Positions 1 to 55,856 of a DNA stretch of 55,856 nt are shown here, one piece after another; position 1 is the stretch's first letter; each line of letters opens with the position of its first letter. Made by a program: the position numbers and the translations under genes. The notes under the pieces are model-generated. The model worked only from the letters and a program-made list of their open reading frames with translations, made no database searches and had not been told where the DNA came from. The stretch is from the NCBI GenBank assembly GCA_949286885.1, contig CASEEG010000079.1, positions 1 to 55,856 on the forward strand, read 5' to 3'. The stretch comes from an uncultured bacterium. GTDB taxonomy: Bacteria > Cyanobacteriota > Vampirovibrionia > Gastranaerophilales > Gastranaerophilaceae.

Positions 1-273
1 GTACCAATAGTATGGGAAATGAAAATTCAAATTGGAGTTCTTGTACCAAACGATAGAAATGCTCAATATATCCGCTCTCTAGATATAGAGCCAAAGTATT
101 TTGACGCAGGCATGTTTTATTTTTGCAAAACTGATAAAATTTATGAATATAATTCACTTGTGCCCAAAAATACCTCAGGCTATGTAATAAATTCATCAGA
201 GTGCCAAGATATTGATACTATTGAGGATTGGGAGGCTGCACAGATTAAATTCAGGATTTTACATAATGTATAA
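1..273 (+). CDS. pseF: CMP-pseudaminic acid cytidylyltransferase-like protein, C-terminal part (5' end outside window)
   Basis: The frame is open from base 1, so this is the last ~90 residues of a gene that starts upstream of the window. The end has the pattern typical of CMP-nonulosonate cytidylyltransferases (NeuA/PseF): an 'AGMFYF' stretch, where the family usually has 'AGQFYW', and a terminal 'DIDTIEDWEAAQIKF' block. The acidic residues of that block belong to the metal/dimer region in this family. The enzyme would use CTP to activate a nonulosonic acid to its CMP-sugar in the cytoplasm. The PseI/NeuB-like synthase at 2909 supports the pathway. PseF is preferred to NeuA because of these neighbours, but the N-terminal nucleotide-binding motif cannot be seen, so the sugar specificity is inferred. 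Confidence 0.75.
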   Translation, partial: VPIVWEMKIQIGVLVPNDRNAQYIRSLDIEPKYFDAGMFYFCKTDKIYEYNSLVPKNTSGYVINSSECQDIDTIEDWEAAQIKFRILHNV

Positions 274-1036
274 ATTAGGTTTAAAGCTCTGGTCTACAAA
301 TACCACTGATTATTTTCAAGAGGCGAAAAGATTATTCGACCAGAAAGTTTATGAATATATTGAACTTTATGTTGTTCCTAATACAATAAGTACGCTTGAA
401 AAATGGAAAAAATTGCAGATACCATTTGTAATTCATTGTGCTCATTTTGCACATGGCTTTAATCTGGCAAAAAAAGAGAAAAAGAATGAAAATTTAAGAA
501 TTTATAATGAAGCTAAAATTTTCGCAGATGAATTAAATGCAAAGTATATAATATTTCATGGTGGGATTGACGGAGATATTAATGAAACTGCAGAGCAACT
601 TGCATCTTTTAATGAAGCGCGTGCATTGATTGAAAATAAACCCTTTAGGGCATTGCCTAATAAAATGAACGGAGAATTTTGCAGAGGGTACAGCGTTGAT
701 GAGATTGCAATTGTCATGGAAGCTGCAGGATGTGGGTTTTGTCTGGATGTCGGGCATGCAATTTGTGCTGCTAATTCTCTTAATGTAGAACGATACTCTT
801 TTGTAAGAAATTTTTTAAGTTTAGGGCCTAAAATGTTTCATTTAACGGATAATACCGATATTAATTCTGAATATGACTCTCATCCTCATTTGGGTGAAGG
901 ACAATTGGATTTAGATAAAATTAAGAATATGTTGCCCAAGGGTGCTATAATAACGCTTGAAACAGTTAAGAATGAAAAAAATAAACTGGACGATTTTGTT
1001 AACGATACGGTTATGTTCAAAAGTATTGTTACATAG
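266..1036 (+). CDS. Sugar phosphate isomerase/epimerase-like TIM-barrel protein
   Basis: This is a 256-residue protein of the AP-endonuclease-2 / xylose-isomerase-like TIM-barrel family. Metal-ligand style motifs are visible: 'FHGG' near the middle, 'CLDVGHA' about two thirds in, 'HLTD', and 'HPHLGEGQLDL' towards the end. The ATG at 266 is chosen over the longer frame from 212 because it overlaps the upstream stop by only 8 nt and has AGGA at 253-256. The longer start would overlap pseF by 62 nt. Members isomerise or epimerise sugars or sugar phosphates with a divalent metal. The precise reaction is not known, but its place between cytidylyltransferase and synthase genes suggests a role in supplying or modifying the nonulosonate precursor. 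Confidence 0.75.
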   Translation: MYKLGLKLWSTNTTDYFQEAKRLFDQKVYEYIELYVVPNTISTLEKWKKLQIPFVIHCAHFAHGFNLAKKEKKNENLRIYNEAKIFADELNAKYIIFHGGIDGDINETAEQLASFNEARALIENKPFRALPNKMNGEFCRGYSVDEIAIVMEAAGCGFCLDVGHAICAANSLNVERYSFVRNFLSLGPKMFHLTDNTDINSEYDSHPHLGEGQLDLDKIKNMLPKGAIITLETVKNEKNKLDDFVNDTVMFKSIVT

Positions 1037-1133
1037 TTTGCTACTGTTTTGTTTTCATTATATTATTAATGGTGTGTAAAAAGGCTAATCAAGACTAAAA
1101 CTGTAAGTTGTTTTTCTATTTCGAGGTTAATAT

Positions 1134-2246
1134 ATGTTTAATATAAGGCTGGCTACTGCGGATGATATAGATAATGTATATTCTCTTTCCAATGATTCTA
1201 CGGTTCGCGCTTTTTCTTTCAACGAGTCAAAAATTCCCTATGATAGTCACGTAGTTTGGTATAAGGAAAAAATAGCTTCGCGCGATTCTTTGTTTTATGT
1301 AATCGAGTTTGACAGTAATTTTGCTGGGTACTGCAGGTTAGATAAAGATAACTATGACTGGGTTATTACAATACATATTCTTGAAAAGTTTAGATCGCAA
1401 AAGCTAGGTTCAAGGGCTTTAAATGAAGTATGTGCAATAAATTCTGAAAAAAGGTTGATTGCGTACGTTAAAAAAAATAATATAAATTCGGCATGTTTCT
1501 TCAAAAGCAATGGTTTTATTCCTCTTGGTGAATTTTTTGTGAAGGGTGTAAAATGTTTAAAATTTAAAAAACGTACAGGTAAAAATGTTATTGCGATATG
1601 TAATGACCTTTATAAATCAACAGGTGTTTATTCTAAAAAAAATGTTATTTATATTAATTCAAAAGATAAATTATCTTTAAAAAACCTATTGGAAATAAAT
1701 CCTGACTACGTTTTTTTCCCACATTGGTCATATATAATTCCTCATGAGATATTTGATAATTTTAATTGCGTGATATTCCATATGACTGATCTGCCATTTG
1801 GTAGAGGCGGTAGCCCGCTACAAAATTTAATTGAAAGAGGTATATATAAAACAAAAATTTCTGCGCTAAGGTGCGTAGAGGAACTTGATGCAGGTGAGAT
1901 TTTTCTAAAAAAAGATTTTGATATTTCTTACGGTAGTGCTTCTGAAATTTATAAAAAAGCAGGTGATCTTATATCTGTTATGATTGACGAGATTATCGAA
2001 AAAAATCCGTTACCAACTTGTCAGGAAGGAGAGGTAACTTGTTTTAATCGTCGTAAGAAATCTCAAAGCGATATTAAAGATTTGCGTTGTACTAAAAAAA
2101 TATATGATTATATACGAATGCTTGATGCGCCAGGCTATCCTAGAGCTTTTCTTGAGAGTAATGGCATTATTTATGAGTTTTATGGTGCAAGGTTCGATAA
2201 TGGTACCGTTGTGGCAAATGTAGAAATAAGGAATAAAAATGAGTAA
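1134..2246 (+). CDS. Two-domain sugar N-acyltransferase: GNAT acetyltransferase fused to formyltransferase-like domain
   Basis: This 370-residue protein carries two domains. Residues ~1-145 look like a GNAT N-acetyltransferase ('NIRLATADDIDNVY' start, a conserved 'KFRSQKLGSRAL' acetyl-CoA loop, and a 'ACFFKSNGF' end). Residues ~150-340 look like the hydrolase/formyltransferase core of the methionyl-tRNA/GAR formyltransferase superfamily: 'IFHMTDLPFGRGGSP' corresponds to the usual N-x-H-x-S-x-L-P..RG motif and 'ELDAGEIF' to the catalytic Asp segment. The His and Asp are kept, but the usual Asn two before His is Ile. GNAT proteins such as PseH acetylate the 4-amino group of pseudaminate precursors, so a linked formyltransferase suggests N-formyl variants. 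It overlaps the next gene by 8 nt. GAGG lies 7 nt before the ATG. Confidence 0.75.
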   Translation: MFNIRLATADDIDNVYSLSNDSTVRAFSFNESKIPYDSHVVWYKEKIASRDSLFYVIEFDSNFAGYCRLDKDNYDWVITIHILEKFRSQKLGSRALNEVCAINSEKRLIAYVKKNNINSACFFKSNGFIPLGEFFVKGVKCLKFKKRTGKNVIAICNDLYKSTGVYSKKNVIYINSKDKLSLKNLLEINPDYVFFPHWSYIIPHEIFDNFNCVIFHMTDLPFGRGGSPLQNLIERGIYKTKISALRCVEELDAGEIFLKKDFDISYGSASEIYKKAGDLISVMIDEIIEKNPLPTCQEGEVTCFNRRKKSQSDIKDLRCTKKIYDYIRMLDAPGYPRAFLESNGIIYEFYGARFDNGTVVANVEIRNKNE

Positions 2247-2946
2247 AAGAATTTTAATTGTCGCTGCTCATCCCGATGATGAGGTATTAGGTTGTTTTGG
2301 CACTGTGGCAAATTTCATAAAACATGGATGGGAAGCATATTCCCTAATTCTAAGCTGCGGTAAGACATCAAGAGGTACTGAATGCGAATCAGAAATTGAA
2401 CAACTTCAAGCTGAAATGGATCTTGCTAATTCTCTTATAGGAATCTCTAAAGTATTCCAAAGAGATTTTCCCGACAATTCTTTTGATACTGTTTCTTTGC
2501 TTTCCATTGTAAAAGAAATAGAAAAAATTAAATGCGAACTTAAACCTGAAATTATTTTTACACACAGTGCCTCTGATATGAATATTGATCATCAACTGAC
2601 TCATAAAGCTGTTCTGACTGCAACCAGACCTATGCAAGACGAGTGTGTTAAGACAATATATTCCATGGAAATTCCATCATCTACTGAATGGGGTTGTTTT
2701 GAAGCTGCAAATGCTTTTGTGCCAAATGTTTTTTTTGATGTTTGTGATACAATCGATTTAAAAATAGATGCTATGTCTAAGTATAAGTCAGAACTTAGAC
2801 AATATCCTCATCCTCGCTCTCTGCAGCATATTAAAGAGTTGGCAAGGGTTAATGGTGCGAAGGTTGGTCTTGGATACGCAGAGAGTTTTATGCTTATAAG
2901 GAGTATAAATGACAAAAACATATATCATAGCGGAAATGTCTGCTAA
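2239..2946 (+). CDS. PIG-L (LmbE) family N-deacetylase
   Basis: This is a 235-residue cytoplasmic protein with the hallmark 'AHPDDE' zinc/catalytic motif near residue 10 and a later 'NIDHQLTH' histidine motif, both typical of the PIG-L/LmbE deacetylase fold. Family members remove N-acetyl groups from amino sugars such as GlcNAc-PI, bacillithiol or mycothiol precursors, and lincomycin-type sugars. In this operon it probably frees an amino group on a nonulosonate precursor so that another acyl group (acetyl, or formyl from the upstream fusion enzyme) can be added. That role is inferred from context. It overlaps the GNAT-formyltransferase by 8 nt and the downstream synthase by 38 nt, so translation is probably coupled. 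AAGGA precedes the ATG. Confidence 0.85.
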   Translation: MSKRILIVAAHPDDEVLGCFGTVANFIKHGWEAYSLILSCGKTSRGTECESEIEQLQAEMDLANSLIGISKVFQRDFPDNSFDTVSLLSIVKEIEKIKCELKPEIIFTHSASDMNIDHQLTHKAVLTATRPMQDECVKTIYSMEIPSSTEWGCFEAANAFVPNVFFDVCDTIDLKIDAMSKYKSELRQYPHPRSLQHIKELARVNGAKVGLGYAESFMLIRSINDKNIYHSGNVC

Positions 2947-3916
2947 TCACTGTGGTGATAAAGAACTTGCAAAGAAAATAATAAAAGAGGCAAAGCACTC
3001 TGGTGCGGATGCTGTTAAAATCCAAACTTATACTCCTGATACAATGACAATTGACTGCAAAAATGATTATTTTCGTTTAAATTGCGGGACAATATGGGAT
3101 GGGACATATTATTATGACTTGTACAAAGAGGCATATACACCATGGGAATGGCAATCTGAACTAAAGAGTTATGCTGATGAGTTGGGCATAGATTTTTTTT
3201 CTACACCTTTTGATAAGACCTCCGCTGATTTTCTTGAAGATTTAGGTGTTGAAAAGTATAAAATTGCCTCTTTTGAAGCTATTGATTATGAATTTGTAAA
3301 ATACGTTGCTGCAAAAGGTAAACCGGTTATAATCTCGACAGGAATTTCTTCTTTTGATGAAATTTTGGAAGTAATTAATGTATGTAAATCTGTTGGAAAT
3401 GATGATATTACAGTTTTAAAATGTACTTCTGCTTACCCCGCAAAAATCGATGATATGAACATATTAACCATTAAAGATATGATTGAAAAATTTTCTCCAT
3501 ATAACGTGAAAGTTGGTTTAAGCGACCATAGCATGAGCAACGAAGTCGCTATTGCCGCAATTTCGCTTGGTGCCTGTGTTATTGAAAAACATTTTACGCT
3601 TGATCGTTCCTTAGGTGGGGCTGATTCCGATTTTTCATTAAATCCTGCGGAATTTTCAAAGCTGGTTGAGTCTGTTAGACTAACTGAGCGTGCACTGGGC
3701 ATTGTATCTTACGATATTAACAGCAATAATAGAATTTTAGCTCGCTCCTTGTTCGTTGTTGCTGATATAAAAAAGGGTGAAAAATTCACACCATTAAATG
3801 TCCGCTCAATAAGACCTAATTTTGGTTTGCATCCTAGGTATTATAGTGATATCATAGGTAAGTGTGCTAAGTGTGATATAAAACGTGGTACACCGCTAAA
3901 GTTTGAATATTTATAG
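2909..3916 (+). CDS. pseI: Pseudaminic acid synthase (NeuB/PseI family)
   Basis: This 335-residue protein has the NeuB fold. It starts with 'YIIAEMSANHCGD', the Pse-type version of the family's N-terminal signature, and continues through the TIM barrel ('VKIQTYTPDTMT', 'FFSTPFDKTS', 'KCTSAYPA', 'GLSDHS', 'EKHFTLD'). It ends in an antifreeze-like SAF domain ('ARSLFVVADIKKGE', 'IRPNFGLHP'). PseI condenses phosphoenolpyruvate with 2,4-diacetamido-2,4,6-trideoxy-altrose to form pseudaminic acid. The length and 'EMSANH' favour PseI over sialate or legionaminate synthase, though specificity within NeuB enzymes cannot be fixed by eye. AAGGAG stands 6 nt before the ATG, inside the end of the deacetylase gene. 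Confidence 0.85.
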   Translation: MTKTYIIAEMSANHCGDKELAKKIIKEAKHSGADAVKIQTYTPDTMTIDCKNDYFRLNCGTIWDGTYYYDLYKEAYTPWEWQSELKSYADELGIDFFSTPFDKTSADFLEDLGVEKYKIASFEAIDYEFVKYVAAKGKPVIISTGISSFDEILEVINVCKSVGNDDITVLKCTSAYPAKIDDMNILTIKDMIEKFSPYNVKVGLSDHSMSNEVAIAAISLGACVIEKHFTLDRSLGGADSDFSLNPAEFSKLVESVRLTERALGIVSYDINSNNRILARSLFVVADIKKGEKFTPLNVRSIRPNFGLHPRYYSDIIGKCAKCDIKRGTPLKFEYL

Positions 3917-3956
3917 CATGTTTTCTTTTGGATGAAATTATACAGTTGGAGTGAAT

Positions 3957-5399
3957 ATGGAGACAAATAAGAAAAATATAATATTGCTTGATGTGTTTGG
4001 AAATTTTGTTAATTCGATACTTGAAAACGAGCGTATTGATATTGCCTCTATGATAGTAGAAAACTCAGATATGGCAAAGTTTTATAAAGAAAAGCATGTC
4101 AATAGAATCAAGAGTTTTTATTACAGAATTTTAGAAAATAATGATGAGTTCAATGCTTTAAATAAGACTGATTATAATCTCAGTTATCAAGAAATTGAAG
4201 ACTTTCGTTCTACGCAATTGAAAGTTGAACATTATCTGCATCGTGAATTGATAGATATCAGTACAATACAGTACAGATACTTTCTTGCACTTGCTTATTG
4301 GCTTGACTTTTTTAATAAGAATAAAATAGATATGGTTTTTGCCGCACACATTGAACATGGTGGAATATGGGATTCTATTATTATTGATATTGCAAAGAAA
4401 AGAAATATACCTGTTTATGTTGTTTCTGTAACTACAGGAATTAGTCAACAGGACGAGGTAGATACACTGGTATGTTTAAATGATAACACTTTTATTGATA
4501 TTACTAAGTTTGAACTTGAATCTTTTAAAATATCAGATTATATTGAAAAATTAACTAAAAAATATAATCCATTAGTACAAAATTATTCCAAAAACGACAT
4601 TAAAGAAAAATTTGTTTTTGAACTCAAAAAAAAGATTCGTAGTTTTAAACAACGTAAAATCTCATTAAAAGATTATCATATGAGAACAAAAAATTATAAA
4701 TACTGGTATAATTTGTTTTCTGATGAAGTAAAAGATAATGATCAGTATTTAAGGGATCTGGGTGTAGTATACGATAAAATATCCACGCTGCCGGTAGAAG
4801 GTGAGAAATACATATACTTTTCACTTCACCTTGAACCCGAGGCAACAACAATGGCACGCTCTATTCCCTCTACTCAGTTATTTTTAATCAAGTGGCTTTC
4901 AGATGTTTTGCCTAATGATTGGAAAATTTACGTCAAAGACCACCCTGCTCAGTACAGCTTAAGTGGAGATTTGTTTTATTTTTTAAGAAATATAAATATA
5001 TACAGGAATTATGATTTTTTCAAAACCATTACAGATATTCCAAAAGTAAGGTTGATTAAGCTAAATCAAAGCAGTGACAAACTTGTAGAGAATTGCAAAG
5101 CCGTTGCATCTATCTCGGGCAGTGTCACTCTAAAGACTGTTTTTGAGAAAAAACCTTTAATTTTATTTGGGCAAGGGCTTAACATGATGGAAAATCTAAA
5201 AGAGGTTTTTATGATTGATAGTATTGCATCTCTAAAAGCTGCTGTAGATAAAATTGCTGGTGGGTTTAGCCCTGTTTATGATGACATTGAAGATGTTATT
5301 AAAAAATATGCTTTTTGTTTACCTGAATATTCATGTCAAAAGGACAGACCCCCTGTGGAAAATATTAAAAAATTAGTGGACATGCTCTTAAAGGATTGA
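3957..5399 (+). CDS. Capsule-type polysaccharide glycosyltransferase (KpsC/KpsS-like)
   Basis: This 480-residue protein ends in a segment resembling the capsular polysaccharide synthesis family that includes the retaining Kdo transferases KpsC/KpsS: 'LHLEPEATTMA' (~residue 290), 'DWKIYVKDHPAQ', 'VRLIKL' and 'ISGSVTLKTVFEKKPLILFG'. These match the donor-binding half of that fold. The N-terminal half is less conserved, with 'GGIWDSIIIDIAKKRNIPVYV'. A transferase of this family fits the nonulosonate cluster and might use the CMP-sugar made by its neighbours, which is inference. The longest frame starts with GTG at 3951, but that GTG is part of the likely ribosome binding site GGAG, so the ATG at 3957 is preferred. 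Confidence 0.7.
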   Translation: METNKKNIILLDVFGNFVNSILENERIDIASMIVENSDMAKFYKEKHVNRIKSFYYRILENNDEFNALNKTDYNLSYQEIEDFRSTQLKVEHYLHRELIDISTIQYRYFLALAYWLDFFNKNKIDMVFAAHIEHGGIWDSIIIDIAKKRNIPVYVVSVTTGISQQDEVDTLVCLNDNTFIDITKFELESFKISDYIEKLTKKYNPLVQNYSKNDIKEKFVFELKKKIRSFKQRKISLKDYHMRTKNYKYWYNLFSDEVKDNDQYLRDLGVVYDKISTLPVEGEKYIYFSLHLEPEATTMARSIPSTQLFLIKWLSDVLPNDWKIYVKDHPAQYSLSGDLFYFLRNINIYRNYDFFKTITDIPKVRLIKLNQSSDKLVENCKAVASISGSVTLKTVFEKKPLILFGQGLNMMENLKEVFMIDSIASLKAAVDKIAGGFSPVYDDIEDVIKKYAFCLPEYSCQKDRPPVENIKKLVDMLLKD

Positions 5400-5402
5400 T
5401 CT

Positions 5403-5984
5403 GTGAAATTTAAGTATTTTTTTAATAGAAAAAAGAGAAAACAAGAGGAATTTTTAAAACGTTTTCAGAAATATACTATCGGCAGTTCAAGCGTTCTGTA
5501 TCGCGAGGCTATAGTTGATAACTTTTCGCAAAATCCTGATAATATTATAATTGGCAGTAATACACATATTAGGGGCAGGTTACTTGTGTATCCGACATGC
5601 GGAAAAATTGAAATCGGTGATTATTGCTATGTGGGTGAAAATACAAATATTTGGTCCGCTTCGAGTATAAAAATAGGCAACAGGGTCTTAATAGCACATG
5701 GTGTCGACATTCTTGATCATAATACACATCCGCTGGACCCATTGGAAAGACATGAGCATTATAAAGCAATTATTACCTCGGGGCACCCGTCCTCAAAAAT
5801 TAATTGGTGCGAAAAACCTGTTTTAATAGGTGATGATGCTTGGATAGGTTGCAAGACAATTATACTAAAAGGTGTAACTATTGGTCGTGGTGCTATTGTT
5901 GCTGCAGGTAGTGTAGTTACAAAAGATGTAAGTGATTTTACTATGGTTGCAGGCAATCCTGCAGTATTTATTAAGGAAGTGTGA
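5403..5984 (+). CDS. Hexapeptide-repeat O-acyltransferase (left-handed beta-helix)
   Basis: The 193-residue product has the isoleucine-patch repeats of left-handed beta-helix acyltransferases ('IIGSNTHIRGRLLV', 'IEIGDYCYVGENTNIW', 'IKIGNRVLIAHGVDILDHNTH', 'VLIGDDAWIGCKTIILKGV', 'GRGAIVAAGSVVTKDV'). The 'DHNTHP' His segment and the 'AWIG..........VTIG.GAIVAAGSVVTKDV' end match the maltose/galactoside O-acetyltransferase (WbbJ-like) group. It would transfer acetyl, or another acyl group, to a sugar hydroxyl in the surface glycan. Translation starts at a GTG three bases after the previous stop. The next gene starts at or just after this stop, so it sits inside the operon. Confidence 0.85.
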   Translation: MKFKYFFNRKKRKQEEFLKRFQKYTIGSSSVLYREAIVDNFSQNPDNIIIGSNTHIRGRLLVYPTCGKIEIGDYCYVGENTNIWSASSIKIGNRVLIAHGVDILDHNTHPLDPLERHEHYKAIITSGHPSSKINWCEKPVLIGDDAWIGCKTIILKGVTIGRGAIVAAGSVVTKDVSDFTMVAGNPAVFIKEV

Positions 5985-5986
5985 TT

Positions 5987-6907
5987 ATGGGATTATTTAA
6001 GAAAAACGTTAGCAAAGCAGTTGCCAATAACTTTGTTTCAAAGGCTGAATTTCAGACATCAATGGTTTTGCAAGGCAGAATTTTATCTGAGTTGAACAGA
6101 GTCAAAAAATCAAAAAATATACAAGACTATGAATTTAAAGTTTTTTCACAAAACGGTGAGGACGGTATTATACAATTCTTGGTTAACAACTTAAACATTA
6201 ACAACAAAACTTTTGTTGAATTTGGTGTGGAGACATATATCGAAGCCAATACAAAATTTTTGTTGTTAAATAACGGTTGGTCTGGACTTATTATTGATGG
6301 CAATAAAGATGCCATGAATAGCATATCCATGTCAGATTTGCATTGGAAATATGATTTAAAATCTGTAGGTGCTTTTATAACTAAAGACAATATCAATGAA
6401 ATTATCGAGTCCAATGGCATACAAGGAGAAATAGGCTTGCTTTCTGTTGATATTGATGGAAATGATTATTGGATTTTTGAAAATATTCATTGTATCAGTC
6501 CGCAAATTTTGATTATGGAGTATAATAGCATTTTTGGCGATACCCATAAAATTACTGTACCCTATGATGAAAACTTTGTCAGAGGAAATAAGCATTTTTC
6601 GCATTTATACTATGGTGCTTCAATTGCTGCTTTGTGTGATATTGCTTCTAAAAAAGGGTATGATTTGATTGGCTCAAACAGTTTTGGTAACAATTTATTC
6701 TTTGTAAGACACGACTGCAATAAATTGGGCATTAAATTATCTCCTAGGGAAGCATATGTCAAAAGTAATTTTAAAGAGTCACGTGATCAAAACGGTGTGT
6801 TGAGCTTTTTGTCCCATCAAGATGGTCTAAAGCTCATTGAAAACGAAACTGTTGTTAACATAGAAGATAACAGATTTTACAAAATAGGAGATCTGTTTGG
6901 TGCCTAA
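5987..6907 (+). CDS. SAM-dependent methyltransferase-like protein (FkbM-related)
   Basis: This 306-residue protein carries a Rossmann-like methyltransferase core: 'TFVEFGVETYIEANTKFL' (motif I region), 'GWSGLIIDGNKDAM' with the acidic end of the second strand, 'GLLSVDIDGNDYWIFE' (an acidic motif common in FkbM-type enzymes) and 'QILIMEYN'. FkbM-like enzymes O-methylate sugars or other small molecules. The substrate here is not known, and some family members in glycan clusters are still uncharacterised. The open frame begins with GTG at 5981, overlapping the previous stop. The ATG at 5987 is preferred because AAGGAAG lies about 7 nt before it. It ends within the start of the epimerase gene. 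Confidence 0.6.
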   Translation: MGLFKKNVSKAVANNFVSKAEFQTSMVLQGRILSELNRVKKSKNIQDYEFKVFSQNGEDGIIQFLVNNLNINNKTFVEFGVETYIEANTKFLLLNNGWSGLIIDGNKDAMNSISMSDLHWKYDLKSVGAFITKDNINEIIESNGIQGEIGLLSVDIDGNDYWIFENIHCISPQILIMEYNSIFGDTHKITVPYDENFVRGNKHFSHLYYGASIAALCDIASKKGYDLIGSNSFGNNLFFVRHDCNKLGIKLSPREAYVKSNFKESRDQNGVLSFLSHQDGLKLIENETVVNIEDNRFYKIGDLFGA

Positions 6908-7805
6908 AATGCTAATAACCGGAATTGGCGGTTTTGTCGGTTCTAATTCTTCGAACTATTTTAAGGATAGCTATGAAATTTTCGGTATTGATAAAAATTC
7001 TCAAAACCGTTGTAATATCCTTAAAGGTCTTGTTAATCTTGACAATTTGAAAGCTTTTGGAGAAAAGTTTGATGTTATATTGCATTTTGCTGGAAGTGCT
7101 ACGGTTTTTGAGGCAGAAAATAACCCTTTGATTGAAAAAGAGAAAACCGTTAACTCTACCATTGATTTGCTTGAATACATGAGATTATATAATAATAAAG
7201 CAAAGTTGATTTACGCTTCTTCTGCTGCAGTATATGGAAATAATCATTCAGATGTTATTAAAGAAACAGATAATACCGATCCTATTTCTGCATATGGTAA
7301 AAACAAGCTCGAGGCTGAAAAAAAATGCTTTGAATATTACGAAAAATATGGTTTACATATAAACGTAATAAGGTTTTTTTCAATATACGGCGAGGGTCTT
7401 AAAAAACAAGTTTTGTGGGATTTTTCCAACAGATTATATGAAGCAAAGAGTCTTGTTATAGAATGTTTTGGTACGGGTGATGAGTTACGAGACTTTATTC
7501 ATGTTCAGGATGCTGTTAGATTTGTTGAATGCGTAATAGAAAGTGGTTCAAAAGGTGTTGTTTATAATTGTGCCTGTGGATGCGGTTGTAAAATAAAGGA
7601 AATACTACTGGAATTAGCGATGAATTACGTTGAAAATCCAAAATTAATTTTCGATAATAAAATAAGAGTGGGTAACCCGTTTTCTCTTGTCGCAAATATA
7701 GACAAGGCTAAAAATATTGGTTTTACGCCAAAAATCTCAGTAAAAGAAGGATTAAAAAGATATGCAAACTGGTACAAAAAAGAGCATCAGAGTCTATTTT
7801 CCTAG
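6900..7805 (+). CDS. NAD-dependent sugar epimerase/dehydratase (extended SDR)
   Basis: This 301-residue extended short-chain dehydrogenase has the N-terminal dinucleotide-binding motif 'ITGIGGFVGS' (GxxGxxG), the 'LHFAGSATV' strand, the 'ASSAAVYG' Ser and the catalytic 'YGKNK' (YxxxK) at about residue 143. 'DFIHVQDAV' and 'NPKLIFDNKIRVGNP' follow the pattern of UDP-glucose 4-epimerases and dTDP/UDP-sugar dehydratases. It would remodel a nucleotide sugar for the glycan. Start choice: AGGAG at 6886-6890 suits the GTG at 6900 (or TTG 6897), while the first ATG is 6909. It overlaps the previous gene by 8 nt and the following glycosyltransferase by 44 nt. Substrate specificity cannot be assigned. 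Confidence 0.85.
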   Translation: MPKMLITGIGGFVGSNSSNYFKDSYEIFGIDKNSQNRCNILKGLVNLDNLKAFGEKFDVILHFAGSATVFEAENNPLIEKEKTVNSTIDLLEYMRLYNNKAKLIYASSAAVYGNNHSDVIKETDNTDPISAYGKNKLEAEKKCFEYYEKYGLHINVIRFFSIYGEGLKKQVLWDFSNRLYEAKSLVIECFGTGDELRDFIHVQDAVRFVECVIESGSKGVVYNCACGCGCKIKEILLELAMNYVENPKLIFDNKIRVGNPFSLVANIDKAKNIGFTPKISVKEGLKRYANWYKKEHQSLFS

Positions 7806-8937
7806 AGAAAACAACGCCGGTTGGTTAGGTGGTGTTAATTATTTTAAAAATCTGTTCTTCGCATTATCTTTAGTTAATGACGGTTCTATTTGCCCATATC
7901 TGCCGCCAAATAATCCCGAAGAACTGTTTGAGCATGTAAATAAGTTCAAAAAAAGTGCATTTTATTGGGATAAATTTGTTTGCGCAATTACCGGCAGAAA
8001 ATATAACAAAATGGACACTATCGTAAAAAAAGCGGATATACTTTCACATTGTTATACTGTTTACAAGAATACGTGTTGTATTTGCTGGATACCCGATTTT
8101 CAACATTTACATCTGCCTGATATGTTTGAACAGAGTGAGCTTATTCACAGAAATGAAACTTTTGCTGATATGGCAAAAAATGCGAATACAATAATTTTAA
8201 GTAGTTATGATGCCTTAAATGATTTCAAAAAATTTGCGCCCGAGCACGCAAATAAAGCACGTGTACTAAATTTCGTGTCTTATATTGATCCACAAGTTTA
8301 TGATGTTACCAATAATATCTCTGCGCAGGTATCCGCAACTTATGATCTCCCCAAAAAATATTTCTATGTTCCTAATCAATTTTGGAAACATAAAAATCAT
8401 ATTTGCGTGTTAAATGCAATTGCACTCCTTAAGAAGCAGGGTGTAGATGTTAATGTAGTTTTTAGCGGTTCTAAAAGTGATTACAGAGACAATTCTTTTT
8501 TCAGTGAGATTTTAGATATAATTCAAAAGTACAATATTCAGCAAAACGTTAGGTTGCTAGGTGTTATAAAGCTGACTGAAGTATATTATTTGATGCGTCA
8601 TTGTGTTTCAATAATTAACCCTTCTTTGTTTGAAGGATGGTCTTCGACAGTTGAAGAGGCTAAAAGTATAGGTAAAAATATTATACTGTCTGATTTAAAT
8701 GTGCACAGAGAACAAAATCCAATGAATGCTTTGTATTTTTCGCCGCATGACTGTGAGCAGCTTGCGGTTATACTAAAAGAAAAGTGGAATAATTCGCAGG
8801 GCGGTCCGGATTTTGATTTGGAAGTTACTGCAAGAGGAGCTATGCTAGACAGAATGAAAAGCTTTGGTGAGAATTATAAAAAAATTCTCTTTGAAGCATA
8901 TAATACTTATAATGCCGATAATAAAGCCGAGGTTTAA
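7762..8937 (+). CDS. Glycosyltransferase family 4 (GT-B)
   Basis: The 391-residue protein has the two Rossmann domains of GT4 enzymes. The N-terminal half shows 'GGVNYFKNLF', the glycine-rich acceptor loop. The C-terminal half shows 'FYVPNQFWKHKNH', 'NVRLLGVI' and the donor-binding 'PSLFEGWSSTVEEAKSIGK' (the E-x7-E region that holds the nucleotide sugar). It would add a sugar to the growing surface glycan at the cytoplasmic face of the membrane; donor and acceptor are unknown. It starts inside the end of the SDR gene and is the last gene of the 9-kb operon. The converging dapL gene ends 32 bp away. Confidence 0.9.
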   Translation: MQTGTKKSIRVYFPRENNAGWLGGVNYFKNLFFALSLVNDGSICPYLPPNNPEELFEHVNKFKKSAFYWDKFVCAITGRKYNKMDTIVKKADILSHCYTVYKNTCCICWIPDFQHLHLPDMFEQSELIHRNETFADMAKNANTIILSSYDALNDFKKFAPEHANKARVLNFVSYIDPQVYDVTNNISAQVSATYDLPKKYFYVPNQFWKHKNHICVLNAIALLKKQGVDVNVVFSGSKSDYRDNSFFSEILDIIQKYNIQQNVRLLGVIKLTEVYYLMRHCVSIINPSLFEGWSSTVEEAKSIGKNIILSDLNVHREQNPMNALYFSPHDCEQLAVILKEKWNNSQGGPDFDLEVTARGAMLDRMKSFGENYKKILFEAYNTYNADNKAEV

Positions 8938-8969
8938 CAAGGCTTATGTTTTGTTTGCCCTATTTGGAC

Positions 8970-10148
8970 TTATTTTGTGCCAAATAATGATTCAAATCTT
9001 TGCATTGCTTCAACTGTATTTTCTCTTGAGTTGAATGATGTCAATCTGAAGTAACCTTCACCGTTTTTGCCAAAACCCGACCCGGGAGTGCCGACTACTT
9101 GAATTTTTTCCAACAGGTAATCAAAAAATTCCCATGAGGTTCTATTTTCGGGGCACTTAAGCCAAATATACGGAGAGTGTTTGCCACCTGTATACCATAT
9201 TTTACATCTATCCAGAGTTTTTGAAATAATTTTTGCATTTTCTTTGTAATATTCAATATTTTCTCTGATTTCCTTCTGGCCTTCTTCGCTAAATACCGAT
9301 TCTGCCCCTCTTTGAATTATATACGGGACGCCGTTAAATTTTGTTGTTTGTCGTCTAAGCCAGAATTTATTCAAATTTTCAAGTTCATTAGGTACAATTG
9401 TGTAGCCGCATCTTGTTCCGGTGAAACCTGCCGTTTTTGATAGTGAGCAAAATTCAATCGCGCAGTCTTTTGCACCATCTATTTCAAAAATACTTCTTGG
9501 TAATTTTTCGTCAGATATAAAGCTTTCATACGCCGCATCAAAGAGTATTATTGAATTTGATTTTTGGGCATATTTTACCCAGGCGTCAAGTTGTTCTTTG
9601 TTGTATACCGCACCTGTCGGGTTATTTGGGGAACAAATATATATAATGTCAACTTTTTGACTAATTTCATCGGGCATTGGTAAAAAACCATTGTTTGAGT
9701 TTGCATTTGCAAACAAAACTTTTCTGCCCGCCATAATATTTGTGTCAACATAAACCGGGTATACTGGGTCAGGGACTAACACTACATTGTCTGTTGAAAA
9801 TAAATCTAAAATGTTTCCAAGGTCGCTTTTTGCACCGTCAGATATGAATATTTCAGAGATAGCCAATTCTACATTTCTTTTTTTATAATATCTCTTTATG
9901 GCATTTTGTAAAAATTCATATCCTTGTTCCGGGCCATAACCTCTAAATGTTTCTTGTATACCCATTTCGTCAACAGCTTTGTGCATTGCTTGAACAACTG
10001 TTTTACACAGAGGTAAAGTTACGTCACCTATGCCCATTCTGATGATTTTTTTATCAGGATTTTTTGCACAGTAATCTACAACTTTCTTTGCTACGGTAGA
10101 AAATAAGTAGCTCTGTTCCAAGTTTAAGTAATTTTTATTTATATTCAT
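8970..10148 (-). CDS. dapL: LL-diaminopimelate aminotransferase
   Basis: This is a 392-residue class I/II PLP aminotransferase. 'RMGIGDVTLPLC', 'FRGYGPEQGYEFLQ', 'FISDGAKSDLGN', 'DPVYPVYVDTN', 'CSPNNPTGA', the PLP-lysine segment 'SLSKTAGFTGTRCGY' and 'FGKNGEGYFRLTSF' follow LL-DAP aminotransferase closely. The enzyme converts tetrahydrodipicolinate directly to LL-diaminopimelate for lysine and peptidoglycan synthesis. This short route is known from plants, cyanobacteria, Chlamydia and some others, which fits a cyanobacteria-related host. AAGGAG is placed correctly ahead of the ATG, and a TATAAT lies about 30 nt upstream. The gene stands alone on the minus strand, converging on the glycan operon. 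Confidence 0.93.
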   Translation of the reverse strand: MNINKNYLNLEQSYLFSTVAKKVVDYCAKNPDKKIIRMGIGDVTLPLCKTVVQAMHKAVDEMGIQETFRGYGPEQGYEFLQNAIKRYYKKRNVELAISEIFISDGAKSDLGNILDLFSTDNVVLVPDPVYPVYVDTNIMAGRKVLFANANSNNGFLPMPDEISQKVDIIYICSPNNPTGAVYNKEQLDAWVKYAQKSNSIILFDAAYESFISDEKLPRSIFEIDGAKDCAIEFCSLSKTAGFTGTRCGYTIVPNELENLNKFWLRRQTTKFNGVPYIIQRGAESVFSEEGQKEIRENIEYYKENAKIISKTLDRCKIWYTGGKHSPYIWLKCPENRTSWEFFDYLLEKIQVVGTPGSGFGKNGEGYFRLTSFNSRENTVEAMQRFESLFGTK

Positions 10149-10294
10149 AAGTTATATTCTCCTTGTATGTTTGCTATTATAATACAAATTTTATTAATTT
10201 GATACATTAGTGTAGCCTTATGTACGATATATTTTATTTTTTATCTTTCTAAAATTAAACATCGTTTTTACGTTTGTTGAGGATTAGAAGACAG

Positions 10295-12406
10295 ATGAAA
10301 TTTTATAAAAATATTGTGTCCGTTTTGTTTGTAATTTTATTTTTTAACCAATGTGTTTATGCAAAAAAGACACTTCCTCCAATACCGGTTAATAAGTACC
10401 CTGACTATTCATATGAATTCGTCGGGAAAGATAAATTTGAAGGTTTTAACAGAAAGATGTTTATTTTTAATCAAAAGATGAATAAATATGCGCTCAAGCC
10501 AATTCATATTGTTTGGGCCTCTATTATGCCAAAATATGGTATGGATAGAATTCAAAGTGCTTATACAAATATCGAATATCCAAAAAGATTGGTAAGTACT
10601 TTATTGCAAAGAGACTTCAAGGCTTCAGGTCATGAAACCTTGAGATTTTTGACAAATACTACACTTGGAATCGGAGGCTTATATGACCCTGCTTATAAAT
10701 GGTTTAAATTAGAACCTTTGAAAGAAGATGTTGCTCAAGGGCTTGCAAAGTGCAAAATCAAACAGGGGCCATATCTTGTACTCCCTTTCATAAATTCAAC
10801 TTCGCCGCGCTCGGTATTGGGCTCACTTTTAGAGTGTCCGCTAGATCCTTCAATGTATATTGGTTCTCCGATAACGGCCGCTATAAAAGCCGGATTGCTA
10901 ATTAATCGTACGGCTTATGCGCAACCTGTGATTAAGATGGTAGAGTCAAATTTTGCAGACCCGTATGATATTGCTAAAAAACTCTGGGGTCTTGAGAGAT
11001 ATATTAAGGAAAATAATTACGACAGAAAAGAAATACTCGAGCTTGCTTTAAAGGAATGCAAGGAGCTTCTAAAAGAGAATGAAATATCAAGAGCATTAAA
11101 TGTCGGTGATGAAAAAGTACAATTTTCGGATAATTTGCTTGTGGATGACACAATAAAAGGCTACGCCTGGTTTGATGACATTGACAAAACCGATGTAGAT
11201 CTGACAAATAAACAGTTAATCCCCGATGTTATACTTGAAAATTTCAATCCGCAATGTCCTGTAACAGATGCTATGAGAACTGCACTTTTTGAAACAAACG
11301 AAGATTATAAATCCATATGGAGCGAACTTTCTTTGTGGAATCGTTGTTTTGCAAAAAGAATTAAAACTTCCCAGGTAAATATTGTTCCAAATCGCCAGGA
11401 TTACAAGTTTAGATATATATTGCAAAAAGATAAAAATTCTCCATTGGTTATAATCTATCCATCAATTGGCGAGGGTATTTCATCGCACCATTCTGTTGTA
11501 TTTGCAAAGATTTTCTACGATTTAGGCTATTCTGTTGTAATACAAGGCAGCCATTTTCACTGGGAATTTGTAAAGAGTTTGCCTGAGGGCTATGTACCGG
11601 GAGTGCCTGAATACGATGTGGCTTATCTGAGAGATATAACACAAAAAATAATAGAAAAACTGGAAGATAAGTACGAGTGTAAATTTACAGACAAAACAGT
11701 CATTGGCACGTCTTTTGGGGCATTTGCGACATTGTTTCTTGCTGAGATGGAATCCAAAAACAATAAGCTTAATATTTCAAAGTATATTTCTATCAACCCG
11801 CCAATACGCTTATTGTATGCCGTAAATGTTATTGATAAAAATAATGATGAATGGAAAGAAAATCCTGTTGATATCAAAAAAAGAGTGGCTTTAAGTGCCT
11901 CAAAGATAATTCAACTAACGCAGCAAAAAAATGATTTTGGCAGTGATTTTAAGCTTGATGTGCTGCCTTTTAATATTGATGAAGCAAGATTGATTACTTG
12001 TTTTGTATTAAGGCAGAAACTTTCCGACTTACTATTTACTCTTGAAAATACTAAAACTTCTAAAAGAACAGATATTTACGATATGATAAACAATATGAGC
12101 TATTTTGATTATATTGAAAAATATGTTATTCCTCAAAATCATAGCAGTTACCAAGAATTAGATAAAAAGACAAGTTTATACCAAATAAGCAATTTTCTGC
12201 TTAATAACAAAAATTATAAAATATACCATACTTTAGATGATTATCTTGTAAATCAAGAACAACTTAAAGATTTAAGGAAATTCGCAGGGAAAAATCTTGT
12301 GTTATTTGACAAAGGATCCCATCTTGGTTATTTATACAGAAAAGAATTTAAGGATATTCTGTTAAGTGATATTCCACCTGTTAAAAAACTTTCAGTGCAG
12401 CAGTGA
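10295..12406 (+). CDS. MlaA (VacJ)-domain protein fused to an alpha/beta-hydrolase-like domain
   Basis: This 703-residue exported protein has a signal peptide at residues 1-23 ('NIVSVLFVILFFNQCVYA'). The cysteine is not in a good lipobox, so cleavage by signal peptidase I after 'VYA' is likelier than lipidation. Residues ~45-245 are an MlaA domain ('FEGFNRKMFIFN', 'RFLTNTTLGIGGLYDPA', 'GPYLVLPF', 'ADPYDIAKK'). MlaA sits in the outer membrane and removes misplaced phospholipids. Residues ~390-560 look like an alpha/beta hydrolase with 'VIIYPSIGEG' and the nucleophile motif 'GTSFG' (Ser ~473). Ordinary MlaA is about 250 residues, so this is a fusion at nearly three times that length. The frame is open from a TTG at 10274, but the ATG at 10295 gives the signal peptide. 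The hydrolase substrate is unknown; lipid is an inference. Confidence 0.8.
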   Translation: MKFYKNIVSVLFVILFFNQCVYAKKTLPPIPVNKYPDYSYEFVGKDKFEGFNRKMFIFNQKMNKYALKPIHIVWASIMPKYGMDRIQSAYTNIEYPKRLVSTLLQRDFKASGHETLRFLTNTTLGIGGLYDPAYKWFKLEPLKEDVAQGLAKCKIKQGPYLVLPFINSTSPRSVLGSLLECPLDPSMYIGSPITAAIKAGLLINRTAYAQPVIKMVESNFADPYDIAKKLWGLERYIKENNYDRKEILELALKECKELLKENEISRALNVGDEKVQFSDNLLVDDTIKGYAWFDDIDKTDVDLTNKQLIPDVILENFNPQCPVTDAMRTALFETNEDYKSIWSELSLWNRCFAKRIKTSQVNIVPNRQDYKFRYILQKDKNSPLVIIYPSIGEGISSHHSVVFAKIFYDLGYSVVIQGSHFHWEFVKSLPEGYVPGVPEYDVAYLRDITQKIIEKLEDKYECKFTDKTVIGTSFGAFATLFLAEMESKNNKLNISKYISINPPIRLLYAVNVIDKNNDEWKENPVDIKKRVALSASKIIQLTQQKNDFGSDFKLDVLPFNIDEARLITCFVLRQKLSDLLFTLENTKTSKRTDIYDMINNMSYFDYIEKYVIPQNHSSYQELDKKTSLYQISNFLLNNKNYKIYHTLDDYLVNQEQLKDLRKFAGKNLVLFDKGSHLGYLYRKEFKDILLSDIPPVKKLSVQQ

Positions 12407-13312
12407 TCTTATTTTTTTGTAAATACCTCTTCTGAATGGAGAGTACAGATAGAATTTCCCGTTATTATCCCAACCTGGATTATTATCCTTTCTTAGTATT
12501 TTTCCTTTGTTTGAGAAAATGTTTTCAAAGAAATCAATTATATCTTTATTATAGTTTGTTTTTTTTATTATTTTTGGCGCATTTATCATTTCAAGATATA
12601 GTTGGTCATTATTGTCAATTTCTATTATTTTCTTAATTGCATCTTCCAGTGATTGAAAATTGCTGATGCAGATAAATGATTTAGGATTGAATTCCTCTGC
12701 TATGAGTGGATTGCCCCAATATATCGGTATAGTATTTGCCAGAAAAGCATCCGTAATTTTTTCCGTCGTGTAGCCTTCACTTGAAGAATTTTCAAAAGCT
12801 ATTGTAAATTTAAATTTGCTCAGATATTCAATTTTGTCTTTAATTCTCTTACCAGTGTTGTTTAAAAGCTTGCCGGAAGAGTCAATTTTTTTATATTTTG
12901 AGAGTTGTTTAAAAAAATTAACTCTTATTTTGTCCGCATATATTCCATTTGAGTATAGAAAACTGCAGAAGTCTCTTTTTTCCAATTGTACAACTTTTGC
13001 CGGTGTTTTTCTGATTTTTTCAAGAAAGAAGTATATCGGTACTCTTAAATATCTTTGTTGAAAATTTATATAGTCAAAACCTATAGCATAATCATATATG
13101 TTAAAATCTGGAGTTATATTCTCGCCTGTGTAGAAAATCTTGGGGCATTTAAATTTTCTGTGCTCATTTCCATAACAAGAACAAATAACAAAATCAGGAT
13201 TTTTTTTCTCTAAAACCAAATCATATTTATCTTTCAAAATATTTACAAAGAAATCATTTTCAAAGTTATGTTCTTTCCAAAAATCGCAAAAGTAAATTTT
13301 TATTTGTTGCAT
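12392..13312 (-). CDS. Family GT10 fucosyltransferase-like glycosyltransferase
   Basis: The 306-residue protein matches bacterial alpha-1,3/4-fucosyltransferases of family GT10. Its C-terminal donor site reads 'FAIAFENSSSEGYTTEKI' in pattern (here 'FTIAFENSSSEGYTTEK'), followed by 'DAFLANTIPIYWGNP'. The N-terminal half has 'KIFYTGENITPDFN' and 'YAIGFDY'. Such enzymes move L-fucose from GDP-fucose to GlcNAc-containing acceptors; in gut bacteria they can build Lewis-type surface antigens. No GDP-fucose synthesis genes are in the window, so the donor is inferred from the family. Its 3' end overlaps the 3' end of the MlaA fusion by 15 nt in convergent orientation. A weak GAGAG precedes the ATG. 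Confidence 0.85.
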   Translation of the reverse strand: MQQIKIYFCDFWKEHNFENDFFVNILKDKYDLVLEKKNPDFVICSCYGNEHRKFKCPKIFYTGENITPDFNIYDYAIGFDYINFQQRYLRVPIYFFLEKIRKTPAKVVQLEKRDFCSFLYSNGIYADKIRVNFFKQLSKYKKIDSSGKLLNNTGKRIKDKIEYLSKFKFTIAFENSSSEGYTTEKITDAFLANTIPIYWGNPLIAEEFNPKSFICISNFQSLEDAIKKIIEIDNNDQLYLEMINAPKIIKKTNYNKDIIDFFENIFSNKGKILRKDNNPGWDNNGKFYLYSPFRRGIYKKIRSLLH

Positions 13313-13369
13313 TAATAACTCTCTAACTGCTTAAATCTATTGATAGTTTAATTTTATTCTACAACAAAT

Positions 13370-13375
13370 TATAAT
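13370..13375 (+). promoter_or_regulatory. Probable -10 box for pyruvate kinase
   Basis: A perfect TATAAT lies about 40 nt before the chosen pyk start. The -35 position 17 nt upstream (13347-13352, TTTAAT) is poor, so the assignment rests on the -10 alone. Confidence 0.35.
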
Positions 13376-13415
13376 GTTTATGATAATATATTTGTGCAAA
13401 TAGATGGAGAATATG

Positions 13416-14849
13416 ATGAAGTATAACTATGCCAAACGTACAAAAATTGTTGCTACAATCGGTCCTGCTGTGGATACTAAAGAGGCGATCAGCAAACTTG
13501 TTCATGCAGGTGCTAATGTTTTCAGACTTAACACTTCACATGGGGACATACATTATCATAAGGATAAATTCTCTCTAATAAGACAAGTTTGTAGCGAGAT
13601 TGGAGTATATTGCGCAATAATGATAGATTTGCAAGGTCCTAAAATAAGAGTTGGCAATCTTATTAAAGACATTGAATTAAAAAATAATCAAGAGGTTATA
13701 TTTTCCCATACTAATAATCAAACCGGGCAAGGTGTTATACCTGTTGACTATAAGGGTATTACAAAAGATGTTACACAGGGCAGTAGAATATTGTTGGATG
13801 ATGGAAAGATTTGTGCCGTTGTTAACAAGGTTGTTGATGATAAAGTTTTTGCGCTAATAACAAATGGCGGTTTATTAAAATCAAGAAAGGGTCTAAATAT
13901 TCCTGGTTCTACAGCGAGTTTGAGTGCGATTAGCGAAAAAGATATTGAATTTATTAAATTTGCCGTTGAGATGGGTGCAGATTATATTGCACTATCTTTT
14001 GTGCGTAATAAAGATGATATTTTGCTTGCCAAAAAATATATCAGTGACTTTAATTCAAGTATTCCTGTTATTGCTAAGCTTGAAAAACCTGAGGCAATTG
14101 ATAATTTACAAGAAATAATATCAGTATCTGATTGTATAATGGTGGCAAGAGGTGATCTGGGTATTGAATTGTCACCGGTTGAGGTGCCAATTTGCCAAAA
14201 ACTTATAATTAGTGAATGTAATAAACAAAAAAAGCCTGTAATCGTTGCTACTCAAATGCTGGAATCTATGATTTACGAACCTATTCCAACGCGCGCTGAG
14301 GTGTCTGATGTTGCTAATGCTATAATTGACGGCGCAGATGCTGTTATGCTCTCGGGTGAAACTTCTGTTGGCAAATATGCACTGCAAGCGGTTAGTACTA
14401 TGGCGCAAATTGCTATGCATACTGAAAATAGTACTTTTTATGAATTCGACAAAGATTTTGAGCTTTCTGAGGATATGGCTCTCACAAGGCAAGCAATTGT
14501 ATTTGGTGCGGATAAAATGCTTAAATACGTCAATGCAAGAGCCGTTTTAAGTTTTTCTCATTTTGGTTATTCTACTCGTCTAATGTCTAAACTTAAACCC
14601 TCGGTACCAATTATTCTTGTTTCTGATTTAGAGGAAACTTGCAGAAAAATGTCGCTTGCTTGGGGGGTTTACCCATTTCATAAAAAGTGGGACAACGTTT
14701 TGACAGGTGATTTGTTAATTAAAATAGACGAATTCTTAACAAACGAAGCCGGATTAAAGATGGGTGAGTATGTTGTTATAACTGGTTCTGCTCCAAATTT
14801 AATAACCGGTAGGACGAATTTTGTTCGTGTGCATAAAATTGGCACATAA
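13416..14849 (+). CDS. pyk: Pyruvate kinase
   Basis: This 477-residue protein is a standard-length pyruvate kinase. The start is 'RTKIVATIGPA', followed by 'NVFRLNTSHGD', 'IMIDLQGPKIR', the active-site helix pattern 'CIMVARGDLGIEL', 'KPVIVATQMLESM' and 'PTRAEVSDVANAI.DGADAVMLSGE'. It converts phosphoenolpyruvate and ADP to pyruvate and ATP. A C-terminal allosteric-type domain is present ('ARAVLSFSHFGYSTRLMSKLKPSVPI'). Three in-frame ATGs are possible (13404, 13413, 13416). GGAG at 13406-13409 lies inside the first and is best placed for 13416. The gene stands alone and ends in a strong hairpin terminator. Confidence 0.95.
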   Translation: MKYNYAKRTKIVATIGPAVDTKEAISKLVHAGANVFRLNTSHGDIHYHKDKFSLIRQVCSEIGVYCAIMIDLQGPKIRVGNLIKDIELKNNQEVIFSHTNNQTGQGVIPVDYKGITKDVTQGSRILLDDGKICAVVNKVVDDKVFALITNGGLLKSRKGLNIPGSTASLSAISEKDIEFIKFAVEMGADYIALSFVRNKDDILLAKKYISDFNSSIPVIAKLEKPEAIDNLQEIISVSDCIMVARGDLGIELSPVEVPICQKLIISECNKQKKPVIVATQMLESMIYEPIPTRAEVSDVANAIIDGADAVMLSGETSVGKYALQAVSTMAQIAMHTENSTFYEFDKDFELSEDMALTRQAIVFGADKMLKYVNARAVLSFSHFGYSTRLMSKLKPSVPIILVSDLEETCRKMSLAWGVYPFHKKWDNVLTGDLLIKIDEFLTNEAGLKMGEYVVITGSAPNLITGRTNFVRVHKIGT

Positions 14850-14882
14850 TATAACCACGCCTTGAATTTGGCGTGGTTATAT
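14849..14882. terminator. Perfect 13-bp hairpin terminator between convergent genes
   Basis: Arm ATATAACCACGCC (14849-14861), 8-nt loop, and arm GGCGTGGTTATAT (14870-14882). It directly follows the pyk stop and precedes an AT-rich tract, and it can work for both converging transcripts. Confidence 0.85.
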
Positions 14883-14922
14883 TTATAATGTTTTATTTTT
14901 CATCGTTATTTACTTCGTCTTT

Positions 14923-15882
14923 TTAATTATTTTCCTCGTCGATTTTTTCTTTTTCTTTTGCATATTCCCTTGAAAGTTCAAGCATATCTTCATAGGACAA
15001 ATCAATATCAACACCGTATTGTAGTTTAATTTCTTTAGCTGCTCTTTCTATTTCTTCAATACTTGCGTCAGCGTATCCGTTGTATCTTGACAAGGCTTTT
15101 TCAAGCACCAGTTTTTTAAATTTCGTTTCACTCATTTCATTACCATCATCTTCACTATACTGATCTTGATTTTCGTCTTTATTGTCAGTTTTGCTTTTAT
15201 TTGTATCAAATATGTTTTCATCTATTTGCATTTCTTCTAAAGACTGCATTTGCATATTTCTAGTTTTTTCAAGCTGTCCCATTAATATTTCTTGTTGTTG
15301 TTTTTGATTTTCTTCGATTTGCATTAAAAGGGCTTCTTGGCGTTTCTTTGCTTCTTCCAATGCTCCGGTGCCAGTTGATGAGCCTGAAGAAGTAACGCCT
15401 ATGCTGCTTGTAACATCTCCAAGTATTTCATTTAGATATATTTCTTCAATTTCAAGTGATCCGTTTCCGTTCGCGTCAGCAATCTTAATCGTCGAATTGC
15501 CGTCAGAGAAAGTGTATACTGCAATAGAGCCTGTTGTAGTATCCGTATCGTAATGTCCATCAAGTTTATTATCTGGGATGTAAGACGTTTTTTTGTATTC
15601 AACAGTACAGGTTAAACCTATGTCCTTTGCTGCACTTATTAAATCGGAGCGATGCATTACTGATTTACCCTCAAAAAGTCCTGCAATCTTACTTTGCAGT
15701 TCCAGGTCGCCTTCTTCATCGCCTATGCTTTGTAAGAGTTCTTCTTTTAGGTCTGCACCAAGTGCATTTCCGTAATCTTCAAAATTTGCTTCACCTTTTC
15801 CTAAATGGGTGGTGTCAAGACCTCTTGCTTTTATGCTTTCAATAAATTCATCATACGATTTTCCAACACCATTAGTAGACAT
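14923..15882 (-). CDS. EF-hand-containing protein of unknown function
   Basis: This is a 319-residue, acidic, Gln/Glu-rich protein with no signal peptide or membrane segment. Residues 136-147 read DANGNGSLEIEE, a complete 12-residue EF-hand loop with oxygen ligands at positions 1, 3, 5, 7, 9 and 12. It is followed by a helix-like 'IYLNEILGDV', so calcium binding is plausible. Residues ~180-215 form a Gln/Glu/Met-rich predicted coiled coil ('RQEALLMQIEENQKQQQEI'), and a helical C-terminal part follows. Only one EF-hand is obvious, although they usually pair. AAAGGAG precedes the ATG. No family is recognised. The divergent neighbour is a radical SAM gene. Confidence 0.7.
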   Translation of the reverse strand: MSTNGVGKSYDEFIESIKARGLDTTHLGKGEANFEDYGNALGADLKEELLQSIGDEEGDLELQSKIAGLFEGKSVMHRSDLISAAKDIGLTCTVEYKKTSYIPDNKLDGHYDTDTTTGSIAVYTFSDGNSTIKIADANGNGSLEIEEIYLNEILGDVTSSIGVTSSGSSTGTGALEEAKKRQEALLMQIEENQKQQQEILMGQLEKTRNMQMQSLEEMQIDENIFDTNKSKTDNKDENQDQYSEDDGNEMSETKFKKLVLEKALSRYNGYADASIEEIERAAKEIKLQYGVDIDLSYEDMLELSREYAKEKEKIDEENN

Positions 15883-16021
15883 TTTTACTCCTTTTGTTGA
15901 ATTCCATATTTCAGTATAAATATCGGCATTTGTTAATTTTTATACATATTTTTTTCTCAAAAATTAACATTTTGTTACAAATTTACCTTGTTTGTATGGT
16001 TTTTAAGGTGCATGATGACAT

Positions 16022-16027
16022 TATACT
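16022..16027 (+). promoter_or_regulatory. -10 box 6 nt before the start codon (leaderless candidate)
   Basis: TATACT is followed by exactly six bases and then the ATG at 16034. There is no Shine-Dalgarno, and no convincing -35 can be picked. The expected transcription start falls on the start codon. Confidence 0.5.
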
Positions 16028-16033
16028 AATTGT

Positions 16034-17839
16034 ATGAAAGTATTAATGTTGTTTCCGCCACAATGGACTCCTGTAAGTCCCCATTTTGCTCTTGCTTCAC
16101 TTTCTTCGCAACTAAAAAATGCGGGGTATGATACCTGTGTTTTGGATTTAAATATAGATTTTTATAATGAAATTTTGAACAAGAAAAATATTCTTGATGC
16201 CGCAAAAAAAGCGATTTTGCAACAGGATGATGTGTTAAAGAGAATTTCTGTGTACCACAAACCCGAAGCTGATTTTTCTGATTATCCATTTAATATACAA
16301 AATTTATTGGTTAAATATTCTCAAGTTAAAGATTTTATTTTAAAAAACAGCGATAAAATAATTTCTATAGCTGACTTTGCTGAAAATGCAATTAGTGCAA
16401 TAAAAGACAAACAGGTCTTTTATAAGCCCGAAATTCTTGTCAAATCCATGAGTATTATAGACGAGGCACTAAACATTCTTTCTTTACCGTATTACCCTTC
16501 AAAATTTAGTCTTGACAGTTATTCAAATCCTCTTTTTAAGTTTGATTATGAAACAATTAAATACTATGTCTTTGATAGAGATACAAATATGTTCATAGAC
16601 TACTTTAAGTCTAAATTACACTATATCAAGGAAATAGGTGCAAAATACGTCGGAATTTCAATTAATTCGTCCAGTCAAATTATTCCGGGACTAACACTTG
16701 CAAATATGCTTAAAAATGAGCTTGATGCCCACATAAATATCGGTGGTAATTTCTTCGGCAGAGTTGTCGATGCCCTTGTTGGCAAACAAGAGTTTTTTGA
16801 ATTGTTTTGCGATACCATGCTCGTCGAGGAAGGTGAGCTGCCCGTTGTTGAGCTTGCAGAGTATATTGACGGTAAATTGCAAATCGATGAAGTTTCTAAT
16901 CTGATTTATATTAAAAACGGCTCTGTGTCTGTTAATAATAAAAAAACACCATTGAAGTTAAATGAGATGGCAAGCATTTCACTTGATGGATACGATTTTG
17001 ATAAATATTTTACACCGGAAATTATTCTTCCATATCAAACGTCAAGAGGTTGTTATTGGGGTAAATGCAGCTTTTGCGATCAAGGTTTCGGTCAGAATTA
17101 TAATGTTAAAGAACCTCAAAAAGTTGTGAATGATTTTAAAGAAATTAAGCAAAAATACGGTATAGACAAATTTGAATTTATAGATGAGTCTGTTGCTCCA
17201 GTTTATCTGAAAGAGTTGTCTGAAATTTTGGAGAAAGAAAAAGTTAAAGTGAATTATTTTATTGATGCACGCCTTGAGACCGCTTTTAATTCAGAAATTT
17301 TTTCTCTTGCTGCAAAAAATGGTTTAAAAATGATTTTATGGGGCCTTGAGTCCGGTTCTAGAAAAATTATGAAACTCATAAATAAAGGCATTGATATAGA
17401 CAGAAGGCTTGAAATTCTTAAAAATTCTGCTGACGCAGGTATTTGGAACTTTGCATTTATATTTTTTGGTTTTCCCGCCGAAACAAAAGAAGATGCCTAC
17501 ATGACAATAGAGTTGCTTGTCAAAAATAAAAAAATAATACATTCCTATGGCAGAAGCGTTTTTACAATGGGAAAACACACTTTGCTGCGTGAGAAACCTT
17601 CAGAATACGGTATTACAAAAGTTTATCCTGCTGCTGAGGAGTTTATGCCAAGTTATGTATTTGAATCGTCCGGAATGAGTAAGCAAGAGCTTTCTGATAT
17701 TTTAAAATTATGCACAAATACTTGCATGATGGCTTACAAAAATCCTTTATGGATGTACTTAAGATACCGCGAATATTTGTTCTTATATTTGACAAAATTT
17801 TCGCCGGATTATATTTCGAATTATCAATTAAAATTATAA
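16034..17839 (+). CDS. B12-binding-domain radical SAM protein
   Basis: This is a 601-residue protein. Residues ~1-45 ('MLFPPQWTPVSPHFALASLSSQL') and ~200-290 fit the Rossmann-like B12-binding region of class B radical SAM enzymes ('GAKYVGISINSSSQIIPG', 'HINIGGNFFGR'). The radical SAM core begins near residue 333 with 'SRGCYWGKCSFCDQGFG', whose cysteines are C340, C345 and C348. That is CX4CX2C rather than the usual CX3CX2C, a spacing found in some members of this group. 'DEFKFIDES'-like and 'LWGLESGSRKIMKLINKG' motifs follow. Members do methylation, rearrangement or RiPP chemistry; the substrate is unknown. The small helical ORF downstream is only 9 nt away and probably co-transcribed. Confidence 0.85.
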   Translation: MKVLMLFPPQWTPVSPHFALASLSSQLKNAGYDTCVLDLNIDFYNEILNKKNILDAAKKAILQQDDVLKRISVYHKPEADFSDYPFNIQNLLVKYSQVKDFILKNSDKIISIADFAENAISAIKDKQVFYKPEILVKSMSIIDEALNILSLPYYPSKFSLDSYSNPLFKFDYETIKYYVFDRDTNMFIDYFKSKLHYIKEIGAKYVGISINSSSQIIPGLTLANMLKNELDAHINIGGNFFGRVVDALVGKQEFFELFCDTMLVEEGELPVVELAEYIDGKLQIDEVSNLIYIKNGSVSVNNKKTPLKLNEMASISLDGYDFDKYFTPEIILPYQTSRGCYWGKCSFCDQGFGQNYNVKEPQKVVNDFKEIKQKYGIDKFEFIDESVAPVYLKELSEILEKEKVKVNYFIDARLETAFNSEIFSLAAKNGLKMILWGLESGSRKIMKLINKGIDIDRRLEILKNSADAGIWNFAFIFFGFPAETKEDAYMTIELLVKNKKIIHSYGRSVFTMGKHTLLREKPSEYGITKVYPAAEEFMPSYVFESSGMSKQELSDILKLCTNTCMMAYKNPLWMYLRYREYLFLYLTKFSPDYISNYQLKL

Positions 17840-17848
17840 GGAGAGTGT

Positions 17849-18175
17849 ATGTTTAATGATGATTTTGATACTAATGAAGATAGAACTCTTCAAATTGCAA
17901 AAGAAAGAGAACTCATCAAGGAGAAAATGAAAGATAAGCTCGATAAGCTTGGCTTTAATGATACGGAAATTAATAGTGTGATACAGATAATAGATATTAC
18001 CGAAGCTAAAATTTCTACTCTGAAATCCAGTTTAATTGGTACAAATATTAATAATGACGATCCAACTCCTATTATGGCGCATGTTATAAGCCAAATTAAA
18101 CAATTACAGATTGATATGGCTGAAGACATTAAAAAACGGGTAGATGAGATTCTGACTTACAAAAAAAATAAATAG
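17849..18175 (+). CDS. Small helical protein of unknown function
   Basis: The 108-residue, charged protein is predicted to be almost wholly helical ('ERELIKEKMKDKLDKLGF', 'QIKQLQIDMAEDIKKRVDEIL') with a middle linker containing 'NINNDDPTP'. It has no signal peptide, membrane segment or recognised domain. AAGGAG stands 5-6 nt before the ATG. It lies 9 nt after the radical SAM gene, so it may be a partner of that enzyme, but nothing in its sequence resembles a RiPP precursor (no Cys/Thr/Ser-rich core) or a peptide-recognition domain. Its function cannot be stated. Confidence 0.65.
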   Translation: MFNDDFDTNEDRTLQIAKERELIKEKMKDKLDKLGFNDTEINSVIQIIDITEAKISTLKSSLIGTNINNDDPTPIMAHVISQIKQLQIDMAEDIKKRVDEILTYKKNK

Positions 18176-18200
18176 TTGTTATTTGTACAGGAATCACTTT

Positions 18201-19469
18201 ATGAGAGTTGAAGAATTATTAGAGGCATTTATATGCGATAAAGATTTACAAAAATTGGAGAAAGATTTTGGTAAATTTAATATTTTTGACTGTTTAAAGT
18301 TAGTAAGGCATGAGATAAGACATTCAAATTTTTTGGCTTGGCTATTAGATCCAAATGAAACACACGGATTGAATGATTTCTTTTTAAAAGAATTTTTAAA
18401 ACAAATTTTAATTACCAAAAAGAATGAAGTTAGAGAAATTCAAAAATGTAATCCGTTTACTTTTAACAAGATTATAGATACTAATGATTCATACACTACT
18501 TCATATTCGCCCCCTTCTATTTTTGAGATAGATTATTGGGATATGTCAGATGTTGTTGTTTATCGTGAATTTGAGAATATTGACTTGCTTTTGGTAGATG
18601 AAGTAAATAAATTTGTGTTAGTTATTGAGAATAAAGTGGACATATCACAACATGACAATCAACTAGCTCGTTATCGCGAATATGTAGACAGTCAATATCC
18701 AAGTAATGAATATAAAAAATTGTTCTTGTATTTAAAACCAAATAGCGAAAATGTTGAGTTGCCCTATATTTACATAAGTTATGATATTGTAAGAAATGCA
18801 CTTGAAAAATTGCTGTCTGTAAAATCTGATAAAATCAGTATTGATATATCTACTATAATCAAACATTATAAATATATTATAGAGAGGGATTTTATGAATC
18901 AAGCCGAGTTAAGTAAAATTTGCGTAAAATTGTATAATAAACACAAAGAAGCAATTGATCTTATTAATAGATACAGCAACCCGCAAAAAGAAATCTATTA
19001 CATACTTAAGGAAGTTTTGGATGAAAATACGGTCTTTTGGAACAGAAAATATACCGAGTCTCTTTCTATGGTTTTATGTATTCCTGAAGGCATAAAAGAT
19101 TTAGATAAAATAAGACTTTCAAATTGGCAAGAAAATGACAATATATTTGCTTGTCTAAATTTTGTTAATTTTAGAAATAAAAATGAAAATAGCTTGTGGG
19201 TAGAGATACTTATTGCGCCTACGATAGGAGAGCAAGGCAATAATATAAAAGAACTAGTTATAAGTCATCTTGAAAATAATTCTATTAAAATGATAAGAAA
19301 AGACAAGAAAGGCTGGGTTTGGTCTGAACCGAGATATTTGTTGACAATTAGAGAATATTGCGATAATGAAAAAAGAGAAGATTTAAAAAATATAATTAAG
19401 AAAAAACTTTATGAAGATTACGGGGATTTTATTAAAGAGTTTGTGTATGCAATAAATTCTGTAATGTAG
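18201..19469 (+). CDS. PD-(D/E)XK nuclease superfamily protein
   Basis: This 422-residue protein has an N-terminal 'RHSNFLAWLLDPNETHGLNDFFLKEFL' block and then the nuclease core 'NIDLLLVDEVNKFVLVIENK' (Asp ... E-x-K), followed by 'QLARYREYV'. Together these match the PD-(D/E)XK family often annotated as PDDEXK_4. Such proteins are usually stand-alone and lie in variable or defence-rich regions; a DNA-cleaving role is inferred from the fold. The rest of the protein is helical with no second domain recognised. The longest frame begins at a TTG (18183), but the ATG at 18201 is better placed relative to AGGA at 18189. It is followed by tRNA-Asn and tandem repeats, a typical site of genome turnover. 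Confidence 0.75.
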   Translation: MRVEELLEAFICDKDLQKLEKDFGKFNIFDCLKLVRHEIRHSNFLAWLLDPNETHGLNDFFLKEFLKQILITKKNEVREIQKCNPFTFNKIIDTNDSYTTSYSPPSIFEIDYWDMSDVVVYREFENIDLLLVDEVNKFVLVIENKVDISQHDNQLARYREYVDSQYPSNEYKKLFLYLKPNSENVELPYIYISYDIVRNALEKLLSVKSDKISIDISTIIKHYKYIIERDFMNQAELSKICVKLYNKHKEAIDLINRYSNPQKEIYYILKEVLDENTVFWNRKYTESLSMVLCIPEGIKDLDKIRLSNWQENDNIFACLNFVNFRNKNENSLWVEILIAPTIGEQGNNIKELVISHLENNSIKMIRKDKKGWVWSEPRYLLTIREYCDNEKREDLKNIIKKKLYEDYGDFIKEFVYAINSVM

Positions 19470-19526
19470 AAAGAAAGGCATTATAAAAGGGTTTGAAGCT
19501 AATTTAGAGCCTAAACACAGAAAAAA

Positions 19527-19598
19527 CTCCCCAGGTTGGACTCGAACCAACAACCTACCGGTTAACAGCCGGTTGCTCCGCCATTGAGCTACTGAGGA
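19527..19598 (-). tRNA. tRNA-Asn (GTT)
   Basis: Read on the minus strand, this 72-nt sequence folds as a standard tRNA: acceptor TCCTCAG/CTGGGGA with one G-T pair, D-arm GCTC-GAGC, anticodon arm with loop CTGTTAA (anticodon GTT) and a T-arm with GGTTCGAGTCC. The discriminator is G. CCA is not encoded; a run of T follows as a possible terminator. It converges on the nuclease gene. Confidence 0.96.
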
Positions 19599-19638
19599 TT
19601 ATTTCAGTTAATTATTCAATTGTCAATCGCTCAATGGC
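19580..19638. repeat. 10-bp inverted repeat between the tRNA-Asn D-arm and its promoter
   Basis: GCCATTGAGC (19580-19589, inside the tRNA D-arm) is matched by its reverse complement GCTCAATGGC at 19629-19638, whose first six bases form the -35 box. The tandem copy repeats the second arm at 19723-19732. Confidence 0.7.
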
Positions 19639-19787
19639 TCCGCAAGCTCCTTTTTACCATTCGGCGGTGCTTTCGCACGGCGCTACTGAGGATTATTTCA
19701 GTTAATTATTCAATTGTCAATCGCTCAATGGCTCCGCAAGCTCCTTTTTGCCATTCGGCGGTGCTTTCGCACGGCGCTACTGAGGAT
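19588..19787. repeat. 94-bp tandem repeat carrying the tRNA-Asn promoter and 5' end (2 full copies plus 12 bp)
   Basis: Copies at 19588-19681 and 19682-19775 differ at one base (a19656 versus g19750). A third start at 19776-19787 stops after 12 bp. On the minus strand each unit reads: promoter, the first 11 nt of tRNA-Asn (TCCTCAGTAGC), a GTGC-GAAA-GCAC tetraloop hairpin, an A-rich AAGGAG stretch, then the next promoter. The short frames through it are not credible genes. Confidence 0.9.
19606..19634 (-). promoter_or_regulatory. tRNA-Asn promoter
   Basis: On the minus strand the layout is TTGAGC (19629-19634), a 17-nt spacer, TTAACT (19606-19611), then 7 nt to the first tRNA base. The spacer GATTGACAATTGAATAA matches that of the tRNA-Leu promoter at 15 of 17 positions with identical geometry. 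A second copy of the promoter sits 94 bp upstream at 19700-19728. Confidence 0.6.
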
Positions 19788-19829
19788 ATCTATCTTCCGA
19801 CATTTTTTATTATATCAACAAAATTTTTT

Positions 19830-19859
19830 TTGGCAAGTTGATTTTTGTGGTAATATAAT
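19830..19859 (+). promoter_or_regulatory. Promoter of the GT2 gene (leaderless candidate)
   Basis: TTGGCA (19830-19835), 18-nt spacer, perfect TATAAT (19854-19859), then only four bases to the ATG at 19864. No Shine-Dalgarno is present. Confidence 0.65.
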
Positions 19860-19863
19860 TCAC

Positions 19864-20748
19864 ATGAGATTTTCATTTATTTGTGCAAGCTACAATTACG
19901 CTGATTACATTGGAGATACTATTCAAAGTGTTATCAATCAAGATGTTGACGACTGGGAATTTATTGTATTTGATGACGGGTCTTCAGATAATTCTGTAGA
20001 GTTAATTAAAAAGTATTGCGAAAAAGATTCGCGTGTAAAGTTGTTTACACATGAAAATAATCAAAATAAAGGTCTCGTAAGTACTTTAAGGGCTGCTTGT
20101 GCTCTTGCGGACGGAGATTGGATTGTCTTTGTTGAGAGTGACGATATTTTAAAACCGAATTATCTCAGCGAGAAAATAAATGCTCTAAATTCCTGTCCTG
20201 AGGCTAAGTTAATATTTTCTGGGGTCGATATACTTAGCTCAAAAGAAGTTCAAGAAAATTATGTTAATATTTTCAATAAGCGAGATGAATGTATTAAAAA
20301 CGATTTTAATATCTCGGTTTTAATTCGAGAGAATATAATCCCCACATTTTCTTGTGTCATGATTAAAAAAGATTTGTTTATGTCCCTTAATTTTGATTCA
20401 CCAATTTCTCAAAATATTGATTGGTGGTTATGGGCGCAAGTATTGTCAAATCACAAAGTATTATATGTAAATAAAAACTTATCTGTTTGGAGAAGACATG
20501 AAAATAGTTATATCACGAGCATAGATACTCAAAAAATGTATAATTTTTCGCATTTAATTTTTAGTATTGTTTTTAAATCAAAATTCAAAATTCTGCCCAA
20601 GATATTACTAGAAACGTACCTATTTTTTAATTCTCGTTTAATGCTAAAATTTTTCGGTACTCCGTCAAAAGTAATTCGCAGCTTTTGTTTAAACATTTTA
20701 TATAAACTCAATGATGTAAAAGCAGATTTATTTTATTATTCTGTTTGA
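19864..20748 (+). CDS. Family 2 glycosyltransferase
   Basis: The 294-residue protein has a GT-A fold of family GT2: an N-terminal 'FSFICASYNYADYIGDTIQSV', 'WEFIVFDDGSSDNS' with the donor-binding Asp residues, 'ALADGDWIVFVESDD' (the DxD-like metal site) and 'SQNIDWWLWAQVLSNHK' with a downstream 'WRRHENS'. It would transfer a sugar to a surface glycan or lipid carrier. The open frame runs back to 19714 through the tandem repeat, but the homologous part begins at the ATG at 19864, where a promoter with -10 four bases upstream also points. It is a single gene, followed by the YtxH genes with their own ribosome binding site. Confidence 0.88.
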   Translation: MRFSFICASYNYADYIGDTIQSVINQDVDDWEFIVFDDGSSDNSVELIKKYCEKDSRVKLFTHENNQNKGLVSTLRAACALADGDWIVFVESDDILKPNYLSEKINALNSCPEAKLIFSGVDILSSKEVQENYVNIFNKRDECIKNDFNISVLIRENIIPTFSCVMIKKDLFMSLNFDSPISQNIDWWLWAQVLSNHKVLYVNKNLSVWRRHENSYITSIDTQKMYNFSHLIFSIVFKSKFKILPKILLETYLFFNSRLMLKFFGTPSKVIRSFCLNILYKLNDVKADLFYYSV

Positions 20749-20808
20749 AATTTATATATTTTCTTAAATAATTCTTCGCTGGGGGTTTTAACATCTCTTA
20801 AAAAATGT

Positions 20809-20814
20809 TATAAT
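20809..20814 (+). promoter_or_regulatory. Probable -10 box for the YtxH cluster
   Basis: TATAAT lies 30 nt before the first YtxH start codon, with a weak TTTTAA 17 nt upstream at 20786-20791. Confidence 0.35.
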
Positions 20815-20843
20815 TTATCTATTCTTAGTTAAGGAGTTTTACT

Positions 20844-21152
20844 ATGTGTAAGAAAGACAGCTCAATCGGTTTTGCCCTTGGTATTTTAGCAGGCGTAGTG
20901 GGTGGCATTGCGGCAGGTATACTTTTGGCGCCTAAATCCGGTGAAGACTCAAGACGTGAGCTTAAAGAAGCTTATGTGGATTTAATGCAAAAATATTCAC
21001 CTGAAATTACCCAAGCTAAAAAGCAGGCTATGGATATGATAAAAAGTTCAAAAGAAAAGATAGAAGATTCATATAAAAAGTTTAATGATAATCTAAAAGC
21101 TCAAAAGTTGGCACACGCAAAAAATTGCGAAATAGATGTCTACGAAATATAG
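20844..21152 (+). CDS. YtxH-domain protein (first of two)
   Basis: This 102-residue protein has one N-terminal glycine-rich membrane segment ('IGFALGILAGVVGGIAAGILLAPKSGEDSR'-type pattern at residues ~7-36; the final 'LLAPKSG' is the YtxH signature) and a charged helical tail of ~65 residues. YtxH proteins are small membrane-linked proteins often induced by general stress in Bacillus; their biochemical role is not settled. AAGGAG precedes the ATG. It heads a three-gene run with a DUF948-like gene and a second YtxH gene, an arrangement also seen in Firmicutes, so the products probably act together at the membrane. Confidence 0.85.
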   Translation: MCKKDSSIGFALGILAGVVGGIAAGILLAPKSGEDSRRELKEAYVDLMQKYSPEITQAKKQAMDMIKSSKEKIEDSYKKFNDNLKAQKLAHAKNCEIDVYEI

Positions 21153-21166
21153 GAAGGTACATTGTA

Positions 21167-21523
21167 ATGAATCCAGTTAGTGTTGCTCTTATCTCTCTTT
21201 TGCTTGTGACAACCTTGGTGGTACTGGTTTTAGGCATACTTTTTGCCAAATTGATAGTTAATTTAACAGTACTATCTAAAAATGTTGATTCAATTGCACG
21301 TAGTGTGAAAAGTGAAGTTCAGCCGACTCTTAAAGAACTAAGGGAAGCGGCTCAGTCAATTAATTCTATTGCCAATAATGCAGATACTCAGTTTTCTGGT
21401 CTGCAAAATACCTTGAAAAGTGTGGTCGGTGCCTCAAGTTTGGTTGGTTGTAAAATGAAAGGTTTATTTGACGGGCTTATTAAAGGTCTTAGTTTTGGTA
21501 TTAATTTGTTTAACAAAAAGTAA
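21167..21523 (+). CDS. DUF948-like single-pass membrane protein
   Basis: The 118-residue protein begins with a strong membrane segment at residues ~5-32 ('ALISLLLVTTLVVLVLGILF') and continues as a long heptad-like helix ('LSKNVDSIARSVKSEVQPTL', 'AAQSINSIANNADTQF'), as in DUF948 / YoxC-type proteins. The frame is open from 21125, but the ATG at 21167 follows AGGAAGG and starts just before the membrane segment. The middle position between two YtxH genes supports a joint role. It ends in 'GLSFGINLFNKK', with no enzymatic motif. Confidence 0.75.
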   Translation: MNPVSVALISLLLVTTLVVLVLGILFAKLIVNLTVLSKNVDSIARSVKSEVQPTLKELREAAQSINSIANNADTQFSGLQNTLKSVVGASSLVGCKMKGLFDGLIKGLSFGINLFNKK

Positions 21524-21539
21524 AGAAAGGAATTATATT

Positions 21540-21803
21540 ATGTCGACAGGTAAATTTGTAGCAGGTTTTATTGTTGGTGGTGTCGTGGGTGCTGTTATTG
21601 GTGTTCTGCTTGCTCCTCAGTCAGGTGAAGATACCCGTGATATGATTAGCCAAAGTACAAAAGAAGCGTATGGCAAAGTTTCCGATGCAGCTAAAGAAAT
21701 TCAGCAAAAGGCTGAGTCTGTTGTAGATGAAGTTCAAAAAAAAGGCGAAGAAATTATTGATAAAATCCAAGATATGATAAATAAACAGAAAAAAGACGCT
21801 TAG
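21540..21803 (+). CDS. YtxH-domain protein (second of two)
   Basis: This 87-residue protein repeats the design of the first YtxH gene: 'GKFVAGFIVGGVVGAVIGV' as a glycine-rich membrane helix, the signature 'LLAPQSGEDTRD', and a charged coiled-coil tail ('KEIQQKAESVVDEVQKKGEEI'). AAAGGA lies before the ATG at 21540. The frame also runs back to 21468, but that would overlap the DUF948-like gene by 56 nt. It ends the three-gene cluster, 31 nt before the lipoamide dehydrogenase gene. Confidence 0.85.
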   Translation: MSTGKFVAGFIVGGVVGAVIGVLLAPQSGEDTRDMISQSTKEAYGKVSDAAKEIQQKAESVVDEVQKKGEEIIDKIQDMINKQKKDA

Positions 21804-21834
21804 TTTTTTATTGCTTTTGTGTTAGTATTTTGTA

Positions 21835-23130
21835 ATGAAATATGATGTAGCTATAATAGGACTCGGCCCGGCAGGAATTGAATTTGCAAAGTGTGCACTT
21901 AAGCAAAATTTGTCAGTTATTGCTTTTGAAAAATCTTTCGTTGGTGGTACTTGTTTAAATCTAGGGTGTATCCCTACGAAAACAATGCTAAGTTCAGCGG
22001 AAGATTTTTGTAAATCGAGTTTTATTAAAAACCAATCTTTAAACGTTGTAAACTCGCAACATTATTCTGAATTTTGTAAAAAAAGAGACTCAGTTGTACA
22101 AAAGCTTAATAATGCAGTCGAAAATGACTTAAAAAAACGCGGGCTAGTCATCATAAAAGCTAAAGCATGTTTAAGTATTGATTCTCGGGTTGCAGGTGTT
22201 GTCGCAAATGATACCCAATATTGCGCATCCAACGTAATTGTTGCAAGCGGTTCAGTTCCCATGGACACTGATTTGAAATTTAATTCTAACACAATATTAA
22301 GTTCTGATGATTTGCTTTCACTATCCCAACTGCCAAAGAATATTCTAATTGTCGGATCAGGCGCCATTGGTATTGAATGGGCAAGAATATTAAATTCGTT
22401 AGGGGTAAAAGTCACAATTGTTGAAAAAGCTCCAAGTCTTGCTCCTTCATGCGACAAAGATATCAGTTCACGTATTGAAAGGATGTTTAAAGTTTCAAAG
22501 ATTATGTATTACAAAGGCGTTACAGTTGTTGACTATAACGACAGTATTGCCTTTCTTTCAAACGGTGAGCAGGTTGCATGCGATAAAATTCTCATTGCGG
22601 TTGGAAGAAAAAAGATTATACCAAAGTTGGTTTCTGATTTTCCTCTTGAAGTATACCAAGACTGTACTTCAAATGTGCCTAATCTTTATTTTATAGGTGA
22701 TATAAATAATAAAAAAATGTTGGCTCATGCTGCCAGTTTTCAGGCAAAAGCTCTTTTTGACAAAATCTTTAACGGAAAAGAATTTTATATGCCGGAAATA
22801 CCTTCAGTAATTTATGGCACTCCTGAAATTGCTTCGATTGGGCTAAACGAGCAGGATATAGCTGATTTAAAAGACTATAAAATATATAAGCTGCCAGTAG
22901 CGTCACTTCCCAAAGCGTGGTGTGACGGCGAAATAGATGGCTTTATAAAAATTATTACCAAAGATGATTTTATTGTTGGCGCTCATATAGTTTGCAAAGA
23001 GGCTTCTGCAATGATAAGCCAGCTTGCGATTGCTTTGAGGTATGGCATTACTGTAGAACAACTTAAAAATGTTATTTTTCCACACCCTACATATTCTGAA
23101 GGTATTATTGAGGCTTTAAATTATGGATAA
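21835..23130 (+). CDS. lpd: Dihydrolipoyl dehydrogenase-like flavoprotein disulfide reductase
   Basis: This 431-residue protein has the FAD site 'DVAIIGLGPAGIEFA', the redox-active pair in 'GGTCLNLGCIPTK' (CX4C), an NAD site 'NILIVGSGAIGIEWARIL', the second FAD motif 'NLYFIGDINNKKMLAHAA', and the dimer-interface His-x4-Glu 'HPTYSEGIIE'. All fit dihydrolipoyl dehydrogenase. It is about 30 residues shorter than typical, mainly in the middle domain. It reoxidises dihydrolipoamide bound to 2-oxoacid dehydrogenase or glycine cleavage complexes. It overlaps the lipoyl synthase gene by 8 nt, which strengthens the call, since both deal with lipoate. No E1/E2 or gcv genes are in the window. Confidence 0.88.
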   Translation: MKYDVAIIGLGPAGIEFAKCALKQNLSVIAFEKSFVGGTCLNLGCIPTKTMLSSAEDFCKSSFIKNQSLNVVNSQHYSEFCKKRDSVVQKLNNAVENDLKKRGLVIIKAKACLSIDSRVAGVVANDTQYCASNVIVASGSVPMDTDLKFNSNTILSSDDLLSLSQLPKNILIVGSGAIGIEWARILNSLGVKVTIVEKAPSLAPSCDKDISSRIERMFKVSKIMYYKGVTVVDYNDSIAFLSNGEQVACDKILIAVGRKKIIPKLVSDFPLEVYQDCTSNVPNLYFIGDINNKKMLAHAASFQAKALFDKIFNGKEFYMPEIPSVIYGTPEIASIGLNEQDIADLKDYKIYKLPVASLPKAWCDGEIDGFIKIITKDDFIVGAHIVCKEASAMISQLAIALRYGITVEQLKNVIFPHPTYSEGIIEALNYG

Positions 23131-23998
23131 ACTTAGACTGCCTGATTATTTAAAAAAACCAATTGCATTATTAGACAATCATGAAAACAAAAGAGTCAGA
23201 GATATCTTAAAAGAATTTAATCTTAATACTGTGTGTGATGGTGCAAGATGCCCTAACAAGTGTGAATGTTATTCAAATCTCACTGCGACTTTTCTTATTA
23301 TGGGAAAAACTTGCACAAGAAATTGTTCATTTTGTAACATTGAACAGTGCTGTCCGGATAATTTGGATGATGATGAACCAAAACATGTTGCATTGGCAAT
23401 TAAAAAACTCGGATTAAAATATGCAGTTATAACTTCCGTAACACGTGATGATTTGGATGATTACGGTTCTAATCATTTTTGTAAAACAATATTTCAAATT
23501 AGAAAGCATACACCTGATGTCAAAATCGAGATTTTAACGCCGGATTTTTGCGGTTCCTACGAGGCTTTAAATAATATAATAAAATACAAACCAGATGTTT
23601 TTAATCATAATATTGAGACTGTAGCAAGATTATATGGCGTTGCAAGACAAATGGCTGATTATAAAACTTCACTTGCTGTTTTAAAGTATATAAAGGTTAA
23701 TGCACCTGATATTTTAACAAAAACCGGCATTATGGTCGGTTTGGGAGAAAGTGAGGATGAAATTTACAGGACATTTTGTGATATTAAAAATGCGCAAGTC
23801 GACATCCTAACAGTTGGTCAATACATAGCCCCTTCCAAGAAACACTTGCCTGTTAGGAAATATTACACACAAGAAGACTTTAGCAGGCTAGAACAGCTGG
23901 CAAGAAAAGCAGGAATCGAATACCCGTTATGTGCTCCGCTTGTCAGAAGTTCATATCGAGCTGCTCAGACTTATGATGAGATTATGAGAAAAAAATAA
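23123..23998 (+). CDS. lipA: Lipoyl synthase
   Basis: The 291-residue radical SAM enzyme shows both iron-sulfur motifs of LipA: the auxiliary cluster CX4CX5C in 'CDGARCPNKCEC' and the SAM cluster CX3CX2C in 'CTRNCSFCNIE'. Typical blocks 'AVITSVTRDDLDDYGSNHF', 'IEILTPDF', 'VFNHNIETV', 'KTGIMVGLGE' and the C-terminal 'PLVRSSYRA' (RSSYxA) are all present. LipA inserts two sulfurs into octanoyl groups on protein lysines to make lipoyl groups. It starts within the end of lpd (8-nt overlap), so translation is probably coupled. No lipB/lipM gene is in the window. It converges on the MerR-type regulator with a gap of two bases. Confidence 0.95.
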   Translation: MDKLRLPDYLKKPIALLDNHENKRVRDILKEFNLNTVCDGARCPNKCECYSNLTATFLIMGKTCTRNCSFCNIEQCCPDNLDDDEPKHVALAIKKLGLKYAVITSVTRDDLDDYGSNHFCKTIFQIRKHTPDVKIEILTPDFCGSYEALNNIIKYKPDVFNHNIETVARLYGVARQMADYKTSLAVLKYIKVNAPDILTKTGIMVGLGESEDEIYRTFCDIKNAQVDILTVGQYIAPSKKHLPVRKYYTQEDFSRLEQLARKAGIEYPLCAPLVRSSYRAAQTYDEIMRKK

Positions 23999-24000
23999 TT

Positions 24001-24399
24001 TTACGACTTTTGCGTACTGTTAATTTTCTTTCCTCTTTTTGATAATCTCTCTACATTGTATTGTTGTATCTTATTATCAATTTTTGCAGATTTTGCCACA
24101 TCTTTTATGTATTTAATATAAAGATCCGGTTTTACCTTGCCTACTTCCAGTAACTGCAAAATAATTCTAACTCCTGCGAGATTTATTGCTAAATTTCTTG
24201 TAAGAAACTGTATCAGCTTTCCTCTCTCTATATCATTTAGTGAATACAGGCGTCTATTTTGCTTTGAACGTTTTGCAACAAGCAAATGTTGCTCGTCATA
24301 AATTCTTAATGTTCTTTGGTGAACATTAAGGGCTGATGCAACTTTCCCAATTGATAAAACAGGCTCATCAGCACTTGTTTTGGTTTTTTGGCTACTCAT
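24001..24399 (-). CDS. MerR-family transcriptional regulator, HspR-like
   Basis: The 132-residue protein has an N-terminal winged helix-turn-helix of MerR type: 'LSIGKVASALNVHQRTLRIYDEQHLL' with 'RRLYSLNDIERGKLIQFL' and 'INLAGVRIILQLLE'. The 'LRIYD' and 'NLAGVR' motifs point to the HspR branch, which represses heat-shock genes together with DnaK. It lacks conserved metal-sensing cysteines. The C-terminal ~45 residues are basic. GGAG precedes the ATG. It lies 18 nt downstream of rimO on the same strand, so it is probably co-transcribed. The clpC gene elsewhere in this window would be a natural HspR-type target, but no HAIR-like inverted repeat was recognised there. Confidence 0.8.
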   Translation of the reverse strand: MSSQKTKTSADEPVLSIGKVASALNVHQRTLRIYDEQHLLVAKRSKQNRRLYSLNDIERGKLIQFLTRNLAINLAGVRIILQLLEVGKVKPDLYIKYIKDVAKSAKIDNKIQQYNVERLSKRGKKINSTQKS

Positions 24400-24417
24400 T
24401 TTTTAACTCCAGACATC

Positions 24418-25722
24418 TCATAGCTCGGCGACTAAATCATAACTATCCGCTCCTATAATCTTTACACTAATTATTTGCCCGGGGGACAGATAATCATTAG
24501 TCTTTACGTAAACCAGCCCATCAACTTCAGGTGCGTCTGCATAGCTTCTTGCAATAATCATACCATCGTTGTGAACTTCTTCAATTATACATTGAATTCT
24601 TTTAGAAATAAAGTTTAAATTATTTTTTGCAGATATTTCTTGTTGTAGTTTTAATATTTTATTTTTTCTAAAATGTTTAATTCTAGCGGGTACTTGTGGT
24701 TTGAGAGAGTACGAATATGTATTTTTTTCTCTTGAATATTCAAATATACCGACCTTTTCAAACTTCATCTTTTTAACAAAATTATATAAATGTTCAAATT
24801 CTTCCTCGGTTTCTCCGGGATATCCGACAATAAATGTTGTCCTTATAGCTAGATTTGGAATTTGTTTTCGCAAATTCTGTATAAACTCTTCTTGATTAAT
24901 TACGGGTCTTTTCATTCTTTGAAGTACATCCCTATGGGAGTGTTGAAGCGGTATGTCGATATATTTGACAACTTTATCCAAGCTTTTGAAGGCATTTATT
25001 AATTCTTGAGTAAAATTTGTCGGATATGCGTATAAAACCCTTATCCAGCCCAAATTCTTAATTTTGTTTAGCTCGATTAGCAGTTTATCTAATGAGGGTT
25101 TTTTATATAAGTCTATGCCATAGCTGGTTGTATCTTGAGCGATTAATACAATTTCGCCAACACCTTTATTTACGAGTTTTTCTGCCTCTTTTACAATATC
25201 TTCAATTTTTCTTGAGTTGTATTTACCTCTGAGTTGTGGGATTACACAGTAACCGCAAGAATAGTTACATCCATCTGCAATTTTTATATATGAAGAACTA
25301 CCAACCGTTATTTGCGCTCTCTCAACATCTTCGGGATAAATGTAACATGGGGTATTGCTGACATTGTAGTATTGGGATGATTCTACAGCTTTGATAATAT
25401 TTTTAAAGTCACATGTCCCGATAAAGCCGGATACCTCAGGTAGTAGCTTTCTTAGCTCTTGTTTATATTTTTGCGCCAGACACCCCGTTATGATTATTTT
25501 TTTGTGTGCTTTAATCATATTGAATATACTTTGAACGCTTTCTTTCTCAGCATCGTGTATAAAAGAACAGGTGTTTATAATTACTGTACTGACTTTTGGG
25601 TCTTCAACATCCAGTGTTGTTTTGTAGCCATTTTGCTCCAAAATCCCTAGCATAAGCTCTGTATCTACCAGGTTTTTTGCACAACCATGTTGTATTATTC
25701 CAATTTTATTTTTCTTATTCAT
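24418..25722 (-). CDS. rimO: Ribosomal protein S12 methylthiotransferase
   Basis: This 434-residue protein has the three domains of methylthiotransferases. The N-terminal UPF0004 part has its cysteines in 'HGCAKNLVDTE', 'NTCSFI' and 'GCLAQKY'. The radical SAM core has CX3CX2C in 'CNYSCGYCVIPQLRGKYNSR'. A C-terminal TRAM-like domain ends in 'SVKIIGADSYDLVAEL'. 'HGCAKNLVD' is the RimO rather than MiaB form. It adds a methylthio group to an aspartate of ribosomal protein S12. The frame is open to 25773, but the ATG at 25722 is chosen because it overlaps the upstream stop by 8 nt, as in a coupled pair. The HspR-like gene follows. Confidence 0.92.
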   Translation of the reverse strand: MNKKNKIGIIQHGCAKNLVDTELMLGILEQNGYKTTLDVEDPKVSTVIINTCSFIHDAEKESVQSIFNMIKAHKKIIITGCLAQKYKQELRKLLPEVSGFIGTCDFKNIIKAVESSQYYNVSNTPCYIYPEDVERAQITVGSSSYIKIADGCNYSCGYCVIPQLRGKYNSRKIEDIVKEAEKLVNKGVGEIVLIAQDTTSYGIDLYKKPSLDKLLIELNKIKNLGWIRVLYAYPTNFTQELINAFKSLDKVVKYIDIPLQHSHRDVLQRMKRPVINQEEFIQNLRKQIPNLAIRTTFIVGYPGETEEEFEHLYNFVKKMKFEKVGIFEYSREKNTYSYSLKPQVPARIKHFRKNKILKLQQEISAKNNLNFISKRIQCIIEEVHNDGMIIARSYADAPEVDGLVYVKTNDYLSPGQIISVKIIGADSYDLVAEL

Positions 25723-27454
25723 TGTTGTCGGTTTCTTTTTTCTTGAATATATACATTCTAAATTCGTCACCAAATGCTGCTTCGGGGGTGTAATTAGAAA
25801 TCACATAACTGCAAGTTTGTGTGCCGTAATTTTTGCATATCATAGTTTTACCATATTCTGCAGTGTTTCTACTCGTAAAAATAATAAGGTCAGGTTTTTT
25901 GTCAGAAATTTCAGAGATTATATTTTCATCTTTAAATGTGTCAAAGTCTAGTGGGATAAAACTTGTTTGATAAAAATCATGTTTTTTACCTGAAAGAAAG
26001 TTTAACATGATGCCTTCGGGCATAACTAATATGCTTTTTGAATTTGTACTGTGTGTATTGAGAAAACTCAGCGTTTCTTTAAAAGGCTGAGCAAGTGACA
26101 AATTTGTTTTAATCTTGCCGAATTTTGTTATTATTGTTGCGTTTTCGTTTATTACATTTATTGTCAATTGCTGAATGAAAATTAATGTTAAAATTGTCAA
26201 AAATGAAAATAATGTCCATTCATAATGTCTTTTTGTGTTGTATATAGCGTTATTTTTTAAGAGTTCTTTTATTAATATAGTTGTGCAAATAAGCGGTATT
26301 GCTAAAGAATACGAACCGTAAAAGCCTAATAGTAATGCATGAAAATTCTTGATACTGGTAAGTATGGCAAAAGCAAAGATTGCCAGGTAGCATACTGTTT
26401 CAGAATTTTTAAAATCTTTTAGCTTTATATATTTGTATAATATAAATAAAAAAGCAACAGTGCTTATATAGGGCAGTGCAACAAAAATCATTTGGGGTTT
26501 AGTTTCTTGCATAATTAAAATTGCAAGACAAAAAACAAACATTAGAATTAATAGCCCGTATTTGACAAATTTGTTTCTTCGTCTAAGTGCAAATAATGAC
26601 ACACAAAAGAAGATTAAACAAATAAATAGCGTTGAAATCAAGCTTTTAATATTGACGACAAAATTTGCAAAGTTGAAAGTCATAACTGAAAGATGACTGT
26701 AAAAATACCTAAATGAATCGGTATTGACCATCTGTGAAAGGTAACGTGTATTTTTTAATATATCGGCAATTGTTACTCCTTGCGTGAAGAGTATCAGATA
26801 TGTTAAAGACGGAATTATTAAGGCATATAGTAGAAATTTTATGATTTCTTGTCTTTTGTTCTTTTCAAAGACAAGAATTATTGGAACTATTGCAAAAATT
26901 ATTGGAATAAAATCAACCTTACTTACGTAAATAGCACCCCATAATATAGCCATATAGTGTAAATAATTGCTCTTTTTATCTTGTATATATTTTATAAGAA
27001 AATACAGAATCCAAATCGAAAATGTCGCGGAAAAAACTATAGCGTAGGAGTATGGGAATATAAAGTTAAATATTGTGCTATCAAATATGACGCTAAAAAT
27101 TAATAAAGCACACAATATTGTGCTAATTTTTTTAGAGAGGAACTCCCTGGAACATAAATACACACCAAGAACGTAAATAAAGCCAAATACTGCACCTATT
27201 ACATAAAATGTCGCCAGATTAGTTGCGATAACTTTTAAAAAAAATGCGTTGAAAAGGTAGGGAAATGGGCCATAGATGCAAAAAATATCCTTAAATAATG
27301 CTTGCCCCTTGCTTATTGCGTAAGGTATATATGCTTCCCTGCCGCAGTCGATAAGAATATCACCACAGTGCGCATATGTTAATACAAAGACAAATGCATA
27401 TAGTATTGAAATTATTACTAATGGAATTTTTTCTTCAGATAAAAGTTTTTTCAT
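25715..27454 (-). CDS. Polytopic membrane protein, GT-C glycosyltransferase-like
   Basis: This 579-residue protein has about 10-12 hydrophobic membrane segments. After the first comes an extracytoplasmic 'CGDILIDCGREAYIPYAI' and 'GQALFKDIFCIYGPFPYLFNAFF'. The acidic residues and 'YGPF' near the first loop are typical of GT-C enzymes (ArnT/RgtA/PMT-like) that use lipid-linked sugars. The C-terminal ~130 residues are a soluble domain ('SILVMPEGIMLNFLSGKKHDFY'). The start at 27454 is supported by a promoter whose -10 TATAAA ends 6 nt before it; the upstream TTG at 27490 lies in the -35 box. It overlaps rimO by 8 nt. Substrate is unknown. Confidence 0.7.
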   Translation of the reverse strand: MKKLLSEEKIPLVIISILYAFVFVLTYAHCGDILIDCGREAYIPYAISKGQALFKDIFCIYGPFPYLFNAFFLKVIATNLATFYVIGAVFGFIYVLGVYLCSREFLSKKISTILCALLIFSVIFDSTIFNFIFPYSYAIVFSATFSIWILYFLIKYIQDKKSNYLHYMAILWGAIYVSKVDFIPIIFAIVPIILVFEKNKRQEIIKFLLYALIIPSLTYLILFTQGVTIADILKNTRYLSQMVNTDSFRYFYSHLSVMTFNFANFVVNIKSLISTLFICLIFFCVSLFALRRRNKFVKYGLLILMFVFCLAILIMQETKPQMIFVALPYISTVAFLFILYKYIKLKDFKNSETVCYLAIFAFAILTSIKNFHALLLGFYGSYSLAIPLICTTILIKELLKNNAIYNTKRHYEWTLFSFLTILTLIFIQQLTINVINENATIITKFGKIKTNLSLAQPFKETLSFLNTHSTNSKSILVMPEGIMLNFLSGKKHDFYQTSFIPLDFDTFKDENIISEISDKKPDLIIFTSRNTAEYGKTMICKNYGTQTCSYVISNYTPEAAFGDEFRMYIFKKKETDNNE

Positions 27455-27460
27455 ATATAT

Positions 27461-27490
27461 TTTATAGCAGAAAACTGACATATTGGGCAA
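27461..27490 (-). promoter_or_regulatory. Promoter of the GT-C-like/rimO operon (leaderless candidate)
   Basis: On the minus strand: TTGCCC (27485-27490), 18-nt spacer, TATAAA (27461-27466), six bases, ATG. There is no Shine-Dalgarno. Confidence 0.55.
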
Positions 27491-27539
27491 TTTTTTAATA
27501 AATTTTTTTTTATAAATATATATAGGATTGGAGTTGATT

Positions 27540-27929
27540 ATGAATTCTTCGTTACCAACGAGCTTAGATATGACTTCTGCTTACGTGCTAGGATTTGATG
27601 CGACATCATATATTAATGATGAACCATCAACTCTTTGTAAACGATTAAATTTTCCCTCTTGTGGTGTCGGACAGGATTATTTTACTACTGAACTTGCCTC
27701 GGTTAGCAAAAAGAAGAAATTTAATTTTGCCTCCTTAATTTCCTCTGTTGCAACTGTAACAGGTATTGGAATTTTGGGGTTCCTTGGTTACAAAAACAGA
27801 TCCAAATTTCCAAAAATTAACATAAAATTGAACGATAACTTGCTAAAAAATATTAACAATATAAAAACAGCAACAACAGGTTTTCTGGAAAATGTAGTAA
27901 AAAGGTTAAAGTCTTACATTAGGCCTTAG
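27540..27929 (+). CDS. Small membrane-anchored protein of unknown function
   Basis: The 129-residue protein has a polar N-terminal part (~60 residues, with isolated cysteines in 'STLCKRLNFPSCGVG'), one membrane segment at ~67-83 ('ASLISSVATVTGIGILGFLGY') and a basic helical tail ('LNDNLLKNINNIKTATTGFL'). No signal peptide is evident, and no family is recognised. GGATTGGAG lies upstream of the ATG at 27540; the longer frame from TTG 27528 would put that ribosome binding site inside the gene. It is divergent from the GT-C-like gene and overlaps the end of the TPR gene by 4 nt in convergent orientation. Confidence 0.6.
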   Translation: MNSSLPTSLDMTSAYVLGFDATSYINDEPSTLCKRLNFPSCGVGQDYFTTELASVSKKKKFNFASLISSVATVTGIGILGFLGYKNRSKFPKINIKLNDNLLKNINNIKTATTGFLENVVKRLKSYIRP

Positions 27930-29572
27930 TATTGCTGAACTACCTCATTTGTTAAAAGTTCCAAATTATGTTTTGCTTCCTCGTGTTCAGGTTGTACTGT
28001 CAGTGCGTTTTTATAAAACTGTATCGCAGTGTCTTTGTCCCCGGTTAGCTCAGATGCCAATGCAAGGTTGTACATTGTGTCAGCATCGTCAGGTAATGAT
28101 TTAAGAATTTCCTGAAATTGCTCTATTGCATTTGAATATTCAAGCTCTTTTGTTAGTGATATTGCATATGCCTTTCTTGCTTGAATATTAAGCGGATCGA
28201 TATTAATTGCATCAAAAAAAGCCGTTTTGGAATTTTTTATGTCGCCAATCTCGTCATAGGCATATCCAAGACCAAAATAGTATTTTGATTCTTGTGGCGA
28301 AATCGAGATAGCTCTTTTAAAATGTCCGATAGCATCTTGATAGCTTTTGATTTCACAATTGCATCTACCTAGTTTGTAGTATATTTCCGAATTATTTTCG
28401 TCATACTTCAATCCTTCCATAAATTTGTCAAAAGCTTTGTTATATTCCCCTTGATTAAACAAATCCATAGCCCAAGCAGAAATAATTCTTGATATAAAAT
28501 TTCTTAGTATTTCCGTCTGCTCCGGAGGCAGATTGTTAATTAAGTTTTCGTACATTTCAACTGCTTTTTCATATTCACCCAGGCTGACATATGCTTGCGC
28601 TAATGTGTATGCAAGTGAATCTTCGTTTGGAAAATCCGTTATTAAATTTGATAAAATTTCTATCGCTTCTTGAGTTTGACCCTTATGAATAAGTATTTCA
28701 CAGTATCTGTTTTGATAGTGGAGGTAGTTTGTGCTTTGCGACCCTTCTAAGTCAATTAGTTTTCGGTATGCAATAAGTGCTTCGTCCCAGTTTTTGATAT
28801 TAAAATGCATAAGAGCTATTTTTTCAAGCAGTTCAATGTTTTCACCTTTAACTTTGCCTAATTTTTCGTAACATTCAAGGCATTTCTGCCAATCATTTTT
28901 CTTGTATGCAAGTTCTGAAATAATATTTACTACATCCATATCGTCAGGTTTTATTTGTGCAATTTCTTCATATGTCCTCAAAGCATCGTCAATAAAGCCG
29001 TCTAAGAGATAAAGTTGTGCAATTATGTGTTTAATTTTTGATATTTCTTCAGTATCGTCTTCTGCCTCCAAAAGTAATTTGTACATTTTTATAGCTTTTT
29101 CAGGGTTTGAAATATCTCTGTATAATTGCGCCAAATTCTTAATTGCAACAATGTCTGTGGGGTTATTTTTATAGATATCTTCGTAAATATTTAGAGCTTT
29201 TCTCTTATTCCCGTCTTCCAGATATATTTTGCCAAGTTGTTCCTTTGCTTCACTGTCAGTCGGATCAATTTTAAGTATTGCTTCTAGATGTAATGCGGCA
29301 AATTTGGTATTTCCCGTATCAAGATAGGATTGTATGAGAAGTTTTCTTAACTCCAAACTGTTAAATTTCTTTGCGAGTTCATTTTTTAGGAACCTTTGCA
29401 ACTCAAGGTGTAACCCATTGTTATAAAGTTGGTGTGCCCTTGCCAAAGCATCGTCTACAGTGAGCTCCACAGGTTCTTTTTCATCATTATTTAGTAAAAA
29501 TAAAAAATAGATTCTAAGTATAATAAACGCAAATAAAATAAGAGCGCATATTAGCAACAAATTAACATTCAT
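27926..29572 (-). CDS. Membrane-anchored TPR-repeat protein
   Basis: This 548-residue protein begins with a hydrophobic anchor ('LLLICALILFAFIILRIYFLFLL'), then a short acidic linker, and ~500 residues of consecutive tetratricopeptide repeats of 34 residues (for example 'AKEQLGKIYLEDGNKRKAL', 'EIYYKLGRCNCEIKSYQDAI', 'YYFGLGYAYDEIGD', 'DTMYNLALASELTGDKDTAI'). TPR arrays form a superhelical scaffold for protein contacts; no catalytic domain is fused. The anchor makes a periplasm- or cytoplasm-facing assembly role possible, with topology unclear. It has a near-leaderless promoter and no Shine-Dalgarno. The secreted small-protein gene at 29658 diverges from it. Confidence 0.85.
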   Translation of the reverse strand: MNVNLLLICALILFAFIILRIYFLFLLNNDEKEPVELTVDDALARAHQLYNNGLHLELQRFLKNELAKKFNSLELRKLLIQSYLDTGNTKFAALHLEAILKIDPTDSEAKEQLGKIYLEDGNKRKALNIYEDIYKNNPTDIVAIKNLAQLYRDISNPEKAIKMYKLLLEAEDDTEEISKIKHIIAQLYLLDGFIDDALRTYEEIAQIKPDDMDVVNIISELAYKKNDWQKCLECYEKLGKVKGENIELLEKIALMHFNIKNWDEALIAYRKLIDLEGSQSTNYLHYQNRYCEILIHKGQTQEAIEILSNLITDFPNEDSLAYTLAQAYVSLGEYEKAVEMYENLINNLPPEQTEILRNFISRIISAWAMDLFNQGEYNKAFDKFMEGLKYDENNSEIYYKLGRCNCEIKSYQDAIGHFKRAISISPQESKYYFGLGYAYDEIGDIKNSKTAFFDAINIDPLNIQARKAYAISLTKELEYSNAIEQFQEILKSLPDDADTMYNLALASELTGDKDTAIQFYKNALTVQPEHEEAKHNLELLTNEVVQQY

Positions 29573-29580
29573 AATACATG

Positions 29581-29608
29581 ATTATACAATTTTTATTTTA
29601 TTTTCAAA
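29581..29608 (-). promoter_or_regulatory. Promoter of the TPR gene (near-leaderless)
   Basis: TATAAT (29581-29586 on the minus strand) ends 8 nt before the ATG. A TTTGAA/TTGAAA -35 lies 15-16 nt further upstream. No Shine-Dalgarno is seen. Confidence 0.5.
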
Positions 29609-29657
29609 TTTTCGTAAATTTACTTTACATATTATAAAATTTTATTATTATATTAGT

Positions 29658-30254
29658 ATGAAGAGGTTATTAACAACTGTTTTTATTTGCATAATACTAT
29701 CTTCTCCTGTTTTTGCAGAGGATGATATAATTGATATGGATGTGAATTTAATTGATTCCCCTTCATTCTCGGGCAGAAAGGCCGTTACACAGGAGCAATT
29801 TGATAAAGCGCTTGAGCAAAAACAAATGCGCTCTAGGGGTTTGATTCAGAAATTTAGAGATTTTTTAAACAGAAATAAACCCGAAAATGACCCGGTATTA
29901 AAAAGTTATTCAAGTAACAGTTCGAACGAAATGGGAATGAGTGCTAAAGAGATTAACAGTTCTAAGCCTAATGTCGTCTTATCCAGTAATCTGATTGATT
30001 CATTTGGTAAAACAATTCCAAAAGGTCACTACCAAATTTTGTACTCTGACAAAGATAACTCAAAGACTCTTAGCTTTGTTCAAGGAGCAAACATTTACGG
30101 ACAAATTCGAGCTATAGATGCAAAAGACAATTGGGAAGATAATTCAATAATTTATGCCAGAATAACGTATCCGTCGGCAAATGTTGCAAGGGTTGTATTC
30201 TCTAATCTTGATGTATGCGTAGAGGGCTTTGCAAGAATAGCTGACCCTATTTAA
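29658..30254 (+). CDS. Secreted protein of unknown function
   Basis: The 198-residue protein has a clear signal peptide ('KRLLTTVFICIILSSPVFAEDD', cleavage after 'VFA'). The mature part has a basic, Gln/Lys-rich first half and a beta-rich second half from ~residue 110 ('SNLIDSFGKTIPKGHYQILY', 'GANIYGQIRAIDAKDNW', 'ARITYPSANVARVVFSNLDV'). It ends '[12 protein letters not shown]'. No domain is recognised. It overlaps the 3' end of pyrG by 8 nt in convergent orientation. An AT-rich promoter-like tract lies directly upstream and no Shine-Dalgarno is seen. It probably acts in the periplasm or at the outer membrane. Confidence 0.7.
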   Translation: MKRLLTTVFICIILSSPVFAEDDIIDMDVNLIDSPSFSGRKAVTQEQFDKALEQKQMRSRGLIQKFRDFLNRNKPENDPVLKSYSSNSSNEMGMSAKEINSSKPNVVLSSNLIDSFGKTIPKGHYQILYSDKDNSKTLSFVQGANIYGQIRAIDAKDNWEDNSIIYARITYPSANVARVVFSNLDVCVEGFARIADPI

Positions 30255-31851
30255 GATTTTTAATCGCTGTTTTAATTAGTCCTAAGAATAGCGGATGAGC
30301 ATTTTCCGGTCTGGACTTAAATTCAGGATGGAATTGGCAGGCAACAAACCAGTCATTCTTGGGATATTCGATCATCTCGCATAATAATCCGTCAGGAGAC
30401 TTTCCACTTATTACAAGACCAGCATCTTCGATTATTTTTTTGTAGTCATTATTTACTTCGTATCTGTGTCTGTGGCGTTCTGAAATAATCTTTTTTCCAT
30501 AGGCTTTTTGGGACTTTGTACCATCTTTCAAATGACAGTCAAAAGCGCCTAAACGCATTGTGCCACCATAGCCACCAATATTTTTTTGTTCGGACATCAA
30601 ATCTATCACAGGATATTTTGTTTTCTCGTTAAACTCGGTTGAATTAGCCCCATCAAGACCCGCAACATTTCTGGCAAATTCTATAACTGCGCACTGCATG
30701 CCAAGACATAAGCCTAAAAACGGCAGATTGTTTTCGCGAGCATACCTTATAACATTTAATTTTCCTTCAATACCTCTAAAACCGAAACCCCCGGGGACAA
30801 CCAACGCCTGCACATCTTTTAGCATTTCTTTAGCTTTTTCATAACTTGTACAATCTTCGGAGGCAAGCCATTTTATTTTTATTTTAGTATCATATGCGCA
30901 TCCTGCATGCTTTAGTGATTCAACAACGGATATATAGGCATCATTTAACTCCGTATATTTTCCTGCAAGTGCTACTGTTAATTCTCTTTTCGGGTGTTTG
31001 ATTTTATCTACTAAATCCTTCCAACTGGTTAGATTTGGCGCTTTATTTTTGGTATCCAAAAGTTTTAACACGCTCTGCGCCAAATTTTGACTTTCCAGCG
31101 CAAGTGGTACCTCATAAATTGTATCCATATCCCTGCATTCAATAACGCAATCCTTTGAAACAGAGCAGAACAATGCTATCTTATCTTTTTCTGATTGAGA
31201 AACTGCAACTTGTGTTCTTAAAACAAGAATTTCAGGTTGAATACCAAAGCTCCTAAGTGTATTTACACTATGTTGAGAAGGCTTTGTTTTTAGTTCTCCT
31301 GAAGTTGGCAAGTAAGGCAAAAGGGTTACATGTATTGAAATTGAATTTCCAATACCTGCTTCAGATCTAAATTGCCTTATTGCTTCAATGAAAGGTAGTC
31401 CTTCTATGTCACCAACCGTACCGCCTATTTCTGCAATTAAAAAGTCTGGATTAAATTGTTTTACTACCTTTTGTATACGTGATTTTATTTCATTTGTAAT
31501 ATGGGGAATTGTCTGTACAGTTGCACCCAAATACTCACCCTGGCGCTCTTTGTTTATCACAGTTTGATATACGCTGCCAGAGGTAACATTGTTATATCTG
31601 CCCAAGGATGTATTTGTAAATCTTTCATAATGTCCAAGATCTAAGTCGGTTTCGGCTCCATCATCCGTGACAAACACTTCACCATGCTGAAAAGGGCTCA
31701 TGGTACCCGGATCAACATTTATGTAAGGATCAAACTTTTGAATTGTAACACTATAACCCCTTGCTCTTAAAAGCTTACCTAAAGAGGCGGCTACTATTCC
31801 CTTTCCTAGGGAGCTTACTACGCCGCCTGTTATAAATATGTACTTAGTCAT
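30247..31851 (-). CDS. pyrG: CTP synthase
   Basis: This is a 534-residue, full-length CTP synthase. The N-terminal synthetase domain has '[16 protein letters not shown]', '[21 protein letters not shown]', '[12 protein letters not shown]' and '[17 protein letters not shown]'. The C-terminal class I glutamine amidotransferase has '[10 protein letters not shown]', the nucleophile elbow 'LGLCLGMQC' and '[11 protein letters not shown]'. It aminates UTP to CTP with glutamine and ATP. CTP is also the co-substrate of the cytidylyltransferase at the start of this window. AAGGAAAAAAG precedes the ATG. It follows gatC by 19 nt on the same strand and is probably co-transcribed with it. Confidence 0.97.
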
Positions 31852-31870
31852 CTTTTTTCCTTTTTGAATA

Positions 31871-32152
31871 CTAGTTTATTTTGGGAACCTTGAAGAAATC
31901 TGCTTCGCAATCAGGTGCATTTGCCATAAGTTCATCACGAGTATTGTCGTATCTGACAATATCCTCACGCATTACATTATAAAACTCCATGGCATGATTC
32001 ATTGGCTCAACCCCTGTGGTGTCAATTTCATTCATCTGCTCAACGTATTTTAAAATATCGCCAAGTTGTTTTGAAAATTTAACCTTTTCTTCTTCACTTA
32101 GTTCTAATCTTGCAAGCTTTGCCACATGTTCAACATCTTGAATTTCAATCAT
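31871..32152 (-). CDS. gatC: Asp-tRNA(Asn)/Glu-tRNA(Gln) amidotransferase subunit C
   Basis: This 93-residue protein reads as a normal GatC: 'VEHVAKLARLELSEEE' at the start, 'LGDILKYVEQMNEIDT' and 'GVEPM' in the middle, 'MREDIV' and an acidic end. GatC bridges GatA and GatB in the complex that converts Glu-tRNA(Gln) or Asp-tRNA(Asn) to the amide forms. GatB is at 39493, while GatA is not in this window, so the subunits are dispersed. The ATG at 32152 is chosen because AAGGA sits 9 nt upstream; the upstream ATG (32161) abuts that motif. It is upstream of pyrG on the same strand. Confidence 0.93.
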   Translation of the reverse strand: MIEIQDVEHVAKLARLELSEEEKVKFSKQLGDILKYVEQMNEIDTTGVEPMNHAMEFYNVMREDIVRYDNTRDELMANAPDCEADFFKVPKIN

Positions 32153-32212
32153 AATTTGCATTCCTTTTTATGTAGTTAATTTACCAAAAAAATATAAATA
32201 ATGCAAAGCTTC

Positions 32213-32242
32213 TTGCAAATAGAGAAAGAATTGTAATATAAT
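32213..32242 (+). promoter_or_regulatory. Promoter of response-regulator gene (leaderless candidate)
   Basis: TTGCAA (32213-32218), 18-nt spacer, TATAAT (32237-32242), then six bases and the ATG at 32249. No Shine-Dalgarno is present. Confidence 0.65.
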
Positions 32243-32248
32243 TTAAGA

Positions 32249-32902
32249 ATGGCAAAGAAATTCAATATTCTTTTAGTAGAGGACCATGCATTAACCAGAT
32301 TTGCTTTAAAGACGTCATTGCGTGATGCCGATTTTGTAGACAATATTTTTGAAGCTTCTTGTGCACAGGAAGCCTATGAAATACTTGCGCTTCAAGATAT
32401 TGAGCTTGTTATAATGGATTTGGGTTTACCCGGAGTAAATGGGGTTAAAGCAACCCAAGTAATCAAGAAGATGCACAAAAGAATAAAAGTTATTGTTCTT
32501 ACTTCCCATAATGAGGAAGAAGAGGTTGTTAAGTGTCTTGAAGCTGGAATTAGTGCGTACTGTTCAAAGGATATAAAACCCGATAAGCTGATTGAACTTA
32601 TAAAGGATATACTAAATGGTAATTTGTGGTTTGACTCAGCTGTCTCTCAGTATGTTTTAAATGTTAAGACCGGATCCGGCGAGCAAAAGCAAAAATGTTA
32701 CGATGACTATAATTTAACACTTAAGGAGAAAAAAGTTCTTTCTTTGCTTGCTGACGGTAATTCAAATCAGCAAATTGCAAAAAAGCTTAATATTTCAGTA
32801 AATACTGCTAAAGTGCATGTTTGCAACATATTGCAGAAACTTTCGGTAGATGACAGAACTCAAGCTGCAATAAAAGCTATAAAAGAAAATATTTTGGGGT
32901 AA
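32249..32902 (+). CDS. NarL/FixJ-type response regulator
   Basis: This 217-residue protein has a receiver domain (residues ~5-125) with the acidic pair in 'LLVEDHAL', the phospho-acceptor Asp in 'LVIMDLGLPGVNG', the Thr/Ser in 'VLTSHNE' and the Lys in 'YCSKDIK'. A LuxR-type helix-turn-helix follows at ~150-215 ('LTLKEKKVLSLLADGNSNQQ', 'LNISVNTAKVHVCNILQKL'). Phosphorylation would promote dimerisation and DNA binding. No sensor kinase is adjacent; the nearest one is at 45995. A second regulator follows 34 nt later, so two LuxR-type regulators sit in tandem. Confidence 0.93.
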   Translation: MAKKFNILLVEDHALTRFALKTSLRDADFVDNIFEASCAQEAYEILALQDIELVIMDLGLPGVNGVKATQVIKKMHKRIKVIVLTSHNEEEEVVKCLEAGISAYCSKDIKPDKLIELIKDILNGNLWFDSAVSQYVLNVKTGSGEQKQKCYDDYNLTLKEKKVLSLLADGNSNQQIAKKLNISVNTAKVHVCNILQKLSVDDRTQAAIKAIKENILG

Positions 32903-32935
32903 AATATAATTGTAAATTAGATAAGGGTAGAATTA

Positions 32936-33565
32936 ATGTCAACATTAGGTAAAATTTTAGTAATTGATGATAATCCGAAATTATTAGAAGATGCACTCCC
33001 TATGTATGGTTACGATGTCAAGGTTGCATCTGATGGACTTATGGGTTTAAAACTTATAAGCGAAGAATATGACCCTTTTGATTTAATTATTTTGGATGTT
33101 GTCATGCCAAACCTTGACGGATGGGAAACTCTGAGGGCAATACGCGAAAATGAGAAAACAAAGCACATTCCAATAATTATGCTTACCGCAGTTAATGAGG
33201 AAAATAAGCAGGTTTCCGGTTTGAAGTTTGGCGCTGATGATTATATTACAAAACCGTTTATTTTGCCAAACCTGTTGGCTAGAATTGAGGCCTTACTGAG
33301 GCGTTCCAAGTGGTCTATACAAAAAAAACACACCTCTGCTTTGCCATTTGTTTCTTCCGAGCCAATTTCTCCGCTTACGTCTCGTGAAAAAGAAATACTT
33401 ACCCTTGTTGCAAAAGGCGCAAGTAATGCTGATATTGCTGACAAATTATTTGTTAGAGAGGTCACTGTTAAAACTCACCTTAACAGTATTTACAAAAAAT
33501 TAAATGTTGATAATCGTGTACAGGCTGTTTTACTTGCTATTCAGACTCAAATTATTGACGGCTAA
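32936..33565 (+). CDS. Receiver-LuxR response regulator (second in tandem)
   Basis: The 209-residue protein has a receiver domain with 'LVIDDNPKLL', phospho-acceptor Asp in 'LIILDVVMPNLDGWE', 'IIMLTAVNE' and 'DDYITKPF' (all key residues present), then a linker and a LuxR helix-turn-helix ('LTSREKEILTLVAKGASNAD', 'LFVREVTVKTHLNSIYKKL'). The receiver is closer to OmpR/PleD-type sequences than to its upstream neighbour, so the pair is not a simple duplication. AAGGG is placed about 8 nt before the ATG, and a TATAAT occurs upstream in the 34-nt gap. It probably controls its own set of genes; the partner kinase is unknown. Confidence 0.92.
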   Translation: MSTLGKILVIDDNPKLLEDALPMYGYDVKVASDGLMGLKLISEEYDPFDLIILDVVMPNLDGWETLRAIRENEKTKHIPIIMLTAVNEENKQVSGLKFGADDYITKPFILPNLLARIEALLRRSKWSIQKKHTSALPFVSSEPISPLTSREKEILTLVAKGASNADIADKLFVREVTVKTHLNSIYKKLNVDNRVQAVLLAIQTQIIDG

Positions 33566-33631
33566 ATTTTTACTTGACTAATAGGTTATATGTCGGAAAA
33601 TATAATAACGGGAGATAAAAGGGAAATGGGT

Positions 33632-34162
33632 ATGAAATCAAAAGATGAAATAATTAACCTTATATTGAATAATAATGACGAATTTATCAAATATAAGAAG
33701 TCAATGCCGGCTATGGATTTGAGTGAATGCGATTTTTCTGCAACGGAACTTTCTGACTTGGATTTTTCTAATATAGATTTTTCAGGTGCTTCTTTTGCAG
33801 AGTGCGCGCTTACTAATATCAATTTTAGCGGTTGCGATCTTACGAGTGCGAACTTTTCACGTGCTACTCTTACTGAATGCGATTTATCAGATTCTATTTT
33901 GAATGGTACCGATTTCAGTTATTCAAATGTTTCTTATTCAAATTTCAGTGATGCCGACTTAGCAGGTTGTATCTTGAACGAAGCAGACCTGACGGATAGT
34001 GATTTTTCATCCAGTTTAAATATGAGTGCTTGCAGATTCGATGAAGGTACAATTTGGCCTGATTCTGATAACCTACCTGAAGACTTCGACTCTACTTATA
34101 ACTATGACCTTTCTTCTTTGCAAGACGAAGAAGATGCTCAAACTCAAGACTTTGGGTATTAA
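33632..34162 (+). CDS. Pentapeptide-repeat protein
   Basis: The 176-residue protein contains about 15-18 tandem pentapeptide repeats of the A(D/N)LxX type between residues ~28 and 130 ('DLSECDFSATELSDLDFSNI', 'NFSGCDLTSANFSRATL', 'DFSYSNVSYSNFSDADLAGC'). These would form a right-handed quadrilateral beta-helix. A short helical N-terminus and an acidic C-terminus lacking repeats flank it. Such proteins are adaptors, and some mimic DNA and bind gyrase; the function here is unknown. The ATG at 33632 has GGGA 7 nt upstream. A longer start at 33590 is possible (14 more residues) but has only a weak ribosome binding site. Confidence 0.85.
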   Translation: MKSKDEIINLILNNNDEFIKYKKSMPAMDLSECDFSATELSDLDFSNIDFSGASFAECALTNINFSGCDLTSANFSRATLTECDLSDSILNGTDFSYSNVSYSNFSDADLAGCILNEADLTDSDFSSSLNMSACRFDEGTIWPDSDNLPEDFDSTYNYDLSSLQDEEDAQTQDFGY

Positions 34163-34187
34163 TTTTAAATCATGTTATAAAGTTATT

Positions 34188-35066
34188 ATGCTGAAAAAAA
34201 TATTAAGTTTTTTATTAATTATAAGTTTTTTTGTCCCGGTTTCTCTTGCAGAGCAAGAAATAAGACTTGAAAACCCTGACGAACACAAGATTAACTATGA
34301 TGAGCAGGTGCATACCCTAAAGGGTTCATTATTTATAAATGATACTGAACAGGCTCAGATTGTTGTAAATAAGCAACAACAAAGCGATGTCGAAGATTTA
34401 GAGAACCTTTGGAATGCTACAGTTGATTCAAACCCGCTTATAAAGTTTTGTTTAAAAAAGTTGGCTATACCGGAGGAACAGAGAAGAATACATTCTTCGC
34501 TTATGGCTAAAAGTGTGAGTGCACTTTTAAGCGGTGCTGCTATGTTGCCTTCATTTATGGGGATGCACTATTCTATTCAGTCAGCTTCCTTTGCAGCAGC
34601 CCGTCTTGCCAATAATTGGATTAACAGGAATAATTATAAAAAATTACAAGATGTACCGCTTACAGATACAGAAGCTATTGAGCTTGCTGCACTGATTGAA
34701 GACTTGCAAGATGAAATTGTAATTACTTATTATAACTATAAAGGTGCGTTAATGCGTCTTAAAGACTGTCGTGCTCAATTGCTTTTGTATAATAAAAATT
34801 ACAACGAGGCGCTAAAAAAGAATGATTCTCTGGAAATATCTGTCGCATCAGCACAGTGGGAAGAACAACTTGTTGAAGAATACAAAATTAAACAAGATGT
34901 CAAGAAGTATCATTTGATGCTGGAAAGACTTGCTGGTAAAGAAACTACAGAAAATTTAAATGTTGCACAATATAGTTTAAAAACACAAAATGTCGATTTA
35001 AATGACATAAATTTCAAAAAACGCGAAATTCCTGTTGAAATGGGAGTTGTAGATGCTAAAAACTAA
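34188..35066 (+). CDS. Exported helical protein, paralogue of next gene
   Basis: The 292-residue protein starts with a signal peptide ('LKKILSFLLIISFFVPVSLAEQ', cleavage after 'SLA'). The mature protein is mostly helical, with a small hydrophobic patch ('VSALLSGAAMLPSFMGMHY') and a long coiled-coil region at ~190-265 ('LIEDLQDEIVITYYNYKGAL', 'LEISVASAQWEEQLVEEYKI') that recalls TolC-type coiled coils without the beta-barrel repeats. 'LENLWNATVDSNPLIKFCLKKL' aligns with 'LQILWNAAAQRSETIKYTIYKL' in the following gene, so the two are related. The true start is the ATG at 34188; the longer frame begins inside the pentapeptide gene. The last 14 nt overlap the next gene. Confidence 0.75.
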   Translation: MLKKILSFLLIISFFVPVSLAEQEIRLENPDEHKINYDEQVHTLKGSLFINDTEQAQIVVNKQQQSDVEDLENLWNATVDSNPLIKFCLKKLAIPEEQRRIHSSLMAKSVSALLSGAAMLPSFMGMHYSIQSASFAAARLANNWINRNNYKKLQDVPLTDTEAIELAALIEDLQDEIVITYYNYKGALMRLKDCRAQLLLYNKNYNEALKKNDSLEISVASAQWEEQLVEEYKIKQDVKKYHLMLERLAGKETTENLNVAQYSLKTQNVDLNDINFKKREIPVEMGVVDAKN

Positions 35067-35919
35067 ATTATCTTACATATTTTTATTATTTCTTTTGTCT
35101 ACTCCGGTATATCCGCTTACGCTTGAGTCTTTAAATTACCCGATGCCTCCGGCTAATAGGCTTGGTGTAGGCCTAACACCGGAATCTCAGTTCAATGAAG
35201 TTAAAACTGTTAATGAGGGTAAAACCGTAGTATCAAAAACGGGAATTAAGGAAATGGTTTATGATTCTACATATGCTGATTTAAGTTTAAAAAGACTTGC
35301 TGATGATGTTTCGTATGATTTAAATATCGAATCGGCAGATCTGTTGGCTGATTTGCAGATATTATGGAATGCTGCTGCACAGAGAAGTGAAACAATCAAG
35401 TATACAATTTACAAGCTTTCAAATCCTGATGAAAATAAGCCAAATGAAAACATCATAAAAAAAATTATAAAGCCAATTGCAAGCTTTTCGACCATAGCTG
35501 GTACTGCACTGAGCTCTAATCCTTATATGGCAACAGGTGCACTCATTGGCGGCGGTTTACTTGGTGCTTTGACGAAAGATGATAAGGAATTGAATTATAA
35601 ATTTACCAAGGTTAATGATGCTGATATGGTTTTACTTGTCAGAAAGATAGATGATTTACAGAAAAAACTACTCAATTTATATATTGATTACCTTACCAAG
35701 AAAGAAATTCTTGCAATGACATTAGACAATCTGGAAAAAAGGCGTGATATATATGACAAATCTCAAAAATTACCCAGGGAGGAGTTGATTATTGCCGATG
35801 TTTACTATAGAAATGCTCAAAATGCGGCAAAAAAAGCAGAGTCAGAGTTCTGGGCATCAAGAATGATACTTGAAAATCTTGTTGGAGCTGAAGTCCTAGC
35901 ACAGATAGAGCAGAAGTAA
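35053..35919 (+). CDS. Exported helical protein, paralogue of previous gene
   Basis: This 288-residue protein has a signal peptide ('LSYIFLLFLLSTPVYP') and the same plan as its upstream neighbour: a conserved 'LWNAAAQRSETIKYTIYKLS' block, a glycine/alanine-rich hydrophobic segment ('GTALSSNPYMATGALIGGGL') and a C-terminal coiled coil ('VLLVRKIDDLQKKLLNLYID', 'ADVYYRNAQNAAKKAESEFW'). Its start lies inside the previous gene (14-nt overlap), which favours coupled synthesis of partners, perhaps a hetero-oligomer in the periplasm. Helical-hairpin resemblance to outer-membrane-factor proteins is only partial, so no transport role is claimed. The convergent prepilin-like gene abuts its stop. Confidence 0.75.
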   Translation: MLKTKLSYIFLLFLLSTPVYPLTLESLNYPMPPANRLGVGLTPESQFNEVKTVNEGKTVVSKTGIKEMVYDSTYADLSLKRLADDVSYDLNIESADLLADLQILWNAAAQRSETIKYTIYKLSNPDENKPNENIIKKIIKPIASFSTIAGTALSSNPYMATGALIGGGLLGALTKDDKELNYKFTKVNDADMVLLVRKIDDLQKKLLNLYIDYLTKKEILAMTLDNLEKRRDIYDKSQKLPREELIIADVYYRNAQNAAKKAESEFWASRMILENLVGAEVLAQIEQK

Positions 35920-36273
35920 TTAATCCCTAATTTTTATGATCCATTTTAACTCAGTATCTGTATTATTAAAAACTTGGTTTAAATCAGGCAGATGTTGGTT
36001 TTGCTCCAAATTATCTTTAATTTCATTAAAATTTTCTTCATCAATATTTTGTCCGCTGCATTCTACCCAGCCATCAGGGATTTGACTACCAAACCAGAGT
36101 ATTATCGCACCTTTTGGGATTGAATCTTTTTTTTCAATAATTTGAACTTCAGGGACTTTTTGTTGTGCTTTTTTTGTTAGCATAGGTGCCATTGCCATTA
36201 ATGCAATTGATATTATGAGTATACTTACAAGCATTTCGGCAAGTGTAAATGCTTTTAAAAAATCTTTATTCAT
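35920..36273 (-). CDS. Type IV prepilin-like protein with phage tail-collar-like C-terminal segment
   Basis: The 117-residue protein starts with a class III signal: a short basic leader 'NKDFLKA', predicted cleavage A8/F9 and 'FTLAEMLVSILIISIALMAM' with the Glu+5 of type IV pilins and pseudopilins. After a 25-residue linker comes 'IPKGAIILWFGSQIPDGWVECSGQN', which follows the pattern of phage tail collar domains (IPxGxIxxWxG..PxGW..CxG). That domain is normally found on tail-fibre tips. It is small for a major pilin and resembles a minor pseudopilin tip. No pilus machinery is adjacent, and a distant prepilin peptidase would be needed. The stop is directly adjacent to that of the exported-protein gene. 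Confidence 0.75.
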   Translation of the reverse strand: MNKDFLKAFTLAEMLVSILIISIALMAMAPMLTKKAQQKVPEVQIIEKKDSIPKGAIILWFGSQIPDGWVECSGQNIDEENFNEIKDNLEQNQHLPDLNQVFNNTDTELKWIIKIRD

Positions 36274-36311
36274 AGTTATATAATACTACAATTGCACTTT
36301 TAGCGCGAATA

Positions 36312-36788
36312 TTATTTGTAAATCTTTTGCGATGCATAGTTTTTTATATATTCCAGAATTGCGCCGCCTATTTCTTCAGTAGGGTCAAAATATGGGCTGT
36401 TTGGGTGTAAAATTTGTTTTATCAACATTTTATTGAGAGGTCCAAATGCATCTGGAACAAGTATCCTCCTGTAAATTCCAGACAAAAATACTTGTATGTC
36501 AGGCGAGTCACTGTTATTAAACCTACTTAAAGTCGGGTATAATTTATCAATACCCTTAACTTTAATATCCAACATTCTGTTTAATATATATAGGACATCT
36601 AATATTGTTCTAATGTCATTAGTAGTTTTTAGTGTATTTTCTAGGTATGGCAGCGCTTGCTCTCTTTCGCAAACAATTTTCTCTATCTTTCCCTCATCAA
36701 AACAACAGTAATTTCTGTACTTACTTGTTGTTTGCACGTTTTTACCCAGATTGGATATGCTGAATTGTGTAATAGGATTTATTGGCAT
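36312..36788 (-). CDS. Helical-repeat-like protein of unknown function
   Basis: This 158-residue protein has no signal peptide. Beyond a polar N-terminus ('INPITQFSISNLGKN') it is predicted helical, with 'ALPYLENTLKTTNDIRTILDV' and 'VKGIDKLYPTLSRFNNSDSPD' in a HEAT/ARM-like rhythm, then 'PFGPLNKMLIKQILHPNSPY' in pattern. No family is recognised. It lies 9 nt after the 510-residue membrane protein and is the last gene of the operon that begins at 39042. HEAT-like segments also occur in the proteins at 41090 and 42378, which may point to a common family of adaptors in this organism. Confidence 0.6.
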   Translation of the reverse strand: MPINPITQFSISNLGKNVQTTSKYRNYCCFDEGKIEKIVCEREQALPYLENTLKTTNDIRTILDVLYILNRMLDIKVKGIDKLYPTLSRFNNSDSPDIQVFLSGIYRRILVPDAFGPLNKMLIKQILHPNSPYFDPTEEIGGAILEYIKNYASQKIYK

Positions 36789-36797
36789 AATGTCTTT

Positions 36798-38330
36798 CTA
36801 TGAATATACGAATGGAGGGCCGTTCTTTATTTCAAGCAATATGTTATCGGCCATAACTTTTAGTTCTTCAGGAGGTTTGCCTTCTTTTCTTTTGCGCTCA
36901 AATTCATCAATTAAGGGTGCAATAGCACTTTCTTTTTTTGCTTTGAAATTATTAATTTCAACCTCTACTAGTCTTTTTTGTAATTCTAATTCCGTTTTTG
37001 CATTTTCTCTCAATACTGCAGCGTCTTTCATTGCTTCCGCAGCTTGTTGAGCAACAAAACTCGTGGCACTAATCGCTGTCATGGCAATGAAAAGATCTTT
37101 CAAATACGGGTTGTCACTGTGAATAAGCCAGTTGTATAAGTGGCCTCTTGCTTCATTTAAATAACAATAAAAGAATGATTTTCCACTTTCCGTACTCATA
37201 CCTGTTGGTGCATTACCCCAAATATTTTCTACACCATTTTCAACGCTTGAAACAATTTCATTAATATCATCTGTACTAAACCCCGCTCTTTGTGCACATT
37301 CTCTTGCTTTTTCGCTTGTGGCACCCATTTTAATTAAAGTATCAACAAAAGTTGCCTTGTCCTTGCTTTGTGTTCTTATTATATTGTCAAGAATATCTTG
37401 TTTTTTTGATCTAAAGTTTTGAATAAATTCCTCTTGATGCTTTGCTCCTGATTTTATGTTTTTAAATGTAAAAATTCCAAGAAGTGCTGCGGCAACCAAA
37501 AATAAGCTTGATATTACAAAATGCGGATTAAAATATTCTTTCCATGATTTTTTATTTTTGCTTTGGTTGTTATTATCGCCTTTAAAATTGAAATCCTTGT
37601 AACATGGCAATTCGGTAGCTTGTTGGTTATTTTGACTTACAAGAGCATTTTTGAAATAATTGCCTTTTTGACTTAGTATATTTCTTTGAATAGCAAGTTT
37701 GCCCGAGAAGGCTCTCGTTTCAACATCTATTAAATTTTCTTGTAAATCACGCTGGATGTCGGCATCTTGTTTTTTTATCCAAATTTCTTTGCTGCCTTCA
37801 ATAAATTTTTTTGCAGTTAGGGTGAGTGCACTAAAAACAAAAACTGATATTGCAGCCAAGATATTTTGTCTGCTCGGATCTCTAAGTGCCATGTAGGTCG
37901 AAAATCCCGTTTCTTCAACAATATTCAAATTCATACCCATTGCAGGCAGTTGTTTAATAAAAGGTTGTGTCAGGTTTTTTTGTGCTGATTTTTTAAACAG
38001 CAAGCTCAATATTGCACTTAACATAAATACACTGGCAGTCCCTGCGACTAGTGGAATCATCGCTTTTTTTGTGTCATAATCTTTATCTGTTTTCGAGTTT
38101 GACAATAAAAATTTATCAATACTTTGACTTTCGTTATCGGAAATTACAAGTGTATTATATGTATCATTTAAGCTTGTTAGTCCGTCTCTATTATTATCTT
38201 TGATAAAATTATTTACAACTACCCCTTCAAGTGTGGCATTTTTTTGTTTTAACTGACGATTTGTTATGTATCGACTGTTTGCTATATTGTACTTATTTCT
38301 AACTGTTTGATTTGTTTGCACTTTCGACAA
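36798..38330 (-). CDS. Multi-pass membrane protein of unknown function
   Basis: The 510-residue protein has at least three clear membrane segments ('MIPLVAGTASVFMLSAILSL' at ~90, 'ILAAISVFVFSALTLTAKKF' at ~158, 'FVISSLFLVAAALLGIFTF' at ~270) and a weaker fourth near ~420. A large hydrophilic helical domain lies between the third and fourth ('LDNIIRTQSKDKATFVDTL'), and the C-terminus has a coiled coil ('VLRENAKTELELQKRLVEVE'). No catalytic motif or family was recognised. It overlaps the upstream gene by 32 nt and is followed after 9 nt by the small helical gene, so the three are expressed together from the promoter at 39186. Confidence 0.65.
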   Translation of the reverse strand: MSKVQTNQTVRNKYNIANSRYITNRQLKQKNATLEGVVVNNFIKDNNRDGLTSLNDTYNTLVISDNESQSIDKFLLSNSKTDKDYDTKKAMIPLVAGTASVFMLSAILSLLFKKSAQKNLTQPFIKQLPAMGMNLNIVEETGFSTYMALRDPSRQNILAAISVFVFSALTLTAKKFIEGSKEIWIKKQDADIQRDLQENLIDVETRAFSGKLAIQRNILSQKGNYFKNALVSQNNQQATELPCYKDFNFKGDNNNQSKNKKSWKEYFNPHFVISSLFLVAAALLGIFTFKNIKSGAKHQEEFIQNFRSKKQDILDNIIRTQSKDKATFVDTLIKMGATSEKARECAQRAGFSTDDINEIVSSVENGVENIWGNAPTGMSTESGKSFFYCYLNEARGHLYNWLIHSDNPYLKDLFIAMTAISATSFVAQQAAEAMKDAAVLRENAKTELELQKRLVEVEINNFKAKKESAIAPLIDEFERKRKEGKPPEELKVMADNILLEIKNGPPFVYS

Positions 38331-39042
38331 TTTCTTCTTCCTTTTCTTTTTCTTTTATGTTTAATAGTCTTCTTATGGCATCTTTTAATTTTTCTATTTC
38401 AAATTGTTTAAATACTCTCATTTCATCCTCAATTTTTTCGTCTTCTTCACTATATTCTTCTTCAATACCAAAAAGTGAGAATATTTTTCTAAAACGTCTT
38501 TTTAGTGATTTTACCGCTTCTGAAATTTTCTTTTCGACAAAGTTTTGAACCTCGCCTACAAGTGCAGTGAGTTTTTCAGCAACTCTTGCAATATCCGCCC
38601 TTATATTTTCAATTATGTTGGGCAGGTTTCTTATAATTTGAGGAAAGTCCTGCACAATTTTTACTAGTGGCTTTAGAACATTTTCTGATATTGTGGTAAA
38701 TACTTTTGCTATAGGTTTTGGCAGTGAGTTCTGTACTTTATCTAAAAAGCTTATTATACCGTTTGTAATGTTCGTTAATTGTTGTTGAATTTTTGCTGCC
38801 AATTGTGCATTCTTAAGCATGGCTTCTTGCATTGCCTGTTCTCTGGCTTGTGCGCGTTGCATTTGTTTCCATTGTGCATAACACTCTTGATATGTCATCT
38901 CGCCAGGTCGTCTTGGTTCGTCAGCTTTTTTTGTTGATGAAGCACCGCCCATGCCATTACATATGGGACAGGCACCCAGTGGTAAACCATGAGGGCAAGT
39001 ATTTGCTCGATTATTATTTACCTGTGGAGCATAGCCAGTCAT
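38299..39042 (-). CDS. Protein with N-terminal CxH-CxxC zinc-knuckle-like motif and amphipathic helical body
   Basis: This is a 247-residue protein. Near the N-terminus is 'CPHGLPLGACPICNGMGG' (C16, H18, C25, C28), a candidate zinc-binding knuckle. The region ~70-185 is a series of amphipathic helices ('AAKIQQQLTNITNGIISFLD', 'VFTTISENVLKPLVKIVQDF', 'LTALVGEVQNFVEKKISEAV') with a pattern like apolipoprotein or membrane-surface proteins. The end is highly charged. No signal peptide is present. It heads a three-gene operon behind a long structured leader that could mask its ribosome binding site AAGGAA. The function is unknown, and its product may scaffold the membrane protein encoded next. Confidence 0.65.
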   Translation of the reverse strand: MTGYAPQVNNNRANTCPHGLPLGACPICNGMGGASSTKKADEPRRPGEMTYQECYAQWKQMQRAQAREQAMQEAMLKNAQLAAKIQQQLTNITNGIISFLDKVQNSLPKPIAKVFTTISENVLKPLVKIVQDFPQIIRNLPNIIENIRADIARVAEKLTALVGEVQNFVEKKISEAVKSLKRRFRKIFSLFGIEEEYSEEDEKIEDEMRVFKQFEIEKLKDAIRRLLNIKEKEKEEEIVESANKSNS

Positions 39043-39179
39043 AAAAATTCCTTGAGCATATTAGACCGCAGCACAAGGAATTCATGTCCAAAATTGGTAA
39101 TCGCAATTCTTGGACTTATAAGTTTTCCGACTGTACGGCTGCGGTCCAGTTAAGGATTTTCACCTTATTTCCTTTTTGT
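39043..39179 (-). promoter_or_regulatory. Structured 5' leader: candidate undescribed cis-regulatory RNA with anti-Shine-Dalgarno
   Basis: On the minus-strand transcript, in order: AAGG-TGAAAAT-CCTT hairpin (39166-39152); the 9-nt arm GACCGCAGC (39146-39138); an 11-bp hairpin with one bulge (39115-39086); AATTCCTTG (39082-39074); the partner arm GCTGCGGTC (39072-39064); and the SD region CAAGGAATT (39054-39046) five bases from ATG. AATTCCTTG is a perfect complement of CAAGGAATT. Forming that pair would trap the GCTGCGGTC arm, so two competing folds are possible. The 5' part looks somewhat like a cobalamin riboswitch core, but no B12 box was found. Confidence 0.65.
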
Positions 39180-39185
39180 ATGGTT

Positions 39186-39214
39186 ATATTAACACCAAAG
39201 AAATAACGCGTCAA
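39186..39214 (-). promoter_or_regulatory. Strong sigma-70-type promoter for the 39.0-36.3 kb operon
   Basis: On the minus strand: TTGACG (39209-39214), 17-nt spacer, TAATAT (39186-39191). The expected start near 39179 gives a leader of about 137 nt. Confidence 0.75.
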
Positions 39215-39280
39215 ACAGAAGTTGACTCAAAATTAACAAAAATTATACAACAGTAATAAAATTAAAATCGATAAATTACA

Positions 39281-39366
39281 TGCCGGTGGCCGGAGTCGAA
39301 CCGGCACGTGGGGTGAACCACACCAGATTTTGAGTCTGGCACGTCTACCAATTTCATCACACCGGC
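39281..39366 (-). tRNA. tRNA-Leu (CAA)
   Basis: The minus strand gives an 86-nt class II tRNA: acceptor GCCGGTG/CACCGGC, discriminator A, D-arm with TTGGTAGAC, anticodon arm CCAGA-CTCAAAA-TCTGG (anticodon CAA), long variable arm and T-arm GCCGGTTCGACTCCGGC. CCA is not encoded. Confidence 0.96.
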
Positions 39367-39417
39367 AGGTAAAATTCAATTATTTACTTGTCAATCTGTC
39401 AAATGTGATGAAATTGG
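39348..39417. repeat. 14-bp perfect inverted repeat linking the tRNA-Leu D-arm and upstream promoter DNA
   Basis: CCAATTTCATCACA (39348-39361, D-arm side of tRNA-Leu) and TGTGATGAAATTGG (39404-39417) are exact reverse complements, 42 bp apart. The second arm abuts the -35 box. The rest of 39418-39492 holds only a weak TGTCA/TGACA hairpin near 39451-39466 after gatB. Confidence 0.8.
39374..39402 (-). promoter_or_regulatory. tRNA-Leu promoter
   Basis: TTGACA (39397-39402), 17-nt spacer GATTGACAAGTAAATAA, TTGAAT (39374-39379), then 7 nt to the tRNA 5' end. The geometry and spacer nearly equal those of the tRNA-Asn promoter. Confidence 0.6.
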
Positions 39418-39492
39418 ACTACAAATTTCAAAAACATGCTCCGCCTGATTTGTCATCACAGTGACATTTGTGTTAATAATAGCAGAAAAATG

Positions 39493-40944
39493 TTATTTTT
39501 CCAATTCTTTTTTTATAATTTCATTCAACAATTTTGGATTTGCTCTGACTTTTGTTTCCTTCATTGCCTGTCCGACAAAGAACCCAAAGAGTTTATCTCT
39601 TCCGCCTTTGTATGCAGCAACCTGTTCGGGATTTGCCTCAATAATTTTTTTTGCAATTGCTTCAAGGGCAGATGTGTCAGATAGTACGCTCAAACCCTTC
39701 TTTTCTACGAGCTGCTGAGCATCCTCACCCGTTTTTAGGATTTCAACAATTAGCTGTTTTGCAATATTGTTTGAAATAGTGCCTTTATCAAGCAGACCAA
39801 GCAATTTTACAAAATTATCTACACTAAGTTTTGTTTCATTAATTGAAACTTTTTCTTCTTTTAAATATGCTGCAACCTCTCCCGATAGGAAATTGGAAGC
39901 CACTTTAGGATTTACACCTGCCTTGAGCGCTTCATCAAAGAATAATGCAGTATCCATTTGGTTAACAAGCACATTGGCATCATACTCGCTAAGCCCTAGC
40001 CCTACATATCTTTCAACCTTTTGTGTCGGCAATTCAGGCATGGTTTTTCTTATTTGTTCTATCCATTCTCTGCTTATCTCAAGAGGCATTAAGTCAGGTT
40101 CGGGAAAATATCTGTAATCATGAGCATCTTCTTTACCGCGCATAGAAGATGTTGTACCGCTATTATCATCCCAAAGTCTGGTTTCTTGTACAACTTCGCC
40201 ACCATCTTCAATTATTTCGGTTTGTCTTGCAAATTCATACTCAATTGCTCTTTGCAATGCTTTAAAACTGTTAACATTTTTTATTTCAGCCCTTGTGCCA
40301 AATTCTTTTTGACCTTTAAGTCTTACAGAAATATTAGCGTCAGCTCTCATAGAACCTTCTTCTAAGTTGCCGTCACAGACACCGATGTATCTTAAAATAT
40401 TTCTTAATTGTTCAACATACTCTCTTGCTTCGTCAGATGAGCGCATATCAGGCTCAGAAACAATTTCAAGCAGTGGTGTACCTGCTCTATTTAAATCAAC
40501 AAGTGAATATGATGAACCGTAAAGACCTGCGGCACCAGCATGGACAAGCTTGCCTGCATCTTCTTCCAAGTGGGCACGAGTTATACCGATTTTTTTATTA
40601 GATATTTGCACCCAACCGCCAAGACAAATTGGCTCATCAAATTGAGAAATTTGGTAACCTTTTGGCAAATCAGGGTAAAAATATTGTTTTCTGTCAAACT
40701 TACACCTTTTTGGTATTTGCGAATTAAGTGCAAGACCTGTCAGTATACCCATTCTTACTGCTTCTTTGTTTAAAACGGGCAAGACACCGGGCATGCCAAG
40801 CGTAATTGCTGATGTTTGCGTATTTGGTTCTTTTCCAAACTGAGCACCGTCAGGCGCAAATATTTTTGTATTGGTTTTTAGTTGTGCATGAACTTCAAGA
40901 CCAATAACCATTTCATATTTTTCTTTCATATCCTCAGGTGACAT
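39493..40944 (-). CDS. gatB: Asp-tRNA(Asn)/Glu-tRNA(Gln) amidotransferase subunit B
   Basis: This 483-residue protein is a full GatB: 'YEMVIGLEVHAQLKTNTKIF' near the N-terminus, 'GMPGVLPVLN', 'FDRKQYFYPDLPKGYQISQ', 'HLEEDAGKLVH', 'DLNRAGTPLLEIVSEPDMRS', 'EEGSMRADANISVR' and 'TRLWDDNSGTTSSMRGKEDA' with the kinase-like domain, then the helical YqeY-type tail ending 'LNEIIKKELEK'. It activates the tRNA-bound Glu or Asp for amide formation. AAGGAG sits 5 nt before the ATG at 40944; the longer frame starts at a TTG upstream of that motif. GatC lies 7 kb away, and GatA is outside the window. tRNA-Leu follows. Confidence 0.97.
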   Translation of the reverse strand: MSPEDMKEKYEMVIGLEVHAQLKTNTKIFAPDGAQFGKEPNTQTSAITLGMPGVLPVLNKEAVRMGILTGLALNSQIPKRCKFDRKQYFYPDLPKGYQISQFDEPICLGGWVQISNKKIGITRAHLEEDAGKLVHAGAAGLYGSSYSLVDLNRAGTPLLEIVSEPDMRSSDEAREYVEQLRNILRYIGVCDGNLEEGSMRADANISVRLKGQKEFGTRAEIKNVNSFKALQRAIEYEFARQTEIIEDGGEVVQETRLWDDNSGTTSSMRGKEDAHDYRYFPEPDLMPLEISREWIEQIRKTMPELPTQKVERYVGLGLSEYDANVLVNQMDTALFFDEALKAGVNPKVASNFLSGEVAAYLKEEKVSINETKLSVDNFVKLLGLLDKGTISNNIAKQLIVEILKTGEDAQQLVEKKGLSVLSDTSALEAIAKKIIEANPEQVAAYKGGRDKLFGFFVGQAMKETKVRANPKLLNEIIKKELEK

Positions 40945-41089
40945 GTTTTCTCCTTGCTTCAAGCTCTCAAGATAAATATATCATAAAAAAATTTATAAAA
41001 AAGTTAATAATTCTTAATATTCAACAAATATAAGGCACATTATTTTATCAGCATGAGTTTATTAATATAAGGAAGTGGAGTGTTAAATT

Positions 41090-41833
41090 ATGAGTTATCC
41101 TTTAAATCATCAACAATATATTCCGCAAACATTGCCAAGTGCGAGTTGCGGAGCAGTTTCTATAAATATTATGAATCCTACTGTAGGCTATTCAAATCCT
41201 ATGGCACCAATATGTCAAAGTGGTGTCTATCAATATCCTACCGGGACTTATTATTCGCAACAACCTTCACAAATACAATATCCTTTGAATTATAACAACA
41301 ATTTAACAAATCTTTCCGGCGCTAATGCCGTTAGCGATAATTCACAAGATCTGCCCACTCCGCCTGCACCCAGCAAGGAGGAAAAGGCGATTAATGACGA
41401 AACTAAGAATGAAGAAAAAAAGTCAGAAGAAATAAAAGAAATTACCCCTTTGACTGATGATTATATCAAAACTTTGGAGAATTATTTGAATTCTCAGGAC
41501 TCAAAGATAAGACTTATGGCTGCCAACGATTTGCTTGAACGATTTAAAGAAGATCCGAAAAGAAAAAATGATGTTGCATTAACTGCACTTTTGAATAAAA
41601 TTTTGCAAGACCCAAATTCAACAGTCAGGTTTCTCGGATTAACAACACTGGATGCGGGTTATGCACTTGGTAATGAACAAACCGTAGAATTACTGAAAAG
41701 TATTCAAGCTGATGGACAAAAAGAGTATGGCGAAGATTCGCGATTAGCTTCGCAAATCTTGTTAAAACTCAGTGCAGGGGAAAAAGTAAAATATAGTCCT
41801 GATGACAATCAATCAAAAGGAGTTGAGCAATGA
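41090..41833 (+). CDS. AVSINI-motif protein with HEAT-like C-terminal domain
   Basis: This 247-residue protein has a Pro/Gln/Tyr/Asn-rich, probably disordered N-terminal ~90 residues that contain 'CGAVSINIMNP', then a Glu/Lys-rich linker, then a helical region of ~110 residues with HEAT-type rhythm ('LENYLNSQDSKIRLMAANDL', 'NKILQDPNSTVRFLGLTTL'). No signal peptide or membrane segment is seen. The gene at 42378 shares the motif ('SAVSINIYEP') and the layout, so they are paralogues in one cluster. The family is not recognised outside this type of genome. GGAAGTGGAG precedes the ATG, and the stop overlaps the next start as ATGA. Confidence 0.7.
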   Translation: MSYPLNHQQYIPQTLPSASCGAVSINIMNPTVGYSNPMAPICQSGVYQYPTGTYYSQQPSQIQYPLNYNNNLTNLSGANAVSDNSQDLPTPPAPSKEEKAINDETKNEEKKSEEIKEITPLTDDYIKTLENYLNSQDSKIRLMAANDLLERFKEDPKRKNDVALTALLNKILQDPNSTVRFLGLTTLDAGYALGNEQTVELLKSIQADGQKEYGEDSRLASQILLKLSAGEKVKYSPDDNQSKGVEQ

Positions 41834-42279
41834 ATTGGCTGAATTTTGCTACTAAGACAGCTTCAATTTTAGCAACCGGTACATCTTTATATGATATACA
41901 TAAACTTGGGGTGCAAAGCGCAAATATAAAACGTGAAAGCAATTATGCTGACGATTTTATAGCGCAAACAATCGGTGCTTCAAAGTTAAATTATCCTAGC
42001 GAAAAACATAATAAGATGAAAGAATGGATTTTATCTTTTAAATATCCTCTGCAAGCTTCGGAAGTATTTAACACAGTCAGCGGTTACATACAGGGTGCAA
42101 TTAAAGGCATCGGATACAATCTTGGTACTCTTGGTTTTTCCGCACTTGCATTCTTTGCAAAAAAAGATTCTTTCAAGAAAGTTGGTATAATTGGTTTGGG
42201 ACTTTCTGTTGCTTGGGACTTTATAAAGAACAGTACAAACCTGTTTGAAAAAACTGACTACTTGGGAAAAAATAATTAA
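41830..42279 (+). CDS. Small protein with hydrophobic segments, unknown function
   Basis: The 149-residue protein has no classical signal peptide. It has two hydrophobic stretches, 'GIGYNLGTLGFSALAFFA' near residue 98 and 'VGIIGLGLSVAWDFI' near 120, which could form a membrane hairpin. The N-terminal part is polar-helical ('TSLYDIHKLGVQSANIK'), and 'HNKMKEWILSFKYPLQASEV' follows. No family is recognised. Its ATG overlaps the previous stop by 4 nt, so it is translated together with the AVSINI-motif protein and may anchor it to a membrane, which is speculation based on context. Confidence 0.6.
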   Translation: MNWLNFATKTASILATGTSLYDIHKLGVQSANIKRESNYADDFIAQTIGASKLNYPSEKHNKMKEWILSFKYPLQASEVFNTVSGYIQGAIKGIGYNLGTLGFSALAFFAKKDSFKKVGIIGLGLSVAWDFIKNSTNLFEKTDYLGKNN

Positions 42280-42377
42280 GAATTTACAAAACTTAAACTT
42301 TAAAGTAAAAATAGCAATAAAATTTTATCACATTATTTGTAACAACAGTAAAAGTAATATTCATAAAGGAGATTTAT

Positions 42378-43409
42378 ATGATACAACCTCAGTATTTACA
42401 GCAGCAATACCCGCAGGCACCTTCTGCAGTGAGCATAAATATCTATGAGCCAAAGAGTTATGGTTCTGCGCCGGTGCAACAAGTACCTTATTCTTACTCA
42501 AACCAGTTGTACGCTATGCCACAGGCTTCAGCATGGGCACAACAACCAATTAGCTATGCACAATCTCCTTTTCAGCAATATGCAATCCCCCAATTTGTTC
42601 CACAACAGTTACCGACTCAAATCGCTCCTGAGTTGAATACTATTCCAGTTGCACCTCAACCTATGCCTGATGCAGTAATTGATAACAATAATAACAGTGT
42701 AAATCAACAGGCAAATACTCAAGAGGTTCCGATGCCTCAGGTAGCTCAAGAGGAACAAGATAGCCCAAAAGTTGATACAGATGCACTTATTGCAGATTTA
42801 AAGAGCACAGATTATACAGTTCAAAAAGACGCATTAACATCTATCGCTAATTTTAGTCAAACTACACCCGATATTGCTCTTCAAGTCGTAACAGATCCTA
42901 TCAAACAGGCTTTGGTTGATATCATTAAAACAGATACAACAAATTTCCCGGATTTAACAGATGAACAGAAGGCACTTGCCGAAAGAAAAGATAAGGGTGA
43001 AACACTTAGTGCGGAAGAACAAGCTACGCTTGATAAACCTTCACAAAAATTAGAAGCTGACACTAACAGAGTATTGGCATTGTTTACCTTAGCAATGTTA
43101 CAAAAACTGTCAAGAGACAATGAGTCTCAATATGCTCAATTCCAGAAAGAACAAGGCAAAGAAGCACCCAAGTTTTTGGCATTAAAAGACCTTCTTGGAT
43201 ACAATGAAATAGTTAACACTATTCAAAATGATTCAAACGGTCAATTAAGAGCTGCCGCAATACAAGCTTTACAATACATAGCAAAACCGGAAGAAAAGCC
43301 TGAAGTAGAACAAATTCTACAATCTTCATTGAACGACAATGATCCTATGGTTAAACAAGTTGCTCAAGAAGCTTTGTCTAAATTAGGCGAGCCTCCTGCC
43401 CAAGCTTAA
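42378..43409 (+). CDS. AVSINI-motif protein, larger paralogue with HEAT-like repeats
   Basis: This 343-residue protein opens with a Gln/Pro/Tyr-rich region of ~130 residues ('QYLQQQYPQAPSAVSINIYE' contains the shared motif), an acidic linker, and a helical C-terminal half with HEAT-like units ('ALIADLKSTDYTVQKDALTS', 'LRAAAIQALQYIAKPEEKPE', 'LNDNDPMVKQVAQEALSKLG'). The layout equals that of the protein at 41090. AAAGGAG lies before the ATG, and the ~100-nt gap before it suggests separate transcription is possible. It is followed by a strong terminator. Such low-complexity heads plus HEAT tails suggest a scaffold; the partner and place in the cell are unknown. Confidence 0.7.
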   Translation: MIQPQYLQQQYPQAPSAVSINIYEPKSYGSAPVQQVPYSYSNQLYAMPQASAWAQQPISYAQSPFQQYAIPQFVPQQLPTQIAPELNTIPVAPQPMPDAVIDNNNNSVNQQANTQEVPMPQVAQEEQDSPKVDTDALIADLKSTDYTVQKDALTSIANFSQTTPDIALQVVTDPIKQALVDIIKTDTTNFPDLTDEQKALAERKDKGETLSAEEQATLDKPSQKLEADTNRVLALFTLAMLQKLSRDNESQYAQFQKEQGKEAPKFLALKDLLGYNEIVNTIQNDSNGQLRAAAIQALQYIAKPEEKPEVEQILQSSLNDNDPMVKQVAQEALSKLGEPPAQA

Positions 43410-43462
43410 TCGGCCATGTAGAATGTAATTAGTTTTTTAATAAGCACAAGACACCTGTTTAT

Positions 43463-43490
43463 ACCCGCACTAACATTATTTAGTGCGGGT
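43463..43490 (+). terminator. Hairpin terminator after the AVSINI cluster
   Basis: ACCCGCACTAA (43463-43473), 6-nt loop, TTAGTGCGGGT (43480-43490): a perfect 11-bp stem followed by an AT-rich stretch. Confidence 0.85.
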
Positions 43491-43515
43491 TAAATTATTA
43501 ATATATATTAAAATT

Positions 43516-43544
43516 TTGAATTTTAATTTTCCATATAGTTTAAT
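43516..43544 (+). promoter_or_regulatory. Promoter 6 nt before the start codon (leaderless candidate)
   Basis: TTGAAT (43516-43521), 17-nt spacer, TTTAAT (43539-43544), six bases, ATG at 43551. No Shine-Dalgarno is seen. Confidence 0.55.
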
Positions 43545-43550
43545 AATAAT

Positions 43551-43868
43551 ATGAGTAAAGTTACTAAGTTTGGAGCAAAAAGTAATAATAAAAAAATCGC
43601 ACAACTAAAGTCATATCTTGGTTTTGAATATATAAAACTAAAAAAAGATGTAAACGGACTTGAATTTAGTGCTGACCATTTAGTTGAATACGCAAAGAAA
43701 AACCGCTACAATATTTCAGTTGTTCGAAAAGTAGAAGATAACACTTTTGTGTATAATTTTTTTGTCGAGGGGTCAAAACTCAATATATTCCTGGATGCGT
43801 ACTTTAATGGTAAAATTGAAGGCGATATTATTGATATTGATAAATTAAAACCGGAAAATTTAGCATGA
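43551..43868 (+). CDS. Small protein of unknown function upstream of the radical SAM gene
   Basis: The 105-residue basic protein is mixed alpha/beta ('KSYLGFEYIKLKKDVNGLEF', 'YNISVVRKVEDNTFVYNFFV', 'KLNIFLDAYFNGKIEGDIID') without signal peptide or membrane segment. No domain is recognised. It overlaps the TIGR03960-type gene by 4 nt (ATGA), so the two are translationally coupled and probably functionally linked. The leaderless-type promoter at 43516 would drive both. Its size and fold class would suit a small accessory protein, but there is no direct evidence for that. Confidence 0.6.
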   Translation: MSKVTKFGAKSNNKKIAQLKSYLGFEYIKLKKDVNGLEFSADHLVEYAKKNRYNISVVRKVEDNTFVYNFFVEGSKLNIFLDAYFNGKIEGDIIDIDKLKPENLA

Positions 43869-45649
43869 GCAATTTTTTAGATGAATATGCCCCTATTTTA
43901 GCATCTTGCGAAAAACCATCAAGATATATAGGTGATGAATTTTTGAGCGCTAATAAAGATTTTAACGCATCAAAAGTTAAAATTGCTTTTGCTTTTCCGG
44001 ATAAATACGAAATAGGAATTAGCAATTTCGGTTTAAAAATTCTGTATCATGTCGTAAATTCTCAAGATAATTATATGGCAGACAGAGTTTATGCGCCCGA
44101 TAAAGACTTTCTTGATATATTACTCAAACACAACAAAAAATTGTATGCACTTGAGTCAAAAAAAAATTTAAATCAATTTGATTTTGTAGGTTTTGCTTTG
44201 CAATATGAAATGTCATATACCACAATTCTCAAAATGTTGGAATTTTCTGCTATTCCAATATTTTCATCCATGCGAGGTAACGATGACCCTATTATACTTG
44301 CAGGCGGTCCGTGTGCTTATAATCCTGCACCGCTAAGCGACTTTATAGACTTATTTTTAATAGGTGATGGGGAAGAAGTTATTCTAGATATATTGAATTT
44401 ATATGAAAATTCAAAAAATCTGCCAAGAGAAGAGTTAATCCAAAAGCTTGCAAAAATTGAGGGTGTATATTCTCCCGCTTACCCCAAAAAAACTAAAAAA
44501 CGCATATTTAATTTGGATAAAAAATCACATCCTACAAAATCTCCAATTTCGCACTTTGCGTGCATACATGACAGGGCTACTGTTGAAATTAGGCGAGGTT
44601 GTGGGCGTTTGTGTAGATTTTGCCAAAGCGCACACACTAACCTGCCTGTCCGCGAAAGAAGAGCTGATGACATTATTTCTCTTACCTGTGATTATGTGAA
44701 AAATACCGGGTACGATGAATATTCTCTGCTCTCACTTTCTTCCAATGATCATACGAACATTGAAGAAATTATATTCAGATTAAATCAACACTTCAGTGGA
44801 ACCGGTATAAATGTTTCATTACCAAGCCAACGTGCCGACAAGTTTTCTCTAAAACTTGCCAAATTAATGCAACAAGAAAAAAAATCTGCAATTACAATCG
44901 CACCTGAAGCCGGAAGCCAGAGAATGCGAGATATAATAAATAAAAATTTAACTGAAGAACAAATTATAAATGCTGTTTTATCTTGTGTAAAAAGCGGGTG
45001 GAATAAAATAAAATTTTATTTTATAATTGGTTTGCCATTTGAACATGATGATGATGTTCTTGCAATTGCCGAGTTGATAAAAAGCATAAATCTTGCTTGT
45101 AAATCGGAAAAATTACCAATTCCTTCAATAACGTGTTCTATTTCTGTATTTGTGCCAAAGCCGCACACTCCTTTTGCTTGGCACAGGCAAAATTCATTGG
45201 ATGAAATTGAGCATAAAAAACAGCTTTTGCTCTCCTGTAAATCTCAAATAAAAAATGCAAAACTCAATTTTCATTCCTCAAGAGTTTCTCAGTTAGAAGC
45301 TTTCTTTACCCGTGGCAATAAATCTGTTGGCAGTTTTATTTACGAACTTTACAAAAACGGTTCTTATTTAGACTCTTGGGAAGAAAATATTAATTTTGAC
45401 ATGTACGACTGCGTTGCAAAAAAAATTGGCATAGATTATAAAAAAGAGGCTACTGAAAATCTTGATATTTATTCTCAAATGCCTTGGGATATAATTGATA
45501 CCGGAATAGATAAAAGTTGGCTGATAAATGAATACTGTAAAGCCAAAAATGCTGAAACTACCGTCCCCTGTGAAGTGAGATGTTCGGGCTGTGGTGTTTG
45601 TAAAAACTTCAGTACAAAAAGAATATATGACGACAAAATTAGGAAGTAA
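43865..45649 (+). CDS. TIGR03960-type radical SAM protein
   Basis: This is a 594-residue protein. The N-terminal part resembles a B12-binding Rossmann fold ('VKIAFAFPDKYEIGISNFGL', 'FVGFALQYEMSYTTILKML', 'PIILAGGPCAYNPAPLSDFI'). The radical SAM core starts with 'VEIRRGCGRLCRFCQSAHTN' (CX3CX2C) and includes 'TIAPEAGSQRMRDIINKNLT' and 'FIIGLPFEHDDDVLAIAELI'. The C-terminus has an extra cysteine cluster 'CEVRCSGCGVCKNF'. This matches the TIGR03960 family of cyanobacteria and Firmicutes, often fused to or next to a DUF2344 (TIGR03936) protein, which is absent here. The reaction is unknown; RNA modification has been suggested for related genes. Confidence 0.85.
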   Translation: MSNFLDEYAPILASCEKPSRYIGDEFLSANKDFNASKVKIAFAFPDKYEIGISNFGLKILYHVVNSQDNYMADRVYAPDKDFLDILLKHNKKLYALESKKNLNQFDFVGFALQYEMSYTTILKMLEFSAIPIFSSMRGNDDPIILAGGPCAYNPAPLSDFIDLFLIGDGEEVILDILNLYENSKNLPREELIQKLAKIEGVYSPAYPKKTKKRIFNLDKKSHPTKSPISHFACIHDRATVEIRRGCGRLCRFCQSAHTNLPVRERRADDIISLTCDYVKNTGYDEYSLLSLSSNDHTNIEEIIFRLNQHFSGTGINVSLPSQRADKFSLKLAKLMQQEKKSAITIAPEAGSQRMRDIINKNLTEEQIINAVLSCVKSGWNKIKFYFIIGLPFEHDDDVLAIAELIKSINLACKSEKLPIPSITCSISVFVPKPHTPFAWHRQNSLDEIEHKKQLLLSCKSQIKNAKLNFHSSRVSQLEAFFTRGNKSVGSFIYELYKNGSYLDSWEENINFDMYDCVAKKIGIDYKKEATENLDIYSQMPWDIIDTGIDKSWLINEYCKAKNAETTVPCEVRCSGCGVCKNFSTKRIYDDKIRK

Positions 45650-45998
45650 GTTTTTCAACTATTGTGATAAAATTCACAATATCGATTGGTTTTGTTATAT
45701 AGTTCTCACAACCCAGTGCTTTTGCGGTCTGTTTATCTTTATCCATAGCAAATGCAGACACTATCAGTGTCTTAGGGCAATTCAAGTTGTCGCATTGTAA
45801 CTTTCTGAGTAAAGAAAAGCCATCCAGCTTTGGAAGTTGTATATCCAGAATAACCAAATCAAAGCTGCCTGACTTAATCTTATCGTATGCCTCGACTCCG
45901 TCATAAGCTTTAAAAACGATATACCCTTTGGCATCAAGAATATCTGCAAAAAGTTTCATATTTGTAGGATTATCTTCAACAATAAGTATTTTCTTCAT
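45639..45998 (-). CDS. Single-domain response regulator (CheY/DivK-like)
   Basis: This 119-residue protein is a lone receiver domain with all key residues: 'ILIVEDNPTNMKLFADIL', phospho-acceptor Asp in 'LVILDIQLPKLDGFSLL', 'TLIVSAFAM' and 'NYITKPIDI'. It has no output domain, so it acts by protein contact or phosphotransfer, as CheY or DivK do. It overlaps the histidine kinase gene upstream by 4 nt and probably receives the phosphoryl group from that kinase. It is convergent with the TIGR03960-type gene and overlaps its 3' end by 11 nt. Confidence 0.93.
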   Translation of the reverse strand: MKKILIVEDNPTNMKLFADILDAKGYIVFKAYDGVEAYDKIKSGSFDLVILDIQLPKLDGFSLLRKLQCDNLNCPKTLIVSAFAMDKDKQTAKALGCENYITKPIDIVNFITIVEKLTS

Positions 45999-47203
45999 AC
46001 AATAGCACCTTTAAGTTGGACTTTAAATGTAGTTCCCTTGTTAACGGTACTTTCCAGAGTAATTTTTCCTTTATGGAGTTTGACAAGTTCCTTTGTAATT
46101 GTAAGACCAAGTCCGGTTGAGCTTTGACCTTTTGTATAAAGATTATTTAAATGAACAAATTTTGTAAAAATTTTGTTATGGTATTTCTTTTCTATGCCAA
46201 TGCCATTATCCTGGACTTCAAGCATAAAATCTTTACCTATTTTATAAGTTTTAATGCATACTTTTCCTTTTTCGGGTGTAAATTTTATTGCATTACTTAA
46301 CAAATTGTAAAGTATTTGTTGTAATTTCTGATAGTCAGCTTTTATATTATCCGTACAGTTGTTTAGAAAATTTACTTCAATTGATTTTTGTTCAAAAAGG
46401 GGAGTTAATATATTAATTGCTTCTTGAATAACACTTTGTGGTGAAAGTTCGCATAATGTTATTTTCATGGCTTTAGACTCAATTTTGGACAAGTCCAGAA
46501 TTTCATTTATCATTCCCAACAAGTGTAATCCTGAAATTTGTATGTCTTTTACATATTCTTCCTGTTTTTTGTTTAATTCGCCAAATATTTTGCAGCCAAG
46601 TGCCTGTGAAAATCCTATAATAGCGTTCAGCGGGGTTCTTAATTCATGAGAAATATTTGCAAGAAAAGCATTTTTTGTTTTGTCTAACTCAAGAAGTTTT
46701 TTGTGTTGTTTTTCTATTATGTCATATGCATTATTTTTCTCACTTATGCTATCTTGAAGTGCTTTTAATTGCATTTTAAAAACATCATTAAGCTCGTAAT
46801 CCTTTATTAGGTATGAGATGACACTTACAAGTGATTCATAGGACTTTATTTCCAGATTACTAAATTTGTCTTTTCTCTGGATGATACAGAATCCAAAGAG
46901 TGAATTCCTGATTAGCAGCTTAGTGCATAAAAAACACTCATTATTCATCGTAAAAGTATGTGTATTGCCTGCGGAAATATCCTTTATAAAATTACTGTCA
47001 ATTTTATACGGGAATAAGATATTACCGCTCTCGCCCATAAGTTCACCATTATTTGAACTTAAGAAATATATGGAACTGTATTGAGAAGAAAAAGTATCAT
47101 TAACCTTTTCCAAAACCTTATCATAGAAATTAATCTCAGATGTATTTTGACTGTTAATTAAATCAGATATTAGTGATAGTACTTTTTCTACAATAATTTC
47201 CAT
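45995..47203 (-). CDS. Cytoplasmic hybrid-type sensor histidine kinase with GAF-like N-terminus
   Basis: This 402-residue kinase has no membrane segment. Residues ~1-135 look like a GAF-type sensor ('FSSQYSSIYFLSSNNGELMG', 'NSLFGFCIIQRKDKFSNLEI'). A coiled linker leads to HisKA with the phospho-histidine in 'NISHELRTPLNAIIGFS', and the HATPase domain shows the N-box 'QQILYNLLSNAIKFTPEKG', the G1 box 'DNGIGI' and the G2 box 'STGLGLTITKELVKLHKGKI'. It should phosphorylate the receiver encoded next, with which it overlaps by 4 nt. The GAF ligand is unknown. The promoter is leaderless-type with TATAAT 6 nt before the ATG. Confidence 0.92.
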   Translation of the reverse strand: MEIIVEKVLSLISDLINSQNTSEINFYDKVLEKVNDTFSSQYSSIYFLSSNNGELMGESGNILFPYKIDSNFIKDISAGNTHTFTMNNECFLCTKLLIRNSLFGFCIIQRKDKFSNLEIKSYESLVSVISYLIKDYELNDVFKMQLKALQDSISEKNNAYDIIEKQHKKLLELDKTKNAFLANISHELRTPLNAIIGFSQALGCKIFGELNKKQEEYVKDIQISGLHLLGMINEILDLSKIESKAMKITLCELSPQSVIQEAINILTPLFEQKSIEVNFLNNCTDNIKADYQKLQQILYNLLSNAIKFTPEKGKVCIKTYKIGKDFMLEVQDNGIGIEKKYHNKIFTKFVHLNNLYTKGQSSTGLGLTITKELVKLHKGKITLESTVNKGTTFKVQLKGAIV

Positions 47204-47209
47204 TAGAAA

Positions 47210-47238
47210 ATTATATGTTTTTTTTATAAATTTAGCAA
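47210..47238 (-). promoter_or_regulatory. Promoter of the kinase/receiver operon (leaderless candidate)
   Basis: On the minus strand: TTGCTA (47233-47238), 17-nt spacer, TATAAT (47210-47215), six bases, ATG at 47203. No Shine-Dalgarno is present. Confidence 0.6.
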
Positions 47239-47249
47239 TAACTTAACAT

Positions 47250-47756
47250 TTATTGAATGTTTATTTTGTATCCGCCTTTTGTTGCGTTTTGCAAAATATC
47301 TTCATTTATTTTTGCTCTCAAATTTTTTATGTATTTATAGACATAATCTGTAGGAAGTTCAAGTACATTTGCAAGTTCTTTAGCGTAAACAATATGGTTT
47401 TTATTTTTAATGAAATAATCCAAAACCGTTTGTTCTCTTTGGGTAAGAGATTTTTTAAATGTAATTTTTAATCCTATGTCAATATTGTCTTTTTTGTTAG
47501 ATTTTTTTATTAAACTTTCCTGCATTTCAAGTGATTTTTTTGCAACTTTTAATATTTTATCTTTCGGCTTTTCGTCTTTAATTTCAGTTATTGAAGCTGC
47601 AAATTTTTCGTTTTTTAAAACAATATCAACAATATCACGCGTTTGTTTTTCTTCCTTAAGCGTTTTTCCTAGACGTTTTGCGTACTCTTCCAGTGTAATT
47701 TTTTCAAGAGAACTTCTCCATTGCTTTATTTCTTCTTTACTTAAATATTCACTCAT
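47250..47756 (-). CDS. Winged-helix DNA-binding protein (OmpR/PhoB-type output domain without receiver)
   Basis: The 168-residue protein has a charged helical N-terminal half ('EYLSKEEIKQWRSSLEKITL', 'RDIVDIVLKNEKFAASITEI'). The C-terminal ~70 residues resemble the transcriptional regulatory wing domain: 'LTQREQTVLDYFIKNKNHIV', 'KELANVLELPTDYVYKYIKN', 'LRAKINEDILQNATKGGYKI'. The 'LRAKI' and 'GGYKI' ends match the recognition helix and wing of OmpR/PhoB proteins. There is no receiver, so it would not be phosphorylated like a classic regulator. It is transcribed separately from the kinase operon. Target genes are unknown. Confidence 0.7.
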   Translation of the reverse strand: MSEYLSKEEIKQWRSSLEKITLEEYAKRLGKTLKEEKQTRDIVDIVLKNEKFAASITEIKDEKPKDKILKVAKKSLEMQESLIKKSNKKDNIDIGLKITFKKSLTQREQTVLDYFIKNKNHIVYAKELANVLELPTDYVYKYIKNLRAKINEDILQNATKGGYKINIQ

Positions 47757-47889
47757 TAACTGTTCCTCTTGTATTATGTGTTTTTCCCGTACACTCTTTT
47801 ATAACACAGACTTACTTGAAAAATCAGCAAATATTGCATAAAGTAAATTTTTTTTTATTTATTTAAAATTTGCAAAAAAACTCTTGACA

Positions 47890-47918
47890 ATAAAAAAGCC
47901 TTGCTTTACGCAAGGCTT
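47890..47918 (-). terminator. Rho-independent terminator of fba
   Basis: On the minus strand: AAGCCTTGC, 5-nt loop, GCAAGGCTT, then TTTTTA. The 9-bp stem plus U-run is a textbook intrinsic terminator 21 nt after the fba stop. Confidence 0.92.
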
Positions 47919-47939
47919 AAATAGCTTTGTAAAACTATA

Positions 47940-48899
47940 CTAGTCATCAGCGTGTCCTGCTGTTCCTAATACATCTTTCATTTTATGCATAACCATTTCT
48001 TTAACTGCAGTTCTGCCCGGACCCATGTATTCTCTCGGGTCAAATTTTTCAGGGTGTTCTATAAAGAATTCACGAATTGTTGATGTCATAGCAAGCCTCA
48101 AGTCTGTGTCTATATTGATTTTTGCAACACCGTGTTTTGAAGCATAGTTAAGCATATCTTCAGGAACACCTTGAGCATCTGGTAATTTACCGCCGTACTT
48201 GTTGCATTTGTCAACAAATGCTTTTGGAACTGATGATGAACCGTGAAGTACAAGCGGATAATCAAAACCAACAACATCGTTAACAGCTTTTTTAATTTCA
48301 GCAAGTCTTTCAAAGTCAAGTTTAGCTTCGCCTTTAAATTTGTAAGCACCATGAGAAGTACCTATTGCAACAGCTAAAGAGTCGCAGCCTGTTTCTTTAA
48401 CAAATCTTGCAGCTTCTTGCGGGTCAGTGTAAGTTGAATCTTTAGCATGAACTTTAACATCATCTTCAACGCCTGCAAGTTTACCTAATTCAGCTTCTAC
48501 TGAAACACCCCTTGCATGGGCATATTCAACAACCTGTTTTGTAAGTGCAATGTTTTCTTCAAGCGGAAATCTTGAACCGTCTATCATAACTGAAGAAAAA
48601 CCGCCGTCTATGCAAGATTTGCAAATATCAAAATCTGCACCGTGGTCTAAGTGAAGTGCAATCGGAATAGTTGTTGTTGCAAGGGCAGCTTCAACAAGTT
48701 TAATTAGATATGTTTGGTTTGCATATTTTCTTGCACCTGCAGAAACTTGTAAAATAATTGGTGAGCGAGTTTCTTCTGCAGCCTCTGCTATACCTTGTAA
48801 AATTTCCATGTTGTTAACATTGTAAGCACCAATTGCATACTTACCTGCAAGTGCCTTTTTGAACATTTCGCCTGTTCCAACAAGTTTTCTTTCTGTCAT
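47940..48899 (-). CDS. fba: Class II fructose-bisphosphate aldolase
   Basis: The 319-residue protein is a class II (zinc) aldolase: 'KYAIGAYNVNNMEILQGIA', 'PIILQVSAGARKYA', the zinc motif 'IALHLDHGADFDICKSCIDG', 'SVMIDGSRFPLEENI', 'VEAELGKLAGVED', 'LAVAIGTSHGAYKF' and 'YPLVLHGSSSVP', then 'GVAKINIDTDLR'. It splits or forms fructose 1,6-bisphosphate in glycolysis and gluconeogenesis. With pyk and rpiB in the same window it covers central sugar metabolism. GAGGA precedes the ATG by a few bases, and a strong terminator ends it, so it is monocistronic. Confidence 0.96.
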   Translation of the reverse strand: MTERKLVGTGEMFKKALAGKYAIGAYNVNNMEILQGIAEAAEETRSPIILQVSAGARKYANQTYLIKLVEAALATTTIPIALHLDHGADFDICKSCIDGGFSSVMIDGSRFPLEENIALTKQVVEYAHARGVSVEAELGKLAGVEDDVKVHAKDSTYTDPQEAARFVKETGCDSLAVAIGTSHGAYKFKGEAKLDFERLAEIKKAVNDVVGFDYPLVLHGSSSVPKAFVDKCNKYGGKLPDAQGVPEDMLNYASKHGVAKINIDTDLRLAMTSTIREFFIEHPEKFDPREYMGPGRTAVKEMVMHKMKDVLGTAGHADD

Positions 48900-49068
48900 A
48901 AAAAAATCCTCATTAATCTACCGTATAACTACTAAATAATATAACAAAAAGCCAATTTGTACAAGGTAATGAAAAATGTAAATTTATTTTAACAAAATAT
49001 AAAGACTTATAGCTTATTTACCGTAATAGCTTAAGTAGAGTATTTCTATCTGGAAAGGAAAACAAAAA

Positions 49069-50595
49069 ATGAGCGGCGGTGTCGGCAATCAAAATTCACT
49101 GGAACAATATTTTAAAATTAAAGTTCAACCTTGGGGAAGCGGAGAAAACGATTGCTTATCAAGAGTTGCAAAAACTGTTATGAATAACAGTGGAAAGTCC
49201 GAAGAAACAAAACTTTGGAAGAATGTTGAAGAAAAATATTTAGAAATACAAGACTATAACAATAAAATAAGCGAAGGTTCAATTGAAAATGCAGACATAG
49301 TACGTGACGGGCAAGAAATCCTTGTTCCTCTTGAAGATGCTATAGCGGGTATAACAAGAGAATTCAATAGTGTTACATCAAAATATTCATTCCAAAAGAG
49401 TGTTGTTCAAAGTTATACGACCGCACTGCGTACTGCTAACTCAGATGTGGATGCAAGCTATTCTGCTATGTGTAATCTTGAAAGGGAACTTAACTCGGCG
49501 CCACCCAAAGGCAGCATAGAATATGATAATTGGTATCAGCATAACTTATCAAAAATTCGAGAGTTAAATGAGGCACGCACCAAATATGAAACATCCCTAA
49601 AAACTCAGAAACTCCAACAGGATTTGCTTGAGGGTGCACTAGAAGAGCTTAATGCAGCAGAACAAAAAATTATGCAGCTTAAGCAAGATCTTGCAGAGTA
49701 TACGGATAGGAAAAATGATACTCAAGATCAAATTGATTCTGATTTGGCAAGAGTTACAGGGTATATTGATGAGATGCAAGGGGAACTTGAGACAACACAA
49801 AAACAACTTGACGAATTGTATTTACAAATAGAAAATCTTACAAACGAAGATGATAATCTGTCTTCGATAAAAGACGATGCTGAAGGTGCAATTATGGCAG
49901 CGGGTACTGCACAAGCTAATGCTGAAAATTTGGGCTATAAGTACGATGAAAATGGAAACTTGATATCACCAGAAAAATTGAATTTGCAGAATGAAAATGA
50001 AACTCAGCCTGAAAATGCTGGTGATGATAACAGTCAAGGCTCTCCAAAAGATGGTAACGTAAATACTAATCCAAATGTTGACACAAAAACTATGACAGAA
50101 ACAAATGACGAAGATGTCCAACAACAAGAACTTGCACAAATTACACAGTTAAGTGAGTTCATTGATACCAATACAAATATACCTGAAGATTATTCTATAC
50201 TCGGAATTAATATAAATGATTCTACTATCGAGGCACTAAATTCACAATGGAGCTGGGGTGCGCAAGATGGAACGCTGCTCGGAGATTACGAACTGAGTGG
50301 CAGAGAGGATGTAATGTATAAACTTAATTTTGCAAACAAGCTTGCAAATGCACAATTAAGACTTGAAGCAGTATATAACACACTAAATACATCAACATTC
50401 AGTGAAGTTGCCAAAAGAAGTCAATTCTACGACGAAGATGTTATTGACAATGTAATTGACCTTTATGAAAATGGAGGGCTTTATCATTACCAGTTTGACT
50501 TTAACAATACTGACTTAGATGAATATATAGTAATAATTGAAGCTGCGGAAAAGCTGGCAGAATTGGCTACACCAACACCTTCACAGGCAAATTAA
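49069..50595 (+). CDS. Coiled-coil protein with N-terminal LysM-like region
   Basis: This is a 508-residue acidic protein without signal peptide. Residues ~15-90 are LysM-like: 'YFKIKVQPWGSGENDCLSRV' at the start and 'NADIVRDGQEILVPLE' at the end, the latter like the 'I..GQ.L.IP' close of a LysM repeat. Residues ~95-290 form a long coiled coil ('NLERELNSAPPKGSIEYDNW', 'LEELNAAEQKIMQLKQDLAE', 'LETTQKQLDELYLQIENLTN'). An Asn/Gln-rich linker follows, then a helical C-terminus. AAAGGA precedes the ATG. LysM domains bind glycan chains, so contact with peptidoglycan is possible, but export is not evident and the call is tentative. Confidence 0.6.
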   Translation: MSGGVGNQNSLEQYFKIKVQPWGSGENDCLSRVAKTVMNNSGKSEETKLWKNVEEKYLEIQDYNNKISEGSIENADIVRDGQEILVPLEDAIAGITREFNSVTSKYSFQKSVVQSYTTALRTANSDVDASYSAMCNLERELNSAPPKGSIEYDNWYQHNLSKIRELNEARTKYETSLKTQKLQQDLLEGALEELNAAEQKIMQLKQDLAEYTDRKNDTQDQIDSDLARVTGYIDEMQGELETTQKQLDELYLQIENLTNEDDNLSSIKDDAEGAIMAAGTAQANAENLGYKYDENGNLISPEKLNLQNENETQPENAGDDNSQGSPKDGNVNTNPNVDTKTMTETNDEDVQQQELAQITQLSEFIDTNTNIPEDYSILGININDSTIEALNSQWSWGAQDGTLLGDYELSGREDVMYKLNFANKLANAQLRLEAVYNTLNTSTFSEVAKRSQFYDEDVIDNVIDLYENGGLYHYQFDFNNTDLDEYIVIIEAAEKLAELATPTPSQAN

Positions 50596-50731
50596 TAATA
50601 ACTACAACAAGTGTCGGAATATGGCTATATAAGTTCAGCTTAAATCAAAGTTTGATGAAATCTATAACTATATTTACACACTCTTAAAAAAACTGTATAA
50701 TTTTTACATACAGTATACAGGAGTGTTATAA

Positions 50732-51166
50732 ATGGAAAATTTAAAAATTGCTATCGGGTGTGATCATGGTGGTTTTCATTTAAAAGAGAAGATCCTTGAA
50801 TATCTGGGTGTACACAATATAGAATACAAAGACTTTGGGCTTTACACACTTGAGCAGAGTGATTATCCGATAGTTGCAAAAGAAGTAGCTCAAGAAGTAG
50901 CTGCAGGTAACTTTGATAGAGGAATCCTTATTTGCGGTACAGGTATCGGCATGTCCATTACTGCCAACAAAACAAAGGGAATTCGTGCAGTTTGTCTTGA
51001 AAATACTTATTCAGCAAGAGTATCGCGTGCTCATAATAATGCAAACATTCTTTGCCTTGGAGAACGTGTTATTGGACAAAACCTAGCACTTGATATTGTT
51101 GATGTTTGGTTGAAAACAGGCTTTGAAGGTGGCAGACATAAGCGCAGAATTGATATGATCGAGTAG
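50732..51166 (+). CDS. rpiB: Ribose-5-phosphate isomerase B
   Basis: The 144-residue protein matches RpiB: 'KIAIGCDHGGFHLKEKI' at the N-terminus, 'DYPIVAKEVAQEVAAG', the anion-hole and catalytic Cys region 'GILICGTGIGMSITANKTKG' and 'RAVCLENTYSARVSRAHNNA', ending 'GFEGGRHKRRIDMIE'. It interconverts ribose 5-phosphate and ribulose 5-phosphate in the pentose phosphate pathway. CAGGAG sits before the ATG, and a TATAAT lies 34 nt upstream. It is 78 nt upstream of clpC on the same strand. Confidence 0.96.
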   Translation: MENLKIAIGCDHGGFHLKEKILEYLGVHNIEYKDFGLYTLEQSDYPIVAKEVAQEVAAGNFDRGILICGTGIGMSITANKTKGIRAVCLENTYSARVSRAHNNANILCLGERVIGQNLALDIVDVWLKTGFEGGRHKRRIDMIE

Positions 51167-51244
51167 TAATTTCTATTTGAAAGTTATTATTTTTGATGTA
51201 CCATAAAACTATAGAATTAGTTATTTATTAGGAAATTAATAGCA

Positions 51245-53692
51245 ATGTTTGAAAGATTTACCGAAAAGGCAATACGAGTTATTATGCTTGCGCAAGAAGA
51301 AGCTAGAAGGCTGGGTCATAATTTTGTTGGAACCGAGCAGGTGCTGTTGGGACTAATAGGCGAGGGAACAGGTATTGCAGCAAAGACGCTTAAATCAATG
51401 GGTGTTACCATAAAAGATGCCCGTGCACAGGTTGAAAAGATAATAGGGCGCGGTAGCGGATTTGTTGCCGTTGAAATTCCTTTTACGCCAAGGGCAAAAA
51501 AAGTACTTGAGCTTTCTTGGGATGAGGCAAGACAATTGGGGCATAATTACATTGGCACTGAACATTTGCTATTGGGACTTATTCGTGAAGGCGAAGGAGT
51601 TGCTGCAAAAGTTTTAGAAAACCTCGGTGTTGATTTAAATAAATGTCGTAGTAATGTTATAAAACTTTTAGGTGAAACAAAAACTTCATCTTCAGGCGCA
51701 CAAACTGCAACACCCGGGGCTTCGCAGAGCAAGGCTAAAACACCAAGTTTAGATGAGTTCGGTACAGATTTAACGCTTGCTGCACAGGAACAACGTCTGG
51801 ATCCGGTTGTTGGCAGAGAAAAAGAAATTGAAAGAGTTATACAAATTCTTGCAAGACGTACAAAAAACAACCCGATATTAATAGGCGAGCCAGGGGTAGG
51901 TAAAACTGCAATTGCTCAAGGACTCGCACAAAAAATTGTTGATTGTGAAGTTCCTGACATTTTAGAAAATAAAAAAATTATACAATTAGACATGGGGCTC
52001 TTAGTTGCAGGAACCAAGTACCGTGGCGAATTTGAAGAACGCCTTAAAAAAATCATGGACGAGATACGCCAAGCAGGTAACATCATACTTGTAATCGACG
52101 AAATGCACACTTTGATTGGTGCGGGTGCCGCTGAGGGTGCAATAGATGCGGCAAATATTCTAAAGCCTGCACTTTCTAGAGGCGAAATTCAGGTAATTGG
52201 CGCGACGACTCTTGATGAATACAGAAAACACATTGAAAAAGATTCCGCACTTGAGAGGCGTTTCCAATCAGTGATTGTCGATCAGCCGTCAATTGAAGAA
52301 ACAATCGAGATAATAAGAGGGCTAAAACCCAAGTATGAGGAGCATCACAAGTTGCATATATCCGATGAAGCAATTGTGGCTGCTACTGAACTCTCGAGTA
52401 AATTTATTACGGAAAGGTTTCTACCTGATAAAGCGATTGATGTCATAGATGAGGCAAGCTCAAAAGTTAGGTTGAACGTATCTGCTCTTCCGCCTGAGGG
52501 ACGTGAACTTGAAAGAGAGCTCAAGTCAATTATAAAAGAAAAAGAGGAAGCGATAAGAAATCAAGAATTTGAAAAAGCTTCTGATTTACGTGATGATGAA
52601 GCAAACCTAAAAGACAAAATTAGAGAAATACAAGACAAATGGCGCGATGAGCAAGACGAAAATAAACCCACCGTTGGTGTGGAAGAGGTTGCACAAGTTA
52701 TTTCTACAATTACGGGTATCCCGGTTACAAAAATTACTGAAGGCGAATCGCAAAGGCTTTTGAAGCTAGAAGAAACTTTACATGCAAGAGTTATTGGTCA
52801 ACATGAGGCAGTTGTTTCAATTTCAAAGGCAATAAGGCGTGCAAGAGTAGGCTTAAAAAGTCCAAATCGTCCAATTGGTAGTTTTATTTTTTCAGGCCCG
52901 ACAGGTGTTGGTAAAACCGAACTTGCAAAGGCTTTAGCTGAGGCAGTTTTCGGCTCTGAAGATAACATGATCAGAATCGATATGTCTGAGTTTATGGAAA
53001 AGCACACAACAGCTAAATTGATAGGCTCTCCTCCTGGTTATGTGGGCTATGACGACGGTGGACACATGACTGAGTTGGTCCGTAAAAAGCCATATTCTGT
53101 AATTCTGTTCGATGAAATTGAAAAAGCACATCCGGATGTATTTAATATAATGTTGCAAATACTTGATGACGGGCGATTAACAGATTCTAAAGGCAGACAT
53201 GTTAGCTTTAAAAATACCATTATCATAATGACATCAAATGTTGGCGCTCACATGATACAAAACACCTCTAAACTCGGTTTTTCTGTTTCTAATGATGAGA
53301 AAAAAGACAAGTATGAAAAACTGAAAGAAACTGTCATGGAAGAGTTGAAAAAGGCATTTAGACCAGAATTTTTAAACAGAATTGATGATATAATTGTCTT
53401 TGCTCATCTCAATGAGTCCGAAATACGAGAAATTGTCGACCTTATGCTTAATGATTTATTCAAACGGCTGGGTGAGCGTGAACTGTCAATTGAAGTTACG
53501 GATGCGGCTAAAGATTATTTAGCAAAAGAAGGCTACTCTGAAACTTATGGTGCAAGACCCTTAAGAAGGGTAATACAGAAAAAAGTAGAGGATGTCTTAG
53601 CTGAAGAAATACTGACAGGCAATTATATGCCCAATGATAAGCTTATAATGGATTTTAAAGATGATAAAATTGTAATAGAAAAGAAACAGTAG
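51245..53692 (+). CDS. clpC: ATP-dependent Clp protease ATP-binding subunit ClpC
   Basis: This 815-residue AAA+ unfoldase starts with two Clp_N repeats ('[20 protein letters not shown]' and '[20 protein letters not shown]'). AAA-1 follows with Walker A 'GEPGVGKT' and '[12 protein letters not shown]'. A UVR/M-type coiled coil ('[20 protein letters not shown]') is the mark of ClpC rather than ClpA or ClpB. AAA-2 has Walker A 'GPTGVGKT', '[11 protein letters not shown]' and the D2-small domain ending '[16 protein letters not shown]'. It unfolds proteins for ClpP; ClpP is not in the window. Partner adaptor genes (mcsA/B, ctsR) are also absent, unlike in Firmicutes. A terminator follows. Confidence 0.97.
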
Positions 53693-53717
53693 TTTTATTA
53701 TATTTTAACTAATATTT

Positions 53718-53745
53718 ATGGTTATCCTGGGTTAGGGATAACCAT
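53718..53745 (+). terminator. Intrinsic terminator of clpC
   Basis: ATGGTTATCC (53718-53727), 8-nt loop, GGATAACCAT (53736-53745), then a T-rich run (TTTTATTTTTTTT). Confidence 0.9.
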
Positions 53746-53832
53746 TTTATTTTTTTTAAAAAAATAGCAAAAAAAATTATTTATATATTTTATTTTAATG
53801 TAAATTCTTTTTATAACAGAAAGTATATACTT

Positions 53833-54543
53833 ATGTATTGCGCACTTGATATCCAAAAAGAAAAAGAATACAGTGATACTTCAGCGGTTTTTATTGTCGA
53901 AAATGATAAAATCGTACGTTCAAATCTGAGAATGCAAGTAAATAATGCGAAAAATTTTTCTGTTGCCGGTGAGGCATCCTACTATGACGATTACTCTGAT
54001 GTACTGTATAGAATTAATCCAAATATAATAATTTTTTCTTCATTTAGTGGAACTAATGAACAATATAGACATATAAAAAATGTTCATACACAAATGCCAC
54101 TTATTAAAAAAGTTGTTTTATCAAAATGTGTTGAGGAAACAGAATTCTGTACATCAGTTTTGGCCGGTGTAAAAGGTTATTGTGCACAAGAAAGTGAATT
54201 AAACGAACTTTTAAGAGCGATTGAAATAGTTTCAAAAGGCGATTCGTACTGTGATAAAAGTATGGGAAATTTTATTTACAGACTTATATTTCATATGAAC
54301 CAAATGCAACAGCTGCCTATTGATAAACCCATTGAGGAACAGATTAACCTTACTGATCGCGAGTTACAAGTTATTTTAGCAGCAGCAAATAGCGACGACT
54401 ATGAGGACATTGCTAAAAAGCTTAATATATCAAAACACACTGTAAAAGTACATTTGACAAGCGTTTATCGTAAGTTGGGAGTTAAAAATAAACTACAAGC
54501 TATACTTAAACTTCAAAGCAAGATTTATGAGTTCAAGTTTTAA
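53833..54543 (+). CDS. NarL-type regulator with degenerate receiver domain
   Basis: The 236-residue protein has a receiver fold at ~17-140 and a LuxR-type helix-turn-helix at ~168-232 ('LTDRELQVILAAANSDDYED', 'LNISKHTVKVHLTSVYRKLG'). The receiver aligns with NarL proteins ('VFIVENDKIVRSNLR', 'FSVAGEASYYDDY', 'VKGYCAQES'), but the phospho-acceptor Asp is Ser69 ('IIIFSSFSG') and the conserved Lys is Gln119. The Thr/Ser position (S97) remains. Phosphorylation by a standard kinase is therefore unlikely. It may be constitutively active or controlled by a ligand or partner. The gene is followed by tRNA-Ser. Confidence 0.85.
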   Translation: MYCALDIQKEKEYSDTSAVFIVENDKIVRSNLRMQVNNAKNFSVAGEASYYDDYSDVLYRINPNIIIFSSFSGTNEQYRHIKNVHTQMPLIKKVVLSKCVEETEFCTSVLAGVKGYCAQESELNELLRAIEIVSKGDSYCDKSMGNFIYRLIFHMNQMQQLPIDKPIEEQINLTDRELQVILAAANSDDYEDIAKKLNISKHTVKVHLTSVYRKLGVKNKLQAILKLQSKIYEFKF

Positions 54544-54591
54544 AAGTTAGTTTACTTTTTATGTTTCTTTGGTTAATATTATCTTATATAC

Positions 54592-54678
54592 GGAGAGGTG
54601 TCCGAGTGGTTTAAGGTGCAAACCTGGAACGTTTGTGTGGGGGCAACTCCACCGGGGGTTCGAATCCCCCCCTCTCCG
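54592..54678 (+). tRNA. tRNA-Ser (GGA)
   Basis: An 87-nt class II tRNA: acceptor GGAGAGG/CCTCTCC, discriminator G, anticodon arm CAAAC-CTGGAAC-GTTTG (anticodon GGA), long variable arm GTGGGGGCAACTCCAC and T-arm with GGTTCGAATCC. CCA is not encoded; GTTTT follows. Confidence 0.96.
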
Positions 54679-54748
54679 TTTTATCTTAGACAAAAGCGTA
54701 ATGAATTATTCTCATTTATTAATTACAATACTAATAAAGGAGAATTTT

Positions 54749-55054
54749 ATGTTTTATAATGTTTTAAAACTTGATGATGTTGTTAAACTGGGAGAAGATA
54801 AGTTTAAAAGAGTTTCGCTTCTTGAAAAAAGCGATAGCAGCTTAAGTATTGTTGCCCTCAAAAAGGGCGAGATTATTGATACACACACATCTGTTTCAAA
54901 TGCTGCAGTCTATGTTCTTGACGGAGAAATTGAGCTGCATTTTAGTGCACAAAAGTTTTTGTTGAATGAAGGTGACATTTTGATGTTTAAAAAGGACGAT
55001 GAGCACAAAGTTTTGGCACTTAAAGATTCAAAATTTATATTGATTAAAATCTAG
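54749..55054 (+). CDS. Cupin-domain protein
   Basis: The 101-residue protein is a single cupin barrel: 'SSLSIVALKKGEIIDTHTSV' (with one His of the metal-binding motif), 'AAVYVLDGEIELHFSAQKFL', 'LNEGDILMFKKDDEHKVLAL'. Small cupins bind metal or ligands and include sugar isomerases, dioxygenases and regulators; none can be chosen here. The first motif has fewer His residues than the classic GX5HXH pattern. AAAGGAG precedes the ATG at 54749; the longer open frame runs back through tRNA-Ser and is spurious. It converges on pflA with one base between the stops. Confidence 0.85.
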   Translation: MFYNVLKLDDVVKLGEDKFKRVSLLEKSDSSLSIVALKKGEIIDTHTSVSNAAVYVLDGEIELHFSAQKFLLNEGDILMFKKDDEHKVLALKDSKFILIKI

Positions 55055-55055
55055 G

Positions 55056-55793
55056 TTAAACAACCTCAAAACCATTTTTCATAAATTTATTTTTTATATC
55101 TTGCACCAGTTCTATCTTTGGTTCATCAACGTCTAATTTGTATTCAAGTCTGAGCTTTTGCCATTTTTCAATCCCCATTTTGTGATAAGGCAAAAGCTCA
55201 ACTTTTTCAATAATCGGTTTATATTTATCCAAAAAATTTATTAACTTGTCTATATATTTTTCATCTGTTGTAAAACTTGGGACAAGAACTTGTCTAATTC
55301 TGGTCTTCTTTCTTATTGAATAGAGGTAATCAAGAAAATCTAAAACTTTTTTGTTATCCTTACCTGTGAGCTTTAAATGCATTTGCGAATCAAGATGCTT
55401 TATATCAAGCATTACAAGGTCACAAAGTGCAATTGTACTCTTAATATCGTCGTTTAAATCGACATAACCGCACGTATCAAGACAGGTATGTATATTTATC
55501 TGTTTTAGTTTTTTAAACAAACTGAGTACAAAACCTACCTGTAATAGTGGCTCACCGCCTGAGAGCGTCACTCCTCCTCCTGAAAAATTAAAAAAGTCTT
55601 TATATTTTAAAATGTCGTTGTAAACACTATCAACAGTCTTTGCGCCAAGGGAATTTTTATACCAGGTATCGGGGTTATGACAGTACAGACATCTAAAAGG
55701 GCACATCTGCATAAAAATAACATATCTTATACCCGGACCATCTAGCGTGCCTCCTGTAAGAACTGAGTGTATATAACCTAAATTATTGTTCAT
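55056..55793 (-). CDS. pflA: Pyruvate formate-lyase activating enzyme
   Basis: This 245-residue radical SAM enzyme is a PflA: 'LGYIHSVLTGGTLDGPGIRY', the CX3CX2C site in 'MQMCPFRCLYCHNPDTW', 'FSGGGVTLSGGEPLLQ', 'NIHTCLDTCGYVD', 'LVMLDIKHLD' and 'VELLPYHKMGIEKW'. It creates the glycyl radical on pyruvate formate-lyase, which splits pyruvate to acetyl-CoA and formate in fermenting cells, and supports an anaerobic lifestyle. The partner pflB would be expected just past the window end at higher coordinates, on the minus strand. A hairpin at 55809-55835 lies between. No clear Shine-Dalgarno precedes the ATG. Confidence 0.93.
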   Translation of the reverse strand: MNNNLGYIHSVLTGGTLDGPGIRYVIFMQMCPFRCLYCHNPDTWYKNSLGAKTVDSVYNDILKYKDFFNFSGGGVTLSGGEPLLQVGFVLSLFKKLKQINIHTCLDTCGYVDLNDDIKSTIALCDLVMLDIKHLDSQMHLKLTGKDNKKVLDFLDYLYSIRKKTRIRQVLVPSFTTDEKYIDKLINFLDKYKPIIEKVELLPYHKMGIEKWQKLRLEYKLDVDEPKIELVQDIKNKFMKNGFEVV

Positions 55794-55808
55794 TTTATAT
55801 CTAAAAGT

Positions 55809-55835
55809 AGGCGCAAGTTATATGAGCTTGCGCCT
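55809..55835 (-). terminator. Hairpin upstream of pflA, terminator or attenuator-like
   Basis: AGGCGCAAG (55809-55817), 9-nt loop, CTTGCGCCT (55827-55835). On the minus strand it is followed by ACTTTTAG, so it can end an upstream transcript or damp read-through into pflA. Confidence 0.6.
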
Positions 55836-55856
55836 TGTTTAATATTTATGATCATA

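Follow-up and report, generated by a model that had tools for sequence, protein, structure and literature searches.

A probable AdoCbl-II-type cobalamin riboswitch precedes a conserved three-gene operon in Candidatus Gastranaerophilales

The leader upstream of an anonymous operon on the minus strand of our window (the whole 55,856-nucleotide stretch of DNA that was analyzed, to which positions refer unless another genome is named) appears, by sequence comparison, to be a divergent, minimal cobalamin riboswitch of clan CL00101 and AdoCbl-II type. In all likelihood it represses translation of the conserved three-gene operon in the presence of B12. Class, fold, conservation and regulon were established by comparison, and we infer the direction of control, the ligand and the role of a 9-bp stem. 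The riboswitch class itself is already known; the new part is a B12-controlled operon found across the order, and the relocation of the partner of loop L5 in the genus of the window is a secondary point of value. The signal sensed by the leader, which the original prediction had left open, is now answered with high probability as B12, and an anonymous operon becomes testable. Three families without known function would be tied to B12 metabolism across an order of gut bacteria that are related to cyanobacteria but do not photosynthesize.

We assigned the following parts to the promoter and leader.

39209..39214 (-), -35 box TTGACG; direct reading, a consensus match only
39186..39191 (-), TAATAT, the -10 box, with a 17-nt spacer to the -35 box; direct reading
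39116..39189 (-), match to the AdoCbl-II aptamer (RF01689); cmscan, 34.1 bits against a gathering cut-off of 36.5
39172..39174 (-), P3 5' strand AAG; P3 covariation in 56 homologues
39152..39166 (-), P4 hairpin AAGGUGAAAAUCCUU; 98.2% of cells paired, double changes in 3 of 4 pairs
39139..39149 (-), P5/L5 CUGGACCGCAG, which includes most of the 9-mer GACCGCAGC (39146-39138)
39127..39138 (-), P6 hairpin CCGUACAGUCGG; pairs invariant in 56 homologues
39118..39126 (-), J6/3 and P3 3' strand, with segment B (AACUUAU, 39124-39118); P3 covariation and B:E test
39086..39115 (-), hairpin at the P13 position, GUCCAAGAAUUG-CGAUUAC-CAAUUUUGGAC; L5:L13 in own leaders versus chimeras, 0/2000
39079..39085 (-), segment E (AUGAAUU), the predicted partner of segment B in the B12-free state; B:E test
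39074..39082 (-), segment C, the anti-Shine-Dalgarno AAUUCCUUG; C:D and A:C tests
39055..39073 (-), Shine-Dalgarno (SD) hairpin loop with GCUGCGGUC (39072-39064), the L5/P5 complement; UGCGG counts
39046..39054 (-), segment D, the Shine-Dalgarno region CAAGGAAUU; direct reading

The promoter (TTGACG-17-TAATAT) and the ~137 nt leader, which runs up to the ATG at 39042, lie where they had been predicted, and TTGAC-type boxes were also found 5' of several leaders from the same genus. Both of the proposed 9-bp pairings are exact. In the long-range stem, GACCGCAGC (39146-39138) is the reverse complement of GCTGCGGTC (39072-39064), and in the pairing proposed to cover the ribosome binding region, AATTCCTTG (39082-39074) is the reverse complement of CAAGGAATT (39054-39046). 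When the leader was shuffled with dinucleotide composition preserved (n = 1000), at least one perfect 9-bp helix arose in 38 sequences (3.8%) and at least two arose in 0/1000. The fold z-score of the leader is -3.8. The middle hairpin of the original prediction is present as well (39115-39086).

A resemblance to cobalamin riboswitches had been suggested for the 5' part, and it holds up as a match to RF01689. At gathering thresholds, a cmscan search of the window reported tRNAs only and not the leader. With an E-value threshold, the leader matched the full model (E = 2.5e-6 in 501 bases; 1.9e-6 in the whole genome) at a score 2.4 bits below the cut-off, which is a curation threshold and not a biological feature. 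Because the window copy is sub-threshold, we claim membership of the cobalamin clan and the AdoCbl-II type from the family of orthologous leaders. Among 20 leaders from orthologous or related loci, 16 passed the cut-off (36.9 to 54.4 bits), including three from the same genus (L013, L009 and L020). The covariance-model search thus removes the novelty of class, and the leader is better described as a divergent member of the cobalamin clan than as the new class of regulator first proposed. Nor is it the case that the rest of the leader fails to match, as had been stated: P5/L5 (CUGGACCGCAG), P6 (CCGUACAGUCGG), J6/3 and the P3 3' strand all do. J3/4 (GAAAU) and a four-nucleotide J6/3 lie at the positions of the Rfam model, and alignment and pair counts reveal a P3-P4-P5-P6 core in which the GGAAA, L5/P6 and J6/3 sequence is conserved, a feature of clan CL00101.

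We counted the pair cells of P3, P4, P5 and P6 in an alignment of 56 distinct homologous aptamer cores. Overall, 95.7% of cells were paired, compared with at most 49% in slid controls, and 99 cells carried changes on both sides, compared with 35 in shuffles (0/500). P3, P4 and P5 are backed by covariation, and P6 is invariant in the 56 homologues. The window has AAG:CUU at P3, where most genera have GAG:CUC and others have GUGG:CCAC or GCGGG:CCCGC; the window P3 is short, with 3 safe pairs only.

The operon consists of three genes, the first of which has the regulated start codon.

38299..39042 (-), gene 1, 247-aa CPHG..CPxC protein, regulated start codon
36798..38315 (-), gene 2, ~505 aa, helical, apparent membrane segments; no known family
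36312..36788 (-), gene 3, 158 aa; no known family

By tblastn of 80 orthologous loci, gene 1 was found in 80/80, gene 2 in 80/80 and gene 3 in 78/80, with the order kept. As originally described, the operon has no known function: genes 1-3 yielded no Pfam or NCBIfam match above cut-offs. The best Pfam match of gene 1, to baculovirus PEP_C (E 1.3e-8), is below the cut-off, and we took it as a helical or coiled-coil match. Residues C16, H18, C25, C28 and C54 of gene 1 are invariant and are followed by long helices; the cysteines and histidine are suggestive of a metal site. The AlphaFold model of gene 1 is poor (pLDDT 59). Gene 2 is predicted to be all-helical (pLDDT 72), and a fold search with it gave a best match of E 0.09 and no relative of solved structure. 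Elsewhere in the window, positions 35920-36273 (-) encode a 117-aa protein in which an N-terminal methylation (pilin-like) motif is fused to a phage tail-collar domain, and positions 41090-43409 (+) encode adjacent proteins that combine HEAT-type repeats with low-complexity N-termini; two of these proteins are apparently related to each other.

A model built from the aptamer cores was searched in 58 genomes and then in 24 more, and the element was found in 55/58 and 22/24 of them, respectively. Orthologues of the CPHG protein occur in 70 of 98 related genomes, which named records place in Candidatus Gastranaerophilales. Counting from the position tables, we found the element no more than ~420 nt upstream of the CPHG gene in 69 of these 70, G076 being the exception; the leader is therefore kept upstream of the orthologues. 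The window's own genome has a second AdoCbl-II copy (C6:16374-16446 (+); L001 1501-1573), which scores 39.9 bits, above the cut-off, and lies directly 5' of nrdD, the gene for anaerobic ribonucleotide reductase. We inspected 37 other element sites, identified representative downstream genes by profile searches and assigned the remaining sites, except for a few such as L194, by similar N-terminal sequence. The element precedes nrdD, cobalamin-independent metE and genes for TonB-dependent receptors with BtuB-type similarity. Genes for NrdD, MetE and BtuB-like TonB receptors belong to the classic B12 regulon and are classically repressed by B12, which makes a corrinoid (B12) the very probable ligand. 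NrdJ, the B12-dependent class II reductase, is present in the window's own genome and in most relatives, which fits repression of NrdD by B12. The CPHG gene and NrdJ co-occur with an odds ratio of 9 and p 0.003, values that are confounded by relatedness and incomplete genomes, and 7 genomes have the CPHG gene but not a full NrdJ; we gave this co-occurrence no weight in the argument.

Several other element sites deserve mention in their own right. TonB-dependent receptors stand behind the riboswitch in some genera (L192, L199, L206, L209 and L217), with a probable role in B12 uptake; the L206 site belongs to the window's own genus. Behind the riboswitch at L194 (G026:C7:7580-11000) lies a 94-aa ORF of no assigned family, with another such ORF downstream. 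Two near-complete family members (G030 and G040) lack all three of riboswitch, CPHG gene and NrdJ, as though they no longer used B12. A literature search, with subscription journals and preprints outside its scope, returned no paper on B12 riboswitches in these bacteria or on the operon.

We looked for alternative pairings in 89 leaders whose SD hairpin was clear, grouped in 44 clusters, by comparing each leader's own complementarity with that of chimeras drawn from unrelated clusters; these controls lessen, but do not abolish, the effects of shared ancestry. Segment A (AAGGAA, 39174-39169) is the P3 5' strand running into GGAAA. The two strands of P3 (A:B) were better matched in their own leader, with 1/2000 chimeras as good, and for the strands of the SD hairpin (C:D) the count was 0/2000 across the 89 leaders. 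Complementarity also exceeded that of chimeras for A:C (13.55 vs 11.92, 0/2000) and for B:E (12.10 vs 10.32, 0/2000). The control pair A:E had no excess matching, with 1159/2000 chimeras as good. In the window leader, B:E forms 6 of 7 pairs, with one mismatch, and it is perfect in some relatives from the same genus. There is thus statistical support for two mutually exclusive sets of pairings, of which A:B with C:D would hide the SD and A:C with B:E would expose it. The earlier proposal of a cis-acting RNA that controls translation through alternative folds is supported.

We propose that, with B12 bound, P3 would form from A and B and enclose P4, P5 and P6. The anti-SD (C) would then be freed to pair with the SD region (D), and ribosomes would be blocked. 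With no B12, A would pair with C, and B with E just 5' of C, so that D would be exposed and the operon translated. Since the ligand-bound aptamer has A:B as its canonical P3, B12 should switch the operon off. Energy predictions for the window gave a free-state MFE of -37.4 kcal/mol, with the L5:loop helix formed and the SD unpaired, and -31.3 kcal/mol for the aptamer plus SD hairpin, ligand energy not included. When the AUG is included, the SD pairs with P4 in the MFE structure, and the free state as predicted is then not clearly open. Of the 89 leaders, only 55 are more stable in the A:C fold than in the aptamer fold, and the window leader is not among them.

Two other accounts of the leader were weighed against repression by B12. 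We give very little credence to the reading first proposed, a new class of riboswitch or protein-binding leader of unspecified ligand. It would fit with the window leader alone falling under the Rfam gathering score, with an SD-hairpin loop whose complementarity to L5 is absent from the Rfam model and with downstream genes of no known family. However, orthologous leaders exceed the AdoCbl-II cut-off, covariation in the core follows the cobalamin fold and the same element precedes nrdD, metE and BtuB-like genes, and on these grounds a new RNA class was rejected. It is also unlikely, though less so, that a cobalamin-clan aptamer activates the operon, with the ligand stabilizing the SD-open fold. 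An activating corrinoid riboswitch is known from A. halodurans cobT (PMC10653944). The window MFE with the AUG, which pairs the SD in the ligand-free fold, would agree with activation, but the canonical P3 takes strand A and so releases the anti-SD, which can then cover the SD. A further point against activation is that metE, nrdD and TonB receptors, the targets at other sites, are classically repressed by B12.

The 9-bp stem involves L5, whose partner differs among genera. In most genera, the variable bases of the P13 loop (P13 being the hairpin that follows P3 and precedes the SD hairpin) match those of L5, with CUGC occurring with GCAG, CAGC with GCUG and UUGC with GCAA, and 0/2000 chimeras were as good. 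This statistically supported pairing corresponds to the L5-L13 kissing loop of corrinoid riboswitches, for which such a loop and an RBS hairpin are established (PMC10653944). In the window genus, the loop of P13 (the middle hairpin) is without the L5 complement found in other genera, and the SD-hairpin loop has (C/U)UGCGG, which complements CCGCA(G) in L5 and P5. UGCGG is present in this loop in 15/15 same-genus leaders by eye and in 14/15 by the automatic count, in which one start codon was misplaced. The same automatic count found it in one (L021) of 97 other leaders; L089 also has UGCGG, farther from the start. Such a loop arises in ~2% of shuffled sequences.

We regard the 9-bp stem of L5 with the SD-hairpin loop as a genus-specific addition, either an anti-aptamer helix or a relocated kissing loop. 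We modestly prefer the view that it acts mainly as an anti-aptamer helix when B12 is absent. It is quite possible, although we lean somewhat the other way, that the loop GCUGCGGUC is a relocated L13 that kisses L5 when B12 is bound and clamps the SD hairpin, as in env8-type switches. In the metE switch of P. megaterium, CCG:CGG are the pairs that function in the kissing loop (PMC10653944); here, UGCGG is kept in every same-genus leader and the usual L13 loop has no complement. On the other side, the conserved block has CCGCAG as its partner, and the P5 3' strand is part of CCGCAG, so that L5:loop as a full 7 to 9-bp helix would disrupt P5; the energy model places this helix in the ligand-free fold. 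The nested MFE has the 9-bp helix excluding the SD hairpin. As a kissing interaction, though, the 9-bp stem can be topologically compatible with the anti-SD:SD stem, and exclusion is not necessary. The originally proposed competition is supported as regards alternative folds, but its two named pairings need not be simple rivals: they can coexist loop to loop, and the order-wide competition uses other segments, A and D being the rivals for C.

Genes repressed by B12 classically serve B12 uptake or B12 synthesis or encode B12-independent isozymes, and regulation by B12 narrows the likely roles of the operon to B12 acquisition or life without B12. We tentatively suggest, as a possible but rather doubtful reading, that it is an undescribed system of Gastranaerophilales for acquiring corrinoids or surviving B12 shortage, whose L5 kissing partner has moved into the SD hairpin in the window genus.

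The leader shares with AdoCbl-II RF01689 the GGAAA joining segment, P4 with a GUGAAAAUCC-type loop, P5/L5, P6, J6/3 and P3, as well as having no large P6 extension and a position 5' of B12-related genes. It is unlike RF01689 in that the window copy is slightly sub-cut-off and has a very short P3, and in that the SD-hairpin loop of the window genus has a long L5/P5 complement. With the translational switches env8HyCbl and E. coli btuB, it shares an RBS hairpin as expression platform; leaders of other genera also share the L5-L13 kissing loop, which has a bulge in env8 and in most leaders here (PMC10653944). Unlike in those switches, the leaders here have a separate SD hairpin 3' of P13, and their anti-SD strand also complements the aptamer 5' strand, which would allow strand exchange. 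Exclusive expression-platform folds coupled to L5-L13, together with repression by corrinoids, are features of the P. megaterium metE switch (PMC10653944) that the leaders described here would share. That switch, however, uses a transcriptional terminator and a competitor from P13, whereas the leader described here has an SD hairpin, and its predicted competitor is the aptamer 5' strand.
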